Positions 1 through 64,000 of a stretch of DNA of 64,000 nt are shown in pieces; the stretch's first letter is position 1, and every line of letters starts with the position of its first letter. Below the pieces are notes generated by a model. The model worked only from the letters and a program-made list of their open reading frames with translations. It was not told the origin of the DNA and did not search any database. Origin of the DNA: Sandaracinus amylolyticus (GTDB lineage Bacteria > Myxococcota_A > Polyangia > Polyangiales > Sandaracinaceae); NCBI RefSeq assembly GCF_021631985.1, contig NZ_CP070225.1, positions 9,176,001 through 9,240,000 on the forward strand, given 5' to 3'. The translations under genes were made by a program, and so were the position numbers.

Positions 1-1624
1 CGAGCGGGACGATCCAACCGTGGCGCTCGAGCTCCTCGATGGTGCTCACGAGCGCGTCCTCGGACACCGCGAGCGCGCCCTCGAGCATCGGCAGATCGAA
101 GCTCGCGCCGAGCACTGCGGCCCAGCGCAGCGCGTCGCCGGTGTCCGCGGGGAGCGCATCGAGTCGATCGCGCACCACCCGCGTGATCGAGCGCGGCACG
201 GCGCTGGAGGTGCGCGGCGCGCGCGCGAGCTCGAGCGCGAAGAGCGGGTTGCCGCCGCTCTGCTCGTAGAGATCGTCGAGGTCCGAGCCCACGAGCTGCG
301 CGGTCTCCTCGCGGTCGAGCGGCGCGAGCGCGAGCTCGTGCACGAGATCGGCCTGGCGCAGCGCGCGCAGCACCCGCGAGACGAACGGGTTGTCGCCGAG
401 CTCGCCCTCGCGCGCCGTGAGCAGCAGCCTCACGCCGCGCTGCACCACGTGGTGCGCGAGCGCGATCGAGGACTCGTCGAGCCAGTGCACGTCCTCGAGC
501 ACGACCCACGGCGAGTCCTTCGAGGCGAGCGCCTCCGACGCCGCGTGGAACAGACGCTCGCGCCCCTGCGCCGACGTTTCCTCGGGCGCGACCGCGGGCG
601 TGAGCAGCGGCGCGAGCGTGGTCGCGATCGCGGCGTCGAGCCCGGTCGCGTCGAGGGCGCGGAACGCGTCGATCCACGCGCCGAAAGGCCAGCCCGGATG
701 CACCTCGAGCGCGCGTCCCTCGAGCACCGTCGCGCCGCGATCGCGCAGCGCGCGCACCAGCTCCGCGCAGAGCCGCGACTTGCCGATCCCCGGCTCGCCG
801 GTGATGACGACGACCGGCGGCGCGCCCGCGTCGATCGCCGCACGCACTGCGTCGAGCTCGGCGCGCCGACCGATCAGCGGCGCGAGCGCTTCGCCGGCAC
901 GATCCCGCGGCGACGACGACACGCGGGCATCGGGCGCGGGCAGCGCGGGCGCACCGAGCAGGCGGCGATCGGTGCGCGATTGCGCCTCGGCCTCGCGGTA
1001 GCGCCCGCTCGCGTGCAGCAGCTCCTGCAGGCGAGCCCGCGCCGCGGCGTCGGTGGGATCGAGCTGCACGAGATCGCGCGCGTAGGGCAGCGCGCGCTGC
1101 GGGTTGCTCCGCGCGCGCTCGAGCAGCGTCGTCAGGATGCGCACCCGCAGCCTTCGCACCTCGTGGCGCTCGGCGACGCACCACGCGTGGAACACCGGGA
1201 AATCCTCGAGATCGAGGCCCTCGAGCAGCTCGCCGCCGAAGCGCTCGAGCGCGCGCTCGAGCACCGGTGTCGCCACGGCCTCGACGTCGCTCCCGACCAT
1301 CGCGCGCACCTCGAGCACGTCGATGTGCACGTCGGCGAGATCGAGCGAGACGTGCTCGCGATCGGCGCGCAGCCGCTCTCGCCCTTCGGAGTCGACCACG
1401 TCGCGCAGCTTGGTGAGGCTCCACCGCAGCGCGGCACGGCGATCGTCGGTGACGTCCCAGAGCAGATCGCTCAGCCGATCGCGGCGGTGCTCGCGCCCGG
1501 TGAGCGCGAGGTACGCGAGCAGCGCGCGCGTCTTCTTCGAGGGCGGCAGCGGGACCCGCGTCCCGTCGACGCTCGCGTCGATCTCGCCGAGCAGTCGCAG
1601 GTGCAGGCCGGGAGAGAGAGCCAC
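1..1624 (-). CDS. BTAD-domain transcriptional regulator with AAA ATPase (3' part missing)
   Basis: The gene runs off the left edge; about 541 codons are visible. I chose the GTG at 1624 because GGAGG lies 5 nt upstream. The N-terminus (about 1-95) resembles the winged-helix domain of SARP/AfsR regulators. It is followed by an all-alpha bacterial transcriptional activation (BTAD) region at about 100-240. A P-loop ATPase module comes next, with Walker A GEPGIGKS near residue 275 and a Walker B/sensor stretch VVLEDVHWLDESS near 372, as in MalT and LuxR-family STAND ATPases and adenylate-cyclase-associated ATPases. The visible part ends in the post-ATPase helical region, so a TPR or other sensor tail probably lies outside the window. 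It is likely an ATP-dependent transcription activator with unknown inducer. It follows osmC on the same strand with a strong hairpin between them, so cotranscription is uncertain. Confidence 0.85.
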   Translation of the reverse strand, partial: MALSPGLHLRLLGEIDASVDGTRVPLPPSKKTRALLAYLALTGREHRRDRLSDLLWDVTDDRRAALRWSLTKLRDVVDSEGRERLRADREHVSLDLADVHIDVLEVRAMVGSDVEAVATPVLERALERFGGELLEGLDLEDFPVFHAWCVAERHEVRRLRVRILTTLLERARSNPQRALPYARDLVQLDPTDAAARARLQELLHASGRYREAEAQSRTDRRLLGAPALPAPDARVSSSPRDRAGEALAPLIGRRAELDAVRAAIDAGAPPVVVITGEPGIGKSRLCAELVRALRDRGATVLEGRALEVHPGWPFGAWIDAFRALDATGLDAAIATTLAPLLTPAVAPEETSAQGRERLFHAASEALASKDSPWVVLEDVHWLDESSIALAHHVVQRGVRLLLTAREGELGDNPFVSRVLRALRQADLVHELALAPLDREETAQLVGSDLDDLYEQSGGNPLFALELARAPRTSSAVPRSITRVVRDRLDALPADTGDALRWAAVLGASFDLPMLEGALAVSEDALVSTIEELERHGWIVPL

Positions 1625-1657
1625 GCGCGCCTCCGTGGAAGGAGCGTGTGCAAGGGC

Positions 1658-1691
1658 GCGGCCCGGCGCGCAACGAGGCACGCCGGGCCGC
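1658..1691 (-). terminator. GC-rich hairpin between osmC-like gene and regulator
   Basis: An 11-bp perfect inverted repeat (GCGGCCCGGCG at 1658-1668, complement at 1681-1691) has a 12-nt loop. It lies just after the OsmC stop codon and before the start of the next gene. There is no clear U-tract. It could be a factor-assisted terminator or an mRNA 3' stabiliser. Confidence 0.5.
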
Positions 1692-1699
1692 GTCGCGGA

Positions 1700-2278
1700 T
1701 CACTCCACGACGAGCGCCGACTCCATCCGGATCGGCGTCGTGAGGTGGAAGCGGTTCGGCGAGCGCGCCTTCACCTCGTCGTGGATCTCGCGCAGCGCAT
1801 CGGCGCTCGCGCCCGGCGCGCTCACGCGGATCGTGTAGTGGAACACCGTCGCGCCGGGAGGCAGCGAGGGGTCGAGCCCGAACGCGCCGCGCAGATCGAA
1901 CGAGCACGCGGTGTCGATCCGGAGCGACGCGATGCGGATGCCGCGCTGGGTCGCGCCCGCGACGAAGCCGACCATCATGCAGGAGCCGAGCGCCGCGAGG
2001 ATGAGGTCCTGGGGGTTCGGCGCGCTGTCGCCGCCGAGGATCTCGAGCGGCTCGTCGGTCACGAGGCGATGGCGCCGCGTCACGGTGTTGCCGCCGATGT
2101 CGTAGTCGGCGATCTCGGTCACGGTGCGGAACGCGCCACGCCACGAGGTCGAGGCGCGGAACGTCACGGGCGCCAGCGTGGGATCGCTCGCGAGCGCGGC
2201 GCCCGCGGTGGCGAGCGCCTGCAGATCGATGCCGTTGAGGGTGGTGGGCTGCGCGGGAACCTGCTGAGCGTGATCCAT
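1700..2278 (-). CDS. OsmC family peroxiredoxin-like protein
   Basis: A 192-aa protein of the OsmC/Ohr superfamily, whose classical members reduce organic hydroperoxides with a reactive cysteine. The first conserved cysteine is present at residue 100 in the motif ALGSCMM. The second peroxidatic-site cysteine of Ohr/OsmC is not evident. The equivalent region reads KARSPNRFHLTTPI, as in the YhfA-like subgroup that has only one cysteine, so peroxidase activity is not assured. The protein is rather long because of a 35-40 residue N-terminal extension. The ATG at 2278 is preceded by GAGGAG with a 6-nt spacer, and that ribosome-binding site sits inside a hairpin (see the regulatory entry). Upstream on the same strand is the MYXO-CTERM protein gene, with a 156-bp gap. 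Confidence 0.9.
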   Translation of the reverse strand: MDHAQQVPAQPTTLNGIDLQALATAGAALASDPTLAPVTFRASTSWRGAFRTVTEIADYDIGGNTVTRRHRLVTDEPLEILGGDSAPNPQDLILAALGSCMMVGFVAGATQRGIRIASLRIDTACSFDLRGAFGLDPSLPPGATVFHYTIRVSAPGASADALREIHDEVKARSPNRFHLTTPIRMESALVVE

Positions 2279-2280
2279 CT

Positions 2281-2320
2281 CGGTCTCCTCGTTTCGCCCG
2301 ATTCGGGCGGGACGAGACCG
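2281..2320 (-). promoter_or_regulatory. Hairpin enclosing the ribosome-binding site of the OsmC gene
   Basis: On the minus-strand transcript, CGGTCTCGT (5' arm) pairs with ACGAG-gag-ACCG (3' arm) around an inner CGCCCG/CGGGCG stem with a 3-nt ATT/AAT loop. The 3' arm contains the GAGGAG Shine-Dalgarno sequence, and the hairpin ends 2 nt before the ATG. In this fold the ribosome-binding site is sequestered, so the structure could act as a translational switch or thermosensor. The pairing is read directly from the sequence; the regulatory role is inferred. Confidence 0.5.
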
Positions 2321-2434
2321 GTGTGCGGGGCCCGCGTTGGAGCGGGCGTGGAAGCCCGCGTGGAATCAACGACTGCTGTACCGTCGAAGCGCGCTTCCGT
2401 CCGGGACCTGCGGGACGAGCACTCCGGGAAGGAC

Positions 2435-4357
2435 TCAACGACGGCGGCGCGCCGCGAGCACGATCGCGAGCGCGATCACCAGCGCCATCACGCCGCCGGT
2501 GCCGCGATGACCGCCGCCCGCGACACGACAGCATCCGCCGTCGGTCGTGCCGCGCGGCCCGCGCCCGCCCGCGTCCATGCCCTGGCCGCCCGCGTCCTGC
2601 GGGCCCGAGGCGACGCAGGTGCCCTCGTTGCACACGAAGCCCGGCGCGCAGGTGATCCCCGCACACGGATCGGGCATGCACACGCCGTTGCGGCAGCGCT
2701 CGCCGTCGCCGCACGTCACGCCGTCGCACGCGTCGACGCACTCGCCCGCGCGGCACACGCGCCCGCCCGGGCAGGTGACCGACGCGCAGCGATCCACCAC
2801 GCACGAGCCCGCGTCGCAGCGCTGCCCGAGCGGGCACGTCACTCCGTCGCACGCGTCGACGCACGCGCCGGCGACGCACACTTCCGTCGCGGCGCAGGTC
2901 GCGGTCTCGCACCCGGGATCGACGCACTCACCGCGCGTCGGCGACTCGGGGCGCGCATCGCAGGCGCGACCGGCGCCGCAGAGCGGGGTCGAGATCTCGT
3001 CGCAGGTGCACGCCGGACCGCAGAGCGTCAGCGCGCCCGGCGTGCCCGCGATGCAGGTCTGGTTCGCGGGGCACACGACGCCGTCGCAGGGATCGATGCA
3101 CGCGCCGCCGGTGCACAGCTCACCGCGCGGGCACACGACTCCGTCGCAGGGCGCGCGGCACTCGCCGCCGCGGCAGATCGTCCCCGCGGGGCAGGGCTCG
3201 GTGCGCGCCGCGCACGCGCTCTCCATGCAGAGCCCGCTCGCGGTGCAGGTGAAGCCCGCGCCGCAGCCGCCCTCGAAGCACGTCGTCACGCAGAGCCCGC
3301 TCGCGCTCTCGCAGCGAGTGCCCGAGGGGCACTCCGCCATCGGCATGCAGTCGAGATCGCGCGTCGCGTCGCAGGGCTCGAACGCGCCGGGGTGCACGGC
3401 GGGATCGCTATCGTCGCAGTCACTTCCGCCACAGCTCGCGGCGCGGTGTCCGTCGCCGTCGGCGTCGATGCAGATCGCGGTGTCGTCCTCGTTGAGGCCC
3501 GCGACCGCGTCGAGCTCGTCCTCGTTGCTGTGGTAGACGCACTCGGGCCCGGGATTGCCGTAGTTGCCCGCGACGATCGACGCGTAGCGGAACGAGAGCC
3601 CGCACGGCAGCGCCCACACGGTGACCAGCGCGTCCGAGACCGCCTCGCCCGCGCTGCTGTCGCGCAGCCACGTGCCGAGATCCGGCCGCCCCGCCTCCGA
3701 CGCGCCCAGCGCGGTCGGGTTGCGGGTCCAGCCCTGCTCGAACGCGCGGATCAGGCGCGCCGGGTTCCAGTGCATCGGGTTCGGCGCGCCGGGCGACGCG
3801 GTCACCGTCGCGTTGGGATCGTTCGAGAGATAGACGCTGTACTCGAACGCCTCGCAGGGCAGCGGCGGGTGATCGGTGATCGGGAAGAGCACCACGCGGT
3901 TGGCCTCGCCGCCGAGGTCGTAGATGCGCCCGCGCGAGGGCTCGTAGAAGCCGGGCTCTCCGTCGTTGACGAAGGTCACGCCGTCGTCGCGCGTGCGGTA
4001 GACCTGGGTCCAGTACCAGTCGAGCGAGTTCGCGTAGGGCGCGCGATCGGTGCCGAGCGCGGGCACGCCGGTCTCGGTGCAGGTGTAGCCCTCGAGGATC
4101 GTCGGTCGGTCGCTCACGCCGTAGCAGCCGTTCGCACCGCGCACGTAGGTCGCGAAGCGGAGCTGCGGACCGTAGAGCCCGTCGCGCGTGGTGAAGACGT
4201 CGTTCACCACGCCGTCGGGACGCGCGGTGCGGAGCACGTTGCGGCACGCATCGCCGGTCGCGTCGACGCACGTCGCCTGCGCGTGCACGCGAGCGGGTGG
4301 AGCGAGGAGCGCGATCAGACAAGCGAAGACGGCGTAGATGAAGCTCGTGGTGCGCAC
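2435..4357 (-). CDS. Secreted Cys-rich MYXO-CTERM protein with MopE-like and EGF-like repeats
   Basis: A 640-aa exported protein. Residues 1-27 form a signal peptide ending at VHAQA. The middle (about 30-290) has no family I recognise. Around 296-330 is a MopE-type calcium or metal-binding segment, DADGDGHR...CGGSDCDDSDP...HPGA. Residues about 330-600 hold many short six-cysteine modules of the form CDGVTCPxGxxCxxGxC, similar to EGF/TIL-like stalk repeats. The end is a typical myxobacterial MYXO-CTERM tail: a Cys-Cys/Gly-rich segment, a hydrophobic helix (VMALVIALAIVLAA) and a terminal RRRR. That arrangement predicts sorting to the cell surface by a rhombosortase-like or myxosortase system. 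It lies 56 bp downstream of the macroglobulin-like gene on the same strand. The function is unknown; surface adhesion or ligand binding is possible. Confidence 0.88.
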   Translation of the reverse strand: MRTTSFIYAVFACLIALLAPPARVHAQATCVDATGDACRNVLRTARPDGVVNDVFTTRDGLYGPQLRFATYVRGANGCYGVSDRPTILEGYTCTETGVPALGTDRAPYANSLDWYWTQVYRTRDDGVTFVNDGEPGFYEPSRGRIYDLGGEANRVVLFPITDHPPLPCEAFEYSVYLSNDPNATVTASPGAPNPMHWNPARLIRAFEQGWTRNPTALGASEAGRPDLGTWLRDSSAGEAVSDALVTVWALPCGLSFRYASIVAGNYGNPGPECVYHSNEDELDAVAGLNEDDTAICIDADGDGHRAASCGGSDCDDSDPAVHPGAFEPCDATRDLDCMPMAECPSGTRCESASGLCVTTCFEGGCGAGFTCTASGLCMESACAARTEPCPAGTICRGGECRAPCDGVVCPRGELCTGGACIDPCDGVVCPANQTCIAGTPGALTLCGPACTCDEISTPLCGAGRACDARPESPTRGECVDPGCETATCAATEVCVAGACVDACDGVTCPLGQRCDAGSCVVDRCASVTCPGGRVCRAGECVDACDGVTCGDGERCRNGVCMPDPCAGITCAPGFVCNEGTCVASGPQDAGGQGMDAGGRGPRGTTDGGCCRVAGGGHRGTGGVMALVIALAIVLAARRRR

Positions 4358-4413
4358 GCGACGAGTCTATCGGTGAGCGTCCTGCGCTTGAAGGACGCCC
4401 CCGATGGATTTCC

Positions 4414-7400
4414 TCACTCCAGCACGAGCGGCGGCGCCAGGCCCCAGGTCGTGTCGTCGGCGGTCCGCAGCAGCACCGCACCGGCGGTGAAGCGCCCGCG
4501 CGCGCTCTCGACCAGCGGCACCCGCACCACGTAGCGCCCGGCGCGGAGGCGCTCCCAGCGCAGCGCGAGCCCCGCCGCGTCGCGCACCATCCGCGGCACT
4601 TCGGGACCTCCGTCGACCTCGGCGCCCCACCAGGTGAAGCGACGTCCGCTCGCGCTCACGCCGAGCGTCGCGCCCCCGGCGCGTGCTCCGAGCTCGAGGC
4701 CCGCGGGCAGCGGGACCGAGATCGCGACCTCGCGCGCATCGCGCCGCAGCGTCAGCTCGACCTCCACGAAGCGCGCGCCGCGCTCGCTCACGAAGCGTCG
4801 CTCGATCGGCACGCTCCCGCGCCCTGCCCGCGCGGCGTCCACGTCGACGACCCCGTCGACCGACGCGATCACGAAGCGCCCGCGCCCGCCCTCGAAGCGC
4901 AGCACGATCGGCTCGTCGCCGGCGGGCACCACCACGCTCGCGTCGCCGCGCACCCGGGCGAGACGTCGCTCGCCTTGCATCACCGTCGCGACCACTTCTT
5001 CGGCGCGCCCGTCCTCGAGGCGCGCGATCAGCGCGAGCACGTCGGCGTCGGCGTCGCCCCACGTCCAGGCGCCGACGTCGGCGGGACGCTCCGCGATGCG
5101 CATCGCGATGCGCGCCGCTCGCTCGCGTGCGCCGGGACGACCGCTCTCGATCAGCGCCTCCGCTGCGCGCGCCATCGTCGCGCGCTCGCCCCGGCGCGCC
5201 ATGCAGAGGAACCACGCGAGACACGTCGAGCTCGCTCCGCGCGACGAGAGCATCGCGTCGATCACCGGCTCGAGCCGCGCCCCGTAGGGCGAGGCCGAGT
5301 CCCCCGACGCGCGCGCCGCGCGCACCGCCCACACCAGCGCGTCGGCATCGTCGAGCGCGGCATCGCTCAACAAGCGCCGCGCGCGATCACGATCCCCCGC
5401 CCGCGCCAGGGCCGCCGCGACCGCCGACGCCTCGCGCGCGTCGATCTCGCCCGCGTCCATCCGCACGCGCAGCGCGTCCGCGGCCCGCACCCAGCCCGCA
5501 CGAAGCGACGCGTCGTCGCGCCACGGCGCGAGCCCCCAGACCAGCTCCGCGGTCATCACGTCGTCGCGCTCGATCCCCGCCCACCACGAGAGCGATCCGT
5601 CGCCGCCCGCGTCCGCCTCCGCGCTCGCGATGAGCGCCGCGGCCTCACCGCGCACCGAGCGCTCCACCGCCTCGTCCTCGCTCGCCCGCGCGAGCGCGAG
5701 CAGCGCGCCCAGCCGATCGGCGCGCAGCACCGGGACCTGCCACTGCGGCGCGTGCAGCACCTCGAGGCGCTCCTGCACCATCGCCGCGACGTCGCTCCCC
5801 ACGCGCACCCGCAGCACCGCGTCGCGCACCCGCGGCGGCACCGGGAGCATCACGTCGGTCGCGCCGGGCCCGATCACCGCGCGCATCGCGACCGGCTGCG
5901 ACGTCGCGCTGGGTGCGACCTCGACGTCGACGCGCACCTCGTCGTCGGCGCCGCTCGCCATCGCCGCGCGCACCGTCAGCGACGAGCGTCCCTCACGCAC
6001 CCCGCGCACCCGCAGCGGCAGCGAGCCGTGCCCGCGCGCGTCGATCGCCACCGCGCGCGCCTCGCCATCGATCGCGATCGCCTCGCCGCTCGCGATCGCG
6101 AGCTCCACGGTGCCGCCCGCGGCGCTCGGCGCGAGCACGTCGATGCGCAGCTCGCTCTCGTCGCCCACCGCGAGCCGCCGCGGGGCCTGCACCGTCGCGA
6201 CCACCGGCCGCGTGGTGTGCACCACCGCATTCGCCGACGCGCCGCCGCCGTCCTCGGCGATCGCCAGCGCCTCGATGCGCCACCGCCCCGGATGCGCGGG
6301 CAGCGGCACCTCGATCACCTCGCGTCCGTCGGCGCCCAGCGCGAGGCGCCCCAGGAAGAACAGCGTGCCCTCGAGACGCTCCTCGCGCGCCCCGCCCCGC
6401 GTCCCGAGCCCGCCCGCGCCCCCGCCATAGCCACTGCCGCTCCCCGAGCCCACGATGCCCATCCCGGTGCCGCCGCCGCAATCGAAGTGCAGCACCCCGT
6501 CTTGCACGTAGGGCTCGCCCAGCGCCTCCTCGCCATCGAGCTGCACGCTCGCGAGCTCGTGGGTGCGCATCGCGATCAGATCCCAGGGAAGCTGCTGCGC
6601 CCGCACGCTCACCGGCTCGTGCCGCGCGTTCGCCGCCTCGCACACCTCGGCGCCCCGCAGCCCCGCCGCCTGCGCCAGCGCCTGCACCACGTCGCGCAGC
6701 GAGCCCGAGCGCTCCATCGCGACCAGCGCGCCGCCGAACCCCCAGCCGTGGCGGAAGCTCGCGCGCTCCACGCGGGTGCCGTTCCACTCCATCCACGCGT
6801 CGACGTGGCGTCCTTCCTCCGCGCCGTACACGACCGGCGCGCTCCCGTCGCCCGCGCTCGCGGGACGCCCCGCGATCCGGAAGTAGTCGTCGGGCGCGGG
6901 ATGCCGCTCGTCCCCGAGCTCCCACCACCCCGCGTCGGCCATCCACACCGACACCACCGCATCGCGCGGCGCGTTCTCGCGATCGCGCGCCTCGATCGTC
7001 ACCCGCGCCCGCTCGCCCTCGGCGTAGCTGCGCCGCTCGGTGGTCGCGCTCATCGCGAAGCGGCGGCTGGTGCGCACCTCGACGGTCGCGCTCGCGCTCT
7101 TCACCTCGGGGCCCCGCACCTCGGTCGCGACGACCGTCGCCATCCCGCGCGCCTCGCGCGGCACCTCGAGCGTCACCCGCGAGGCTCCACGCACCAGCCG
7201 GCTCGCGTGCACGCTGCCCTGCTCGAGCGTCACCCACGCCGTCGCGCCGGCGCGCATCCGAACGTCGACCTCGAGCGTCCCGCCCGGCTCCACCACCTCG
7301 GCGCGCGGCTGCACCGCGAGCTCCCCGCGGGTGCCGAGCTGCGCGGGGCCAGGCCGATCGCGCATCACCAGCGACGCCACGCTCTCACCGCGTCGCGCCT

Positions 7401-9051
7401 CGATCCACCACGGCCCCGCGCCCTGCAGCTCCACGTCGAGCGCCGCCCAGCCGTCGTCGCCGGCGTGCACGTCCCACCGCGCGCGCTCGGGCCCCCGTCC
7501 GTTCCCGTCGCTGCCGTGCAAGCTCACGACGATCGCGCCCGGCCGCGCGTTCCCCGCGAGATCGCTGGCGCGCACCCGCACCGGCACCCGCGCGTTCTGC
7601 TGCCCGTGCGAGCGATCGCTCGTCAGCTCCACGATCTCGGCGCGCCGCCCGGTCCACAGCTCGGCGTGTGCGGTCTGCACCCGACCGGGCTGCGCGAGCG
7701 TCGCCTCGAGCGAGATGCGCGCGAGCACCTCGTCGCGCCGCGGCATGACGAACGAGAAGCGCGCCGGGTGTCGCGGTCCGATCTCGCTCGACATCGTGCC
7801 CACCGGGGTCCGCAACGAGACCTGCGCGACCCGCGGCCACCCACCCTCGTCGTCCGCGACCTCCACCTCGACGCGCTCGCCCGGCGCCGCGTACGCGCGA
7901 TCGAGGCGCACCGTCAGCGCGCGCTCGGGGAGCCGGCGCTGATCGATCGTCACGTCGCGCACCGACTCGTGCCCGCGCACCCGCGCCCGCAGGATCCCGT
8001 CGGCCGGCGCGATCAGCTCCGCGACGAAGTCGCCGTTCGCATCGCTGCGCACCGCGACGTCGCCCGGCGCCAGCACGAGCGGCTCGTCGCCGAGCGCGCG
8101 CTCCTCGCCGCGACCGTCGCACCCCCGCACGTGACCGCGCACGTGGATCACGTCGCCCGCCCGGAACACCGGGCGCCCGGTGCCGAGGAACACCCGCGGA
8201 TCACAGGCCGCCATCCGCGCGTGCGCGACGTCGGCCCAGGTCACGTCCTCGCCCTCGCGCGCCACGAAGCGCAGCCGCTCGCGCTCCGACGCCCGCAACC
8301 GCAGCGCGCCCTGCGCGTCGGTCACGCCCGCCGCGATCACGCTCCCGCCCTCGCGCGCCTCCACCGGCACGTTCGCGCGCGGCGCGCCGTCGCCGCCGAG
8401 CACCCGCACCTCGTCGTGGAGATCGCCGCGCCGCACCAGCAGCACGTCGCGTCCGACCGAGACCAGCGTCGAGCCCGCCCACGCGCCGCGGGTGACGCGC
8501 ACCAGATAGAGGCCCTCGGGCAAGCGCCCCAGCGCGATGCTCCCGGTCGCCCACGCGCCGGCGTGCACGCCGTAGGTCTCGACGTCGCTCTCCTCGCCCT
8601 CGTAGCTGTCGTAGACCGCGCTCTCGCCCCCGTGCGACACCCGGCCGCGCCCTCGTCGCACCCGCAGCGGCTCGTCGCGCTGCGCGATCAACGTCAGCGC
8701 GCTCCCCCGCCGCGGCAGCGGGCCCGCCTGGGCCATCAGCGCCTCCGACTCCCGACCGAGCGCGGTGGGCGCGACCGAGATCCCCTGGCGCGACGGAGCC
8801 GCCGCGAGCAGCGCCATCGGATCGTGCACCCGCAGCACGGCGATCCCGACCGTGCCCTCCTCGGCGAGATCGACGTCCACCGCCGCGATCTCGCTCGGCA
8901 GGAACCGCCGCGGCGCCTCGACCAACAAGAACGGCCGGTTGGGCAGCGGGATCGGCAGCGGCGTGCTCAGGTCGACGCCCCGCGCGGGCGCGCCGGTCCC
9001 CAGTGCGATCACGACCATCACCCCGAGCGCGCTCCACCGCTTCATGCGCAT
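4414..9051 (-). CDS. Alpha-2-macroglobulin/MG2-like large secreted protein
   Basis: A protein of about 1545 aa with signal peptide MRMKRWSALGVMVVIALGTG. It has the layout of bacterial alpha-2-macroglobulin-like (YfaS/MG) proteins. Beta-rich macroglobulin domains occupy about 30-750, for example an MG2-like part with FRAGDVIHVRGHVRG. A long Gly-rich low-complexity linker lies near 857-880. Next come an A2M-type domain (TTRPVVATVQAPRRLAVGD) and an alpha-toroid-like region with the WWAGIERDDVMTAELVWGL stretch. I see no CxEQ thioester motif, so covalent trapping is unlikely. Around 780-840 a short STN-like module precedes the linker. The start is ATG at 9051, sharing its A with the TGA stop of the upstream DUF2135 gene (TGATG), which implies coupled translation. 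E. coli also places yfaP (DUF2135) near yfaS. It probably acts in the periplasm or at the surface. Confidence 0.85.
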   Translation of the reverse strand: MRMKRWSALGVMVVIALGTGAPARGVDLSTPLPIPLPNRPFLLVEAPRRFLPSEIAAVDVDLAEEGTVGIAVLRVHDPMALLAAAPSRQGISVAPTALGRESEALMAQAGPLPRRGSALTLIAQRDEPLRVRRGRGRVSHGGESAVYDSYEGEESDVETYGVHAGAWATGSIALGRLPEGLYLVRVTRGAWAGSTLVSVGRDVLLVRRGDLHDEVRVLGGDGAPRANVPVEAREGGSVIAAGVTDAQGALRLRASERERLRFVAREGEDVTWADVAHARMAACDPRVFLGTGRPVFRAGDVIHVRGHVRGCDGRGEERALGDEPLVLAPGDVAVRSDANGDFVAELIAPADGILRARVRGHESVRDVTIDQRRLPERALTVRLDRAYAAPGERVEVEVADDEGGWPRVAQVSLRTPVGTMSSEIGPRHPARFSFVMPRRDEVLARISLEATLAQPGRVQTAHAELWTGRRAEIVELTSDRSHGQQNARVPVRVRASDLAGNARPGAIVVSLHGSDGNGRGPERARWDVHAGDDGWAALDVELQGAGPWWIEARRGESVASLVMRDRPGPAQLGTRGELAVQPRAEVVEPGGTLEVDVRMRAGATAWVTLEQGSVHASRLVRGASRVTLEVPREARGMATVVATEVRGPEVKSASATVEVRTSRRFAMSATTERRSYAEGERARVTIEARDRENAPRDAVVSVWMADAGWWELGDERHPAPDDYFRIAGRPASAGDGSAPVVYGAEEGRHVDAWMEWNGTRVERASFRHGWGFGGALVAMERSGSLRDVVQALAQAAGLRGAEVCEAANARHEPVSVRAQQLPWDLIAMRTHELASVQLDGEEALGEPYVQDGVLHFDCGGGTGMGIVGSGSGSGYGGGAGGLGTRGGAREERLEGTLFFLGRLALGADGREVIEVPLPAHPGRWRIEALAIAEDGGGASANAVVHTTRPVVATVQAPRRLAVGDESELRIDVLAPSAAGGTVELAIASGEAIAIDGEARAVAIDARGHGSLPLRVRGVREGRSSLTVRAAMASGADDEVRVDVEVAPSATSQPVAMRAVIGPGATDVMLPVPPRVRDAVLRVRVGSDVAAMVQERLEVLHAPQWQVPVLRADRLGALLALARASEDEAVERSVRGEAAALIASAEADAGGDGSLSWWAGIERDDVMTAELVWGLAPWRDDASLRAGWVRAADALRVRMDAGEIDAREASAVAAALARAGDRDRARRLLSDAALDDADALVWAVRAARASGDSASPYGARLEPVIDAMLSSRGASSTCLAWFLCMARRGERATMARAAEALIESGRPGARERAARIAMRIAERPADVGAWTWGDADADVLALIARLEDGRAEEVVATVMQGERRLARVRGDASVVVPAGDEPIVLRFEGGRGRFVIASVDGVVDVDAARAGRGSVPIERRFVSERGARFVEVELTLRRDAREVAISVPLPAGLELGARAGGATLGVSASGRRFTWWGAEVDGGPEVPRMVRDAAGLALRWERLRAGRYVVRVPLVESARGRFTAGAVLLRTADDTTWGLAPPLVLE

Positions 9052-9953
9052 CACTCCCGCCCCGCGCGCGCCGCGCGGATCAGCGCCTCGTCGATCTCGA
9101 TCTCGCCCAGCGTCGCGAGGTGCCCGGTGCGATCGACCCGCCGATCGAAGCGCCACCGCCGCTCGTGGGGCGTGCCCGGGAAGAGGATCGCCTCGACGTG
9201 CACCGCGGTCTGCGGCGCCCCGGGGAGCGCCCAGCGATCGAGCCGCGCCGCGACCCGATCGCGCTCGCGCATCCGCATCACCCGCAGCGCGCCCACCGCG
9301 TTCGTCAGCGCGAGCTCCGCGGCATCGAGCTCGCCGATCAGCTGCTCGTAGTCGCCGCTCCAGTGCTGGTCCTCGTCGCCGAACCCGCCCCAGTAGTGGA
9401 CCTTGATGCGATAGGTCCCCGCCTCGACCTCGGGCGCGACGAACCCCTGCGATCCCAAGCCGATCGCGCTGGTCGAGAAGTCGAGCAAGCGCCCGCCGCG
9501 CTCGGTCGAGCGATGGTCCCACTTGCACGTCTCGCCGCCCGGCTCGCGGACCCAGAGGTCGATGATCTCGCCGGTCGCCTCCCACGTCGCGAGCACGAGC
9601 AGCTCGGTGGTCTCGCCGCGCACGAACCACGTCACCGCGTCGCGCGCGACCTCGTCGCCGCGCTGCACCGTGATGCCCACCCGGTTCACCCCGGTCGCGA
9701 CCACGAGCTGCTGCGAGATGCGCCCGTGCTCGATCGGCACCGAGTAGCTCGCGCCGTGGATCGTCAGCGTCGCGGTGCGCAGCGTCGGGTCCGACACCAC
9801 CGCCTCGAGCGACGCGACGTTCCCGTGCACGTCGGCGACGCCCGGTGTGGGGCTCTCGATCGACACCGTCAGCGGCGCCTGCGCGAGCGCGGGGGATGGA
9901 AAGGCGAGGGCGGCCGCGAGGACCGCGCCGAGAGGGGCGAGCGCCGTACGCAC
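9051..9953 (-). CDS. DUF2135 (YfaP-like) exported protein
   Basis: A 300-aa protein. The GTG start at 9953 is supported by GGAGG 5 nt upstream and yields a clean signal peptide (cleavage near PALAQA, about residue 22). An Ig-like beta domain occupies about 25-105. It is followed by a DUF2135-type domain with the marker pattern IDLWVREPGGETCKWDHR, then GTYRIKVHYWGG. This corresponds to the YfaP family (typically DVDLWV.EP.GE.CYYSH...). DUF2135 proteins are encoded beside macroglobulin-like proteins in enterobacteria, and the same pairing with overlapping stop/start is seen here. The biochemical role is unknown; a periplasmic or surface complex with the macroglobulin-like protein is inferred from the coupling. 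Confidence 0.8.
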   Translation of the reverse strand: MRTALAPLGAVLAAALAFPSPALAQAPLTVSIESPTPGVADVHGNVASLEAVVSDPTLRTATLTIHGASYSVPIEHGRISQQLVVATGVNRVGITVQRGDEVARDAVTWFVRGETTELLVLATWEATGEIIDLWVREPGGETCKWDHRSTERGGRLLDFSTSAIGLGSQGFVAPEVEAGTYRIKVHYWGGFGDEDQHWSGDYEQLIGELDAAELALTNAVGALRVMRMRERDRVAARLDRWALPGAPQTAVHVEAILFPGTPHERRWRFDRRVDRTGHLATLGEIEIDEALIRAARAGRE

Positions 9954-10031
9954 GTCGGCCTCCGACAGCGCTCCGTCGCGAGAGTTCCTCGCGCGCACCC
10001 GCGTCCCAGACGGTGCTACGGTCCGGCTCCC

Positions 10032-11309
10032 GTGTCGTCGACCGACCCGCGAGTCCAGGCGCTCCGCGCCGCGCCGCCGCTCGCCATCCTCGCCGCGCTC
10101 GCGGCCGTCGTCGATCTCGCGATCAACCGCGTCGCGGTGCGTGCCGCCGCGGAGACGGTCGAGGCGCCGGTCCTGCTCGAGTGGATGCGCATCGGCGCGC
10201 TGCCGCGGAACCTCGCAGGGGTCGCGGGGCTCTTCGCGCTCCTCTCGGCGCTCGTCACCTACCTGCGCATGCCGGGCTTCGCGCCGCTCTACGTGCGCCT
10301 CCCGGTCGCCGGCTTCGCCGGCATCCTCATGCCGAGCCTGACGATCGCGCTCGCGCTGCCGCGAGAGCGGCTGACACCGCTGATCGTGCTGATCGGCATG
10401 TTCGCGACGAACGCGTTGATCTCGCTCTTCGGCTCGGCGGGCGCGGGCTATCGGAACCGGGTCCTCAAGGTCGCGCTGATCCTCGCGGTGGCGACCGCGC
10501 TCCAGGCGCTGGTGGTGGTCACGATCGCGAGCCTGCGCGCGGTGCTCGGTGGCGGCATCGGCGGACCGATCGCGTACCTGTGCCGTCACGGCGGCGAGCT
10601 CACGTGGCTGCTGGTGCCGCTGGTGCTGGTGCCGGCGGCGCTCCCGCGAGGGCGCAGCCCGCGCGCGATCGTGTCGTGGGCCGCGGCGGCGCTGGTCCTG
10701 GTGATCGGCCTCGCGCTGGCGGTCGCGGGCCAGGACGCGCTCCCGCCGCACTACAGCACCGTCCTCTACGGCGCGTTCCGCGTGGCGGCGCTCCCCGAGG
10801 CCGCGACGATCCTCTACGTCCTCGTCGCGACGATCGGCTTCGCGGCAGCGTTCGCAGGGATGACCTCCGACGACCCGTGGAAGCGCCAGGTCGGCGCCGG
10901 CATCGCGTTGTGGATCGCGGGCGGCTATGCCGCGCGCAGCCCGATCCAGCTCCTCGACGCGGTCCTCGCGATCGTCCTCCTCGCGCGCGCCGCGCAGGCC
11001 GCGGACCCCGAGGGCCTCCGCCGCGCGGCGCTGCGCTGGCGCGCCCAGCCTGCGCCGCGCGACGCGAGCGCGATCATCGAGCGGGAGGAGCAGGGCGAGA
11101 CCGAGCCCGAGTCGCCGCCGGAGCCCGAGTCGGCGCCCGCGACCGAGTCCGGGACCGCACCGGCATCCGCAATCCCGCCCGAGCCCGCGACCGAGCCCGA
11201 GCCCGCGACCGAGTCCGCGTCGGCACCGACGAGCGCGACCGAATCCGAGTCCGGCAGCGTGTCCCCGCAAGACTCGGAGCGAGCGTCGAAGCCGGCGTCC
11301 GAGTCGTGA
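10032..11309 (+). CDS. Polytopic membrane protein with Pro/Glu/Ser-rich tail
   Basis: A 425-aa protein with no family I recognise. Residues about 15-345 contain eight to ten hydrophobic segments typical of transmembrane helices, such as LVVVTIASL and LVLVIGLALAVAGQ. The last 70 residues are a low-complexity acidic tail of PESPPEPES/TEPEPATES units, probably cytoplasmic or periplasmic and disordered. The start is taken as GTG at 10032, which places the first helix near the N-terminus; the ribosome-binding site is weak, so this is tentative. The gene is divergent from the DUF2135-macroglobulin operon across about 78 bp. Confidence 0.7.
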   Translation: MSSTDPRVQALRAAPPLAILAALAAVVDLAINRVAVRAAAETVEAPVLLEWMRIGALPRNLAGVAGLFALLSALVTYLRMPGFAPLYVRLPVAGFAGILMPSLTIALALPRERLTPLIVLIGMFATNALISLFGSAGAGYRNRVLKVALILAVATALQALVVVTIASLRAVLGGGIGGPIAYLCRHGGELTWLLVPLVLVPAALPRGRSPRAIVSWAAAALVLVIGLALAVAGQDALPPHYSTVLYGAFRVAALPEAATILYVLVATIGFAAAFAGMTSDDPWKRQVGAGIALWIAGGYAARSPIQLLDAVLAIVLLARAAQAADPEGLRRAALRWRAQPAPRDASAIIEREEQGETEPESPPEPESAPATESGTAPASAIPPEPATEPEPATESASAPTSATESESGSVSPQDSERASKPASES

Positions 11310-11424
11310 CGCGGCGCTCGCAGTCCGGAGCCTCGATCCCGCAGCGAAGTGACCATCGCCCCAGACGGGCGACGAGGATCGTAGGGTCCTCCTCGCTTCC
11401 GTCGCGCCCGAATATCCTCGCCGA

Positions 11425-12051
11425 ATGGGCGCGATCATCTCGGTCGCCGACGACGCGGTGTGGATGTCGACCGGCAGTGCGGAAGCCATCCGCCTCGGCC
11501 TCGCCTCGTATCTCCGCGAGGGCGGCTGTGATCGCGACCCGCTCGGTGCGACGGTCATCGAGGCGCTCGAGCAGCTGTGGCCGGCCGATCTCTCCGACGA
11601 CGTCGACGCCTACTGCGAGCCCGAGGTCCGCGCGCTGCTCGGCCCGGCGTGGCTCGCCCTCGCGCGCGACGTCGCGGCACCGAGCCCTCGGCTCGTCCGC
11701 GAGGTCTCGTGGGACCTCCTCTCGCGCGCGTGGCGAATCCAGTGGATCGCCAACCTCGTCCGAATCGCGCGCGCCTGGACCGGCGTCGACCTGACCGACG
11801 AGCTCGCCGCCGAATGGCCCGCCACCGAGCGCGCCCTCCTCGCCACGATGCTCGCCGAGACCGCGATCAGCCGCGCCTGGCGAACCTTCTACGCGCACCC
11901 CACCGAGCCGAACCGCGTCGTGCTCGAGGCCGCGCTCGACACCCAGCTCGAGCTCGCGCGCACCGCAGACCCGACGACGCTCGCATCGATCACGGCCCAG
12001 CACGCCCGCACCCGCCGCCACGCCGACGAGCGCACCGCGCGCCTCCGTTGA
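11425..12051 (+). CDS. Hypothetical alpha-helical protein
   Basis: A 208-aa soluble protein starting MGAIISVADDAVWMSTG. No signal peptide, membrane segment or catalytic motif is visible. The composition is Ala/Leu/Arg/Glu-rich and predicted largely helical, with a basic C-terminus (HARTRRHADERTARLR). I do not recognise the family. It stands alone between the membrane protein gene (115 bp upstream) and a convergent lipoprotein gene. Codon bias matches the neighbours, which supports it as a real gene. Confidence 0.6.
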   Translation: MGAIISVADDAVWMSTGSAEAIRLGLASYLREGGCDRDPLGATVIEALEQLWPADLSDDVDAYCEPEVRALLGPAWLALARDVAAPSPRLVREVSWDLLSRAWRIQWIANLVRIARAWTGVDLTDELAAEWPATERALLATMLAETAISRAWRTFYAHPTEPNRVVLEAALDTQLELARTADPTTLASITAQHARTRRHADERTARLR

Positions 12052-12153
12052 TCACTCGCTACGCCACATCAGGCGACTCACGATGCGCGAAGCGCGAGTC
12101 CATCCGCGCGAGACTTCCCGAGCACTCCGAAGCCTCACCCCGCGCGGAGATCG

Positions 12154-13044
12154 TCAATCACCCGCAGCCTGAGCCGCGGCGACCCCCACCTCGAAGTCCA
12201 CCGTCGTGTCGTGCCCCGTCGACACCGTCACCGGCCGACTCATCACGATCGGCGCCGAGTACACCGGCCGTCCCGACTCAGTCGCTCCGCTCGTCAGGAA
12301 CCCCTCGTGCCACACCCGCACCACGTACTGTCCGGGCGGGATCCCCGTGAGCTGGAATCGCCCCTCGGCGTCGCTCACCGCGAAGTACGGATGCTCGAAC
12401 GCGTGCACCCAGCCGAGCATCCACGGGTGACCCGCGTCGTCGACCACGCGCACCACGCCCGCGCGCTCGATCGTCACCTCGTGCGACGCACCCTGCTCGG
12501 GAAGGCCCTCCGAGAACCAGCTCCGCGGCGGACGCGCCCGCTCGAAGAAGCTCGCGTGCACGTTGTGCAGGATCGGCTCGTCGTTCCGCCACGTCACCTT
12601 CGCGCCGACCGGCACCGCGACCACGTGGGGCCGGAACCCGCAGTCCGCGATCGACACCACCACCGGCTCCGCCGGCACCTGCAGCGCGCGCCCGCGACGG
12701 ATCCCCTCGAGCCACACCACCGTGCCGCTCACGCCGCCGCGTCGCGAGATCTCGATCGCCGGAGAGCGCTGCGTCTCACCACATCGCGCCGCGTGCATCG
12801 GCACCGCGATCTCGATCGGCTCGGGACGCGCGCCCGCCCACTGCACGCTCCCGGTGATCGTCCCGCCGTTGACGACCGCGATCGGCTCGTAGCTCGGCGG
12901 GCTCGGCGTCGTCGCACGACGTCCGTCGGTCGTGCGCGAGCCCTCGCCTGCTTCCTCGCGCTCTTCGTCGGAGCACCCGGTCGCGATCACTGCACAGAGC
13001 AGCAGCGACACGATCGTCCACAGCGCGCGGAGCAACGACCCCAC
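12154..13044 (-). CDS. Lipoprotein with cupredoxin-like and carboxypeptidase-regulatory domains
   Basis: A 296-aa lipoprotein. With the GTG at 13044 the signal peptide is short and ends in the lipobox AVIATGC (Cys24). Another GTG, 45 nt upstream, would give a 39-residue N-terminus. After a Ser/Thr/Pro linker comes a plastocyanin-like region at about 134-165, with VPVGAKVTWRNDEP followed by LHNVHA. Next is HPWMLGWVHAFEHPYFAVSD, and then a carboxypeptidase-regulatory-like beta sandwich (AEGRFQLTGIPPGQYVVRVWHEG). This order is familiar from myxobacterial and planctomycete cupredoxin/methylamine-utilisation-like proteins. Candidate copper ligands are His160, His163 and the HPWM histidine and methionine, but a full type-1 copper site is not certain. 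It is probably anchored in a membrane facing the periplasm and may carry electrons or bind metal. Confidence 0.75.
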   Translation of the reverse strand: MGSLLRALWTIVSLLLCAVIATGCSDEEREEAGEGSRTTDGRRATTPSPPSYEPIAVVNGGTITGSVQWAGARPEPIEIAVPMHAARCGETQRSPAIEISRRGGVSGTVVWLEGIRRGRALQVPAEPVVVSIADCGFRPHVVAVPVGAKVTWRNDEPILHNVHASFFERARPPRSWFSEGLPEQGASHEVTIERAGVVRVVDDAGHPWMLGWVHAFEHPYFAVSDAEGRFQLTGIPPGQYVVRVWHEGFLTSGATESGRPVYSAPIVMSRPVTVSTGHDTTVDFEVGVAAAQAAGD

Positions 13045-13295
13045 GAGTCGCGCCTCAGCCTCGATTTCGCATGTGGCTCTGCTGCTCACGATCCGCCAAG
13101 AATCCGCGGCTTACGTCCTCGGACGCGCTGACGAGCGATCGTGTCGCTCGCGATGGGCGCCATCCGGATTCGACGCTTAGCACAAGCGCGCACGAGCGAC
13201 GCAGTTCGTGCGTGCTCGCAGATGCGAAAAGTCGCGTCCGAGTCCGAGGCATTGCAGATCGTCGCGCTTTTCTCGAACATCGGCTCGAGCCGAAC

Positions 13296-14717
13296 ATGAG
13301 CACGCGCTTGCTTGATCGAATTCTCGACAGACCGTCGAGCCTCTTCTTCGCCTCGCTTCTCGCGATCTCGACCGCATTTCCAGCGCATTCGCATGCACAG
13401 GAAGGCGTGCCGATCACGACGTGCCCGGAGCTACGCGACGGGTGTCAGGAGTCGGATGTCGAGTTCCACTATCGCGAGGGGTTCTTCGACTCGTTCTCCT
13501 ACGACACCGGATGGATCCCCTCGGGCTCACCGCTCCAGGTGCGATTCGCGATCGCCGGTGGTGGTGAGACGGAGATCGATCTCGCGGGACGCAGCATCGT
13601 GTGGTGGCCCGCGCCGCTCTCGATCGCGGTGCCCGGCACGCCGGGCACGGGGCGCCTCTCGATCGACTACGGCCTCGAGATCGTCGCGAAGGTGCGCTTC
13701 GACGTGACCGTCGCGGGCACGCGCTACACGTGGGAGGGCGACATCCCGCTCCCCGGGAACATCCCGCGCGATCTGCGCCTCGCGGCGATGGTGGGCTTCG
13801 ACTCGATGCTCCTTCCGCCCCAGCTCCCGCGCCCGATCGCGATCACCGACATGACCTCGCCGTTCCGCTACGAGGTCGACATCACCGACTCGATCATCCC
13901 GCTCCCCGGCATCGGCGGCGGGCTGGTGGTCGACTTCCAGCCGCGCATGAGCGCGGCGTACCAGACCACGCGCATCGAGATCGGCGACGCCGCGCTCCCG
14001 ATCGTCACCGAGGGTGGCTCGACGGTCGCGACCGCCGACGAGGGCGAGACCGGCTTCGGCGCCGCGAAGGACGTCGTCATCACCCCGGTCGGCGACCTCG
14101 ACTACGACGGTGTCGTCGCGGTCGCGCCCGCGCTCTTCGTCGAGATCGCGGGGCGCCGCTTCGACCTCCCGATCACCACGCTCGACGTGCCGCTGCTCGA
14201 CCTCGACCGCGAGATCCGCTTCCCGTCCGCGACCGTCCACGTCCCGCTGCCCGACCTTCGCCTCGAGCCGCGCCACGTCGACTTCGGCGAGGTCGAGCTC
14301 GGCCTCTCGGCGACCCAGCTGCTCGAGATCCGCAACGAGGGCGAGGCCGAGCTCCGCGTCACCCCGCGCGCGGCGCCCGAGCCCTTCGCGCTCGACACCG
14401 CCGCCGTGGTCGTTCCGCCGCACAGCTCGCGCAGCGTCGAGGTCGCGTTCGCCCCGGTCGAGATCGGCGAGGCGGCGGCGATGCTCTTCGTCGACAGCGA
14501 CGATCCCGACGAGTCCACGGTGATCGTGCGGCTCGAGGGCATCGGGATCGCGGGCGCCGACGGCGGCTACGCCGGCGACGCCGGACGCCGCGGTGGGCCC
14601 GACACCGCCGGTGGCTGCGCGTGTCGCAGCGCGGGCACGGCAGGTGGCTCGCCCACCGGCGCGCTCGGCATCGCCGCGCTCGCGATGATCCTCGTCATCA
14701 CCCGCCGCCGCCGCTGA
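13296..14717 (+). CDS. ASH-domain secreted MYXO-CTERM protein
   Basis: A 473-aa protein. The ATG at 13296 gives a signal peptide that ends near HSHAQ (residue about 35). The first 300 residues are beta-rich and of unknown family, with pairs such as SIIPLPGIGGGLVVDFQP. Residues about 323-415 form an ASPM/SPD-2/Hydin-type immunoglobulin-like domain, recognisable from PRHVDFGEVELG, LLEIRNEGEAEL and a closing VDSDDPDESTVIVRLEG. The C-terminus is a MYXO-CTERM-like sorting tail: a GGCACR cysteine motif, a Gly/Ser linker, a hydrophobic helix (ALGIAALAMILVI) and TRRRR. It is likely surface-exposed. It is divergent from the cupredoxin-like lipoprotein across 250 bp in which I see no clear consensus promoter. 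Confidence 0.8.
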   Translation: MSTRLLDRILDRPSSLFFASLLAISTAFPAHSHAQEGVPITTCPELRDGCQESDVEFHYREGFFDSFSYDTGWIPSGSPLQVRFAIAGGGETEIDLAGRSIVWWPAPLSIAVPGTPGTGRLSIDYGLEIVAKVRFDVTVAGTRYTWEGDIPLPGNIPRDLRLAAMVGFDSMLLPPQLPRPIAITDMTSPFRYEVDITDSIIPLPGIGGGLVVDFQPRMSAAYQTTRIEIGDAALPIVTEGGSTVATADEGETGFGAAKDVVITPVGDLDYDGVVAVAPALFVEIAGRRFDLPITTLDVPLLDLDREIRFPSATVHVPLPDLRLEPRHVDFGEVELGLSATQLLEIRNEGEAELRVTPRAAPEPFALDTAAVVVPPHSSRSVEVAFAPVEIGEAAAMLFVDSDDPDESTVIVRLEGIGIAGADGGYAGDAGRRGGPDTAGGCACRSAGTAGGSPTGALGIAALAMILVITRRRR

Positions 14718-14765
14718 CACTTCCCCCGTTGCGTTCCTCCCGAGCTTCGGGCGACCAATTGGGGC

Positions 14766-15170
14766 GTGAAGCTGCCGCGCCGGATCTCTCGCTACGACGC
14801 CGAGAACGACCTGCTCTTCGTCGATGCCACCGGCATCAAGGCGAGCACGATCGAGATGGTGGACGCGATCTTCGACGAGCTCGACGAGCTCGCCGAGAAG
14901 TACCCCGGCCGCTACGCGATGATCTGCTGGAAGGACGTCGAGATCGGCAGCCCGGCGGTCGCGGCGCACTACGGCGCCCGCGCCGCGAAGTGGAACACGC
15001 GGCTCGCGGGCGCGGTGCGCTACGCTGCGAACGACCCGGTGCTGCGCTCGTACATCCGGACCGAGGCGCTCAAGCACCAGAAGACCGGCATGCGCTCGAA
15101 CCTGTTCGAGACGTACGAGGAGGCGCTCCAGGCCGTCCGCGACATGCGCGAAGCCCGCAAGCGCGCCTGA
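14766..15170 (+). CDS. Small conserved-looking cytosolic protein (STAS/SpoIIAA-like fold possible)
   Basis: A 134-aa protein beginning with GTG at 14766, 48 bp after the MYXO-CTERM gene. It lacks a signal peptide. It starts with a short beta hairpin (RISRYDAENDLLFVDATG), then a helix, a strand (YAMICWKDVEIG) and further helices ending in a basic tail. The alternating strand/helix order resembles STAS/SEC14-like domains seen in many myxobacterial hypotheticals. That is a fold guess only; no motif proves it. It converges with the aminotransferase gene, with 4 bp between stop codons. Confidence 0.65.
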   Translation: MKLPRRISRYDAENDLLFVDATGIKASTIEMVDAIFDELDELAEKYPGRYAMICWKDVEIGSPAVAAHYGARAAKWNTRLAGAVRYAANDPVLRSYIRTEALKHQKTGMRSNLFETYEEALQAVRDMREARKRA

Positions 15171-15174
15171 TCGC

Positions 15175-16377
15175 TCAACGCAGCGTCTTCACCGCCGCCG
15201 CGATCCGCCCGACTCCCGCCGAGATCAGCTCGCGCGACGTCGCGTAGCTCAGCCGCACGTAGCCCGGCGCGCCGAACGCCGATCCCGGCACCACCGCGCT
15301 CTTCGCCTCTTCGAGCATCCACGACGCGACCGCCACGTCGTCCGCGAGCACCGCGCCGTCCGCGGTCTTCCGCCCGATCAGGCCCTTCACGCTCGGGAAC
15401 GCGTAGAACGCGCCTTCCGGAACGCGGCAGCTGATCCCCGCGATCCCATTGAGCCCGCTGACCATCAGATCGCGGCGCGCCTCGAACTCGCGCACCATCG
15501 CGTCGAGCTCGGCCTTGTCGCCCTGGAGCGCGGCGATCGTCGCGTGCTGCACGAAGGACGTCGGGTTCGTCGTCGACTGGCTCTGCACCATCTCGCACGC
15601 GTCGCAGAGCGCCTTGGGCGCGATCATCCAGCCCATGCGCCAGCCGGTCATCGCGTACGTCTTGCTCGCGCCGTCGACGATCACGAGCCGATCGCGCAGC
15701 TCCGGCGCGATGCTGAGCAGCGAGCGCTGCTGGAACCCGCCGTACACCAGCTGCGCGTAGATCTCGTCGACGATCACCCAGACGTTCGGGTGCTTCGCGA
15801 GGACCGCCGCGATCGCGCGGAGCTTGTCCTCGGAGTACGCGCCGCCCGTCGGGTTCGACGGCGAGCAGAGGATGAGGCCCTTCGTCTTGGGCCCGATCGC
15901 CTTCTCGAGCGCGTCCGGGCGCAGCAGGAACCCGTCCTCCTCGCGCGTCTCGACGATCTTCGGGGTCGCGCCGACGAGCAGCACCTGCTCCGGGTAGCTC
16001 ACCCAGTAGGGCGCCGGGATGATCACCTCGTCGCCCGGCTCGAAGAGCGCGACCGCGAGGTTGTAGAGCGTGTGCTTCGCGCCGACCGAGCAGACGATGT
16101 CGTCGGCCCCCGGGCGCACGCCGCGGCGCTTCTCGCAGTCGTCCTGGATCGCCGTGATCAGCGGGGCGATGCCGCGGACCCGCGTGTACTTCGTCGCGCC
16201 CTTGTCGATCGCCGTCTTCGCCGCCTCGCGGATGTGCGCGGGCGTCGGGAAGTCCGGCTCGCCGACGCCGAAGGAGATCACGTCGATCCCCTGGGCGCGG
16301 AGGGCCGCAGCGCGGTCCGAGATGGCGATCGTCGCCGAGGGCTTGATGACCGAGAGGCGCGAAGCGAGGGACGGCAT
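15175..16377 (-). CDS. aspC: Aspartate aminotransferase (class I PLP-dependent)
   Basis: A 400-aa fold-type I aminotransferase that interconverts aspartate and 2-oxoglutarate with oxaloacetate and glutamate using PLP. Visible family marks are FGVGEPDFPTP near residue 37, SPSNPTGG at 172-179 (the Asn contacts PLP), VDEIYAQL at 203-210 and the Schiff-base lysine Lys239 in VDGASKTYAMTGWR. A late Arg in GYVRLSYAT fits the substrate-carboxylate arginine. Length and motifs match the Igamma (thermophilic AspC) subgroup; some members also act as glutamate/prephenate aminotransferases, so the exact substrate is inferred. The start at ATG 16377 fits the usual N-terminus (SRLSVIKPSATIAI). It is monocistronic by spacing. 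Confidence 0.93.
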   Translation of the reverse strand: MPSLASRLSVIKPSATIAISDRAAALRAQGIDVISFGVGEPDFPTPAHIREAAKTAIDKGATKYTRVRGIAPLITAIQDDCEKRRGVRPGADDIVCSVGAKHTLYNLAVALFEPGDEVIIPAPYWVSYPEQVLLVGATPKIVETREEDGFLLRPDALEKAIGPKTKGLILCSPSNPTGGAYSEDKLRAIAAVLAKHPNVWVIVDEIYAQLVYGGFQQRSLLSIAPELRDRLVIVDGASKTYAMTGWRMGWMIAPKALCDACEMVQSQSTTNPTSFVQHATIAALQGDKAELDAMVREFEARRDLMVSGLNGIAGISCRVPEGAFYAFPSVKGLIGRKTADGAVLADDVAVASWMLEEAKSAVVPGSAFGAPGYVRLSYATSRELISAGVGRIAAAVKTLR

Positions 16378-16452
16378 GGCGGGCTGCGCCTTATCACGTG
16401 ACGCGTTGCGTCGCTAGGCGCGCCCTGCGGGAAACCCGGGTGGAACAAGAGG

Positions 16453-16482
16453 AAAAGCCGGGATGGTCGCCCCTCCCGGCTT
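16453..16482 (-). terminator. Rho-independent terminator after the VWA lipoprotein gene
   Basis: On the minus strand a perfect 9-bp stem (AAGCCGGGA/TCCCGGCTT) with a 10-nt loop is followed by TTCCTC, about 35 nt beyond the stop codon at 16518. It separates the VWA genes from aspC, which is on the same strand downstream. Confidence 0.75.
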
Positions 16483-16517
16483 CGCCTCACGAAACGGTCA
16501 CTCAGCTGAGCGTGACG

Positions 16518-18248
16518 TCAGATCGGGCCGCCACCACCCTGCGCGGGAACGACCATGAAGACCTCGCGGCTGTCGACGACGCTGCGCGCGCGCCCGAGCG
16601 TCCGGATGGTCGCGCGGAACACCTGCGCGGTCGCGCCGCCGGGCTGGAAGTCGTTGTAGAAGTCGGCCTCGAACACGACGCGCGTGTCGGGCGCGACGTT
16701 GTAGAAGGTCGTCTCGTCGTGGCGGTCGTAGCCGGTGGGGGCGTTGGGGATGCCCCGGTTCGGGCGGATCGCCTTGATGAAGTCGGTCGTGTCGAAGCCC
16801 GCCGGCAGGCGCGTCTCGGTCGCGTCGGGCACGGTGTCGGTCGTGATGTCCTGGCGGCTCGATCCGATGATCTCGGTGAGCGCCTGCACGACCAGGTTCG
16901 AGGTCTCGCTCTGCTCGCCCTCGAACACCAGCGGCGTGGTGCCGTCGCCGCGGAACGAGCGGGTCGCGGTCGCGAGCGTGCGGTACTGGTCGGTGCCGTT
17001 CTGCGCGCCGACCGACACACCGACGAAGATCGCGCCCCGCGCGTTGAGCGCGCTGACGAGCTGATCGAAGAGCGGCACCGCGCCGACGCTCGGGTAGTAG
17101 TTCCCCTGGCCGGGGCCGTTGTTCATCGTCGCGTCGGACATCAGCACGATGATCGGCACGCGCCCCTCGACGAAGCATCCCCAGCCGTACGGCCGCGGGT
17201 CGTCGGGACCGACGCCGGGGCAGTCGACGAGCGTGTTCACCATGCGCGTCGGGGTCTTCGGCGGGTTCGGGTGCGCCGGTCCGTTCGTCGGCGTGGAGCT
17301 GCCGCCCTGGTAGCGGGCGAACGCGGTCCCCTCGATCAGCGCGTACATCGCCGGGACCTGCGACTCGGGCTCGAGGCCGCCCGAGTGGGCTCGCAGGTTC
17401 GACGTCGCCGCCTGCGCGACCGACGGGTCGGGGCTCAGGTTGCTGAAGATCGTGAGCGCTCCGACGTAGTTGTCGCCGCCCTCCGCGAAGTCGCCGTGCG
17501 CCGCCATCGCGTAGCGCGCGTCACCGTCGGCGCCGAGCGCCGCGTCGATCCCCGGGATGATCGTGCTCGAGAGCTCGCTCTGGACGTCGCTGATCGTGCC
17601 GCTCATCGAGCCCGTCGTGTCGACGAGGAACACGACGTCGGCCGAGCGCAGGCGCGTCTGGAACTCGAACTCGCGGCGCGGGTGCTCGCCCTCGGGCCCC
17701 GTCGGCGGGTGGTAGGGCACCGTCACGTAGAGCGTCCCCTCGGGCGGCACGCTCGAGCCGTCGGTCGGGCTCGAGCCCGCCGCGGTCTCGGTGAGGTCGT
17801 CGATGCCGTCGCCGTCGGAGTCGGGGCGCGTCGCGTCGGTGCCGGCCATGCGCTCTTCGCGGTCGGTCAGACCGTCGTTGTCGCTGTCGGTGTCGAACGC
17901 GTTCGGGATGCCGTCGAGGTCCGAGTCGGTCGGCGCGCAGACGTTGCCGCTCGTCGTCTCCGCCGAGTCGAGAATCCCGTCGCCGTCCGAGTCGTCGTCG
18001 AGGTGATTCGACGTCCCGTCGCCGTCGGTGTCGCTCGTCGTGCCTTCACGCGCGTCGGCGATGTCATCGCCGTCGGTGTCGGTGTCGTCGTCGCACCCGC
18101 TGACGAAGCCGTCTGGCAGGCCGAGGCCGCCGCCGTCTCCGCGGCGGCCGCCGCCGCCGTTGTCGGGGCCGGATCGCCCTGGAGTGCACCCCGTTCCGAC
18201 CGCCCCCGCGAGCGCGAGCGCGGCTCCGATGATCAGCATCCTCCTCAT
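16518..18248 (-). CDS. VWA-domain lipoprotein with thrombospondin type-3 repeats (paralogue 1)
   Basis: A 576-aa protein starting at ATG 18248 with AAGGAG 6 nt upstream. The signal peptide carries the lipobox GAVGTGC (Cys21). Residues about 50-175 form an Asp-rich calcium-binding run of thrombospondin type-3-like repeats (DSDGDGIxD pattern). From about 205 there is a von Willebrand factor A domain with the MIDAS start VVFLVDTTGSMSG and later VPIIVLMSDATMNNG. The C-terminal 130 residues form a beta-rich domain (VVFEADFYNDFQPGG), shared with the neighbour. It is probably anchored in the outer membrane and binds a partner through metal. The gene is 67 bp downstream of a paralogue and likely cotranscribed with it. 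Confidence 0.85.
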   Translation of the reverse strand: MRRMLIIGAALALAGAVGTGCTPGRSGPDNGGGGRRGDGGGLGLPDGFVSGCDDDTDTDGDDIADAREGTTSDTDGDGTSNHLDDDSDGDGILDSAETTSGNVCAPTDSDLDGIPNAFDTDSDNDGLTDREERMAGTDATRPDSDGDGIDDLTETAAGSSPTDGSSVPPEGTLYVTVPYHPPTGPEGEHPRREFEFQTRLRSADVVFLVDTTGSMSGTISDVQSELSSTIIPGIDAALGADGDARYAMAAHGDFAEGGDNYVGALTIFSNLSPDPSVAQAATSNLRAHSGGLEPESQVPAMYALIEGTAFARYQGGSSTPTNGPAHPNPPKTPTRMVNTLVDCPGVGPDDPRPYGWGCFVEGRVPIIVLMSDATMNNGPGQGNYYPSVGAVPLFDQLVSALNARGAIFVGVSVGAQNGTDQYRTLATATRSFRGDGTTPLVFEGEQSETSNLVVQALTEIIGSSRQDITTDTVPDATETRLPAGFDTTDFIKAIRPNRGIPNAPTGYDRHDETTFYNVAPDTRVVFEADFYNDFQPGGATAQVFRATIRTLGRARSVVDSREVFMVVPAQGGGGPI

Positions 18249-18315
18249 CGCTCGCTCCTTTCGCTCGCCGTTCCCAGCACCGACTCCATGATCGCCTCCA
18301 CCTTCGGCGTGCCGG

Positions 18316-20268
18316 TCAACCCGGCCTGAAATCGTCGTTCGCGGGCACCACCACGTAGACCTGACGGGTGTCGAGGATCGCGGTGCCCTCGGCGCGCACG
18401 TCGACGAACGCGACGTGCACCTCCGAGCGCGCGCCGCCCGGGCGCGTCTCGTTCCGGAACGTGATGCGAAACGTGATCCGCGTGCCCGGGACCACGTCGA
18501 GGAAGCGCGCGTCGTCGAGCCCGCCGACCGCGTCCTCGTGCGCGACGCCCTCGGGCGCGCTCCAGCACGTGCTCGCGCCCGCGCGGCACGCCGGGACGCG
18601 CGCCCCGACGAACGCCCGCGCGTCGACGCCGGCCTCGTCGCCGGGGTCGTCACGCACCACCGTGTCGACGTCGACGGGGACTCGGGTCGCCAGCCGCTCG
18701 ACCGCCGACGCGACCGTCGTGGCGAAGGTGGCCAGATCGGCGGATCCCGGCAGGTCGTACACCAGCGGGCGCCCCTCGACGTCGACCGAGCCCGTCGCCT
18801 CGGCGGTCCGTCGCAAGAAGAAGCAGGGTGCGTACCCCGATGCGTCGGGCGTCGTCTCGCACGCGACCGTCGACGTGTTCACGCCGATCAGCTTCGCGCT
18901 CCGTGCGTTCATCGCGCCGATCGCCGCGTCCCAGCTCGCCGGCGCGGGCGTGACCGCGTCGTAGGTGCCGCACGCGATCGACTCGCCCTCCGGCCCGTTG
19001 CGCGCGCAGGTGTCGGTGAAGAGCACGATCACCGGCAGCGACGCGTCGCGGAAGCAGGGCGCGCCCCACGTCGTCTCGAGGCAGTCGCCCGCGTAGCTCG
19101 GCATCGAATACGAGGTCTCGTCGCCATCGCTGCGGCGGTAGGTCCAGGTCTCGCGCTCGCCGGTCACGACGCGAAGCAGGGCCTCGGTCTGCGCCTCCGG
19201 CGGATCGCCGCCACCCGCGGCCTCCATCGCGACGAACGCATCGCGCAGCGCATCGGCGCCCCGCCGATCGCGCATCCCCATCGCGAGCCGCAGCGGCTCG
19301 TCGCCGATGCCGCCGTGTCCCGCGAACGGGAAGTCGCGCAGCTCGCCGCCGCCGAACCACGCCTCGGGGATCGTCCGCGTGATGCGATCGACGAGCCCGG
19401 TGTCGGTGGTCGCGATCGTCTCGCGCACCTGGGCGAGGGTCGGGCCCATCGACGCGGTGGTGTCGACCAGGAAGAACACGTCGGCGCGCCGGATCGAGGT
19501 GCCGAACTCGAGGTCGCGCGTCGTCGACTCACCCTGCGCGAGCACGACGTAGAAGTGCTGCGGCGGGATCGTGCACGACGCGCTGGTCGCGCATCCGCAG
19601 TCGACGCCCCCGGGGCAGTTCACGCCCTCGTACGCGCCCTCGACGAGATCGCTCTGGCCGTCGTCGTCGCTGTCGACGTCGCAGGGGTCGGTGCCGAGCG
19701 CGAGCTCCTCGCCGTCGGCGAGCCCGTCGTCGTCGCGATCGAGGTCCGCGTAGTCGGCGACGCCGTCGGGCGGGCTCTCGGCGGCACAGATCGCGGGAGG
19801 CGTCGCGACATCGCCGTCACCCGCCTCGTCGGCGTCGGGCACGCCGTCGTCGTCCGCGTCGAGGTCGCGGAAGTTCGGCTCGCCGTCGAGATCGGCGTCG
19901 CGGGCGCCCTCGTGCGCGTCGGCGATCGTGTCGCCGTCGCTGTCGAGATCGAGGAAGTCGGGCGTGCCGTCGCGGTCGGTGTCGATCGGCGCGGTGTCGC
20001 AGCGCGTGTCGCCCGCCTCGATCGCGTCCTCGACGTCGTCTCCGTCGGCGTCGCGATCGGCGCGGCTCTCCACGCCGTCGCCGTCGGGGTCGCCGTCCCC
20101 CTCGTCGAGATCGCCGATCCCATCGCCGTCGCGGTCGTCCCCGGGCCCGCAGGGCGACCATGCGTCGTCACCGCCGTCGCCGCCCGGGCTCGCCCCCCGC
20201 GTACACCCCGTCCCGCCGACCAGGCTGGCCGCGAGCGAGATGACTGCGAGCTGACGACTCCAAGCCAT
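18316..20268 (-). CDS. VWA-domain lipoprotein with thrombospondin type-3 repeats (paralogue 2)
   Basis: A 650-aa protein with the same architecture as its downstream neighbour. It has a signal peptide with lipobox LVGGTGC and about 190 residues of TSP3-type Asp repeats (DRDGDGIGD, DTDRDGTPDFLD). The VWA domain opens at VFFLVDTTASMGP near residue 264, with SLPVIVLFTDTCARNG further on. The beta-rich C-terminal domain contains TRITFRITFRNETRPGG. The MIDAS core reads DTTAS rather than the usual DxSxS, conservative at the metal-contact positions. The ATG at 20268 gives the compact signal peptide; an upstream in-frame ATG would add about 38 residues with a second hydrophobic stretch and is less likely. 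The two genes arose by tandem duplication (inference from shared domain order). The function is unknown, possibly adhesion or motility-surface related. Confidence 0.85.
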   Translation of the reverse strand: MAWSRQLAVISLAASLVGGTGCTRGASPGGDGGDDAWSPCGPGDDRDGDGIGDLDEGDGDPDGDGVESRADRDADGDDVEDAIEAGDTRCDTAPIDTDRDGTPDFLDLDSDGDTIADAHEGARDADLDGEPNFRDLDADDDGVPDADEAGDGDVATPPAICAAESPPDGVADYADLDRDDDGLADGEELALGTDPCDVDSDDDGQSDLVEGAYEGVNCPGGVDCGCATSASCTIPPQHFYVVLAQGESTTRDLEFGTSIRRADVFFLVDTTASMGPTLAQVRETIATTDTGLVDRITRTIPEAWFGGGELRDFPFAGHGGIGDEPLRLAMGMRDRRGADALRDAFVAMEAAGGGDPPEAQTEALLRVVTGERETWTYRRSDGDETSYSMPSYAGDCLETTWGAPCFRDASLPVIVLFTDTCARNGPEGESIACGTYDAVTPAPASWDAAIGAMNARSAKLIGVNTSTVACETTPDASGYAPCFFLRRTAEATGSVDVEGRPLVYDLPGSADLATFATTVASAVERLATRVPVDVDTVVRDDPGDEAGVDARAFVGARVPACRAGASTCWSAPEGVAHEDAVGGLDDARFLDVVPGTRITFRITFRNETRPGGARSEVHVAFVDVRAEGTAILDTRQVYVVVPANDDFRPG

Positions 20269-20702
20269 TCGATCACTCCGTGCGGCGAGCGAGCGGAGAG
20301 CGATCAACCAGGTTGAGAAAAACATCAGTGCGCCGACGAGCGACACCGACGCCCCCGCGCACAGGGAAGGAATCAGCATAGGTGGCGTACCGCGAGCATC
20401 GCAAGACAAGCGGTCCGCTCGGGGGCGTGCGCCCCCGAACGAGATCGGATTCGCGCAGCAGTGCACGAAGCGTGCGCGAATTCCTCGACGCTCTCGCGGC
20501 ATCGTCGATCCGCGATGTGAAGGGTGCGAACGTTGACAGGCGTCAGGAGTTGGCCTAACACCGGCCGCGTTCGACCAGGCTAGATCCGCCCGCCGTCGTG
20601 AGGACGGGCGATCCGGGGGCGACCCCAGACGTCCGAGCCCGAGAGCGGAATTTCCCGGGAGAGCGCGCCCGCCCGAGGCGGGCGCCATACGGAGGATCGG
20701 AG
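20269..20702. other. Divergent intergenic region between VWA lipoprotein and Pal-like genes
   Basis: This 434-bp gap holds no convincing gene. It contains the plus-strand promoter at 20533-20560. Nearer the Pal start is a perfect 9-bp hairpin with a CGA loop at 20665-20685, immediately upstream of the GGAGG of the Pal-like gene. No clear minus-strand promoter was found for the VWA operon. Confidence 0.6.
20533..20561 (+). promoter_or_regulatory. Sigma-70-type promoter for the Pal-like lipoprotein gene
   Basis: TTGACA at 20533-20538 and TAACAC at 20556-20561 (17-bp spacing; CTAACA with 16 bp is the alternative). The -35 is perfect. It predicts a 5' leader of about 135 nt that includes the 20665-20685 hairpin. 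Confidence 0.6.
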
Positions 20703-21362
20703 ATGAAGATGCTGCATCGGGGGCTCACCGTCGCGACGGGCGCCTTGTTCGCGTTGATCGGTGGGGCTGCCGTGGTGGGCTGTGGCCCAAGCTACCCGAA
20801 CTGCGACAACGACGAGCAGTGCCACGAAGGCGAGTTCTGCGTGAACGGTCGCTGCCAGGACTGCCGTGACGACAGCCACTGCCCGCGTGGGCAGCAGTGC
20901 GACGAAGGCGCTTGTGCGCCGATCCCGGGCTGGTGCGACACCGACGCGCAGTGCCCCGCGGACCAGGAGTGCGTCAACAACCGCTGCCAGCCGCGTCCGG
21001 TCGTCAGCGAGGCGCAGCCCGAGCCGGAGCCCGGCCCCTGCCAGCTCACGCCGGTCTACTTCGCGTTCGACGACAGCACGCTCGACGAGACGGCGCGCAA
21101 CGCGCTGCAGACGAACGTCAGCTGCATGACCGAGCGGAACATCCAGAACGTGATGATCACCGGCATGACCGATCCGCGCGGCACCGAGGAGTACAACATG
21201 GCGCTCGGCGATCGCCGTGCGCGCTCCACGCGTGACCACCTGCAGCGCCTCGGCGTCGAGCGCCGTCGCATGCAGACGCGCTCGGTGGGCGAGGAGCAGG
21301 CGACCGGCTACGACGAGGGTAGCTGGGGCCGCGACCGCCGCGCCGAGCTCGGCGAGCGCTGA
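20703..21362 (+). CDS. pal: Pal-like OmpA-family lipoprotein with Cys-rich stalk
   Basis: A 219-aa lipoprotein. The ATG at 20703 is preceded by GGAGG. The signal peptide ends in the lipobox AAVVGC (Cys27). Residues about 30-100 are three short Cys-rich modules (CDNDEQCHEGEFCVNGRC type), which ordinary Pal proteins do not have. Residues about 115-219 form an OmpA C-terminal peptidoglycan-binding domain: VYFAFDDSTLDETA, then MITGMTDPRGTEEYNMALGDRRA, where the Asp and Arg are the usual diaminopimelate contacts. It probably anchors the outer membrane to peptidoglycan. A CpoB-like gene follows 20 bp later, supporting a Tol-Pal connection, although tolA/B/Q/R are not in the window. Confidence 0.85.
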   Translation: MKMLHRGLTVATGALFALIGGAAVVGCGPSYPNCDNDEQCHEGEFCVNGRCQDCRDDSHCPRGQQCDEGACAPIPGWCDTDAQCPADQECVNNRCQPRPVVSEAQPEPEPGPCQLTPVYFAFDDSTLDETARNALQTNVSCMTERNIQNVMITGMTDPRGTEEYNMALGDRRARSTRDHLQRLGVERRRMQTRSVGEEQATGYDEGSWGRDRRAELGER

Positions 21363-21382
21363 TTCCGACGCGCTCTCGCACG

Positions 21383-22240
21383 ATGCACCAGCGAGCGAGA
21401 AGACTGCCCGCGCTGAGGCCGACCCTGATCGGGGTGGGCCTCGCCGCGGGCAGCGCGCTTCTGAGCGCGTGCTGGGCGACCACCGAGCGCTTCGATCGGC
21501 TCGCGGCGCGGGTCGAGTCGCTGGAGACGCGATCGGCCGCCCTCGAGACCGACGTGGGCTCGCAGGTCGAGCACGCGAAGACGAAGGTCGCGGAGCTGGA
21601 GCAGGTGCTCGAGCGGGCGACCCAGGTCGTCACGCGTGCGAGCGCCGACACCGGCGCGCAGGTCGAGGCGCTGCAGGAGCAGATCGCGCGTCAGGAAGGC
21701 GCGATCGCCGAGCTCCAGCACGAGCTGTCGCGGGTCCAGGAACAGTTCCGCGAGCAGCAGACCGACTACGAGAACCGGATGAAGAAGCTGGCGCGACGCG
21801 CCGGCATCGACATGCCGCTCGAAGAGACGGAGATCCCCGCGGATCGCGAGCAGCACTGGCAGGCAGCGCTGCGGGCGGTGGAGGCGCGCGACTTCTCGAC
21901 GGCGCGAGCGCTCTATCGCGCGTACGTCACGCGCTACCACGACGACGCGAGGGCCGACGACGCGCAGCTCGCGATCGGTCGCTCGTACCTGACCGAAGAT
22001 CGCCCCGCGACCGCGCTCGGAGAGCTGCGCCGCGTGATCAGCGACTTCCAGCAGGGCGACGCGGTCCCCGCCGCGCTGCTCGCGATGGGCGACGCGTTCT
22101 ATCGCCTGCACGCGTGCGGCGAGGCGCGCACCGCGCTCGACACGCTGATCCGCGCCCATCCCCGCAGCCCGCAGGCCGCGGAAGCGCGGACGAAGCTACG
22201 CGAGATCCAGCGCGCACCGAGCGGCTACTGCACGTCCTGA
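21383..22240 (+). CDS. cpoB: CpoB/YbgF-like tol-pal coordinator lipoprotein
   Basis: A 285-aa protein. The N-terminal signal has a lipobox-like SALLSAC (Cys30). Residues about 35-140 form a long heptad-rich coiled coil (RLAARVESLETRSAALETD), and residues about 150-280 contain tetratricopeptide repeats, for example HWQAALRAVEARDFSTARALY and DDAQLAIGRSYL. This coiled-coil plus TPR layout is that of CpoB, which coordinates peptidoglycan synthesis with Tol-driven outer membrane constriction in E. coli. Classical CpoB is periplasmic and soluble; a lipobox here suggests membrane anchoring. The gene sits 20 bp after the Pal-like gene in what looks like a two-gene operon. Confidence 0.8.
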   Translation: MHQRARRLPALRPTLIGVGLAAGSALLSACWATTERFDRLAARVESLETRSAALETDVGSQVEHAKTKVAELEQVLERATQVVTRASADTGAQVEALQEQIARQEGAIAELQHELSRVQEQFREQQTDYENRMKKLARRAGIDMPLEETEIPADREQHWQAALRAVEARDFSTARALYRAYVTRYHDDARADDAQLAIGRSYLTEDRPATALGELRRVISDFQQGDAVPAALLAMGDAFYRLHACGEARTALDTLIRAHPRSPQAAEARTKLREIQRAPSGYCTS

Positions 22241-22288
22241 GCGGGGCGCGCCGCTCGTCTCGCCGAGCTCGTCCGACCCAACCGGGCC

Positions 22289-22888
22289 TTACTGCAGCGC
22301 CGCCGCGTCCCGCATCAACGCATCGAGCCCGTCCTGATCGGTCGGGTACAACCCGCGCAGCATCCCGTCGCGATCGACGAGCATCAGATCGCCGCTGTGC
22401 AGGATGTCGTAGCCGCCCTCGACCTCGCGGCGCGCACCGATCGGACGGCGGAAGCCCTCCTCGATCGTCCGGCGCACCCGCTGCGGCTCGCCGGTGAGGA
22501 ACGACCAGCTCCGTAGATCCGCGCGGTACTGCTCGGCGTACGCGCGCATCCGCTCCGGCGTGTCGGTCTCGGGATCGACGGTGATCGTCACCAGGCGCAC
22601 CGCGTCGCCCCGCTCCGCGAGGCGACGCTGCAGGTTCGCCATCTGGCTCGTCAGCATCGGACAGATCGACGTGCAGCTCGTGAACGCGAACCCCGCGATC
22701 CACACCTGCCCGCGCAGCTGCTCGCTGCCGAACGCGCGCCCGTCCTGATCGACGAGCTCGAACGGCGCGATCGGCATCAGCACCTCGGGCTCGCTCGACG
22801 GCCGCGACCGCACGAACAGCGCGATCGCCATCGCCGCGACCAGCGCCCATCCGACGCCGCCGACGATCAGCCGCGTCCTCCGCGTCAC
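22289..22888 (-). CDS. SCO1/SenC copper chaperone
   Basis: A 199-aa membrane-anchored thioredoxin-fold protein that delivers copper to the CuA site of cytochrome c oxidase. An N-terminal transmembrane helix (about 8-26) is followed by the thioredoxin-like domain with the copper-binding CxxxCP motif at Cys72-Cys76 (FTSCTSICPM). The distal conserved histidine is His164 (YDILHSGDLMLVD). All three copper ligands of the SCO family are present. It starts 9 bp after the ctaB stop codon on the same strand, so the two form an oxidase-assembly operon driven by the promoter upstream of ctaB. Confidence 0.92.
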   Translation of the reverse strand: MTRRTRLIVGGVGWALVAAMAIALFVRSRPSSEPEVLMPIAPFELVDQDGRAFGSEQLRGQVWIAGFAFTSCTSICPMLTSQMANLQRRLAERGDAVRLVTITVDPETDTPERMRAYAEQYRADLRSWSFLTGEPQRVRRTIEEGFRRPIGARREVEGGYDILHSGDLMLVDRDGMLRGLYPTDQDGLDALMRDAAALQ

Positions 22889-22897
22889 GTTCGCCTC

Positions 22898-23818
22898 TCA
22901 GCGCGCGGCGACGTCGATCGCGAGCGCGGCGAAGAGCAGCGGCAGGTACACCAGCGACGCGAAGAACACCGCGCGCGCCCACCGATGCGACGCCTCGCGA
23001 TCCTGCTCCGCGATGCGCAGCCCGCGGATGCACATCACCGCGAACACCACGCCGGCGAGGCCCACCACCGCCAGGTAGATCGTGCCCGCGATGCCGAGCG
23101 GCACGAGCATCAGGCTCACCGGCACCAGCGCGCCCGCGTACATCGCCGCGTGCAGCTTCGTCCGCGACACGCCGCGCACCGCCGGCATCACCTTGATCCC
23201 GGCGCGCGTGTACTCGCCCTGGCGGAACATCGCGATCGCGAGGAAGTGCGGGAGCTGCCAGAGGAACAGGATGCCGAAGAGCACGATGCCGGGCGCCTCG
23301 AGCGACCCGGTCGCCGCGGTCCAGCCCATCAGCGGCGGCATCGCGCCGGGCACCGAGCCGACCAGCAGCGCCGCGGGGCTGACCTGCTTCATCGGCGTGT
23401 AGATCCACACGTACGAGACCAGCGCGATCGCCGCGAGCAGCCCGGTCAGCGGGTTCACCGCGAGCGCGAGCAGCGGCACCGAGAACGCACCGAGCGCCAG
23501 GCCGAAGCGCAGCGCGACGTGCGGCGCCATGCGCCCCGCTGGCAGCGGGCGACGCTTGGTGCGCGCCATGTGCTTGTCGCTCTCGCGCTCCATCCAGCAG
23601 TTGAGCGCGTTCGCGCTCGACACGACGGCCGCGGTCCCGATCAGCGTCGCCGCGATCGCGAGGAACGTCATCCGACCGGGCGCGAGCCAGAGCCCCCCCG
23701 CGGTCGTGATGAGCACCATCAGCGTGATGCGCGGCTTCGTCAGCGCGACGAGATCACGGAGCAGCGAGCTGCGGCCCGTCGGATCGCTCGCACCAGCAGC
23801 ATCGTGCGTGGCTTGCAT
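22898..23818 (-). CDS. ctaB: Protoheme IX farnesyltransferase (heme O synthase)
   Basis: A 306-aa polytopic prenyltransferase of the UbiA superfamily that adds a farnesyl group to heme B for heme-copper oxidases. About nine hydrophobic helices are visible. The first catalytic loop is at about 70-97 (NALNCWMERESDKHM...RTKRRPLPAGR), which carries the polar residues replacing the usual NDxxD-type box and the family mark RTxxRPLP. A second family mark is YTPMKQVSPAALLVGSVPGA with GAMPPLMGW. The N-terminus before LRDLVALTKPRITLM is about 20 residues, normal for the family. It is first in the ctaB-SCO operon. Confidence 0.94.
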   Translation of the reverse strand: MQATHDAAGASDPTGRSSLLRDLVALTKPRITLMVLITTAGGLWLAPGRMTFLAIAATLIGTAAVVSSANALNCWMERESDKHMARTKRRPLPAGRMAPHVALRFGLALGAFSVPLLALAVNPLTGLLAAIALVSYVWIYTPMKQVSPAALLVGSVPGAMPPLMGWTAATGSLEAPGIVLFGILFLWQLPHFLAIAMFRQGEYTRAGIKVMPAVRGVSRTKLHAAMYAGALVPVSLMLVPLGIAGTIYLAVVGLAGVVFAVMCIRGLRIAEQDREASHRWARAVFFASLVYLPLLFAALAIDVAAR

Positions 23819-23870
23819 CGTTCGTCGGTGGAGCCCGTCGAGGCCGAGAAATCCGGCGCGAGGGCGCGCG

Positions 23871-23900
23871 TAGTTAGCAGCCAGCCCCGCGATCCGTCAA
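23871..23900 (-). promoter_or_regulatory. Sigma-70-type promoter of the ctaB-SCO operon
   Basis: On the minus strand, TTGACG (23900-23895) and TAACTA (23876-23871) are separated by 18 bp, about 50 bp upstream of the ctaB ATG. No other good match was seen in the 186-bp gap before the kinase gene. Confidence 0.6.
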
Positions 23901-24004
23901 CCGAAAGTGGGGGCGTTTCGCCGCGCCGACAAGAGCGCGCCGACCCCTGTTTTCCGCACCGCGTTCGCCGAGCAAAGCGCTCGACACGATCTCGACGCGC
24001 CGAG

Positions 24005-25312
<1,308 letters not shown>

Positions 25313-25372
25313 ACCACTCGCGAGCGAAAGGCGAGGACGAACCGGATCGTGCCGCGTGTAGACTCGCGCCGC

Positions 25373-26521
25373 GTGCCCGAGGCGACGCCGTTTCCCTTCG
25401 ATCGACTGCCCCGCGTCACGCGCTCCGAGGCGCGCGCGCTGCGGCGCTGCGCGCGACGGCTGCCCATCGCGCAGCTCGCGGAAGCGGCGGCATCGGCGAG
25501 CGAGTGGCTGGGCACGTCGCCCTCGTTCGAGCCGCTGCCGATCGAGGCGTGGGCGCCGGGGACGCTGGCGGCGGTCCTGATCGATCCACTGTGCGCGGTG
25601 ATCGCCGAGCCTGCGTCGCCGCTCGGGGCGCGGATCGCGATCGAGATCGAGCCGCGGGTCGCCGCGGCGATCGTCGAGCGGGTGCTCGGTGGCGGCGACG
25701 ACGCGCCGCCCCACCCCGGCGCGCTGACCGAGGCGGAGCGGGGCGTGCTCGCGTACGCGATCGCGCGCGCCCTCGGGCCGGCGGCGGCCGGTGCGCTGCG
25801 GATCGCGACCGTGGTGACGACGCCCGAGGCAGTGCTGCTCGCGCTCGGCGATCGCGGGGGCGTCTGTTGGCCGCTGCGGGCGCGGCTCGCGGGGCACGCC
25901 GGGATCGTGCGGGTGTGGATCCCCGACGCGTTCCTCGCGCGCACCGAGCTCGCCTCGGCACCGGCTCCCCACGCTGCCGCGCTCGGCGCGCTCGACGCGA
26001 CGATCGTGATCGAGGGCGGCCGCGCGAGCCTGGGCGCCCGCGACGTCGTGGGCCTGGCCGAGGGCGACGTGGTCATCCTCGACGACGCGAGCGCGGTCCC
26101 GAGCGCGAGCGGGCTCGCGGGCGAGGTGATCGCGCGGGTGCGACGCGGCGCGACGCGCTGGCGCTGCGTGCTCGAGGGCGCGGGAGGAGATGCGACGAGG
26201 GTCGTCGTGCGCGCGATCGAGCCGCACCCGCCGGTCGGCCGTCGCCGCGAGGAGGAGATCGAGATGGCGCAGGAGGAAGGCGGCGCGACGTCGCGGATGC
26301 TCGAGGCGGTGGGCGATGCGCCGGTGGAGCTCGTGGTCGAGCTGGCGCGCTTCGAGATGCCGCTCGCGGAGATCGCGGCGCTGCGCCCGGGCGAGGTGCT
26401 CGCGACCGGGCGGGCGCTCGGGGAGCGGGTGGTGCTGCGGGCGGGCGAGCGCACCATCGCGCTCGGCGAGCTGGTGGAGATCGAGGGCGAGATCGGCGTC
26501 CGGGTGCTCTCGCTGGGGTGA
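25373..26521 (+). CDS. sctQ: SctQ/FliN-type C-ring protein with SpoA domain
   Basis: A 382-aa protein. The C-terminal 70 residues (about 312-382) form a SpoA/FliMN_C domain, seen in [29 protein letters not shown] and [17 protein letters not shown]. That fold makes up the cytoplasmic sorting platform or rotor of type III secretion systems and flagella. The N-terminal 300 residues are weakly conserved, as in SctQ (YscQ/HrcQ). The length favours SctQ over the short FliN. Myxobacteria of this type are usually non-flagellate, which also favours a secretion role (inference). No other secretion gene is present in the window. The GTG at 25373 is a tentative start; GTG 25349 is possible and no strong ribosome-binding site is seen. 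Confidence 0.75.
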
Positions 26522-26558
26522 GCGAGGGCTGGCCGTAGCGCGGGCGCTACCCTCGCTC
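26520..26558. terminator. Bidirectional hairpin between convergent genes
   Basis: A bulged stem-loop directly after the SctQ-like stop: an outer 8-bp stem (GAGCGAGG/CCTCGCTC), a 7-nt bulge and an inner stem GTAGCG/CGCTAC. A second small hairpin (GGGGTTACCCC) follows near 26593. It lies between convergent transcription units and so probably ends both. There is no long U-tract. Confidence 0.55.
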
Positions 26559-26638
26559 TGCAAAGTGAGGAGTGGGTTTTGGGCCGGGGTTACCCCGACC
26601 CTGCACGGTTAGGATCGCCCTGCGTGCCCGCGGATGTA

Positions 26639-27361
26639 TCACTCGTAGAACGAAACCCCGACCTGGGGCGAGACCCACAGCACGGGATCGCGGAACGCGT
26701 CGAGCCCGAGCGCGCCTTCGACCGACACTCCGAGCTCCATCGCGACCCACGGCGCGAACATCAGCTGCACGCCCGCCAGCACCCGTCCGTAGGCGGTGAC
26801 GCCGAGCCCGGCGTCGAGCTCCGCGAGGAGCACGCCCGCCGCGATCCCGAACGAGGGCGCGACCATCTCGCCCACGTCGATCGTCCACCGCGCCTCCACG
26901 GCGCCCCGGTACATCGCGAGCGAGCGCGAGTTGTCGGATGCGTGGGCGCTCACCCCGCCGGTCACCCCGAGCGAGATCCCTCCCGAGAGCTCGAACCCGA
27001 CCCGCCCGTCGATGCCGCCGCCCACCGGGAAGGGGTCGAGCGCGCGCCCGTTGGTCTCGATCACGTCGGTCGCCAGGATCGGCACGATCAGCGTGAGGCC
27101 CCAGGTGACCCCCCGGCCGCGCGCGATCGGGCGCTGGGGCGGTGGCTCGGGCGCCGGCTCGGCGAGCGCCGGCGTCGACGCGCTCGTGTCGAGCGGCGCG
27201 GTCGTGGTCGGCTCGGGCGGGGCCGTCTCCTCGAGGCTTGTCTCCTCGAGGACCGTCTCCTCGGGCGCCGTCTCTTCCGGCGCGACGTCCTGCGCGCGCA
27301 CCTCACTGGCGGCGATCGCGATCACGATCGCCGCCAGTGCTCCCAGTCTGTTCGCGTTCAT
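26639..27361 (-). CDS. Outer-membrane-type beta-barrel-like exported protein
   Basis: A 240-aa protein. The ATG at 27361 overlaps the stop of the upstream gene (ATGA) and gives a signal peptide ending at SEVRAQ (about residue 23). An acidic, Pro/Thr-rich stretch of APEETAPEET-like repeats follows (about 25-75). The C-terminal 160 residues alternate Gly/aromatic and hydrophobic residues (GVTWGLTLIVPIL, GVSVEGALGLDAF) and end with VSPQVGVSFYE, consistent with a small outer-membrane barrel ending in an aromatic-rich strand. The family is unknown. It is the last gene of the Fe-S/flavoprotein operon. Confidence 0.7.
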   Translation of the reverse strand: MNANRLGALAAIVIAIAASEVRAQDVAPEETAPEETVLEETSLEETAPPEPTTTAPLDTSASTPALAEPAPEPPPQRPIARGRGVTWGLTLIVPILATDVIETNGRALDPFPVGGGIDGRVGFELSGGISLGVTGGVSAHASDNSRSLAMYRGAVEARWTIDVGEMVAPSFGIAAGVLLAELDAGLGVTAYGRVLAGVQLMFAPWVAMELGVSVEGALGLDAFRDPVLWVSPQVGVSFYE

Positions 27362-27792
27362 CCGCCGAGCTTCCGGACGGTGGCGTCGACGAACGAGATC
27401 GCGACGCGCCGCTGCTGCGGCGAGAGCTCCGAGCTGCACTCGATGACGACGCGCGCCCGCGCCAGGAACGCGAGCGCGTCGCCCACGTCGCACGCATCGG
27501 GGAGCGCCGCGATGTCCGCGGTCAGCTTCGCCTGCACCGCGGGGACCGCCGCGAGCGCGGCCGCCGCGCGATGGACCGCGCGGCTCGCCTCGATGCGCTG
27601 CAGCAGGGCCGCGCGCACCTGGGTGTCACAGACCAGGTGACGCACCGGCTCGCCGGCGTCGCGCTCGTCCGGGGAGACGGGCTCACCACACCGCGCGCAT
27701 GCGGGATCCCCCTGACGCGCCCGTGGCGGAGGTGGAAGACGATCCGGCCAGCCCGGTCCTTTGCGCACGATGCCGACCATCGTCGTCAGCAT
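27358..27792 (-). CDS. Small CxxC-containing protein
   Basis: A protein of about 144 aa. I chose the ATG at 27792 because GGAGG stands just upstream (GTGGAGGGGCGT-ATG). An earlier ATG at 27852 overlaps the flavoprotein stop (ATGA) and would add 20 residues, so either is possible. Residues about 30-55 contain CARCGEPV and a later cysteine (HLVCD), which may be a partial zinc-ribbon. The rest is helical (QRIEASRAVHRAAAALAAV) and ends in VRKLGG. I do not recognise the family. It is coupled to the outer-membrane-like gene by an ATGA overlap. Confidence 0.6.
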   Translation of the reverse strand: MLTTMVGIVRKGPGWPDRLPPPPRARQGDPACARCGEPVSPDERDAGEPVRHLVCDTQVRAALLQRIEASRAVHRAAAALAAVPAVQAKLTADIAALPDACDVGDALAFLARARVVIECSSELSPQQRRVAISFVDATVRKLGG

Positions 27793-27848
27793 ACGCCCCT
27801 CCACCGGTTCTCGAAACGACGTAGCGTTCGCGCTCTGCTGCATCGCGA

Positions 27849-29531
27849 TCATCCCCCGACTCGGACGAGCTTGCCGGGGTTCATCACCCCCTTGGGGTCG
27901 AGCTTCGCCTTCGCGGCGGAGAGCACGTCGATGCCGAGCGCGCCCTTCTCCGCGGGCAGCCAGTGCGCGTGGTCGATGCCCACGCCGTGGTGATGGCTGA
28001 TCGTGCCGCCCTGCTCGCTGATCGCGCGCGACGCGGCCTCCTTGATCGCCTTCCACTGCGCGAGCTCGCTCTCGAGCCCGCTCGAGACGTCGCGCGCGAA
28101 CACGAACGTGAAGTAGAGGCTCGCGCCGTCGAGGTACGAGTGCGAGACGTGCGCCATCACCACGCCGCCGCCGGCGACGCTCTTCATCGCGCCTCCGAGC
28201 GCCTCGCGCACCGCGCGATAGAGCCGCGGCACGTTCGCCCACTCGGTGCTGGTCTCGAGCGTGTCCACGCCGACGCCGTGGTCCATCATCGGGTCGCGCA
28301 GGTACGGCATCTCGAAGCGCCGCTTCCACCACGCCTTGCCCGGGCTCTCGCCGACGAAGAGCCCGCCGGCGCGGGTCGCGATCGCGAACGCGCGACGGAA
28401 CCCCTCGCGCACCTGGCGCTGGCCGCCCTCGAACGCGACCATCATCACGCACTTGTCGGCGAAGCCCGCGTAGGAGAGCGCCTTCTCCGCGATCTTCGAG
28501 GCGCCGCCGTGGGGCTCGATGACGTTGCGGAACTCGCCGAAGAAGCGGGTCTCGTCGGCGTCGCTGAGGCGGATCATCGCGGCGCCGACCTCGCCCTGCA
28601 CCAGCGCGCGCACCGCGGCCGCGCCGGTCTCGAAGTCGCGGAAGACGAACGCCGCGATGCGCCGCGACTCGGCGACCGGATGGATCTTCACCGTCGCCTC
28701 GGTGATCACGCCGAGCGTGCCCTCCGAGCCCGCGACGAGGTGGTTCAGGTTCGGGCCCGCCGCCGACGCGGGGAACGCGAGGGTGCGCCACTCGCCGCGC
28801 GGGGTCGCGACCTTCGCCGCGACGAGGAGCTTGTCGGCGGTGCCGTAACGATTGCTCAGCTGCCCGGCGCCGCGCGCCGCGATCCAACCGCCGAGCGTCG
28901 AGTACTCGAAGGACTGGGGGAAGTGCCCGACCGTGAACCCGCGCGCCGCGAGCTCCTCCTCGAGCACCGGGCCGTAGATGCCGCTCTGTGCGGTCGCGGT
29001 GTGCGAGACCGGATCGACCTCGAGCACCTGATCCATGCGCGTCGTGTCGAGGGTCACGACGCCGACGTGCCCGTCCGCGCCCCGCGCCTCGACGCCGCCG
29101 ACCACGCTCGAGCCGCCGCCGAAGGGCACCACCGCGACGTCGTTCTTCTCGCAGAACGAGAGCAGCGTGAGCACCTCGGCCGCGCTCTCCGGGTACACGA
29201 CCGCGTCGGGCGCATGACGCAGATCACCGCGCCGCAGCCGCACGAGGTCGTGATAGCTGCGGCCGAGCGCGTGGAACGCGCGCTCGTACGCGTCGGTGCG
29301 CACACGATCGGGCGAGAGCACGCCCCCGAGCCCCTGCACGATCGCGGGTGAGAGCCGGATCGCGGGCAGATCGATCTGATCGAGCGGTGTGGGCGGCGTC
29401 GATGGAAGCGCGTCCGCGCCCACCGCCTGCCGCACGAACTCCCAGACCTCGCGATCGCGCCCCTTCGTCTCGAAGGTCACCTCGCGCGATCCCCATCCGT
29501 TCCAGCGAAGTCGCTCTCGTGCGTAGCGCAT
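27849..29531 (-). CDS. FAD-binding oxidase, alkyldihydroxyacetonephosphate synthase-like
   Basis: A 560-aa flavoprotein of the VAO/PCMH superfamily. The start MRYARERLRWNGWGS matches the RWNGWG beginning of alkyl-DHAP synthase (AGPS). The FAD-binding region shows VVYPESAAEV near 112 and the phosphate loop PFGGGSSVVGG near 136. FPQSFEYSTLGGWIAARGAG follows near 210. The C-terminal half contains HVSHSYLDGASLYFTF (with the AGPS-type catalytic Tyr) and HHHGVGIDHAHW near 507, the family's catalytic histidine cluster. AGPS swaps the acyl chain of acyl-DHAP for a fatty alcohol, making ether lipids, which myxobacteria use as developmental signals. However, the gene is paired with an Fe-S protein, unlike canonical agpS, so a dehydrogenase-type reaction is an alternative. 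Confidence 0.85.
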   Translation of the reverse strand: MRYARERLRWNGWGSREVTFETKGRDREVWEFVRQAVGADALPSTPPTPLDQIDLPAIRLSPAIVQGLGGVLSPDRVRTDAYERAFHALGRSYHDLVRLRRGDLRHAPDAVVYPESAAEVLTLLSFCEKNDVAVVPFGGGSSVVGGVEARGADGHVGVVTLDTTRMDQVLEVDPVSHTATAQSGIYGPVLEEELAARGFTVGHFPQSFEYSTLGGWIAARGAGQLSNRYGTADKLLVAAKVATPRGEWRTLAFPASAAGPNLNHLVAGSEGTLGVITEATVKIHPVAESRRIAAFVFRDFETGAAAVRALVQGEVGAAMIRLSDADETRFFGEFRNVIEPHGGASKIAEKALSYAGFADKCVMMVAFEGGQRQVREGFRRAFAIATRAGGLFVGESPGKAWWKRRFEMPYLRDPMMDHGVGVDTLETSTEWANVPRLYRAVREALGGAMKSVAGGGVVMAHVSHSYLDGASLYFTFVFARDVSSGLESELAQWKAIKEAASRAISEQGGTISHHHGVGIDHAHWLPAEKGALGIDVLSAAKAKLDPKGVMNPGKLVRVGG

Positions 29532-29562
29532 CGATCCTCTCGGTCCTCTCGGGGGCGGGCGA

Positions 29563-30039
29563 TCAGCCCGGGTCGTGCTTCTCGTTCGACGCAGGCAGCG
29601 CGGGCGGCGCGCTCACGCGCTCGGCTCGCAGTGCCTCGGCTCTCCTCCTCGCGACCTCGACGACCCGCGCGAGAGGGATCTGCGCGGGACAGAGTCGCTC
29701 GATCCGCGCGAGATCGCCACGTTCGAGCTGCGCGAGCGGGCGCACCAGCGCATCCCAGTCGGGCAGAGAGCGGGTGTGGGCGAGCACGACGTCGCTGGGC
29801 GCGCGCATCGTGTTGCGCGCGACGTTGGTGAAGTCGCCGAAGTGCGCGTCGCAGATCCCGCACGCGATGCAGCGCGAGAGCGAGGCGACGACCTCTTGCT
29901 CCTCGCGCGCGAGCTCGAAGAGCCCCTCGCGCCCGTAGCTCTCCTTGAAGCGCAGGAGGCCTCGCGCCGGAAGAAAAGCCCGCGCGACGAGCCGCACCGC
30001 GAAGTGCCATCCGAGCCGCAAGAACGAGACCGGCGTCAC
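29563..30039 (-). CDS. Single [4Fe-4S] cluster ferredoxin-like protein
   Basis: A protein of about 158 aa from the GTG at 30039; the start is uncertain, and an upstream TTG at 30198 would overlap the divergent ribA leader. The cluster motif is CIACGIC (Cys57, Cys60, Cys63) with a fourth ligand in LCPAQIP (Cys117), the CxxCxxC...CP pattern of a single 4Fe-4S site as in GlpC/HdrC-type subunits. Normally such proteins carry two such motifs. The N-terminal part has a helical, partly hydrophobic stretch (GWHFAVRLVARAFLPARGLL). It lies 31 bp upstream of the flavoprotein gene on the same strand, so it probably relays electrons to or from that FAD enzyme. Confidence 0.7.
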   Translation of the reverse strand: MTPVSFLRLGWHFAVRLVARAFLPARGLLRFKESYGREGLFELAREEQEVVASLSRCIACGICDAHFGDFTNVARNTMRAPSDVVLAHTRSLPDWDALVRPLAQLERGDLARIERLCPAQIPLARVVEVARRRAEALRAERVSAPPALPASNEKHDPG

Positions 30040-30067
30040 GGGCGCCGAAGGTGCCGGTGGGGCATGC

Positions 30068-30095
30068 TTGACGCAAGAGGGCCCTGACCTAGAGT
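30068..30095 (+). promoter_or_regulatory. Candidate ribA promoter
   Basis: TTGACG (30068-30073) and TAGAGT (30090-30095) with a 16-bp spacer, about 108 bp before the ribA start. The 5' leader that follows shows no FMN-riboswitch consensus. Confidence 0.5.
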
Positions 30096-30202
30096 CGGGG
30101 TTCTCTGAAGTCAGAGTGACAACGTTCTTGAGCGTCTCGGCTGTCGTCCGGCGAATGGTTCGGCGAGCGCGGACGAGATGGACGCCAAGGAGACACAATC
30201 AC

Positions 30203-30943
30203 ATGAACGCGTTCCCGCGCTCCTCGAAGGCCGCCTCCTCCGTCGTTCGTTACTCGGAGGCCAACGTGCCGACCGAGTACGGGACGTTCCGCGTGGTGGT
30301 CTACCGAGAAGACCTCGGCCGCAACGGGTTCCACGATCACGTCGCGGTGGTGAAAGGCGACGTGCGCGGTGACGACGTGCTCGTGCGCGTCCACAGCGAG
30401 TGCATGACCGGCGAGGTCCTGCACTCGATGAAGTGCGACTGCCGCGAGCAGCTCGACCTCGGCCTGCGTCGCATCGCGGAAGAGGGTCGGGGCGCGGTGT
30501 TCTACCTGCGCCAGGAGGGCCGCGGCATCGGCCTCGGCGACAAGATCCGCGCGTACGCGCTGCAGGAGCGCGGGGTCGACACCGTCGACGCCAACCGCAT
30601 GCTCGGCCTGCCCGACGACTCGCGCCGCTACGACGTGGCCGCGTTCATGTGCGCCGACCTCGGGATCCACTCGGTCGTGCTGCTGACGAACAACCCGCTC
30701 AAGGTGCAGGCGCTGCGCGCGGAGGGCGTGCCGGTGGCGCGTCGCGTGAGCGCGTTCGTCGAGCCGAACGAGCACAACCGCGGGTACCTGATCGCGAAGA
30801 CGCGGCGCATGGGCCACCACCTCGATCTCGCGACGCTGGTCGCGGGCGATCACGTGGGCCCGATCGAGCCGATGATGACCGAGACCGCCGACGGCGAGCC
30901 GATCGCGCCCGACGGCGAGCCGAAGCTCCGCCCGCTGCGCTGA
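30203..30943 (+). CDS. ribA: GTP cyclohydrolase II
   Basis: A 246-aa enzyme that converts GTP to 2,5-diamino-6-ribosylamino-4-pyrimidinone 5'-phosphate, formate and pyrophosphate, the first committed step of riboflavin synthesis. The zinc ligands are in HSECMTGEVLHSMKCDC (three cysteines). GTP-binding and catalytic marks follow: YLRQEGRGIGLGDKIRAY, then ANRMLGLPDDSRRYD and LLTNNPLKVQ. It is a stand-alone RibA rather than a RibBA fusion. The ATG at 30203 has AAGGAG 10 nt upstream. The C-terminal extension (about 40 residues ending PKLRPLR) is longer than in E. coli. It converges directly with the LON-domain gene (adjacent stop codons). Confidence 0.93.
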   Translation: MNAFPRSSKAASSVVRYSEANVPTEYGTFRVVVYREDLGRNGFHDHVAVVKGDVRGDDVLVRVHSECMTGEVLHSMKCDCREQLDLGLRRIAEEGRGAVFYLRQEGRGIGLGDKIRAYALQERGVDTVDANRMLGLPDDSRRYDVAAFMCADLGIHSVVLLTNNPLKVQALRAEGVPVARRVSAFVEPNEHNRGYLIAKTRRMGHHLDLATLVAGDHVGPIEPMMTETADGEPIAPDGEPKLRPLR

Positions 30944-31633
30944 TCAGTTCGCGGCGCCCGATCCGCTGGGCGTCGCGAGCCGCGCGAGGAGCGTCACCAG
31001 CGCATCGCCGACCCGCGCGATGCGCCGGGGCACGCTCGTGGTCTCGAGGATCTCCTGGCGCGCGTTCGCCTCGTGGATCCAGCGATCGGCGATGCGATCG
31101 GCGACGCTGCTGGGCGTTCCGACGAGCTGCGGCGGAGGCACGAGCCCGCGCTTCTCGAGCGCGGAGAGCGACGACGCGATCGCGAGCACGGGCTCGAGCG
31201 CGCGGCGCAGCGCGTCCTCGTCGCGATCGTCGTCATCGTCGATCACGGTCGCGCTCGCGACGCGATAGGGGCGCTCGAGATCGCTGCGCTCGTCGAGCCG
31301 AACCCGCGCGATGCCGTGCAGCACGAGATCGTGGGTGCCGTCGTGGTTGCGCCGATGCGCGACGATGCGCCCCGCGCCCGCGATCGTGCGGATCGGCGGG
31401 CGCCCTTCGTAGTCGCGCTCCCAGCCCGGCACGAGCATCGCCATCGCGATCGCGCGCGGCCCGTGCGAGATGCAGTCGCTCACCATCGCGCGGTAGCGCG
31501 GCTCGAACACGTGGAGCGGCATCACGCCGCCCGGCAGCAGCACCACGCGCGGCAGCGGGAAGATCGGCAGCGCCTCGAGCTCCTCGGGCTCGAAGGGCGC
31601 GAGATCAACGTCCGAGGGATCCTGCGCCACCAT
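30944..31633 (-). CDS. LON substrate-binding (N-terminal) domain protein
   Basis: A 229-aa protein consisting almost entirely of a LON N-terminal domain, without the ATPase or protease parts. Diagnostic segments are LPIFPLPRVVLLPGGVMPLHVFEPRYRAM near residues 22-50, then GAGRIVAHRRNHDG and FVLHGIARVRL-like LVLHGIARVRLDE. The C-terminal third is helical. Stand-alone LON-domain proteins occur widely and are thought to bind proteins or peptides; the role is not established. The ATG at 31633 has GGAG close upstream. Its start overlaps the end of folE by 29 bp, so it is cotranslated within the MerR-folE operon. Confidence 0.88.
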   Translation of the reverse strand: MVAQDPSDVDLAPFEPEELEALPIFPLPRVVLLPGGVMPLHVFEPRYRAMVSDCISHGPRAIAMAMLVPGWERDYEGRPPIRTIAGAGRIVAHRRNHDGTHDLVLHGIARVRLDERSDLERPYRVASATVIDDDDDRDEDALRRALEPVLAIASSLSALEKRGLVPPPQLVGTPSSVADRIADRWIHEANARQEILETTSVPRRIARVGDALVTLLARLATPSGSGAAN

Positions 31634-32216
31634 CTGCTCCGGAGACCGCGATCGCCGCGAGCAGCTCCTGCCGCGCCGACGCATCCGCCGCCATCACGCC
31701 TGCGTACGCCGTGGTCACGGCGCGTGATCCGTGGCGCCGCCCGCCGCGCACCGTCATGCACGTCGGCACGAGATCGACCACCGCCCCGGCGCCGCGCGCG
31801 CCGAGGTGCGTGACGAGCGCATCGACGACGCGCTGGCCGAGGTCCTCCTGGAGGATGAGCCGCCGGGCGTAGCAGTCGACGAGCCGCGCGATCGCGCCGA
31901 GCCCGACGACCTTGTCGCCCGGCAGATAGCCGACGTGCACCACGCCGCTCGCGGGGAGCAGGTGATGCGGGCACATCGCGGTCGTCGCGATGCCGGTGAC
32001 CACCACGAGCCCGCTCGCGCTCGAGCTCGTCGCCTCGGCGAGGATCGCCGCGGGATCGAGCGAGTAGCCCTCGAGCAGATCGCGGGCGAACGCCTCGGCG
32101 ACGCGACGCCCGGTCTCGCTCAGCTCGGGGTCGCTCGAGACCGGTACACCGAGCGCGTCGAGGAACGCTTCGACCGCCCGCGCCGCGCGATCGAGGTCCG
32201 CGGGCTTCCGCGTCAT
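31605..32216 (-). CDS. folE: GTP cyclohydrolase I
   Basis: A 203-aa enzyme forming 7,8-dihydroneopterin triphosphate from GTP, the entry to folate and pterin synthesis. The zinc site is complete: CPHHLLPASG (Cys and His ligands) and PTCMTVRGG (second Cys). GLGAIARLVDCYARRLILQEDL is the typical helix after the zinc loop. The ATG at 32216 overlaps the MerR stop codon (ATGA), implying translational coupling; the 3' end overlaps the LON-domain gene. As FolE is zinc-dependent, the Cys-rich MerR regulator at the head of the operon suggests control by metal or redox state (inference). Confidence 0.93.
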   Translation of the reverse strand: MTRKPADLDRAARAVEAFLDALGVPVSSDPELSETGRRVAEAFARDLLEGYSLDPAAILAEATSSSASGLVVVTGIATTAMCPHHLLPASGVVHVGYLPGDKVVGLGAIARLVDCYARRLILQEDLGQRVVDALVTHLGARGAGAVVDLVPTCMTVRGGRRHGSRAVTTAYAGVMAADASARQELLAAIAVSGADGGAGSLGR

Positions 32217-32971
32217 TCGCGGCCGGAGCCCCAGAGCAGGCGCATCGCGCGCGGCAGATCGGGACGCGCCATCACGTCGCATCCGCCGCACTGCTTCTTG
32301 AAGTCCGGCGCCTCGCAATTCTCGCACTCGCGGATCGTCGCGACCATGCACGCGAGCTCTTCGCGCAGCCGCCGCAGCACCGCGATCTTGCGCTGCATGC
32401 ACTCGATCTGCGCCTCGAGGACGTCCGCCATCTCCTTGCTCGCCGCCTCGGCATTGTCGAAGCGGTGCTTGAGCTCGAAGAGCGCCTTGATGTCCTGCAG
32501 CGAGAGCCCGGCCTCGCGCAGGTCCATGATCAGCTGGAGCTTGAGGAGTTGCTCCGGGCTGTACATGCGGTGGCCGCCCTCACTGCGCGCCACCGGCTCG
32601 ATGAGGCCCGCTTCCTCGTAGAAGCGCACGGTGCGGATCGTCGTCTCGCAGCCTCGCGCCATGTCACCGCTCGAGAGCGGCAGCCCGCAGGGGTCGGTCT
32701 TCACGGGGGGCGCCTCGAGGACGGCCTTCGCTTCGATCATGGACTTCGCATCGGGGAAGGGTTTCCCGTCGACGACGCTCGGCGGGCCGGCGCTGGCCTT
32801 CGAGCCGCAGCCACCGCCGCCACCGGTACATCCCCCGCAGCCGCCCTTCTCGGGGCGCTGCGCGTCGATGCGGGCAGGAACGGGGGCAGCCCCGCCGGGC
32901 GGGTCGGAAGCGGTCACCGAGCTGGAATCCGTTTCACTGGGCTCGGTCAACTTGTGAGTGCGCTCGGGCAA
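32213..32971 (-). CDS. MerR family regulator with Cys clusters at both ends
   Basis: A protein of about 252 aa from the TTG at 32971, chosen because GGGAG lies 7 nt upstream; TTG 32950 and GTG 32917 are alternatives. The N-terminal 95 residues are an unusual extension with a Gly/Cys run GGCGGCTGGGGGCGSK (Cys45, 48, 55). The MerR winged helix-turn-helix spans about 99-165 (SGDMARGCETTIRTVRFYEE, then LIEPVARSEGGHRMYSPEQL). A dimerisation coiled coil follows. The C-terminus carries Cys208, then C216-x2-C219 and C228-x2-C231, a zinc-ribbon-like pattern. It is likely a metal or redox sensor controlling folE and the LON-domain gene, with which it overlaps. Confidence 0.85.
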   Translation of the reverse strand: MPERTHKLTEPSETDSSSVTASDPPGGAAPVPARIDAQRPEKGGCGGCTGGGGGCGSKASAGPPSVVDGKPFPDAKSMIEAKAVLEAPPVKTDPCGLPLSSGDMARGCETTIRTVRFYEEAGLIEPVARSEGGHRMYSPEQLLKLQLIMDLREAGLSLQDIKALFELKHRFDNAEAASKEMADVLEAQIECMQRKIAVLRRLREELACMVATIRECENCEAPDFKKQCGGCDVMARPDLPRAMRLLWGSGRE

Positions 32972-33028
32972 GAGGCTGCTCCCGGGCCGCTGCGGAAGGC
33001 GGGTCCGATGCGTCGAAAACCCCGGCTC

Positions 33029-33058
33029 GGTATAGGGATCTCGCCTCCACGGTGTCAA
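33029..33058 (-). promoter_or_regulatory. Promoter of the MerR-folE-LON operon
   Basis: On the minus strand, TTGACA (33058-33053) and TATACC (33034-33029) are separated by 18 bp. Both hexamers are near consensus. The slightly long spacer is in keeping with MerR-activated promoters, which commonly have 19-20 bp, so autoregulation is possible. It is about 58 bp upstream of the chosen start. Confidence 0.7.
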
Positions 33059-33226
33059 GGCGACGAGAAGCGCGCAACGCGGTCTCGATGGTGCCGATGA
33101 CGCAGCTCGTGGGCCGCCCTCCGGACGTGGCCTGCTGGAGGAGACGATGACGGCACGACAGGAACGTGGGGCTCGGCGCGCTTGCGAGCGCGCACGACGT
33201 TTGATTACTCTGCGCGGAGGTCGGCG

Positions 33227-33592
33227 ATGAGCAGCGCGATCAAGCCTCCCGGCACGGGCCCCACGTCCGGTGCCCCGACGGATGTGGGCGGCGCGACGAG
33301 CGCCGAGGGCGCGTCCGATGCCTTCCGTGCGGAGCTGGAGAAGGCGGGCGGCGCGAAGAGCGCGGCGACCGGGGCGCGCGCCGACGCGCTCAAGGCGCTG
33401 GCGGAGGAAGTGCGCAGCGGGCGCATCGACGCGAGCCAGGCGATCGATCGCCTCGTCGAGCGCGCGATGGGCGGTGCCGCGGCGTCGCTCCCGCCTGCAC
33501 GCCGCGCCGAGCTCGAAGCGATGCTGCGCGCTGCGTTGGAAGAGGATCCGACGCTCGCTGCGATGCAGAGGGATCTCGCGCGTGGTCGTTGA
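33227..33592 (+). CDS. Small hypothetical protein
   Basis: A 121-aa protein. The ATG at 33227 has GGAGG 7 nt upstream. The first 45 residues are Gly/Ala/Thr/Pro-rich and probably disordered. Residues about 50-120 are helical, with LAEEVRSGRIDASQAIDRLVERAM and a second helix pair ending AAMQRDLARGR. The helical part is reminiscent of small regulatory or anti-sigma-like proteins, but there is no firm match. It is the first gene of a probable operon with the two PEGA proteins. Confidence 0.7.
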   Translation: MSSAIKPPGTGPTSGAPTDVGGATSAEGASDAFRAELEKAGGAKSAATGARADALKALAEEVRSGRIDASQAIDRLVERAMGGAAASLPPARRAELEAMLRAALEEDPTLAAMQRDLARGR

Positions 33593-33620
33593 GGGCGTGC
33601 TGCGGGCTCGTCGATCGATC

Positions 33621-35087
33621 GTGGCTCTCCGTTGGCTTCCGCGAGGTCCAGTCGGCGCGGCGGTGATGCTGCTCGCGCTCGCGAGCGCGCTTCCGGCGCA
33701 CGCGCAGGACGAGGACGAGGGCGGGCCGACGCTCCCGCGGCGCATCGAGATGCCGCCCGAGCAGGCCGAGGACGAGGCCGCACCGCCCGCCGCCGAGCCC
33801 GAGGCAGCACCGCCCGAGGCTGCACCGCCCGAGGCACAGCCGACCGCCCGCACCGCGACCGAAGAGCGCCGCGTCTACGTGATCTCGGTCGCGATGAGCG
33901 AAGGGCTCGACGCGGTGGCGCAGCGCGCCGGCGCGGCAGCGCGCGCGACCCTGCGCGGCATCGAGGGCGTCGATTGGCGCCACGCCGACCGCCTGTTCCT
34001 CGGCTACGACGAGTCGGCGCTCGAGGTCCTCGCCCGCGCGCGCCAGCGCCTCGACGCGGGCCGTCAGGCGTACCTGAACCTCGAGCTTCCCCAGGCGATC
34101 GAGCAGCTCACGGGCGCGGTCTCCGACTTCGACGCCGCGGCCGCCGCGGTCGAAGATCCCCACGATCTCGGCGAGGCGCTGCTCTTCCTCGGCGCCTCGC
34201 TCGCGTTCGAGGGGCGGGCGCGCGACGCCGCGCGCGTGTTCGGGCGACTGCACGTGCAGATGCCGCACGTCCGGCCCGATCCGAACCTGTTCAACCCCGA
34301 CGTGATCGCGCGCTTCGAAGCTGCGCAGCCGCGCGACGGCGCGAATCCCGCGTCGACGATCCGCATCGAGAGCGACCCCCCGGGCGCGATCGCGTACGTC
34401 GACTTCCTCGCGCGCGGCGTGACCCCGATCGACGTCGGCGGGCTGCTCGGCGGCGAGCACATCGTGCGGGTCACCCGCGCCGGCGCGACGCCCTACGTGC
34501 AGTCGATCACAGTGCGCCCCCGCGGGACCGAGTCGACCAGCGCGTACCTCGTCGACGACGACCGCACCGCGGGGCTCTCCGACGTGCTCGCGCGCGTGCC
34601 CCAGGACGACGTCGCGTCGCTCCAGACCGACGGAGCGATCCGCGAGATCGCGCAGCGCCTCGACGTGGAGCGCATCGGCGTGATCCGCGTCTCGCCCGGG
34701 GACTCCGACGATCGCGCGGCGCTCGAGCTGCTGGTGTTCGACGTCGCGAGCGGGCGGCGGCTGGTGCGCGGCGCGGGCACCGTGCCGACCGGCGTGGGCG
34801 ATCTCGAGCGCGGGGTCGATCAGCTGGTGTCGGGCGCGCTGCAGGCGGCGCTCACGGCGCGCCAGCAGTCGGACGCCGAGCGCATCCCGGCGCGTGGTGA
34901 CGAGCCGCCGCCGGTGACGACTCCGCCGCCCTCCGAGCCCTCGGTGTTCGAGCAGTGGTGGTTCTGGGCGATCGTGGGCGGCGCCGCCGTGGTGGTCGGC
35001 GCGAGCATCGCGATCGGCGTGGCGGCATCGGACCAGGGGCCCGGGCTCGGCAACGACCCCCAGGGCTACGTGGTGCTCGAGTTCTGA
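33621..35087 (+). CDS. PEGA-domain protein 1 with C-terminal membrane anchor
   Basis: A protein of about 488 aa. GTG 33621 is taken as start because it yields a compact signal peptide ending PAHAQ; GTG 33597 is possible. A Pro/Ala/Glu linker (about 30-80) is followed by a helical TPR-like region (DALARARQRLDAG, YLNLELPQAIEQL). A PEGA-type beta domain lies at about 246-310 (IRIESDPPGAIAYVDFLARGVTPI). After it is a domain with LDVERIGVIRVSPGDS that may resemble the TolB N-terminal fold. The C-terminus carries EQWWFWAIVGGAAVVVG, a single transmembrane helix also found in the next protein. It is probably an envelope protein facing the periplasm. Confidence 0.75.
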   Translation: MALRWLPRGPVGAAVMLLALASALPAHAQDEDEGGPTLPRRIEMPPEQAEDEAAPPAAEPEAAPPEAAPPEAQPTARTATEERRVYVISVAMSEGLDAVAQRAGAAARATLRGIEGVDWRHADRLFLGYDESALEVLARARQRLDAGRQAYLNLELPQAIEQLTGAVSDFDAAAAAVEDPHDLGEALLFLGASLAFEGRARDAARVFGRLHVQMPHVRPDPNLFNPDVIARFEAAQPRDGANPASTIRIESDPPGAIAYVDFLARGVTPIDVGGLLGGEHIVRVTRAGATPYVQSITVRPRGTESTSAYLVDDDRTAGLSDVLARVPQDDVASLQTDGAIREIAQRLDVERIGVIRVSPGDSDDRAALELLVFDVASGRRLVRGAGTVPTGVGDLERGVDQLVSGALQAALTARQQSDAERIPARGDEPPPVTTPPPSEPSVFEQWWFWAIVGGAAVVVGASIAIGVAASDQGPGLGNDPQGYVVLEF

Positions 35088-35089
35088 GG

Positions 35090-36370
35090 ATGGTCGGTCG
35101 TCTCGCGATCGGAGCGGTGCTCGCCATCGCGCTGGGGCTCGCTGGTCGGGCGCACGCGCAGGAGGGCGAGGAGGGCGACTCCGCCGAGAGCGTGACCGCG
35201 ACCGCGGTGATGCTGCTCGAGGGTGGCGCGACCGCGGGGCAGGGCGCGACGGTGTCGATCGGCCTGCGCCGCGGGCTGAGCGAGGTCGGCGGCGTGCGCT
35301 TCGTGCACCCCGTCGACGTGCTCTCTCCGACGCCGTTCGACGAGGACGTGCAGTTCGCGATCGAAGAGCTCGAGCCGCTCGCCGATCAGGTGAGGAACGG
35401 CGACGCGCGCGACGCCGCCGAGCGCGCCGATCGCATCGTCGAGCTCTTCGAGCAGCGGCTCGAGGCGGTGCGGCGCGAGCAGCTCGTCGACGCGCACATG
35501 CTCGCGGCCGCGGCGCGCTGTCAGATGCGCCGGGCGCGCGAGTGCGAGGAGGGCTTCGCGCGCGTGCTCGTGTTCCGCGAAGGACAGGAGTACGACGCGT
35601 CGCGCTACCCGCCGGGCGCCCAGGAAGCGTTCGATCGCGCCCGCGCTCGCACCCTCGCCGGGCCGCGCGGGACGCTGGTGGTCGAGACCGACCCCGCGGG
35701 CGCCGAGATCTACGTCGACGGGCGCAGCTACGGGCCGTCTCCGGTGCGCGTCGACGGCCTGCTGCGCGGCGATCACTACGTCACGATCAAGCACCTCGGG
35801 TACGAGCGCGTGATCCGGCGCGCGACCCTCGAGGGCAACGAGTCGCGGGTGCGCTACGACCTCGCGCCCAACGAGCGCGCGCAGCTCGTCGCGTCGCAGG
35901 AGTTCCAGCGCGTGCTGCGCGGCGAGCTCGGCGAGGAGCGCGCGGGCGCCAACCTCCGCAGCCTCGGCAACACGCTCGGCGCGGCCCAGGTGATCGTCGG
36001 CGTGGTGCGGCCGATCGGCGATCACGAGATGCACGTGCAGGTCTGGCTCTACGACATCCGCACGCGCTTCCTGCTCGCGACGCGCGAGGGCACGATCACC
36101 CACGACGAAGCCGGGATGGTCACCGCGCGCCAGATGGCGATCGACCTCTATCGCGGGGTCGACCTCGGGGGCGCGATCGCGGCACCGGAGGACGACGACG
36201 GGCCGGGCGGCCCGCACGAGCGCTCGCCGGAGCTCTGGGAGCAGTGGTGGTTCTGGACCGCAGTCGGCGTGGTGCTGGTCGCGGGTGGAGTCGGCATCGG
36301 CGCCGGCGTCGCCGCGAGCAGCCCGGGTGTTCCGGACGGATGGACCCGCGCCTCCGGCACGCTGCCCTGA
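35090..36370 (+). CDS. PEGA-domain protein 2 with C-terminal membrane anchor
   Basis: A 426-aa protein starting 2 bp after the previous stop. The signal peptide ends at RAHAQ (about 24). Residues 25-190 are helical. A PEGA domain at about 197-265 shows LVVETDPAGAEIYVDGRSYG and LLRGDHYVTIKHLGY. The following domain (VIVGVVRPIGDHEMHVQVWLYD) parallels the equivalent part of the upstream protein. The C-terminal helix begins EQWWFWTAVGVVLVAGG, nearly the same as in its neighbour, so the pair are diverged paralogues. Location in the envelope is inferred from the signal peptide and the C-terminal helix. Confidence 0.8.
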   Translation: MVGRLAIGAVLAIALGLAGRAHAQEGEEGDSAESVTATAVMLLEGGATAGQGATVSIGLRRGLSEVGGVRFVHPVDVLSPTPFDEDVQFAIEELEPLADQVRNGDARDAAERADRIVELFEQRLEAVRREQLVDAHMLAAAARCQMRRARECEEGFARVLVFREGQEYDASRYPPGAQEAFDRARARTLAGPRGTLVVETDPAGAEIYVDGRSYGPSPVRVDGLLRGDHYVTIKHLGYERVIRRATLEGNESRVRYDLAPNERAQLVASQEFQRVLRGELGEERAGANLRSLGNTLGAAQVIVGVVRPIGDHEMHVQVWLYDIRTRFLLATREGTITHDEAGMVTARQMAIDLYRGVDLGGAIAAPEDDDGPGGPHERSPELWEQWWFWTAVGVVLVAGGVGIGAGVAASSPGVPDGWTRASGTLP

Positions 36371-37494
36371 TCGCGCTGCTGGCGCTCGCGATCGGCTGCG
36401 AGAGCTCGAGCGCGCCGCCGCGGCGCGCCAGCGCGCCGAGCCCGCGTCCGCCGAGCGGCACGACCGTCGAGGAGCTCCCGCCCGAAGCGCTCGCCGCCGA
36501 GCCCGCGCCTCCGCCGATCGCCGAGCCCACCGCGGCCGAGGCCGCCCAGGCCGCGATCGGCCCCGCGCCCCGGCTGATCCAGCGCGCGCCCGCGCCCGAC
36601 AGCGAGTACGCGAGCGACGAGCCGGTGGACGCGCGCCGTTACGTCTATCGCGTCACGCTCGTGGTGCCGGAGACGCTGGGCGCGGATCGATCCGACCTCG
36701 CGATCCCGGCCGCCGAGCTCTTCATCGACGTGTCGGCGGAGCGCCTGCGCGCGCGCTTCGTCGGGCCGGGATGGCCGGTCGAGGCGGGCTCCGAGGTGCG
36801 GGTGCGCGGCGACAGCCCGGGCTCGTACGTGTTCGATCGCGAAGGCGGTCGCTCGCTCCCGCCCGCGGCGCTCGCCGAGTGGTTCGAAGGCGGCCCGCGC
36901 CGCACCGGTCCGCCGCTCTCGGTGCGTCGCGATCCCGCGCACACCGAGCGCGAGATCCCCGGCGGGCTCATCTGCGCGCTGCTCGCGGAGTGGTCGGGCG
37001 ATCTCCGCGAGAACGTGATGCGACGCTGCGACGGGCGCGCGCCGATGGCGTTCCGCGTCGGGTTCTGGCGCGCCGAGCGAACCGCCGACGTGCCGGTCGA
37101 GCTGCCCCGCCGCGCGCTGCGCGCCGACGAGTCCGATCCCCCGCCTCCGGTGCCGATCACGCGCAGCCGCGCGTTCCTCGAGCCGGCGGCGCTCTCGCGC
37201 GTGCCCCCGATGGATCGTCCGCCGCGCGATCTGCCGGAGCGCGATCCCGGCGCGCCCGCGGAGGGGCTCGACTTCGTCAACGAGAGCGAGGCGCGCGTGG
37301 TCGTCACCGCCGAGGGCGTCGCGCTCGGGTGGGTCGACGCGGGCGCCAGCGGGCTCTTCGTGGGGCTGCGTCCCGGCGCGTACCGCATCGCGGCGCTCCG
37401 TCCGCTGGGCGCAGTGGTCATCCGGCCGCGCGTCGTCGTGGTGCCGGGGCGCACCGTGCTCGGCGCGCGCCGCAGCCGCGACGACGAGCTCTAG
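36340..37494 (+). CDS. Lipoprotein of unknown function
   Basis: A 384-aa protein. The ATG at 36340 overlaps the end of the PEGA gene by 31 bp. The signal peptide has the lipobox LALAIGC (Cys20). A Pro/Ala-rich linker to about residue 95 is followed by a region with YVYRVTLVVPETLG, and a C-terminal part with VVVTAEGVALGWVDAGASGLFVGLRPG that resembles a PEGA-like beta sandwich. It ends in Arg/Asp-rich residues. The family is unknown. The overlap and operon position suggest it works with the two PEGA proteins at the envelope. Confidence 0.75.
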   Translation: MDPRLRHAALIALLALAIGCESSSAPPRRASAPSPRPPSGTTVEELPPEALAAEPAPPPIAEPTAAEAAQAAIGPAPRLIQRAPAPDSEYASDEPVDARRYVYRVTLVVPETLGADRSDLAIPAAELFIDVSAERLRARFVGPGWPVEAGSEVRVRGDSPGSYVFDREGGRSLPPAALAEWFEGGPRRTGPPLSVRRDPAHTEREIPGGLICALLAEWSGDLRENVMRRCDGRAPMAFRVGFWRAERTADVPVELPRRALRADESDPPPPVPITRSRAFLEPAALSRVPPMDRPPRDLPERDPGAPAEGLDFVNESEARVVVTAEGVALGWVDAGASGLFVGLRPGAYRIAALRPLGAVVIRPRVVVVPGRTVLGARRSRDDEL

Positions 37495-37511
37495 GAGCGC
37501 CCCGCGAGAAC

Positions 37512-37763
37512 GCGCGGCGGCGTTCGGGCGCGTCGCGACGTCTCCGCGGAGTTGCGCGGCGTCGTTCTGGCCGCCGGGACGGCTCCGCGAAGTCGCGCGG
37601 CGTCGTTCTGGGCGCCGGAACGTCTCCGCGGAGCTGCGCGGCGTCGTTCTGGGGCATCGGAACGTCTCCGCGCGCTCGCGCGGCGTCGTTCTGGGCGCCG
37701 GGACGGCTCCGCGGAGTCGCGCGGCGTCGTTCTGGGCGCCAGAACGTCTCCGCGCGCCGTTCC
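37512..37763. repeat. Tandem repeat array, about 41-bp unit, six copies
   Basis: The core GCGCGGCGTCGTTCTGG recurs with its GTCGTTCTGG part at 37561, 37602, 37643, 37685 and 37726 (41, 41, 42, 41 bp apart). A degenerate first unit precedes them and a partial one ends at the next gene's stop. The second half of each unit varies around GCGCCGGAACGTCTCCGCGG. Three units hold a perfect CTCCGCGGAG palindrome (37542, 37624, 37707). The period is not a multiple of three and the array fills the gap between convergent genes, so it is not coding. Confidence 0.85.
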
Positions 37764-38365
37764 TAGCTCGCGTCGTGGGTCGGCGGGCGCTCGTCGAGCG
37801 CCCGCGCGTAGATCTCCGGCGTCCAGCGCCGCCCCGCCTCGTTGCGCGCCTGGGCCGCGCCCTCGAGCACCGCGATCGCTTGGTCGACGACCTCCCACCG
37901 CACCGCCAGGCGCCAGTAGTCCTCGTCCTCGACCGCCCCCACGCGCTCCAGCGACTGCTCGAGCACCGAGCGATCCTGCTGGAGCACCTCGAGGTGGGCG
38001 TTCCAGCCCTCCTCGGTCTCCTGGGTGATCGCCTCCCGCGCGATCCCGATCGGGTTGAACGCCAGGAACACGTGCTCGAGCTCGAGGCGCCACGTCGACG
38101 CGTCCGCGATGTCGCCGACGTGCCAGCGCGCGGCGGGCTGCTGGCTCCGGATCACCTCGCCGAAGTACGCGCCGGCCGAGGTCGCGACCAGCCCGAGCAC
38201 CTCGTCGCGGCCTCGCGCGTCGTCGTCGCGCGCGAGCTCGAGGTAGTGGTCGAGGATCGGCAGGGTCTCCGGCGTGCCGTCGAGCTCGATGCCGAGCGCC
38301 TGCTTCACGAAGCGCACGCAGCCCTCGGCCAACGTGCGAATCGTCTCGGGCGTGTCGTCCTGCAT
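37763..38365 (-). CDS. Hypothetical cytosolic protein
   Basis: A 200-aa acidic protein starting MQDDTPETIRTLAEG. No signal peptide, membrane helix or catalytic motif is seen. Recurrent features are a central WHVGDIADASTWRLELEHVFLAFNPIG stretch, aromatic-rich and probably beta, and helices on both sides (LEQSLERVGAVEDEDYWRLAVRW). I do not recognise a named family; it resembles DUF-type proteins found singly in myxobacteria. It converges with the PEGA/lipoprotein operon across the tandem repeat array. Confidence 0.7.
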   Translation of the reverse strand: MQDDTPETIRTLAEGCVRFVKQALGIELDGTPETLPILDHYLELARDDDARGRDEVLGLVATSAGAYFGEVIRSQQPAARWHVGDIADASTWRLELEHVFLAFNPIGIAREAITQETEEGWNAHLEVLQQDRSVLEQSLERVGAVEDEDYWRLAVRWEVVDQAIAVLEGAAQARNEAGRRWTPEIYARALDERPPTHDAS

Positions 38366-38445
38366 GGCGGCGCAGCATAGCCCCCGCGAGACGAGGTGTG
38401 ATACCGATCGACACCGCCGATTCCTCGGAAGCGAGAGGGGACCCG

Positions 38446-41274
38446 ATGGCCGCGTGGGATGCGAAGGGCATGGCGGAGCCGACGAGCGAGGCGCCGTACC
38501 AGGGCCGTGCGGGTGCGACGCGCGTCGAGAGCGTGCACCTGCCGCTGACTGGCGGGGCGCTGCGCACGTTGACGGTGCACCGCGCGGTGAACGTCGCGAG
38601 CGATCCGCAATTGCGCGAGCGCGTGCTCGCAGGGGCGCTCCATCGCTTCGAGGGCGTCGAGCTCGCGGTGCCCTTCGTGCTCCACGATCCCGCGGCGCGG
38701 AAGCTCGCGATCGTCCTGCCCGAGGCGCTGCGCCACGAGCAGCTGCGCGAGCGCGCGCGCTTCCTGAGCGCGGTCGCCGAGGACGCGAGCGCGCCGGTGC
38801 CGGCGTACGTCGCGGAGGCGACGGTGGTGGTCGGTATCGCGGAGCTCGCGGAGTACCTCGCGCGCCCGAGCGCCGCCTCGCAGCGCGCCGCCGAAGAGGA
38901 AGAGCTGGTCAGCAAGCGCAAGGAGATCGGCGCGGCGCAGCAGGACCTCATGTCGCTCGAGGAGGCGATCGCCGAGCGCGCGGAGGCGCTCACCCAGCGC
39001 GAGCAGCGGATCCGCGAGCGCGCCGAGGACGTCACGCGACGCGAGGACGAGCTCACGATGCGCGGCGACGAGCACGCCCGTCGCGAGGCCGAGCTCGCGC
39101 GCCGCGCCGAGGAGCTCGACGCCACGCGCCGCGATCTCGCGATGCGCGAGCACGAGCTCGATCAGCGCCTCGAGTCGATCGTCGAGCGCGAGCGCGCGCT
39201 GATCACCCAGGGCCCACCGCCCGAGCCGATGCCGGTGACGCTCACGGCGCCCACCGAGCGTCCGCGCACCCGCTCGTCGCGCCCGCCGCCGCCCTCGCTC
39301 GGGCTGGGCCTCGCCGCGGCGTCGATGGTGCCGGCGATGCGCTCGCCGGTGGTCGAGCCGGTCGCGGAGGGCGACGTGGCGTCGGTCGACGACGACGTCG
39401 AGGAGCTCGACGATCTCGAGCCGATCCGCACCAGCCCCGGCACCGGCCTCGGCAGCACCACGAGCGAGGAGCGCATCTCGCTCACCGACGACGCGGTCGA
39501 GGAGCTCGTCGACGACGACGACGTCGAGGAAGAGGTCGACGACGACGACATCGAGGCGGCGCCGCAGAGCGACGCGCCCCTCGCCGACGAAGCCGCCGAG
39601 CTCGACGCGGCCGACGAGGTCACGGGGGTCTCGACCGGCGTCGCCGCGGCGCCCGGGCTCGGCGATCAGGCCGAGATGGTCGCGTTGCTCGCCGACGGGC
39701 TCGAGCTCCACGTCGCGCTGGGCGATCGCAGCGATGCGCTCGAGGGCGAGGCCGATCTGCTGGTGCAGCTCGTGGTGCTCGAGGGCTGTCCGGTCGTCGT
39801 GCTCGCGCTGGTCGATCCCACCGGCGCGCGCCCGTTCGTGCGCCGCACCGCGATCGATCCCCGCGCGCCCGACGGCCGCCGCATGCTCGAATCGCTGCGC
39901 CGCCGCTTCGAGGCGCGCCTCGTGTTGTTCGGCGAGGGCAACCAGTTCCTGCGGGTCGGGCGCGTCGCCGGGCCGCGCGAGCTCAACGTCGCGCGCACCC
40001 TCGATCGCGTCTCGCGCCTCCGCGCCGACGGGGCGCTCGACGTCGCCACCACGATCGAGCGCGTGCTCGCCGCGCCGCCGCCGATCACCGGCGCGAGCCC
40101 GTTCGCCGCGGAGGACGAGAAGGGTCGCCTCGACACCGCCGCCCAGACCGCGCGCGCGCTCGACGAGCTCGCCGACTGGGCCTCGCCGGAGAAGATGGAC
40201 CACGCGCTGCTCGTGCTCTCGGTGCCGCGCGACACCATCGACGCGACGTTCGTGCGCGTGCTCGAGCGCGCGGTGGAGCACGGCCTCGCGCTGCCTCCGA
40301 GCCTCGGCGATCGTGCGCTCGGTGCGGGCCTCGCCGACGACGCGGGCGCGCTGGTGAGCAAGCAGATCGCGGCGTTCCGGCGCACCCTCGCGCTCCCCGA
40401 TCGCGGCGGGCTCGACGACGAGGCCGTCGCGTCGAACTGGGAGCGCCTGCTCGCGGCGGCGGCCGACGCCGAGGTCGCGCTCGATCCCGAGGCCCACGAC
40501 CTCGCGTGGCGCGCCATCCGCGAGGTGCGCGGCGAGCAGACCGGGAGCATGCCCGGCGGCGCGCTCGACCCGGCGCGCATCGCGGCGATGGGCAACCCCG
40601 AGCTCGTGATGCTGCTCGAGCACCCCCGCCATCGCCGGGTCGCGGCGATCGCGCTCGCCGAGCGGGGCGACCCCGAGCTCGCGGAGGCCATCTGCAAGGC
40701 CGTCCGCAAGATGCCGCGCGCCGAGGTCGTCCGGGTGGTGCCCCGCATGACGAAGCTCGGCGACGAGGCCGGTGACGCCCTCATCGACGGGCTCACCTCC
40801 CGGAAGACGTTCGCGCGCCAGGCGTTCGCGCTCGCGCTCGGTCATCTCAAGCTGCGGCGCGCCGTGGTCCCCCTTCTCCATCTGCTGACGTCGGAGAGCA
40901 CGGACGTGTGGCGCGAGGTCGCGCGGGTGTACGGCAGCTTCGGGAACGCCAGCTTCCGGACCCTCTCCCAGAAGCTCCACGATCCGAAGGCCCCCGAGGA
41001 GCGCTACGTCCTCACCCTCGCGCACCTCGCGAACCACGGCTGCGTGAAGCAAGTCGAGGCGCTGTCGAAGGATTCCGACCCTCGCGTGGTCGCGATCGCG
41101 ATGCGCGCGCTGCAGTCGCGCGACCGCGCTCGGTGGCAGGAGGAATCGGTGGGCGGCAAGCGCCCGCTCGAAGGTGATGACGGTGTGCTCGCCTTCTCGA
41201 GACGCTTCGTCGAGGAGCTCGAGGGAACCGCCCCGGAGGGCGATCTCGCCACGCTGCCGGGTGAAGACATCTGA
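38446..41274 (+). CDS. Large coiled-coil, acidic-linker and HEAT-repeat protein
   Basis: A 942-aa cytosolic protein. The ATG at 38446 is chosen because AGAGGGG precedes it; a GTG at 38398 would add 16 residues. Domains in order: an N-terminal globular part at about 20-140 (LTVHRAVNVASDPQLRERVL); a long charged coiled coil at about 142-251 (EEAIAERAEALTQREQRIRE); a Pro/Arg linker; a strongly acidic Asp/Glu-rich segment at about 308-391; a second alpha/beta domain at about 400-540; and HEAT-like helical repeats at about 720-930 (HPRHRRVAAIALAERGDPELAE, AFALALGHLKLRRAVVPLL). The domain mix suggests a scaffold or assembly protein. The N-terminal part resembles proteins carrying CpXC domains, but no CPxC motif is present. 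The function is unknown. Confidence 0.8.
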   Translation: MAAWDAKGMAEPTSEAPYQGRAGATRVESVHLPLTGGALRTLTVHRAVNVASDPQLRERVLAGALHRFEGVELAVPFVLHDPAARKLAIVLPEALRHEQLRERARFLSAVAEDASAPVPAYVAEATVVVGIAELAEYLARPSAASQRAAEEEELVSKRKEIGAAQQDLMSLEEAIAERAEALTQREQRIRERAEDVTRREDELTMRGDEHARREAELARRAEELDATRRDLAMREHELDQRLESIVERERALITQGPPPEPMPVTLTAPTERPRTRSSRPPPPSLGLGLAAASMVPAMRSPVVEPVAEGDVASVDDDVEELDDLEPIRTSPGTGLGSTTSEERISLTDDAVEELVDDDDVEEEVDDDDIEAAPQSDAPLADEAAELDAADEVTGVSTGVAAAPGLGDQAEMVALLADGLELHVALGDRSDALEGEADLLVQLVVLEGCPVVVLALVDPTGARPFVRRTAIDPRAPDGRRMLESLRRRFEARLVLFGEGNQFLRVGRVAGPRELNVARTLDRVSRLRADGALDVATTIERVLAAPPPITGASPFAAEDEKGRLDTAAQTARALDELADWASPEKMDHALLVLSVPRDTIDATFVRVLERAVEHGLALPPSLGDRALGAGLADDAGALVSKQIAAFRRTLALPDRGGLDDEAVASNWERLLAAAADAEVALDPEAHDLAWRAIREVRGEQTGSMPGGALDPARIAAMGNPELVMLLEHPRHRRVAAIALAERGDPELAEAICKAVRKMPRAEVVRVVPRMTKLGDEAGDALIDGLTSRKTFARQAFALALGHLKLRRAVVPLLHLLTSESTDVWREVARVYGSFGNASFRTLSQKLHDPKAPEERYVLTLAHLANHGCVKQVEALSKDSDPRVVAIAMRALQSRDRARWQEESVGGKRPLEGDDGVLAFSRRFVEELEGTAPEGDLATLPGEDI

Positions 41275-41325
41275 TCAGGGCGCAATCGAAGAGCAAAAAA
41301 ATCCAGATCAATCGACCGCCAACCC

Positions 41326-41355
41326 TTGACGCTCACCCCTCTCGGGGCTGAGATA
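41326..41355 (+). promoter_or_regulatory. Possible promoter of the LuxR-type regulator
   Basis: TTGACG (41326-41331) and GAGATA (41350-41355) with an 18-bp spacer that itself contains a CCCCTCTCGGGG hairpin. The -10 is weak. Confidence 0.35.
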
Positions 41356-41450
41356 GGTCGTCGCGGGCCGAGGGCTCCGCGACGCTCCATCACGGTCCCG
41401 GGGGGGACCAACGGAGCGGAGTGGGCACCAGTGCCCGGGGGGAGGCGTAC

Positions 41451-42053
41451 GTGGTCACGATTCGTCATCTGGAGCTCGCAGAGGAGCTGTTCGAGATCGA
41501 GCCTTCTGCGACATACCCCGCCCGAGCTGCCGCGATCGTCGCGCAGCTCGCCGGCGCGTCCGCGCACCGCATGGTGCTCGAAGGCGCCGAGGCGGAGGGC
41601 AACGGGAGCAATGGCGCCGAGCATCGAGGCGAAGCGCTCGCGGTCCCGCTGCGACACGGAAAGAGTGAGATCGGAACGCTGCAGCTCTGGTTCGCCGACG
41701 GGGGTCGGAACGAGGACGTGCAGCGAATCGCGCGGTGGGGTGGGCGCCTTCTGGCCCGCGGCATCGCGTACTCGCGCAAGATGGGGAACGGCGCGTCCAA
41801 CGGGTCGCGCGAGATCGACATCCAGGCGCTCCTCGCGAGCACCCCGCTGACGCCGCGCGAGCGCGACGTCGTCGGGCGTCTCGTCTCGGGTCACTCGACG
41901 CGCGAGATCGCGCAGAGCACGGGCCTCACGGTCGCGACCGTCAACACGTACCTGAAGCGCATCTTCGCGAAGCTCGGCGTGCACAGCCGTGTCGAGCTCC
42001 TCGCGCGCGTGACCGGGACGCGCAACGCGATCTCCGCGTCGCGCCCCAGCTGA
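41451..42053 (+). CDS. LuxR-family transcriptional regulator (GerE HTH)
   Basis: A 200-aa protein. The GTG at 41451 has GGGGGGAGG 5 nt upstream, a very strong ribosome-binding site, which rules against the earlier GTG at 41421. The N-terminal 120 residues look like a GAF-type ligand fold (LAVPLRHGKSEIGTLQLWF). The C-terminal GerE/LuxR helix-turn-helix spans about 138-190 (LTPRERDVVGRLVSGHSTREI, then TVATVNTYLKRIFAKLGVHSRVEL). It lacks a receiver Asp or a classical autoinducer domain, so the signal is unknown. It stands alone between the HEAT protein and moaC. Confidence 0.87.
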   Translation: MVTIRHLELAEELFEIEPSATYPARAAAIVAQLAGASAHRMVLEGAEAEGNGSNGAEHRGEALAVPLRHGKSEIGTLQLWFADGGRNEDVQRIARWGGRLLARGIAYSRKMGNGASNGSREIDIQALLASTPLTPRERDVVGRLVSGHSTREIAQSTGLTVATVNTYLKRIFAKLGVHSRVELLARVTGTRNAISASRPS

Positions 42054-42070
42054 GCCGGCGTCCAACATCG

Positions 42071-42139
42071 GCTCGCTCGCTCAGGGCCCTCCCGTCCGCG
42101 TGCTCCGCACGCTTCCGTGCGGGCCCTGCGCGAGCGAGC
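42071..42139 (+). terminator. Long inverted repeat between the LuxR gene and moaC
   Basis: A 19-bp inverted repeat (42071-42089 and 42121-42139; 18 Watson-Crick pairs plus one G-T) encloses an inner GCGTGC-tcc-GCACGC hairpin. It begins 18 bp after the LuxR stop and ends 34 bp before the moaC start. Most likely it is a terminator or a 5' leader structure; there is no U-tract. Confidence 0.5.
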
Positions 42140-42173
42140 ACTCCAGCTGGCCGCTACGCGCTACGCTCGCGAG

Positions 42174-42653
42174 ATGAGCGACGAGCTCACTCATCTCGAC
42201 GAGCAGGGGCGCGCACGAATGGTCGACGTCGGCGCCAAGGACGCGACCGCCCGAACGGCGGTCGCGTCCGCGCTTCTGCGGATGCAGCCCGAGACGCGCG
42301 CGCGGCTCGTCTCGGGGGACGTCCCCAAGGGCGACGTGCTCGCCACCGCGCGCATCGCGGGGATCCAGGCGGCCAAGCGCACGCCCGAGCTGATCCCGCT
42401 GTGCCACGCGATCGCGCTGACGAGCGTCGAGGTGCACTTCGAGCTCGACGCGCACGACGAGCGCGTGGTGCACGTGCGCGCGACGGCGCGCGCGAAGGAT
42501 CGCACCGGCGTGGAGATGGAGGCGCTGACCGCGGTGAGCATCGCGGCGCTGACGCTCTACGACATGCTCAAGGCGATCGATCGCGGGATGACGATCGAGC
42601 AGATCGCCCTGCAAGAGAAGCACGGCGGCAAGAGCGGCGACTACGTCCGCTGA
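42174..42653 (+). CDS. moaC: Cyclic pyranopterin monophosphate synthase
   Basis: A 159-aa enzyme that, with MoaA, converts GTP to cyclic pyranopterin monophosphate in molybdenum-cofactor synthesis. It is recognisable throughout: [46 protein letters not shown], then [25 protein letters not shown] and the C-terminal GGKSGDY. The active-site Lys and Asp positions (KAID) are kept. The ATG at 42174 fits the family length. No other moa gene is in the window. Its last 13 bp overlap the convergent flippase gene. Confidence 0.95.
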
Positions 42654-44218
42654 CGCCGCGCGATCACGCGCTTCACGAGCGCGAGATCCTCGGCGCCGAT
42701 CTCGCGCACCACGACCAGCGCGACGACGTACGCGAGCGCACCGAGCACGCACGCCGCGAGCGCGCCGAGCGCGCTCTGGTGCGGCACGACGTACGCGACG
42801 CCGTACCCGCACGCGCCGGCGATCAGCGCGCGAACGGCGGTGAGCGGTGCGACGAACGCGCCGAAGCGGCGGTGGATCGTCATGCCCACGCCGACCAACG
42901 CGAGCGCCGATGCCGCGCTGGTCGCGAGGGCGGCCGCGACGATCGCGCTCTCCGCGTCGGGCGCGCCGCGCACCGCGATCGTGTTGAGCACCACGACGAG
43001 CACCAGCGCGCCGATGGCGATGCCCGCGGTGGTCCGCGCGTGCCCCGCGCCGGCGAGGATCGCGGCGCCGATCGCGAAGAGCGAGAACGGGACGAGCCCT
43101 GGCGAGAGCAGCGCGAGCGCGGGCGCACCCGCGAGGTACGCCTCGGAGTACGCGACGCGCATCACGCCGTCCGATGCACCGGCGATCGGGGTCGCCATCG
43201 CGAGCAGCACGACGAGCGAGAAGCGCATCGCGCCCCGGATCGCGCGCCGCGTCGCGTCGGCGTCACCACTGCTCGTCGCGCGCGCGACCGTGGGGAAGAC
43301 CACGAACGTCACCGCGAGGATGAGCTGATAGGGCACGAACGCGAACGTCTGCGCGTTGCGATAGAACCCCGCCCAGCTCGACGCGATCGTGTTCGCCTCG
43401 TCGCTCGTCATCCCGCGCGCGATCGCGGCGGCCGCGAGGTTGGCGCGGAGCAGCGGCTGATCGAGCTGCAGCACGCCGTTGAGCGCGGCCTGGTAGATCG
43501 CGATCGGCACGAAGAACGCGAGCCACGCGCGCACCTCGGGCCGCGCCGGCCCGCGCCCGGTGCCGATCACGACGAGCGCGACGATCAGGATGATCACCGC
43601 TGCGCTCGCGAACCCACCGACCGCGCCCGCGGCTGCGCCGAGCGCGGCACCGCCCACGATGCACGCGGCGCGCAGGATCGCGAACCCCATGTCGAAGCTC
43701 GCCTGCGCGGAGAAGCGACGCCGCCCGTTGATCGCGCCGATCAACGCCGAGTACATCGCGTAGCTCGCGATCACGATCGACGACGTCATCAGCAGCGGCG
43801 CGAGCGTCGCGTCGCGCTGCCATCCCGAGGCGAGCCAGGGCGCCGCCGCCGCGAACCCACCGCCGAGCACGACCGCCATCACGAGCCCGACGAGCAGCCC
43901 TTCGCGTTGGGTGCGATCGGCGAGCGCCTCGTCGTCGCTGGTGCGCTTGCTGACCGTCTGCACCGTCGCCGCGACCAGCGTGTTGGTCACGATCGCGGTG
44001 ATCGTCGCGACCGTCGAGTAGCGCCCCCACTGCTCGGGATCGCCGAGCACCCGCGGCAGCACGAGCTGCACGCCGAACCCGCTCGCGATGAACACCGCCT
44101 TCGCGGTCATGGTCCACAGCACGCCGCGCCCTGCGCTCGTCGCCTGGTCGGTGCGTTCGTGCTCGCTCACCTGCGAGCCTGCATCCCCCTTCCCGCGATC
44201 GGGGTCAAGCGGCATCAT
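42641..44218 (-). CDS. Oligosaccharide flippase (MOP/Wzx-like)
   Basis: A 525-aa polytopic protein with about 12-14 transmembrane helices of the MATE/MOP exporter superfamily. It starts with a polar N-terminus, then [39 protein letters not shown], the usual first helix pair of polysaccharide biosynthesis (PST) flippases. Internal segments such as [16 protein letters not shown] and [21 protein letters not shown] match that family. It probably flips lipid-linked sugar units for surface polysaccharide, but no glycosyltransferase genes adjoin it. The ATG 44218 start leaves 8 bp to the divergent channel gene; GTG 44170 is a plausible alternative that would leave more room. Confidence 0.85.
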
Positions 44219-44226
44219 CCGCTCGC

Positions 44227-45297
44227 TTGAACGGGTCCGACCAGAGCGCGGTGCTCCGAGGCCGTCTGCTCTACGCGAGCGCCTGGCTCGTCGTCGTCGT
44301 GATCGTCGGCGCCAGCGGCTATCACGCGATCGGCCACGAGCGCTGGGGCTGGGGCGACTGCGTCTACTTCACGATCATCACGCTCTCGACCGTCGGGTAC
44401 GGCGAGACGCTCGATGGCTTCAACAACGTCCCCTACGCGCGCATCTGGACGATTGGCCTCATCGTGCTCGGCTCGGGCACGCTCCTCTACTTCATCTCGG
44501 CGCTCACCGCGCTGATCGTCGAAGGCGATCTCCAGGGCGCGCTGCGCAGGAACCGCATGACGTCGAAGCTCAACCAGCTGAAGGACCACTACATCGTCTG
44601 CGGCGCGGGCACGACGGGCATCCACGTCATCGAGGAGTTCCTCTCGTCGCACCAGGCGTTCTGCGTGATCGACACCAACGAGCTGCGCCTCCTCGAGCTC
44701 GCCGAGCGCTTCGGCACCGACCGCTTCCTCTACATCGTCGGCGATGCGAGCGACGACGAGACGCTCAACGCCGCGGGCATCGAGCGCGCGGTCGGTCTCG
44801 TCGCCGCGCTCCACGAGGACAAGGACAACCTCTTCGTCACGGTCACCGCGTCCTCGCTCAACCCGAAGCTCCGGATCGTCGCCAAGGCCGTCGAGGTGAG
44901 CGCGCGCGCGAAGCTGATGCGCGCGGGCGCGAAGGCCGTCGTCTCGCCGACCCAGATCGGCGGCATGCGTCTCGCTTCCGAGGCGATCCGCCCGAAGGTG
45001 GTCGAATTCCTCGATCTCATGCTCCGCGATCCCAAGAAGAACCTCCGCATCGAGGAGGTCTCGATCCCGGAGGGCTCGGCGATCGTCGGCTGCGAGCTCC
45101 GGCAGACCGAGATCCGCCGCAAATCGAAGGTCCTCGTGATCGCGGTGCGCAGCGAGGACGGGCGCTACGAGTACAACCCGGCCCCGGAGCACCGCCTCGA
45201 TGCGGGCTCGACCCTCATCGTCCTCGCCGAGACCTCGGAGATGAAGCGCCTCCGCGACGGGATCGCGAGCGGGGAGATCGGGCGCGCTCGGGCCTGA
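44227..45297 (+). CDS. Voltage-independent potassium channel with RCK domains
   Basis: A 356-aa protein. Two membrane helices flank a pore loop with the selectivity filter TLSTVGYGE (about 54-62). A RCK-N/TrkA-N Rossmann domain follows at about 120-240 (HYIVCGAGTTGIHVIEEFL, FCVIDTNELRLLELAERFG), and an RCK-C domain at about 265-345 (SAIVGCELRQTEIRRKSKVLVIAV). This is the MthK/Kch-type layout of K+ channels gated by ligands such as nucleotide or calcium. A TTG at 44227 is used; GTG 44251 is a reasonable alternative. It is divergent from the flippase gene. Confidence 0.88.
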   Translation: MNGSDQSAVLRGRLLYASAWLVVVVIVGASGYHAIGHERWGWGDCVYFTIITLSTVGYGETLDGFNNVPYARIWTIGLIVLGSGTLLYFISALTALIVEGDLQGALRRNRMTSKLNQLKDHYIVCGAGTTGIHVIEEFLSSHQAFCVIDTNELRLLELAERFGTDRFLYIVGDASDDETLNAAGIERAVGLVAALHEDKDNLFVTVTASSLNPKLRIVAKAVEVSARAKLMRAGAKAVVSPTQIGGMRLASEAIRPKVVEFLDLMLRDPKKNLRIEEVSIPEGSAIVGCELRQTEIRRKSKVLVIAVRSEDGRYEYNPAPEHRLDAGSTLIVLAETSEMKRLRDGIASGEIGRARA

Positions 45298-45321
45298 GAG
45301 CAAGCGCGATTCCCAGCAGCC

Positions 45322-45349
45322 TTGACCGGATAGGTCATGTGGTTAGCTT
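45322..45349 (+). promoter_or_regulatory. Candidate dnaK promoter
   Basis: CTTGACC with TTGACC at 45322-45327 and TAGCTT at 45344-45349 (16-bp spacer), about 95 bp before dnaK. It could be housekeeping or heat-shock sigma; the -10 does not match the E. coli sigma-32 CCCCAT pattern and there is no CIRCE inverted repeat. Confidence 0.4.
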
Positions 45350-45442
45350 CGCGCGGTCGTCGGGCTCCCGGGCCTTCCCTCTCTTCGAGGAATCGTGCCG
45401 CGAGGCCCTATCTATTTCCGAATCGACCGGAGCAGAACGAAC

Positions 45443-47356
<1,914 letters not shown>

Positions 47357-47375
47357 TCGTCGATCGTGAACGAGG

Positions 47376-47415
47376 AGAGGCCCGGTGCGCAGCGCGCATC
47401 GGGCCTCTTCGTTTA
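47376..47415 (+). terminator. Rho-independent terminator of dnaK
   Basis: A 14-bp stem with one wobble pair (AGAGGCCCG and GTGCGC arms, AGC loop) is followed by TTCGTTTAT, 19 nt after the dnaK stop. Confidence 0.82.
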
Positions 47416-47427
47416 TGCTCCGCCGCC

Positions 47428-47988
47428 ATGCGCTTCGCTCGACTCTCCTCGCTGATGCTCTCGCTCTCGATGATCCTCGCGGCGTGCGGCGGCGACGACG
47501 ATGGATCGACCCCCGACGATGCCGGCAGCGCGGATGCGCGCACACCGGTCGACGCTCCGATGGCGCCTCAGGGCACCTACGAGAGCGTCGCGCCGATCTT
47601 CGATCGCGCGTGCTCGTTCGCGTCCTGCCACGGCGGCGCCGGCGACGGCGCGGGCGGCCTCAACTTCGAGGCGGCGGAGCGCGCGGGCCAGTCGTACGAC
47701 GAGATCCTCGTGAACCAGCCCGCGTGTCAGTACGACGCGATGGACCTCGTGGAGCCGAACGATCCCGAGAACAGCTGGATCTACGTGAAGATGGCGGGAC
47801 CCCACGACGGTCCGGACATCGACTTCACGCCGGAAGCGGGCTGGACCTTCGATCCCGGCACGACCTGCCGCGGCACCACGCCCGGTGACTTCGGTCAGCT
47901 GATGCCTCAGGGCGTGACCATGCCGAGCGCCGACGCCGCGATCGTGCGCGCCTGGATCGAGAACGGGGCGCCCGGCCCCACCGAGTGA
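47428..47988 (+). CDS. Lipoprotein with CxxxCH cytochrome-like motif
   Basis: A 186-aa lipoprotein with lipobox MILAAC (Cys20) and an Asp-rich linker. The motif ACSFASCHGG places Cys62, Cys66 and His67 in a CxxxCH arrangement, one residue longer than the usual heme c CxxCH. Two further cysteine-containing stretches (QPACQYDAM, TTCRGTT) and a late MPQGVTM methionine could serve structural or axial-ligand roles. Myxobacterial genomes encode many such cytochrome-c-like lipoproteins; whether heme is attached is uncertain. The next gene on the same strand encodes a cytochrome c maturation fusion, 53 bp downstream, which makes heme attachment plausible. Confidence 0.75.
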   Translation: MRFARLSSLMLSLSMILAACGGDDDGSTPDDAGSADARTPVDAPMAPQGTYESVAPIFDRACSFASCHGGAGDGAGGLNFEAAERAGQSYDEILVNQPACQYDAMDLVEPNDPENSWIYVKMAGPHDGPDIDFTPEAGWTFDPGTTCRGTTPGDFGQLMPQGVTMPSADAAIVRAWIENGAPGPTE

Positions 47989-48041
47989 TTCCGCGGCTCT
48001 GATTGCCCCAGGGTGCCGGGGGCTCTAGGCTCGCCGAACCC

Positions 48042-50840
48042 ATGCCGCCCGTCGACGTTCCGTTGCTCGGCAACGTGCTGGTGTGCGCGATCCTGATCGC
48101 GTCTTCCTACACGTTCGCGATCTCTCTCGCGGCCGCGCGAGGGCGCCCCCAGCTCGTGCAGGCATCGCGCTTCGGCATGTTCGCGACCATCGCGTTCGTC
48201 GCCGCAGCCGTGTTCCTGCTCGCCTACGCGTTCCAGTCGCACGACTTCCGCATCCGCTACGTCGCGCGATACAGCGATCGCTCGATGTCCGCGGGCTATC
48301 TGTGGACGGCGCTCTGGGGCGGGCAGGACGGCTCACTGCTGTGGTGGGCGTTCCTGCTCGGCGGGTACTCGCTCGCGTTCACGGCGTGGGTGAAACGGCG
48401 TTACCTCGAGCTCCAGCCGTGGGTGTACGCGACGCTCTCGAGCATCTTCGCGTTCTTCGCGGTGCTGATGCTCTTCGCCGCGAACCCGTTCGCCACGACG
48501 TACGGGCCGGCCCCGGCGGACGGCGAGGGGCTCAACCCGCTGCTCCAGAACTACTGGATGGCGATCCACCCGCCGGCCCTCTACATGGGCCTCACCGGGT
48601 GGGCCGTGCCGTTTGGCATCGTCGTCGCCGCGCTGATGACCGGGCGCCTCGGCGACGAGTGGATCCTGATGGCGCGCCGCTGGGTGCTCCTCGCGTTCGC
48701 GTTCCTCTCGCTCGGCAACCTGCTCGGCATGTTCTGGAGCTACGAGGAGCTCGGCTGGGGCGGCTACTGGGCCTGGGATCCCGTCGAGAACGCGTCGTTC
48801 ATGCCGTGGCTCCTCGGCACCGCGTACCTGCACTCCGTGATGATCCAGGAGCGCCGCGGGATGCTGAAGGTCTGGAACGTCTCGCTGCTGATGGGGACGT
48901 TCTTCTTCACGATCTTCGGCACGTTCCTCACGCGCTCGGGGCTCATCGCGAGCGTGCACAGCTTCGCGCGCAGCGAGATCGGCATCTACTTCGTCTGGTA
49001 CATGGCCGCGCTCGCGCTCTTCATCGTCACGCTGATCGCGTGGCGACTGCCGGAGCTGCGCTCGCGCTACCTGACGCGCGACGACTTCCTGGTGGGCACG
49101 GCGGTGGGCGCGGTGCTCGCGGTGCTGCTCGGGATCTTCTCGCAGTACTGGGCGCTCGCGGGCTTCGTGGTGCTGATCGCGCCGGTGCTGCTCGCGTACT
49201 GCTGGGCGATCGAGAAGGCGCGCATCGCGCTCGCGAAGCCGACGCTGCGAGGGCGCGCGGGTGGATCGATCGAGTCGCTGCTCTCGCGCGAGTTCGCGTT
49301 CGTGCTGAACAACTGGATCCTCACCGGGATGCTCTTGTTCGTGCTGATCGCGACGACGTTCCCGCTGATCAGCGAGACGCTCCGCGATCAGACCGTCACG
49401 GTCGGGCCTGCCTACTACAACCGCTGGATGGTCCCGCTCGGGCTGATGCTCCTCTTCCTGATGGGCGTCGGTCCGCTGATCGCGTGGCGCAAGGCGACCG
49501 GCAAGAACCTGATCCAGGCGTTCATGTGGCCGAGCGCGTTCGCGGTGCTCGTGATGCTCGTGCACATCCTCGCGGGCAGCGCGCTCGGCTTCCCGCCGCT
49601 GGTCGACAGCTCCTCGATCTACGAGACCGCGACGGGCGATGCGCTCGCGCAGATCGGCGCGATCTCGCCGCTCGCTGCGACCACGCTCTCGACGTGGGTG
49701 CTCGTCGCGATCGTGCAGGAGTTCGCGCGCGGCACCGCGATGCGCATGCGCAACGCGAAGGAGAGCGCGCCGGTCGCGCTCCTGCAGCTCGTCGCACGCG
49801 CGCGCCGTCGTTATGGCGGCTACCTCGTGCACCTCGGGATCGTGCTCGCGTACGTCGGGTTCACCGGCGCCGCGTACGACGTGGAGCGCGAGGCCGCGCT
49901 GCGCCCCGGCGGCACGATGGAAGTGCGCGGGTACACGTTCCGCTACGACGGCTGGCGCGAAGAGGTCGACCTCAACAAGCGCATGGTGTTCGGCGACGTG
50001 ACCGCGCTCGACGCGAACGGCCGCGAGCTCGCGACGCTCACGCCCGGCAAGTTCGTCTACCGCTCGCACCCCGAGATGCCGACGAGCGAGGTGGCGATCC
50101 GCACCACGCCGCTCGACGACATGTACGTGATCCTCAGCACCATCGATCCCGAGACCTCGCGCGCGACGCTGCGCGTGATCGTGCGGCCGTTCGTGTGGTG
50201 GATCTGGTTCGGCGGCGCGATGCTGCTGTTCGGCACGTTCGTCGCGGCGTTCCCGACGATCAAGGAGATCCTCGGCGAGAGCGAGGAGCGCTCGCGCGCT
50301 CCGCGCGCGGCGGCGGCGACGGCGGCGATGCTGCTCGCGGCGACGCTCGGAGGCGCGGCGGTGCTGGTGCCCGGCCACGCGCACGCGCAGGCCGACAGCT
50401 CGAGCACGCTGCACGCGGGCACGGTCGAGATCCACGATCCCACCGAGCGTCAGCTCTTCGAGCGACTGCTCTGCGAGTGTGGTGACTGCCAGCGACTTCC
50501 GCTCTCGACGTGCGGCTGCGGCTGGGCCGAGAACATGCGCAGCGAGCTGCGGCAGCAGCTCGCGGCAGGCGCGACGATCGTGCAGATCCAGAGCGACTAT
50601 CGCGAGCGCTTCGGCGCGCGCGCGATCGCGGTGCCGAGCGACAGCGGGCTCGACCGTGCGCTCTGGGCGGTGCCGGTCGCGATCATCCTCGCCGCGCTCG
50701 GCGGGCTCTTCGTGATCGGTCGTCGCTGGCGCGGTCGCGGCGGCGTCGCGGCCCAGCCCACCGAGGCGACTTCGGGCGCGACGGGCGCGGAGTACGACGC
50801 GAGGCTCGAGGACGAGCTGCGCCGCTTCGAGGAGCCGTGA
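48042..50840 (+). CDS. ccmF: Cytochrome c heme lyase CcmF fused to CcmH
   Basis: A 932-aa fusion. The CcmF part (about 1-760) is a polytopic heme-handling protein with the WWD-type heme motif WGGYWAWDPVENASFMPWL near residue 237, conserved pore histidines (ASVHSF, LVHLG) and the late VWWIWFGGAMLLFGTFVAA helix. After a hydrophobic, signal-like segment (AAMLLAATLGGAAVL) comes a CcmH domain (about 790-870) with a cysteine pair in LLCECGDC, then a second pair CGCG, and YRERFGARAI. CcmH normally has LRCxxC; here the heme/apocytochrome thiol-handling site is Cys-rich. A final helix (LWAVPVAIILAALGGLFVIG) closes the protein. It joins apocytochrome reduction with heme ligation. The ATG at 48042 fits the family start. 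Confidence 0.9.
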   Translation: MPPVDVPLLGNVLVCAILIASSYTFAISLAAARGRPQLVQASRFGMFATIAFVAAAVFLLAYAFQSHDFRIRYVARYSDRSMSAGYLWTALWGGQDGSLLWWAFLLGGYSLAFTAWVKRRYLELQPWVYATLSSIFAFFAVLMLFAANPFATTYGPAPADGEGLNPLLQNYWMAIHPPALYMGLTGWAVPFGIVVAALMTGRLGDEWILMARRWVLLAFAFLSLGNLLGMFWSYEELGWGGYWAWDPVENASFMPWLLGTAYLHSVMIQERRGMLKVWNVSLLMGTFFFTIFGTFLTRSGLIASVHSFARSEIGIYFVWYMAALALFIVTLIAWRLPELRSRYLTRDDFLVGTAVGAVLAVLLGIFSQYWALAGFVVLIAPVLLAYCWAIEKARIALAKPTLRGRAGGSIESLLSREFAFVLNNWILTGMLLFVLIATTFPLISETLRDQTVTVGPAYYNRWMVPLGLMLLFLMGVGPLIAWRKATGKNLIQAFMWPSAFAVLVMLVHILAGSALGFPPLVDSSSIYETATGDALAQIGAISPLAATTLSTWVLVAIVQEFARGTAMRMRNAKESAPVALLQLVARARRRYGGYLVHLGIVLAYVGFTGAAYDVEREAALRPGGTMEVRGYTFRYDGWREEVDLNKRMVFGDVTALDANGRELATLTPGKFVYRSHPEMPTSEVAIRTTPLDDMYVILSTIDPETSRATLRVIVRPFVWWIWFGGAMLLFGTFVAAFPTIKEILGESEERSRAPRAAAATAAMLLAATLGGAAVLVPGHAHAQADSSSTLHAGTVEIHDPTERQLFERLLCECGDCQRLPLSTCGCGWAENMRSELRQQLAAGATIVQIQSDYRERFGARAIAVPSDSGLDRALWAVPVAIILAALGGLFVIGRRWRGRGGVAAQPTEATSGATGAEYDARLEDELRRFEEP

Positions 50841-50842
50841 CG

Positions 50843-51481
50843 ATGATCTCGTTCCCCGCGCTCTTCTTCGCGCTCTCGTCGGTCGCGCTGATCGCGGCGC
50901 TCGCGGCGATCTGGAGCAGCCTGCGCGTGGCGTTCGGCGGCGGTCGCGCGCTCGTGATCGACACCGCGCGCGACCTCCCGGATCACGCGGCGCTCGTCGA
51001 GGAGAAGAACGCGCTGCTCCGCGCGATCAAGGACCTCGAGTACGAGCACGCCGTCGGCAAGACGAGCGACGCCGACTACCAGCGTCTCGACGCCGCGTAC
51101 CGCGCGCGCGCCAAGCAGGTGCTGGTGCAGCTCGATCGCGACGTGAAGCCGCTCTACGAGCAGGCCGAGACCCTGATCGCGCAGCACGTCGGCAATCCCG
51201 CGACCGCGACGCGACCGACCACGAAGGCGAAGAAGGCGGCGCGCAACATCGAGGCGAGCGCGGCCGAGCCGCCGCGCGAGCCGACGGTGGACGAGAAGAT
51301 CGAGGCAGTGCGCGGCGGTGAGATCGTCGGCGTCGAGGACGTGCTCGAAGGCCTCAGTGACGAGAAGCGCGAGAAGGTCGCCGCGTTCTTGAAGCAGGCC
51401 GTCGAGAACCAGCTGCGCGCGCAGGGCGACGAGGGCTCGCCCACCGAGAAGAAGACCGAGACCACGGAGCGCGACGAATGA
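50843..51481 (+). CDS. CcmI-like cytochrome c biogenesis protein
   Basis: A 212-aa protein. One N-terminal transmembrane helix (about 5-25) is followed by a coiled-coil segment ALVEEKNALLRAIKDLEYEHAVGKTSDADYQRL, the signature of the CcmI N-terminal region. The C-terminal half is Glu/Lys-rich and disordered and lacks the TPR domain of E. coli CcmI. It starts 2 bp after the CcmF-CcmH stop, with GGAG upstream, and its stop overlaps the next gene (ATGA), so the three are one operon. It probably presents apocytochrome or bridges the system in the inner membrane. Confidence 0.8.
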   Translation: MISFPALFFALSSVALIAALAAIWSSLRVAFGGGRALVIDTARDLPDHAALVEEKNALLRAIKDLEYEHAVGKTSDADYQRLDAAYRARAKQVLVQLDRDVKPLYEQAETLIAQHVGNPATATRPTTKAKKAARNIEASAAEPPREPTVDEKIEAVRGGEIVGVEDVLEGLSDEKREKVAAFLKQAVENQLRAQGDEGSPTEKKTETTERDE

Positions 51482-52743
51482 AGCGCACGCTGCTCGCGCT
51501 CCTGATCCTCGCGATCGCGAGCCCCGTGCTCGCGCAGGAAGAGCCGGCGCACGGCGCCGGTGCATCGGGCGAGACGATGCCCGGCCATCCGCCGGTCGCG
51601 GCGGGCCACGGCGGTGGCGGTGGTCGCACGCCGTTCGACGCGCCGCCGGTCGCGAACGCGACGCCGTCCGCCGCGGTCCCGCCGGGCACGATCCGCGTCA
51701 TCGTGAGCGACGTCGACGGCCGCCCGATCGAAGGCGCGACCGTGCTCCTCGGCACGATGCAGCAGGGCGGCGATCGCGACCGCGTCTCCGCGCTGACCGC
51801 GGCCGACGGCACGCACCGTTGGGGCGATCTACCGACCGGAACGTCGCAGGCCTATCGCGTGAACGTGCCCTTCGAGGGCGCGACCTACAGCTCGACGCCG
51901 TTCCAGCTGCCGACCGATCGCGGCTACGACGTGCGCGTCGTGCGTCTGCCGGTCACGCACGACGACCGCACCTTGCTGCAGCTGATCGGACAGACCTTCG
52001 TCGAGGTCCGCGACGAGCGCCTGCACGTCATCCAGCAGGCGCAGCTCGCGAACATGAGCCAGACGCCGCAGACCTACGTCTTCCCCGAGGGGGGCCTGCG
52101 CGTCCGCCTGCCCGAGGGCTTCACGGCGTTCCAGACGCAGCCGGTCATGACCGATCAGCGCGTCGAGCAGATCGCCGACTTCGGCATGCGCATCCAGGGC
52201 TCGCTCCCGCCCGGCCGCGTGACGCTCACGTGGGCGTACGACCTGCCGATCACCGGGCGCGACATGGCGGTCGAATTCCCGGTCCCGTTCCGCACGTACA
52301 TCTATCGCGTGATCACCGACGCGCCGCCGGGGATGGAGCTCGAGGCCGAGAACCTGCCCGAGGTGCAGTCGTTCGAGGACTCGGGGCGCCCGCTCTTCGG
52401 CACCGAGGTGCAGCGTCGTCCGGGCGATGCGCCCTTCGAGTCGTTCACGCTGCGGTTCACCAACATCCCGGGGCCGGGCCCGCTGCGTTGGATCGCGGTG
52501 GCGGTCGCGGTGCTGATCGCGCTCGGCGGTGCATACGGCGCCGCGCGCGGAGGCTCACCGGACCGCGTGGCGAAGGAGAGCCGCGAACGGCGCAAGCAGG
52601 AGCTCCTCGAGGAAGCGGCGCAGCTCGAGCGTGATCTCGAGCGCGGCGAGATCGGCCCGCAGTATCGTCAGTCGCGCCACGACGCGATCGTCCGTGAGCT
52701 CGCCGTGCTGCTGCACCAGGAGCAGTCGCCGCGCGCGTCGTAG
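51478..52743 (+). CDS. Membrane protein with carboxypeptidase-regulatory domain and CcmI-like tail
   Basis: A 421-aa protein. The signal peptide ends at PVLAQ. Residues 20-70 are Gly/His/Pro-rich with possible metal-binding histidines. A carboxypeptidase-regulatory-like beta sandwich (about 72-160, GTIRVIVSDVDGRPIEGATVLLG) and a second beta-rich part follow. A single transmembrane helix lies near 338-360 (IAVAVAVLIALGGAYG). The final 55 residues form a coiled coil, KQELLEEAAQLERDLERGEI, closely like the CcmI region encoded just upstream. It is the third gene of the cytochrome-biogenesis operon by ATGA overlap. Its role is unknown, probably periplasmic with a cytoplasmic tail. Confidence 0.75.
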   Translation: MKRTLLALLILAIASPVLAQEEPAHGAGASGETMPGHPPVAAGHGGGGGRTPFDAPPVANATPSAAVPPGTIRVIVSDVDGRPIEGATVLLGTMQQGGDRDRVSALTAADGTHRWGDLPTGTSQAYRVNVPFEGATYSSTPFQLPTDRGYDVRVVRLPVTHDDRTLLQLIGQTFVEVRDERLHVIQQAQLANMSQTPQTYVFPEGGLRVRLPEGFTAFQTQPVMTDQRVEQIADFGMRIQGSLPPGRVTLTWAYDLPITGRDMAVEFPVPFRTYIYRVITDAPPGMELEAENLPEVQSFEDSGRPLFGTEVQRRPGDAPFESFTLRFTNIPGPGPLRWIAVAVAVLIALGGAYGAARGGSPDRVAKESRERRKQELLEEAAQLERDLERGEIGPQYRQSRHDAIVRELAVLLHQEQSPRAS

Positions 52744-52799
52744 CAAACCGAGAGGCCCGGTCGGCGAGGGTGCCGGCCTGAATAGAGAGTGAGCGGAAG

Positions 52800-53369
52800 A
52801 TGGCATCGGAAGGCCTGAACAAGGTTCTGTTGATCGGCAATCTCGGGCTGGATCCCGAGCTGAAGTACACGCAAGGGGGGCAGGCCGTCCTGCGTCTGCG
52901 GCTCGCGACGACCGAGCGCTACGGCAACAAGGCCGGCGAGCGCCAGGAGCGGACCGAGTGGCACACGGTGATCGTGTGGGGGAACCGCGCCGAGGCCCTC
53001 AACAAGATCCTGCACAAGGGCCGGACGATCTACGTCGAAGGGCGCCTCCAGACGCGCAACTGGGAGGACAAGGACGGCGGCAAGCGCAGCACGACCGAGA
53101 TCGTCGCGACCCAGATCCTGCTCCTCGGCGGCGGCCAGCGCGGCGAGGGCGGTGAAGGCGGCGGCTACGGCGGCGGCGGCGGCGGCGGTGGCGGCGGCTA
53201 CGGCGGTGGTGGCGGCGGCTACGGCGGCGGCGGTGGTGGTCGTGGTGGCGGCGGCTACGGCGGCGGCGGTGGAGGCCGCGGCGGCGGTGGTGGAGGCGGC
53301 GGCGGCCAGGACGCGCCGCCCGACGATCTTCCGCCCGACGACTTCGGCGGCGACGACATCCCGTTCTGA
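52800..53369 (+). CDS. ssb: Single-stranded DNA-binding protein
   Basis: A 189-aa SSB. The OB-fold (about 1-112) begins LNKVLLIGNLGLDPELKYTQGG and shows EWHTVIVWGNRAEALNKIL and YVEGRLQTRNWEDKDG. A long Gly/Tyr/Arg-rich linker (about 115-168) is made of GGGGGYGG-type repeats. The acidic tip DDFGGDDIPF is the usual partner-binding end. SSB binds single-stranded DNA in replication, repair and recombination. The ATG at 52800 follows GAGCGGAAG. It lies between the cytochrome-biogenesis operon and tlyA. Confidence 0.96.
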   Translation: MASEGLNKVLLIGNLGLDPELKYTQGGQAVLRLRLATTERYGNKAGERQERTEWHTVIVWGNRAEALNKILHKGRTIYVEGRLQTRNWEDKDGGKRSTTEIVATQILLLGGGQRGEGGEGGGYGGGGGGGGGGYGGGGGGYGGGGGGRGGGGYGGGGGGRGGGGGGGGGQDAPPDDLPPDDFGGDDIPF

Positions 53370-53375
53370 TCCGAG

Positions 53376-54125
53376 GTGGCCGCGTCGATCCGGAAGCAGC
53401 GCGTCGACGTGATGCTCGTCGAGCGCGGGCTCGCACCCAGTCGGGAGCGGGCTCGCGCGCTCGTGCTCGCGGGCATCGTCTACTCGGGCGAACGACGCGT
53501 CGAGAAGGCGGGCGACACGCTCTCCGTCGACGCACCGCTCGAGGTGCGGGGCGCCGATCACCCCTACGTCTCGCGGGGCGGCGTGAAGCTCGAGGGTGCG
53601 CTCGACGCGCTGCACGTCGATCCGCGCGGTCTGGTGTGCGCGGACTTCGGCGCGTCGACGGGCGGGTTCACCGACTGTCTCCTCGTGCGCGGCGCCGCGC
53701 GGGTGCACGCGATCGACGTCGGATGGGGCCAGCTCCACCCGAAGCTGCGGAACGATCCGCGGGTGATCGTCCGCGAGCGCACGAACGCCCGGCACCTGCG
53801 CGCCGGCGAGCTCGGAGAGCCGATCGACCTCGTCGTGATCGACGCGTCGTTCATCGGGCTCGGGAAGCTGCTCCCCGCCGCGCGCGAGGTCCTGCGGGAC
53901 GGCGGCGCCATCCTCGCAATGGTGAAGCCGCAGTTCGAGGTCGATCGGCGCGACCTCCACAAGGGCGTGGTGCGCGACGCAGCGGCGCGGATCTCGGCGA
54001 TCGAGAAGGTCGAGGAGGAAGCCCGCGAGCTCGGGCTCGAGGTGCTCGGTCGTTGCGACTCGCAGCTCGCCGGCCCCGACGGGAACGTCGAGGCGTTCCT
54101 GCACCTGCGACGCCCCACTACCTGA
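53376..54125 (+). CDS. tlyA: TlyA family rRNA 2'-O-methyltransferase
   Basis: A 249-aa protein. It has an N-terminal S4 RNA-binding domain (about 5-65, QRVDVMLVERGLAPSRERAR) and a FtsJ-like Rossmann methyltransferase (about 70-249). Visible are YVSRGGVKLEGALDAL, the SAM-binding DFGASTGGFTDCLL and VDVGWGQL-type residues. The K-D-K-E tetrad seems present: a Lys in RGGVKL, an Asp in DVGWG or IDASF, a Lys in MVKPQFE, and a late Glu. TlyA methylates 16S and 23S rRNA and can give capreomycin sensitivity; some homologues act as hemolysins. The GTG start is 6 bp after the ssb stop, so the two are probably cotranscribed. Confidence 0.9.
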   Translation: MAASIRKQRVDVMLVERGLAPSRERARALVLAGIVYSGERRVEKAGDTLSVDAPLEVRGADHPYVSRGGVKLEGALDALHVDPRGLVCADFGASTGGFTDCLLVRGAARVHAIDVGWGQLHPKLRNDPRVIVRERTNARHLRAGELGEPIDLVVIDASFIGLGKLLPAAREVLRDGGAILAMVKPQFEVDRRDLHKGVVRDAAARISAIEKVEEEARELGLEVLGRCDSQLAGPDGNVEAFLHLRRPTT

Positions 54126-54131
54126 GCGGGA

Positions 54132-54503
54132 TCAGCGTCGCCACTCCGCGTCGACGACGCGCCGCCCCTCGTCGAGGTGGACGACCAGCACGGGCGCGTG
54201 CGCGTCCTCGTGATGCGCGCCGCCGAGCGTCCACACCGTCTCGCCGATCGCGCGGCACGGCTGCTCGAGCGGGAACCGGCAATCGCGCGGCGCCCCGAGC
54301 ACCGACACCAGTGCGCTGCGCGACGCGCCGATCAGCGGATCGAGCACCGGCAGCGACGCGACGTCGCGTCCGTCGCGGATCTGCTGCGCCGTCGCCTGCA
54401 GCGCGTCGAGCGTTCCCCGCTCGGGCCGCTGCACCGCACATCCGCTCCACGCGATCCCGAGCACGAGGATCGCGCCCCACATCCCCAGCATTCTCGTCGC
54501 CAC
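54132..54503 (-). CDS. Small lipoprotein
   Basis: A 123-aa protein taken from GTG 54503; ATG 54491 is possible. The signal peptide ends in a lipobox GIAWSGC (Cys22). The mature part has a helix (LDALQATAQQIRDGRDVA), then a small beta domain (SVLGAPRDCRFP, CRAIGETVWTLGGAHH, VLVVHLDEGRRVVDAEWR) that recalls the BamE/SmpA lipoprotein fold. The BamE match is weak. It converges with tlyA, with 6 bp between the stop codons. Confidence 0.6.
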   Translation of the reverse strand: MATRMLGMWGAILVLGIAWSGCAVQRPERGTLDALQATAQQIRDGRDVASLPVLDPLIGASRSALVSVLGAPRDCRFPLEQPCRAIGETVWTLGGAHHEDAHAPVLVVHLDEGRRVVDAEWRR

Positions 54504-54571
54504 GCGAGCAGAACTTCTGCCCAGACAGGAAGAGTTCAATCCGCTCGAACGCGGAGCCTGCGCTCGAAGGC

Positions 54572-55414
54572 TCACCGGTCGCAGGGCACGACGATCTCGT
54601 CCAGGTACGCACGCGCATCGGCGCCCTCGGGCCCGACGATCGTCACGACGAGATGGAACGCGCGGTGCGACGACGGAGCCTCGAACGCGAGCACGCGCGC
54701 CTCGACCCGTCCTCCGTGCGCCAGCGCCGCGCCGAATCGCGCCGAGCCACAGCGCGCTCCTTCGCGCCGCGCGTCCTGCGCCTCGATCTCGATCCCCTGC
54801 GCGCGCAGCGGTCCCGCCGCCGCGCGAGCGCGCGCGTCGAGCGCCTCCAGCGACGCGTCCTCGGCGCGCGTCAGATCGAGCGTCACCGTGATCGCGCGAT
54901 CGCTCGACTCGAACGCCCAGAGCCGGTGCGCATCGCGCCATCCCGGCCCGGCGCGCTCGCTCGTCTCGCGCACGATCTCCTCTGCGGGCGAGAGCGCGAC
55001 GCTCGGCTGGGGCAGGCGAAAGCCCAGCGTGCGATGCGCGACCCACGCGCGCCCCTCGAGCTCGACCGCCTCGAGCCCCGCGCGATCCGACTCGAGCAAC
55101 GCGAGCGCAGCGCGCCCCGGCGCGCGCGCTGCGACCACCGCGAGCCACGCGGCGATCCCCACGGACGCGCCCGACGCGAGCAGGATCGCCGCCCGTCGAT
55201 GTCCCGTGCTGCCCAGCAGGTATGCGCCACCCGCTGCGAACGCCGCGATGCCTGCGAGCAGACGGCTCGCGCTCGTCGCGCTCTCCGCCGCGCGACCGAC
55301 GAGCCCGTCGGCGATCGTCCCGCCGAGCGCGCCCACGATCACGCCCGCGGTCGCGCCGATGGTGAGCGCGAGCATCATGCGGCGGAGATCGACCACGCGG
55401 CGAGCGGGGATCAT
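54572..55414 (-). CDS. Membrane protein of unknown function
   Basis: A protein of about 280 aa. The ATG at 55414 is chosen because earlier in-frame codons fall within the tRNA gene. Three hydrophobic helices occupy about 10-110 (LTIGATAGVIVGALGG, LLAGIAAFAAGGAYLLG, GIAAWLAVVAARA). The remaining 170 residues form a soluble domain with strands (ITVTLDLTRAEDA, LVVTIVGPEGADARAYLDEIVVPCD). No catalytic motif is seen and the family is unknown. It lies just downstream of tRNA-Gln on the same strand and may be read through from it. Confidence 0.7.
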   Translation of the reverse strand: MIPARRVVDLRRMMLALTIGATAGVIVGALGGTIADGLVGRAAESATSASRLLAGIAAFAAGGAYLLGSTGHRRAAILLASGASVGIAAWLAVVAARAPGRAALALLESDRAGLEAVELEGRAWVAHRTLGFRLPQPSVALSPAEEIVRETSERAGPGWRDAHRLWAFESSDRAITVTLDLTRAEDASLEALDARARAAAGPLRAQGIEIEAQDARREGARCGSARFGAALAHGGRVEARVLAFEAPSSHRAFHLVVTIVGPEGADARAYLDEIVVPCDR

Positions 55415-55431
55415 GCGATGGGCGCGAGCGA

Positions 55432-55502
55432 TTCCGGCGGCTGGATTCGAACCAGCATTCACGGATCCAAAGTCCGCTGTCCTGCCCTTAGACGACGCCG
55501 GA
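55432..55502 (-). tRNA. tRNA-Gln (anticodon TTG)
   Basis: The minus strand folds into a full cloverleaf of 71 nt plus CCA (not encoded). The acceptor stem is TCCGGCG/CGCCGGA, the anticodon arm is CGGAC-TTTGGAT-CCG with anticodon TTG, and the T-arm is CTGGTTCGAATCCAG. The discriminator is A. The 5' half overlaps the 3' end of pabB. Confidence 0.95.
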
Positions 55503-56844
55503 ACGGATCGTCGGTCGTTGTAGCACGAGCCCCGACGGCCTCCTCCTCCAATGCACGAACCGCGTCGAGGAGCACGCGCGCCTTGAGCTCGGTCTCCGCG
55601 ACCTCGCGTTCCGGGACGCTCGCCTCGACCAGCCCGCCGCCCGCGAAGTACTCGACCTCGCCGCGCGCGACCGTCGCAGTGCGGATCGCGACCGCGAGCG
55701 AGAGCCCGCCGGCGCGATCGACGTGGCCGATCGCGCCGCAGTACGCGCCTCGCGGGAAGCGCTCGAGCGCCTCGATGATCTCGATCGCGCGCAGCTTCGG
55801 CGTTCCGCTGATGCTGCCCGGCGGGAACGTCGCTTCGAGGATCGCGCGCAGGTCGACGTCGTCGCGCGTCGTCGCGCGCACCGTCGACACCAGGTGCGAG
55901 AGCCCGGCGTAGGGCTCGACCTCCATCACGCGCTCGACGCGCACGGTGCCGACCTCGGCGACGCGCCCGAGATCGTTGCGCATCAGATCGACGATCATCG
56001 CGTGCTCGGCGCGCTCCTTCGCGTCGGTGCGCAGCGCCGCCGCCTCGCCGCGATCATCACCGGCGCGCGCGATCGTGCCCTTGATCGGGCGTGTCTCGAT
56101 CGCGCGGGTGCGCGCGTCCCAGCGCAGGAAGCGCTCCATCGTGCGCGCGAGCACCGCGCGATCGCGGCCGAGCTCGAGGAACGCACCGAAGGGCACCGGG
56201 CTCGCGGCGCGCATCGCGAGGAAGAGCGCGATCGCGTCGCCCTCGATCGTCGCGCTCCACCGGCGCGCGAGGTTCACCTGGTAGATCTCGCCCGCCGCGA
56301 CGTGCTCGAGCGCGCGCTCGATCGCCGCGCGATGCACCTCGGCGGGCTCGCCGATCGGACGCGACACCCGCGCGCGCGGCGCGGACGCGCGCTCGTCGAT
56401 GCGCGCTGCGAGCCGATCGATCGCGGCCTCGTCGTCGCCCACGATCCACGCGCGCCTGCGCTGCGCGTCGAGCGCGACCAGCGCGTCGTAGCGCGCGAGC
56501 CACGCGATCGGCGCATCGCCCGAGCGCGCCAGCCGCGGCGCGCGACGCAGCCCCGAGCCCGAGCTCCAGCACGCGTCGTACGCGACGAGCCCGATCCACG
56601 CCGGCACGTCCGCCGGATCGAGCTCGCACGCTCCGGAGCCGCACGCCGCGAGCCCGCGCATCACGTCGTAGGGCGCAGGATCGCCCCACCGGACCGAGCG
56701 GACCTCGACCGGCTCGCACCCCACGAACGACCAGCGTCCCTGCGGCGCGCTCCCGTCGCCGTCGAGCCACGCGAGCCCGCGTCCGCGCCATCCCGCCGCG
56801 AGCGCCGCCACGTCGATGCTGCCGTCGATCTCGCGCGCGCGCAC
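55459..56844 (-). CDS. pabB: Aminodeoxychorismate synthase component I
   Basis: A 461-aa chorismate-binding enzyme that makes 4-amino-4-deoxychorismate for folate. The catalytic block includes YQVNLARRW near 205, ETRPIKGTIA (Lys in the PIKGT motif marks PabB rather than TrpE), MIVDLMRNDLGRVAEVGTV, YAGLSHLVSTVRA, FPPGSISGTPKLRA and YCGAIGHVDRAGG. The GTG at 56844 has AAGGAG 6 nt upstream; GTG 56868 is less good. The normal domain ends near ARVLLDAVRALEEEAV, but no stop occurs until 55459, so a tail of about 25 residues is read into the tRNA-Gln gene. The glutaminase partner PabA is not in the window; folE elsewhere in the window feeds the same pathway. Confidence 0.92.
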   Translation of the reverse strand: MRAREIDGSIDVAALAAGWRGRGLAWLDGDGSAPQGRWSFVGCEPVEVRSVRWGDPAPYDVMRGLAACGSGACELDPADVPAWIGLVAYDACWSSGSGLRRAPRLARSGDAPIAWLARYDALVALDAQRRRAWIVGDDEAAIDRLAARIDERASAPRARVSRPIGEPAEVHRAAIERALEHVAAGEIYQVNLARRWSATIEGDAIALFLAMRAASPVPFGAFLELGRDRAVLARTMERFLRWDARTRAIETRPIKGTIARAGDDRGEAAALRTDAKERAEHAMIVDLMRNDLGRVAEVGTVRVERVMEVEPYAGLSHLVSTVRATTRDDVDLRAILEATFPPGSISGTPKLRAIEIIEALERFPRGAYCGAIGHVDRAGGLSLAVAIRTATVARGEVEYFAGGGLVEASVPEREVAETELKARVLLDAVRALEEEAVGARATTTDDPFRRRLRAGQRTLDP

Positions 56845-56890
56845 GGCGGGCTCCTTGACTCGGGGCACTCACGAAGTAAAGGCGCGCACG

Positions 56891-58312
56891 ATGCGTCGTC
56901 TCTTCGCTTGCGTCGCGCTGCTCGGCGCGCTGATCACGGGATGCGACGAGCCCTCGAGCGCGAAGGACATTCGCGTGCACGTCGTCGACGCGACCGCCGC
57001 GAACCCCGCGCTCGGATGCGGCCCGGGAACGCTGGAGCTCGTCGTCGATCAAGGCGGCGGCATGGCCGTCATCCCGGCGTCCGCCGCCGTCGATGCGAGC
57101 GGCAACTTCGACGTGCCCCTCGAGATCGCGACGTACACCGCGGTCACGCGCATCCAGGTGACGATGGACCTCGAGACGTGTCCCACGCTGCTCGGGGCCG
57201 TCCCGCCGTTCTGGTTGCCCTACGTGCCCTTCGTTCGTGTCGTGATGGGCGAGGAGATGAGCTGCGAGGATCTCGACGAGCCGCAGCTCACGACCGGTCG
57301 CACCGATCCCGCGCTGGTCGCGCTCGAGTCGAACCTCTTCATCGTCGGCGGCACCACGCGCGGCACATCGACCGATCGCCTCGTCCCGATCACCGCGCCG
57401 GTCCTCACTTACGCGGACGCGATCGTCGAGGACGACGAACGTCTGATGGTCCCGCGGCCCATGCAGGCCACGCGCGCATCGCGCCTCAGCGTCTCGCGCA
57501 TCGTCTACGCGACCGCCGACTACGTCGCGCGCTTCGACACCAACGTCGACACTGGGCTCGATCCCCGCATCTTCGACGAGGCACACGAGGGCGCGGGCGG
57601 CGAGTCCGCGGTCGTCGATCTCGGCGCCGAAGGCGTCGTGATCGTCGGTGGCGTCGACGGCCGCGGCGATCCCGTCGACGGCATCTCGTGGATCGATCCC
57701 CTCGACGAGAGCGTCGACGTCACGCAGCTCGCGACGCCGCGCCGCAACCCCGTCGCCACCACCGTCGGCGGCGTGCTCGTCATCGCGGGAGGCCAGGCCG
57801 AGGGCGAGCCGCTCTTCGAGGTCGCGCGCCTCCGCAGCAACGGCGTCGCGCTCGAGGGCAGCCCCACCGAGGTGCGCGAGGGCGCGGTGCTCGTCGCGCC
57901 CCAGCGCCGCGTCGGCGTGCTCCTCGGCGGTCTCGCGGCCGACGGCACCACGGTGCGCGCCGACACGCTGGTCGTCACCGGCTGCCCCGACGCCTGCCGC
58001 GTCACCGCGGGCGAGCCCTGGGCCTCACCTCGCCTCCGCCCCGCGACCGCCGAGACCGTCGGCGGCGTGTGGCTGCTCGGTGGCGAAGCCGCCGACGGCA
58101 CCGCCCAGGCCACCGTCGAGCTCGTGAAGCGCTTCGGCGATGGCGTCGTGATCGAGGCCTTGATCGACGGCCTGCCCACCCCGCGTGCCCGCGCCGGCGC
58201 GGCGCTCTTCGCCGACGGCATCGTCGCCATCATCGGCGGCGTCGACGACGAGGGCGAAGAGCTCCGCTCGATGGCGCTTTGTTGGCCCCGCGAGCTCGAC
58301 CCCTTGAACTAA
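56891..58312 (+). CDS. Lipoprotein with Kelch-like repeats
   Basis: A 473-aa lipoprotein with lipobox ALITGC (Cys18). After a beta-rich N-terminal part (about 20-140) it contains at least five Kelch-like blades, each with a hydrophobic strand plus GG: FIVGGTTRG, VVIVGGVDG, VLVIAGGQAEG, VGVLLGGLAADG, VWLLGGEAADG and VAIIGGVDDEG. The repeats predict a beta-propeller that binds protein or sugar at the cell surface. The terminal residues are CWPRELDPLN. It is divergent from pabB and followed by the second kinase gene after 136 bp. Confidence 0.82.
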   Translation: MRRLFACVALLGALITGCDEPSSAKDIRVHVVDATAANPALGCGPGTLELVVDQGGGMAVIPASAAVDASGNFDVPLEIATYTAVTRIQVTMDLETCPTLLGAVPPFWLPYVPFVRVVMGEEMSCEDLDEPQLTTGRTDPALVALESNLFIVGGTTRGTSTDRLVPITAPVLTYADAIVEDDERLMVPRPMQATRASRLSVSRIVYATADYVARFDTNVDTGLDPRIFDEAHEGAGGESAVVDLGAEGVVIVGGVDGRGDPVDGISWIDPLDESVDVTQLATPRRNPVATTVGGVLVIAGGQAEGEPLFEVARLRSNGVALEGSPTEVREGAVLVAPQRRVGVLLGGLAADGTTVRADTLVVTGCPDACRVTAGEPWASPRLRPATAETVGGVWLLGGEAADGTAQATVELVKRFGDGVVIEALIDGLPTPRARAGAALFADGIVAIIGGVDDEGEELRSMALCWPRELDPLN

Positions 58313-58448
58313 CGAGCCCGTCCGGACGACCCAAGGGTCCGCCCGGTCCGAGTTGTCTCCACCGAGCGAGGCACCGTATCCTCCGCCAGACTTCTCGCTG
58401 TCCTGGCGGGCCCACTTAGATTCATCGTGTCTCGAGTGGCGCGCGCCC

Positions 58449-60272
58449 ATGCTCCGGACGCTCGAAAAGTACGAAATCCTCGAGGAGATCGGCCACGGTG
58501 GGATGGCCACGGTCTTCCGCGCGCGCGATTCGAAGCTGGATCGCTTGGTCGCGCTGAAGGTCATGCACCCCCACCTGCGCGGCTCGAAGGAGGCGCGCGC
58601 CCGATTCCGCCGTGAGGCCCAGGGCGTCGCACGCCTGCGCCACCCCTGCGTCCTCGAGATCTACGACTACTCCGGTGAAGACTCCGAGGAGTCGTTCATC
58701 GCGACCGAGCTCCTCACCGGCCCGACGCTCCGCAAGTTCGCCGACGATCACCCGAGCATCCCCGCGGAGATCGCCGCGTGCTTCGCCATCGAGGTGTGCC
58801 GCGCGCTCTCGGCCGCGCACGAGAAGGGCATCGTCCACCGCGACGTGAAGCCCGAGAACATCCTGATCCACGAAGCGCGGTGCGTGAAGCTGACCGACTT
58901 CGGCATCGCCGACATGGTCGACTCGCACACGATGACCGCGACCGGCCAGATCCTCGGCTCGCCCGGTCACATGTCGCCCGAGCAGATCGAAGGCCGCGAC
59001 TGCGACGCGCGCACCGACGTCTTCTCGCTCGGCACGGTCCTCTACTTCCTCGCGTGCGGGAAGCTGCCCTTCGTCGGTCGCAACCCGCACCAGGTCCTCA
59101 AGCGCATCGTCGACGGCGACTACGCCGACCCGCTGCGCGTGCAGCCGGCGATCGGCGGCAAGCTCCGCGCGATCATCGTGCGCGCGCTCGCCCACGATCC
59201 CGCGGCGCGCTACGCGACCGCGGCCGATCTCGAGCGCGATCTGCGCACCTTCGTCGCCGACATCGGCATCGACGATCCCGCGGCGACGCTCGCGTCGTAC
59301 CTCACCGATCCCGACGCCACTGCGGCCGCGATCACGAAGCGCACGATCGTCGCGTGCACCGCGCTCGGCAAGAAGGCGCGCGACGCGGGTCACGTCCCCG
59401 CGGCCCTCGATCACTTCGGGCGCGTGCTCGCCCTCGACAACGGCAACGCGGAAGTCCTCGCGCTCGTCGAGAGCGTGGGCCGCGCGCGCCGTCGCACGCG
59501 CACCCTCGCGATCGCAGCGGCGTCGATCGGCGCGCTCGCGCTCGCGTCGCTCGGTGGCTGGATGATGATCGGCGACGAGGCCGCGCGCGCCGGCACGCTC
59601 GACGTGCCGATCACCGCGGCCGATCCCCGCGACGCAGGCTCGACCGCCATCACGACCATCGACGCCGCGACGACGAGCACGAGCGTGGTGGCGATCGAGC
59701 AGCCCGACGCCGCGACGACGATCGCCGCCGCCGAGCCCGACGCGGGACGGACGCGCATCGCCACGACGCCGCGCCGCAGCGACCCCGAGCCCACGCCCGA
59801 GGGGCCGCCTCGCCACGTCGTCTTCGCGTTCAATCCCGTCAGCGTCCGCATCGGCGTCGACGGCCGCACCCCCGAGCCCTACGGGCCGCGCTTCCAGAAC
59901 ATCGACCTCGCGCCCGGCCGCCATCACTTCGTCGTCGAGTCGATCGAGAGCTGCTGCGAGACCGCGAGCTTCGACGAGACGATCCCCGCGGGCGAGGGCA
60001 ACTACCTGCTCCGCCGCACGCTCGAGAGCCGTCCCGCGCGGCTCTTCGTCTACACGAACGTCCCCGCGAGCGTCGTCGTCGGCGAAGACGTCGCGCGCGG
60101 TCGCGCCAACGGCCTCATCGCGGTCCCGATCACCGCCACGTCGCGCCGCGACGAGTTCGAGTACACCGTGACAGCCGAGGGGCACCGCGAGTATAGAGGG
60201 CGCGTGGCTCTCTCCGCGGGCACGGATCGCATCGAGCGCGTGACGCTGGAGGCCGAGGAGCCGCCGCGCTGA
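58449..60272 (+). CDS. Serine/threonine protein kinase with periplasmic PEGA-like domain
   Basis: A 607-aa transmembrane kinase. The kinase domain (about 8-270) has GHGGMATVFRARD, Lys37 (VALKVM), Asp132 in HRDVKPEN, Asp150 in DFG and GSPGHMSPEQIEG. Helical TPR-like residues (HFGRVLALDNGNAEVLAL) lie before one transmembrane helix (about 354-376). The extracytoplasmic part has an Asp/Thr-rich linker and a beta domain at about 455-600 (VSVRIGVDGRTPEPYGPRF, LFVYTNVPASVVVGE) of PEGA-like type. It probably senses envelope or cell-surface conditions. The ATG at 58449 is preferred, although upstream codons remain open to 58353. Its stop shares a base with the next start (TGATG). Confidence 0.9.
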   Translation: MLRTLEKYEILEEIGHGGMATVFRARDSKLDRLVALKVMHPHLRGSKEARARFRREAQGVARLRHPCVLEIYDYSGEDSEESFIATELLTGPTLRKFADDHPSIPAEIAACFAIEVCRALSAAHEKGIVHRDVKPENILIHEARCVKLTDFGIADMVDSHTMTATGQILGSPGHMSPEQIEGRDCDARTDVFSLGTVLYFLACGKLPFVGRNPHQVLKRIVDGDYADPLRVQPAIGGKLRAIIVRALAHDPAARYATAADLERDLRTFVADIGIDDPAATLASYLTDPDATAAAITKRTIVACTALGKKARDAGHVPAALDHFGRVLALDNGNAEVLALVESVGRARRRTRTLAIAAASIGALALASLGGWMMIGDEAARAGTLDVPITAADPRDAGSTAITTIDAATTSTSVVAIEQPDAATTIAAAEPDAGRTRIATTPRRSDPEPTPEGPPRHVVFAFNPVSVRIGVDGRTPEPYGPRFQNIDLAPGRHHFVVESIESCCETASFDETIPAGEGNYLLRRTLESRPARLFVYTNVPASVVVGEDVARGRANGLIAVPITATSRRDEFEYTVTAEGHREYRGRVALSAGTDRIERVTLEAEEPPR

Positions 60273-61237
60273 TGCGCGCACGCGTCGAGGAACGCGCGGG
60301 CGCGCTCGTCCTCGGCGTGCTGCTCGTCGCGATGATCGCGGTGCTCGCTCCAGTGCGCGCGCGCGCGGGCGACATCGAGGACTTCGAGATCGCGCGCCAG
60401 GCCTACGAGCAGCGCGACTTCTCGCGCGCGGTCTTCTACTTCGAGCAGCTCGTCGGCGGCGACGTGCCGCGTCTCTCGAGCCCCGCGCTCGTCGCCGAGG
60501 CGCGCAAGTACCTCGGCGCCGCGTACGTGTTCGTCGGCCGCCGCGAGGCCGCGCGCGAGCAATTCGAGCGCCTCCTGCGCGAGCAGCCCACGTACGTGCT
60601 CGATCCGCTGCTCTTCCCGCTCGAGGTGCAGGAGCTCTTCGCATCGGTCCGCGACCGCCTCGAGCTCGAGCGCCGCGAGGCCGAGGCCCGCGCCGCCGTC
60701 GAGGCGCGCGCCGCGCGCGAGCGCGAGCGCGCAGAGCGCCTGCTCGCGTTCGCCGAAGAGGAGATCCGCCTCGAGCTCCCGAACTCGCGCTGGCTCGCCC
60801 TCGTCCCCTTCGGGGTCGGCCAATTCCAGAACGGCGACGACCCGCTCGGCTGGACCTTCCTGCTCTCCGAGACCGCGTTCGCCGGCGCCGCGATCGGCGC
60901 GCTGATCTGGCACCAAGAGCTCTCCGCGCAGGTCGCGCGCGCCCAGACCGTCGGCGACATCGACGCGGTGCAGGAGGGCAATCGCCTCCTCGAGATCGCG
61001 TTCGGCATCCACTGGGCCGGCCTCGGCGCGCTCGCGGCCTTCGCGATCGCCGGCATCGCCGAGGCGCAGATCCGCTTCGTCCCGACGCGTGTCGTCACCC
61101 AGCGCCGCCGCGCGCCCGAGGAGCTCCGCGAGGAGCTGGACACGGACAGAGACGCGATCCAGGAAGCCAATCCCACCGTCTCCGACCTCCACATCGGGTT
61201 GGGGATCGGCGGGCTCTCGCTCTCCTTCTCGTTCTGA
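60272..61237 (+). CDS. TPR-like envelope protein coupled to the kinase
   Basis: A 321-aa protein whose ATG overlaps the kinase stop. A signal peptide or membrane helix (about 12-32) is followed by TPR-like helices (ARQAYEQRDFSRAVFYFEQLV, YLGAAYVFVGRREAAREQFERLL). A strongly charged coiled coil (RREAEARAAVEARAARERERAERL) and two further hydrophobic helices around 195-265 follow. The end is a Ser/Phe-rich beta stretch, GLGIGGLSLSFSF, like an outer-membrane signature. The coupling suggests it is a partner or target of the kinase. The family is unknown. Confidence 0.72.
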   Translation: MRARVEERAGALVLGVLLVAMIAVLAPVRARAGDIEDFEIARQAYEQRDFSRAVFYFEQLVGGDVPRLSSPALVAEARKYLGAAYVFVGRREAAREQFERLLREQPTYVLDPLLFPLEVQELFASVRDRLELERREAEARAAVEARAARERERAERLLAFAEEEIRLELPNSRWLALVPFGVGQFQNGDDPLGWTFLLSETAFAGAAIGALIWHQELSAQVARAQTVGDIDAVQEGNRLLEIAFGIHWAGLGALAAFAIAGIAEAQIRFVPTRVVTQRRRAPEELREELDTDRDAIQEANPTVSDLHIGLGIGGLSLSFSF

Positions 61238-61284
61238 AACGGCTGTCCGGGGATCGCGCGTGATCCGTTTTCGCGTGATGTTCC

Positions 61285-61312
61285 TTGACAGGCCGAGGGC
61301 CGCCGGTAAAGT
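61285..61312 (+). promoter_or_regulatory. Promoter of the str (rpsL-rpsG-fusA) operon
   Basis: A perfect -35 TTGACA (61285-61290) and a -10 TAAAGT (61307-61312), 16-bp spacer, about 190 bp before rpsL. A GGATC-gcgcgt-GATCC hairpin followed by GTTTT just upstream may end the preceding operon. Confidence 0.78.
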
Positions 61313-61500
61313 TCCGGCCTCCCGCTGCCAGGGATGGCTCTTTGCGCCCGATTTTCGCGCGCAGGCACTCTCCAGCAGAGGTACTTCGAGCGCTCGTCGG
61401 CTCTCCTTCATGGAAGCGGACGCTGCACGCGGAGCCGAGTTCCCCGGTTCGCGGACCTGACCGCCGCGAAGAGTCTCCCCGACCGACCTTCCGAGTATCG

Positions 61501-61899
61501 ATGCCGACCATCAATCAGCTCGTTCGTAAGGGACGCGAGAAGGTTCGCCACAAGACGGCGTCCCCCGCGCTCCAGGAGTGCCCGCAGAAGCGCGGCGTCT
61601 GCACCCGCGTGTACACGACCACGCCGAAGAAGCCGAACTCGGCGCTCCGCAAGGTCGCCCGCGTGCGCCTCTCGAACGGCATCGAGGTCACGACGTACAT
61701 CCCGGGCGAGGGCCACAACCTGCAGGAGCACTCGGTCGTGCTCATCCGCGGTGGCCGCGTGAAGGATCTCCCCGGCGTGCGCTACCACGTCGTCCGCGGC
61801 GCGCTCGACGCGTCGGGCGCGTCGGGCCCGTCGAACACGAACAAGGCGATCCGCACCCAGGGTCGCTCGAAGTACGGCGTCAAGCGCGCCAAGAAGTGA
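61501..61899 (+). CDS. rpsL: 30S ribosomal protein S12
   Basis: A 132-aa S12, which shapes the decoding centre. [18 protein letters not shown] is the usual start. [20 protein letters not shown] holds the Lys residues whose mutation gives streptomycin resistance in other bacteria, and [19 protein letters not shown] is the second such region; both read as the sensitive type. The C-terminal [20 protein letters not shown] carries a short insertion-like stretch ([11 protein letters not shown]) compared with the shorter E. coli form. It is first in the str operon, 17 bp before rpsG. Confidence 0.98.
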
Positions 61900-61916
61900 G
61901 CAGGTAGGAGCCCACC

Positions 61917-62387
61917 ATGCCGCGCCGCCGCGAAGTCCCCAAGCGCAAGATCCTCCCCGATCCGAAGTTCCACGATCGGATGATCGCCAAGTTCTGCAAC
62001 GTCGTCATGAAGGACGGCAAGAAGAGCACGGCCGAGCACATCGTGTACGGCGCGCTCGACGTGATCGGCAATCGCTACAAGGAGGACCCGATCGAGGTCT
62101 TCCGCAAGGCGATCGACACGGTGAAGCCGAAGGTAGAGGTCAAGAGCCGCCGTGTCGGTGGCGCGACCTACCAGGTTCCCGTCGAGGTCCGCCCGGAGCG
62201 CCGCGTCGCGCTCGCGATGCGCTGGCTCGTCGACTACGCCCGCGATCGCGGCGAGAAGACGATGGTCGAGCGCCTCGCGGCGGAGCTGAAGGAAGCGTCC
62301 GAGGGCCGTGGCAACGCGGTCAAGAAGCGCGAGGACGTGCACAAGATGGCCGACGCCAACAAGGCGTTCGCCCACTACCGCTGGTGA
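61917..62387 (+). CDS. rpsG: 30S ribosomal protein S7
   Basis: A 156-aa S7, the primary binder of the 3' major domain of 16S rRNA. It is full length, with [72 protein letters not shown] and the C-terminal [20 protein letters not shown]. The ATG at 61917 follows GTAGGAG. S7 represses the operon in E. coli, where the target lies between rpsL and rpsG; the 17-bp spacer here is too short for that structure. Confidence 0.98.
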
Positions 62388-62395
62388 GATCACGC

Positions 62396-62421
62396 AGCGC
62401 GGGAGTCTCGACTCCCGCGCT
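62396..62421 (+). terminator. Perfect hairpin after rpsG
   Basis: An 11-bp perfect stem (AGCGCGGGAGT/ACTCCCGCGCT) with a CTCG tetraloop, 9 nt after the rpsG stop. There is no strong U-tract (GATTCCGTT). It could be a partial terminator or an mRNA-processing site. Confidence 0.55.
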
Positions 62422-62521
62422 GATTCCGTTCATACGGACGGCCCTTCCTTCGATCCTGATTGCAGGAGTCGATTCGAGACGATGACGACCGCCACATAGG
62501 CCAGTGAGCCGCTGACAAAGA

Positions 62522-62613
62522 CTGTCTCTGAGCAGACAGCAAGCGCGCTGACTGGAACCCTCTCTGGAAAAGGGTGCTCCGAGGGAGAGCACGAAAGGCC
62601 AGAGGGGGTTTTC
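62522..62613 (+). promoter_or_regulatory. Structured leader in the rpsG-fusA spacer
   Basis: Two elements precede fusA. The first is a 6-bp hairpin (CTGTCT-ctgagc-AGACAG, 62522-62539). The second is an 11-bp outer stem (62557-62567 with 62599-62609, one wobble) enclosing GTGCTC/GAGCAC (62574-62592) and followed by TTTTCG. The end looks like an intrinsic terminator, so an attenuator is possible; fusA begins 70 nt later with no clear promoter between. Confidence 0.5.
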
Positions 62614-62681
62614 GTCTATCCAGGCCTCGATACCGATTCGAATCCCACTCCCGACGAAACACCCCGCCTCGGAGAACGACC

Positions 62682-64000
62682 GTGCCCCGCGAGTACCCGC
62701 TCGAGAGAACGCGCAACATCGGCATCATGGCGCACATCGATGCCGGCAAGACCACGACGACCGAGCGCATCCTCTTCTACACGGGCGTCAACTACAAGAT
62801 CGGCGAAGTCCACGACGGCGCTGCAACCATGGACTACATGGAGCAGGAGCAGGAGCGTGGAATCACGATCACCTCCGCGGCGACGACCTGCTTCTGGCGG
62901 CCCGAGCTGGGCCTCTTCAACGGTCAGCAGTTCCGCGTCAACATCATCGACACCCCCGGGCACGTCGACTTCACGATCGAAGTCGAGCGCTCGCTGCGCG
63001 TGCTCGATGGCGCGGTGACGGTGTTCGACGGCGTCGCCGGCGTCGAGCCGCAGTCCGAGACGGTGTGGCGTCAGGCCGACCGTTGGCGTGTTCCGCGCAT
63101 CTGCTTCATCAACAAGATGGACCGCGCGGGCGCGAACTTCGACCGCTCGTTCCTGTCGATCAAGGAGCGCCTCGGCGCGAACGCGATCGCGGTGCAGCTG
63201 CCCCTCGGCACCGAGGAGAACCACCGCGGCATCCTCGACATCGTCCGCATGAAGGCGTTCGTCTTCCACGACGACGCGAAGGGCTCGAAGTACGACGTCG
63301 TCGAGATCCCGGCGGAGTACCAGGAGCAGGCGAACAAGACGCGCGAGCGTCTGCTCGAGGCGGTCGCCGAGCTCGATGACAAGCTCATGGAGCGCTACCT
63401 CGAGGGCGACACGAGCTTCACGGTCGACGAGATCCTCGGTGCGCTCCGCACTGGCACCCTCGCGTTCAAGTGCGTGCCCGTCATCTGCGGGTCGGCCTTC
63501 AAGAACAAGGGCGTCCAGCTCCTCCTCAACGCGGTCGTCGACTTCCTCCCGTCGCCCCTCGACATCCCGCCCGTGCAGGGCGAGGACGTCGACGATCCGG
63601 AGAAGAAGCTCAACCGCAAGGCCGACGACAACGAGCCCTTCGCCGGTCTCGCGTTCAAGATCATCAACGATCCCTTCGTCGGTCAGCTGACCTTCATCCG
63701 CGTCTACTCGGGCACGCTCGAGACCGGCACCTCGGTGCTCAACAGCACCAAGGGCAAGCGCGAGCGCGTCGGCCGTCTCCTCCGCATGCACGCGAACAAG
63801 CGCGAGGAGATCAAGGACATCCAGGCGGGCAACATCTGCGCGGCCGTCGGCCTCAAGGACGTCCGCACGGGTGACACGCTCTGCGACGAGAAGCACCCGA
63901 TCATCCTCGAGCGCATGGTCTTCCCGGAGCCCGTGATCTCGCAGGCGATCGAGCCGAAGACGAAGGCCGATCAGACCAAGCTCGGCGAGGCGCTCGGCAA
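62682..64000 (+). CDS. fusA: Elongation factor G (3' part missing)
   Basis: The gene continues beyond the window; about 439 codons are visible. EF-G drives ribosomal translocation using GTP. The GTG at 62682 has GGAG 8 nt upstream. The G domain shows G1 [15 protein letters not shown], the switch region [17 protein letters not shown]3 DTPGHVDFT and G4 NKMDRAG. The later part moves into domain II ([25 protein letters not shown]). The sequence [16 protein letters not shown] matches the housekeeping EF-G of the str operon rather than the paralogue EF-G2, judged by context. Placement after rpsL and rpsG is the standard order; tuf would be expected next. Confidence 0.97.

What the first reader, a model, noticed from the sequence alone, without database searches (positions are those of the whole stretch)
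55432..55502. pabB reading frame ends inside tRNA-Gln
The pabB stop codon lies 44 bp into the tRNA gene on the same strand, so the last part of the mRNA is the 5' half of tRNA-Gln. RNase P cleavage would remove the pabB stop codon, linking tRNA processing with pabB mRNA translation and leaving non-stop messages.
Basis: seen in the sequence. Interest (0 to 1): 0.55.

Follow-up and report, generated by a model that had tools for sequence, protein, structure and literature searches.

The report
pabB ends inside a tRNA gene
In two closely related soil myxobacteria a vitamin-pathway gene appears to have lost its own stop signal and now ends inside the neighbouring tRNA gene; the overlap is real, but it looks more like an accident of gene order than a conserved switch.

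Summary
The pabB-like frame (55459-56868, minus) ends at a TGA (55461-55459) that is nt 42-44 of a well-formed, single-copy tRNA-Gln(UUG) at 55502-55432 on the same strand. A second species (G001) has the same frame, tRNA and stop, so a sequencing error is very unlikely.

The overlap is not conserved further. tRNA-Gln(UUG) lies within 500 nt after the pabB domain in 15 of 64 assessable same-order genomes, 14 on the pabB strand. In 12 of those 14, pabB stops 9-147 nt before the tRNA; only the window genome and G001 overlap. The enzyme domain ends about 15 codons before the tRNA, and 15 codons of this 72% GC window are open by chance 78-87% of the time. A lost stop would usually run into the tRNA.

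If transcription reads through, RNase P cutting would leave stop-less pabB mRNA. That follows from the layout, but nothing here shows regulation. The published precedent is selB/selC (Mukai 2021), with stops at tRNA nt 46-48 and the same hypothesis. Verdict: a new, probably incidental example of a known kind.

The parts
55459..56868 (-). pabB-like gene (chorismate-binding enzyme), GTG start, TGA stop at 55461-55459
   Evidence: Pfam PF00425 residues 177-429; PabB NCBIfam profiles best but below cut-off
55432..55502 (-). tRNA-Gln(UUG), 71 nt without encoded CCA; the only UUG-anticodon tRNA-Gln among 56 tRNA matches in the genome
55459..55502 (-). overlap: the last 44 nt of the pabB frame are the first 44 nt of the tRNA
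55503..55548 (-). tail of the pabB frame after residue 440, outside the matched domain (46 nt; GC1/2/3 0.75/0.60/0.67, less coding-like than the rest, but short)
55517..55522 (-). possible tRNA promoter -10 element TACAAC, inside the pabB frame, without a recognisable -35
   Evidence: consensus scan negative
54572..55414 (-). next gene on the same strand, likely ATG 17 nt after the tRNA; no Pfam or NCBIfam match
   Evidence: GC1/2/3 0.79/0.59/0.88; present in G001 (89% identity) and in part in G002 (49%)

Best explanation
An incidental, lineage-specific 3' overlap. pabB and tRNA-Gln(UUG) are old close neighbours on one strand. In the ancestor of the two nearest Sandaracinus species pabB lost its own stop just after the enzyme domain, and the frame ran about 15 codons to the tRNA and on to the TGA at tRNA nt 42-44 (overlap shown; direction of change inferred from the relatives). 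The extra tail is tolerated. The tRNA is made from a weak promoter inside the pabB 3' end, by processing of pabB read-through RNA, or both (not resolved). On read-through RNA, RNase P is expected to cut at the tRNA 5' end, leaving a stop-less pabB 5' fragment whose ribosomes tmRNA can rescue (inferred). I read this as a side effect the cell bears, not a selected switch.
For: 2 of 14 genomes with pabB and tRNA-Gln(UUG) on one strand overlap; 12 stop 9-147 nt before the tRNA, including G002 of the same genus, 28 nt before. The domain and both PabB profiles end by residue 433. A 15-codon stretch is open in 87% of random window draws and 78% in a composition model. Read in its three frames the tRNA first stops at nt 13, at nt 42, or not at all. 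Three of three antisense ORFs that I chose to scan at other tRNAs of this genome have Pfam domains and also run into or through tRNAs, so overlap with tRNAs is not special to pabB.
Against: None of the last 34 codons differs between G000 and G001, 19 of them before the tRNA (chance about 0.013 for the 19 at the rate of codons 1-440; noticed first and then tested), so something constrains that DNA. The tRNA is single-copy, so interference with it should matter. No clear separate promoter was found, which makes read-through more likely. The rest of the order was not examined at this locus (68 of 183 genomes were).
Confidence: 0.75

Rival explanations
1. Selected switch: one transcript gives either full-length PabB or mature tRNA-Gln(UUG), because RNase P cutting removes the pabB stop and ribosomes crossing the 3' end unfold the tRNA, so pabB output is tied to tRNA processing.
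For: Layout; single-copy tRNA; tmRNA present; no change in the last 34 codons between two species; weak or absent separate promoter; same idea proposed for selB/selC.
Against: Only 2 of 14 same-strand neighbours overlap; PabB has no known relation to tRNA-Gln; the tail is non-domain; the run-in is expected from base composition.
Confidence: 0.1
2. Overlap at the DNA level only: pabB transcripts end before or rarely enter the tRNA, and the tRNA has its own promoter inside pabB, so RNase P never matters for pabB. This concerns transcription and is compatible with the incidental reading, so the confidences do not add to one.
For: -10-like TACAAC 14 nt upstream, a score reached by 1.3% of 4000 random leaders and 11 of 1306 pabB windows; the same hexamer serves another tRNA leader of this genome, at 7232183. 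4 of 14 relatives' leaders score as promoter-like at P below 0.03 (G046, G023, G034, G042).
Against: No -35; the joint score is reached by 57% of random leaders and 761 of 1306 pabB windows; 10 of 14 leaders including G000, G001 and G002 do not stand out; no promoter or terminator by consensus scan.
Confidence: 0.3
3. Sequencing error or frameshift hides an earlier stop.
For: None found.
Against: G001 has the same tail and stop, and the 1410-nt frame aligns to it without a gap. The other two frames have no stop in the 98 nt before the tRNA either.
Confidence: 0.02

Closest known systems
Partial selB/selC overlap in Dyella and Luteibacter (Mukai 2021, PMC8124441; parts 1 and 2 of 3 of the text read)
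   Same: A protein gene's stop lies in the middle of a same-strand tRNA (there nt 46-48, here nt 42-44); closely related strains stop before the tRNA; the proposed consequence is a non-stop mRNA after tRNA processing.
   Different: There the protein (SelB) binds the tRNA (tRNA-Sec); here a chorismate-binding enzyme and tRNA-Gln(UUG), with no known relation.
selC fully nested in selB in Alphaproteobacteria (same paper)
   Same: Same-strand coding/tRNA overlap; the next frame lies close behind the tRNA.
   Different: There the whole tRNA is inside the frame and the trait is described as widely kept; here only 44 nt overlap, in two species of those examined.
tRNA-Lys inside cox1 in the Armadillidium mitochondrion (Doublet 2015, seen only as cited in PMC8124441)
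   Same: Same-strand tRNA within coding sequence, with competing RNA fates.
   Different: Compact organelle genome and full nesting; here an 11 Mb bacterial genome and partial overlap.

Membership tests
Bacterial protein gene partly overlapping a same-strand tRNA (partial selB/selC type) | Stop codon of the protein gene lies inside the tRNA on the same strand | tested here: met
   TGA at tRNA nt 42-44
Bacterial protein gene partly overlapping a same-strand tRNA (partial selB/selC type) | Close relatives with the same gene order stop before the tRNA | tested here: met
   G002 of the same genus, and 11 further genomes of the order
Bacterial protein gene partly overlapping a same-strand tRNA (partial selB/selC type) | tRNA processing yields non-stop mRNA of the protein gene | not testable with these tools
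   needs RNA and protein data; also only a hypothesis in PMC8124441
selB/selC system | Protein is SelB and tRNA is tRNA-Sec | tested here: not met
   Chorismate_bind enzyme and tRNA-Gln(UUG)
PabB (aminodeoxychorismate synthase component I) | Chorismate_bind domain | tested here: met
   PF00425, 259.9 bits, cut-off 27
PabB (aminodeoxychorismate synthase component I) | Passes a curated PabB profile cut-off | tested here: not met
   TIGR01824 298 of 408.55 bits; TIGR00553 296.6 of 328.4 bits; both rank above the TrpE profiles shown
tRNA-Gln gene | Full cloverleaf and Gln anticodon | tested here: met
   Rfam RF00005 61.2 bits, whole model; anticodon TTG

The most novel reading that the evidence does not exclude
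In these two Sandaracinus species the only tRNA-Gln(UUG) and the PabB-like enzyme are alternative products of one RNA: cutting out the tRNA yields stop-less, tmRNA-tagged PabB, so folate-pathway output is set by tRNA processing. After the proposed selB/selC case this would be a second bacterial tRNA-in-message switch, with a protein that has no known business with the tRNA.
Probability: 0.07. Interest if true: 0.65.

Novelty: new member of a known kind. Interest (0 to 1): 0.27.

Why it matters
It suggests how a protein gene can come to end inside a tRNA simply by losing a stop beside it, and it is a natural test case for what happens when tRNA cutting removes a stop codon. The relatives that stop just before the same tRNA are built-in controls. 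They would help judge whether such overlaps, including the published selB/selC ones, need a functional explanation at all.

Tried and rejected
Sequencing error or frameshift: rejected, because a second species has the same frame and stop.

A promoter of the tRNA shown by sequence: tried with a two-block model learnt from 48 other tRNA leaders of this genome (7 of the 55 other tRNAs were left out because another tRNA ends within 60 nt upstream). The -10 stands out, the -35 does not, so it is left open.

The overlap as a habit of this genome: same-strand ORFs end inside 13 of 56 tRNAs, but the other 12 have no Pfam hit. By their codon-position GC several look like shadows of genes on the other strand (my reading).

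A start of the downstream gene inside the tRNA (GTG 55462, overlapping the pabB TGA): possible, but judged less likely than ATG 55414. Profiles did not help.

Wider search: the first 51 nt of the tRNA with up to 3 mismatches in 289 genomes of the class hit 4 genomes, all already in hand (G000, G001, G002, G030). This tests only near-identical tRNAs.

Literature: six searches returned 232, 156, 84, 10, 2 and 5 papers, of which 20, 15, 30, 10, 2 and 5 were listed. Among the listed ones PMC8124441 is the only comparable bacterial case I recognised. Unlisted papers and subscription journals were not seen. PMC3873611 was looked at in one passage and only mentions filtering genes that overlap tRNAs.

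Rows dropped before counts: of 70 loci, two are second copies (G044b, G072b), and four genomes lack 500 nt downstream (G006, G014, G071, G011). The 68 genomes are the best-scoring ones down to about E 1e-61 plus four lower-scoring ones (G019, G021, G038, G051); weaker hits may not be pabB orthologues. G146 has an odd frame that stays open for 281 codons after the domain and no tRNA nearby; it was kept in the 64.

Full report
What is there. On the minus strand a 469-aa pabB-like frame (55459-56868) ends with TGA at 55461-55459. The same strand carries tRNA-Gln(UUG) at 55502-55432: Rfam tRNA, 61.2 bits, whole model, and ARAGORN tRNA-Gln with anticodon TTG. The stop is tRNA nt 42-44, the last base of the anticodon stem plus two bases of the variable loop (my reading of the alignment). 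The tRNA folds at -28.1 kcal/mol into a cloverleaf-like form (z -1.74 against shuffles). It is the only UUG-anticodon tRNA-Gln among the 56 tRNA matches of the genome; two CUG-anticodon genes exist. The next gene on the same strand probably starts at ATG 55414, 17 nt after the tRNA. It is found in G001 at 89% and, over residues 75-278, in G002 at 49%; 15 loci from 14 genomes were searched.

Which organism. The window's chromosome has 10,754,065 bases. That fits Sandaracinus defensii MSr10575, stated to have 10.754 Mb (PMC9306752, passages). G001 has 10,327,335 bases and fits S. amylolyticus DSM 53668, stated to have 10.33 Mb and 72% G+C (PMC5010890, passages). These are matches of size, not of accession.

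Is the protein real, and where does its domain end? Codons 1-440 have GC1/2/3 of 0.77/0.55/0.93; the 46-nt tail before the tRNA has 0.75/0.60/0.67, less coding-like but short. Pfam Chorismate_bind matches residues 177-429. The two best PabB profiles both end, at their last position, at residue 433, but both score below their curated cut-offs. The matched part is thus complete well before the tRNA.

Relatives. The protein was sought in 183 genomes of the order; 179 matched. I examined 70 loci from 68 genomes, mostly the best-scoring ones. Four of the 68 lack 500 nt of downstream sequence, leaving 64. In 15 of 64 a tRNA-Gln(UUG) starts within 500 nt after the matched domain: 14 on the pabB strand and one, G010, on the opposite strand. 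Of the 14, 12 have the pabB stop 9-147 nt before the tRNA (ARAGORN starts), and two, G000 and G001, overlap. G002, of the same genus, stops 28 nt before. So the gene order is old, the stop position drifts, and the overlap was seen only in the two nearest species. In 49 of 64 genomes no tRNA-Gln(UUG) lies there at all.

Same overlap in G001. The tRNA and the 57 nt before it are identical in both species. The 1410-nt frame aligns without gaps; 90 of 470 codons differ, 58 synonymously and 32 not. None of the last 34 differs; for the 19 of these that lie before the tRNA the chance is about 0.013 at the rate of codons 1-440. This hints at constraint on the DNA but cannot tell a promoter from a coding tail, and I tested it after seeing it.

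Chance. The window is 72.2% GC. Fifteen codons are open in 87% of random draws from the window and 78% in a composition model. In its three frames the tRNA first stops at nt 13, at nt 42, or not at all. After loss of a stop, ending inside or beyond the tRNA is therefore the expected result. Same-strand ORFs of about 100 aa or more end inside 13 of 56 tRNAs; 12 of these have no Pfam hit. Three antisense ORFs that I chose to scan do have Pfam domains, two integrases and a VIT-family protein, and run into or through tRNAs; the other antisense ORFs were not scanned.

Promoter. A model from 48 other tRNA leaders (consensus TTGACA and TAGATT) finds TACAAC 14 nt before the tRNA as a good -10, reached by 1.3% of 4000 random leaders and 11 of 1306 pabB windows. 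There is no -35, and the joint score is reached by 57% of random leaders, 761 of 1306 pabB windows, and 42 of the 48 training leaders. Of the 14 same-strand leaders in relatives, 4 look promoter-like at P below 0.03 (G046, G023, G034, G042) and 10 do not. A consensus scan found no promoter and no terminator at 55200-55800. A weak promoter, read-through, or both remain possible.

Mechanism. If transcription passes from pabB into the tRNA, RNase P (general knowledge) would cut before nt 1 at 55502 and part the stop from the message. Ribosomes on the 5' fragment would stall, and a tmRNA gene is present for rescue (141.1 bits). Ribosomes that reach the stop would in turn cover the 5' part of the tRNA. 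These steps are inferred; I had no RNA data. I hold the incidental reading at 0.75 and a selected switch at 0.1; the promoter question cuts across both.

Comparison. Mukai 2021 (PMC8124441; parts 1 and 2 of 3 read) describes selC nested in selB in Alphaproteobacteria and, in Dyella and Luteibacter, a selB stop at tRNA nt 46-48 with close relatives stopping before the tRNA. It proposes that processing makes non-stop selB mRNA. The case here has the same layout and the same patchy presence, but the protein has no known relation to the tRNA. By layout it is a new member of that kind of overlap; it is not a selB/selC system. In the listed results of six searches I recognised no other bacterial case and no report on Sandaracinus.

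Noticed in passing
L045:162-1568 (+), own genome; tRNA at G000:C1:2114356-2114429 (-): A phage-integrase gene (PF00589) ends inside the antisense strand of a tRNA gene, as an element integrated at a tRNA might leave it.
   Followed up: no
L097:1403-2800 (-), own genome; tRNA at G000:C1:7285591-7285663 (+): A second phage-integrase gene (PF00589) ends inside the antisense strand of another tRNA gene.
   Followed up: no
L103:629-1723 (+), own genome; tRNA at G000:C1:1790830-1790903 (-): An ORF with a VIT-family domain (PF01988) runs antisense through a whole tRNA gene.
   Followed up: no
L076 (G046) and L083 (G023), 3' end of pabB: The pabB stop codon TAG is also the first half of a promoter-like -10 hexamer TAGGTT before tRNA-Gln, so stop and tRNA promoter may share bases.
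   Followed up: partly
L088 (G010), downstream of pabB: tRNA-Gln(UUG) sits beside pabB but on the opposite strand, 8 nt after the stop, the only inverted case among 15.
   Followed up: partly
window 54572-55414 (-): The gene after the tRNA has no Pfam or NCBIfam match; it is shared with G001 and in part with G002.
   Followed up: partly
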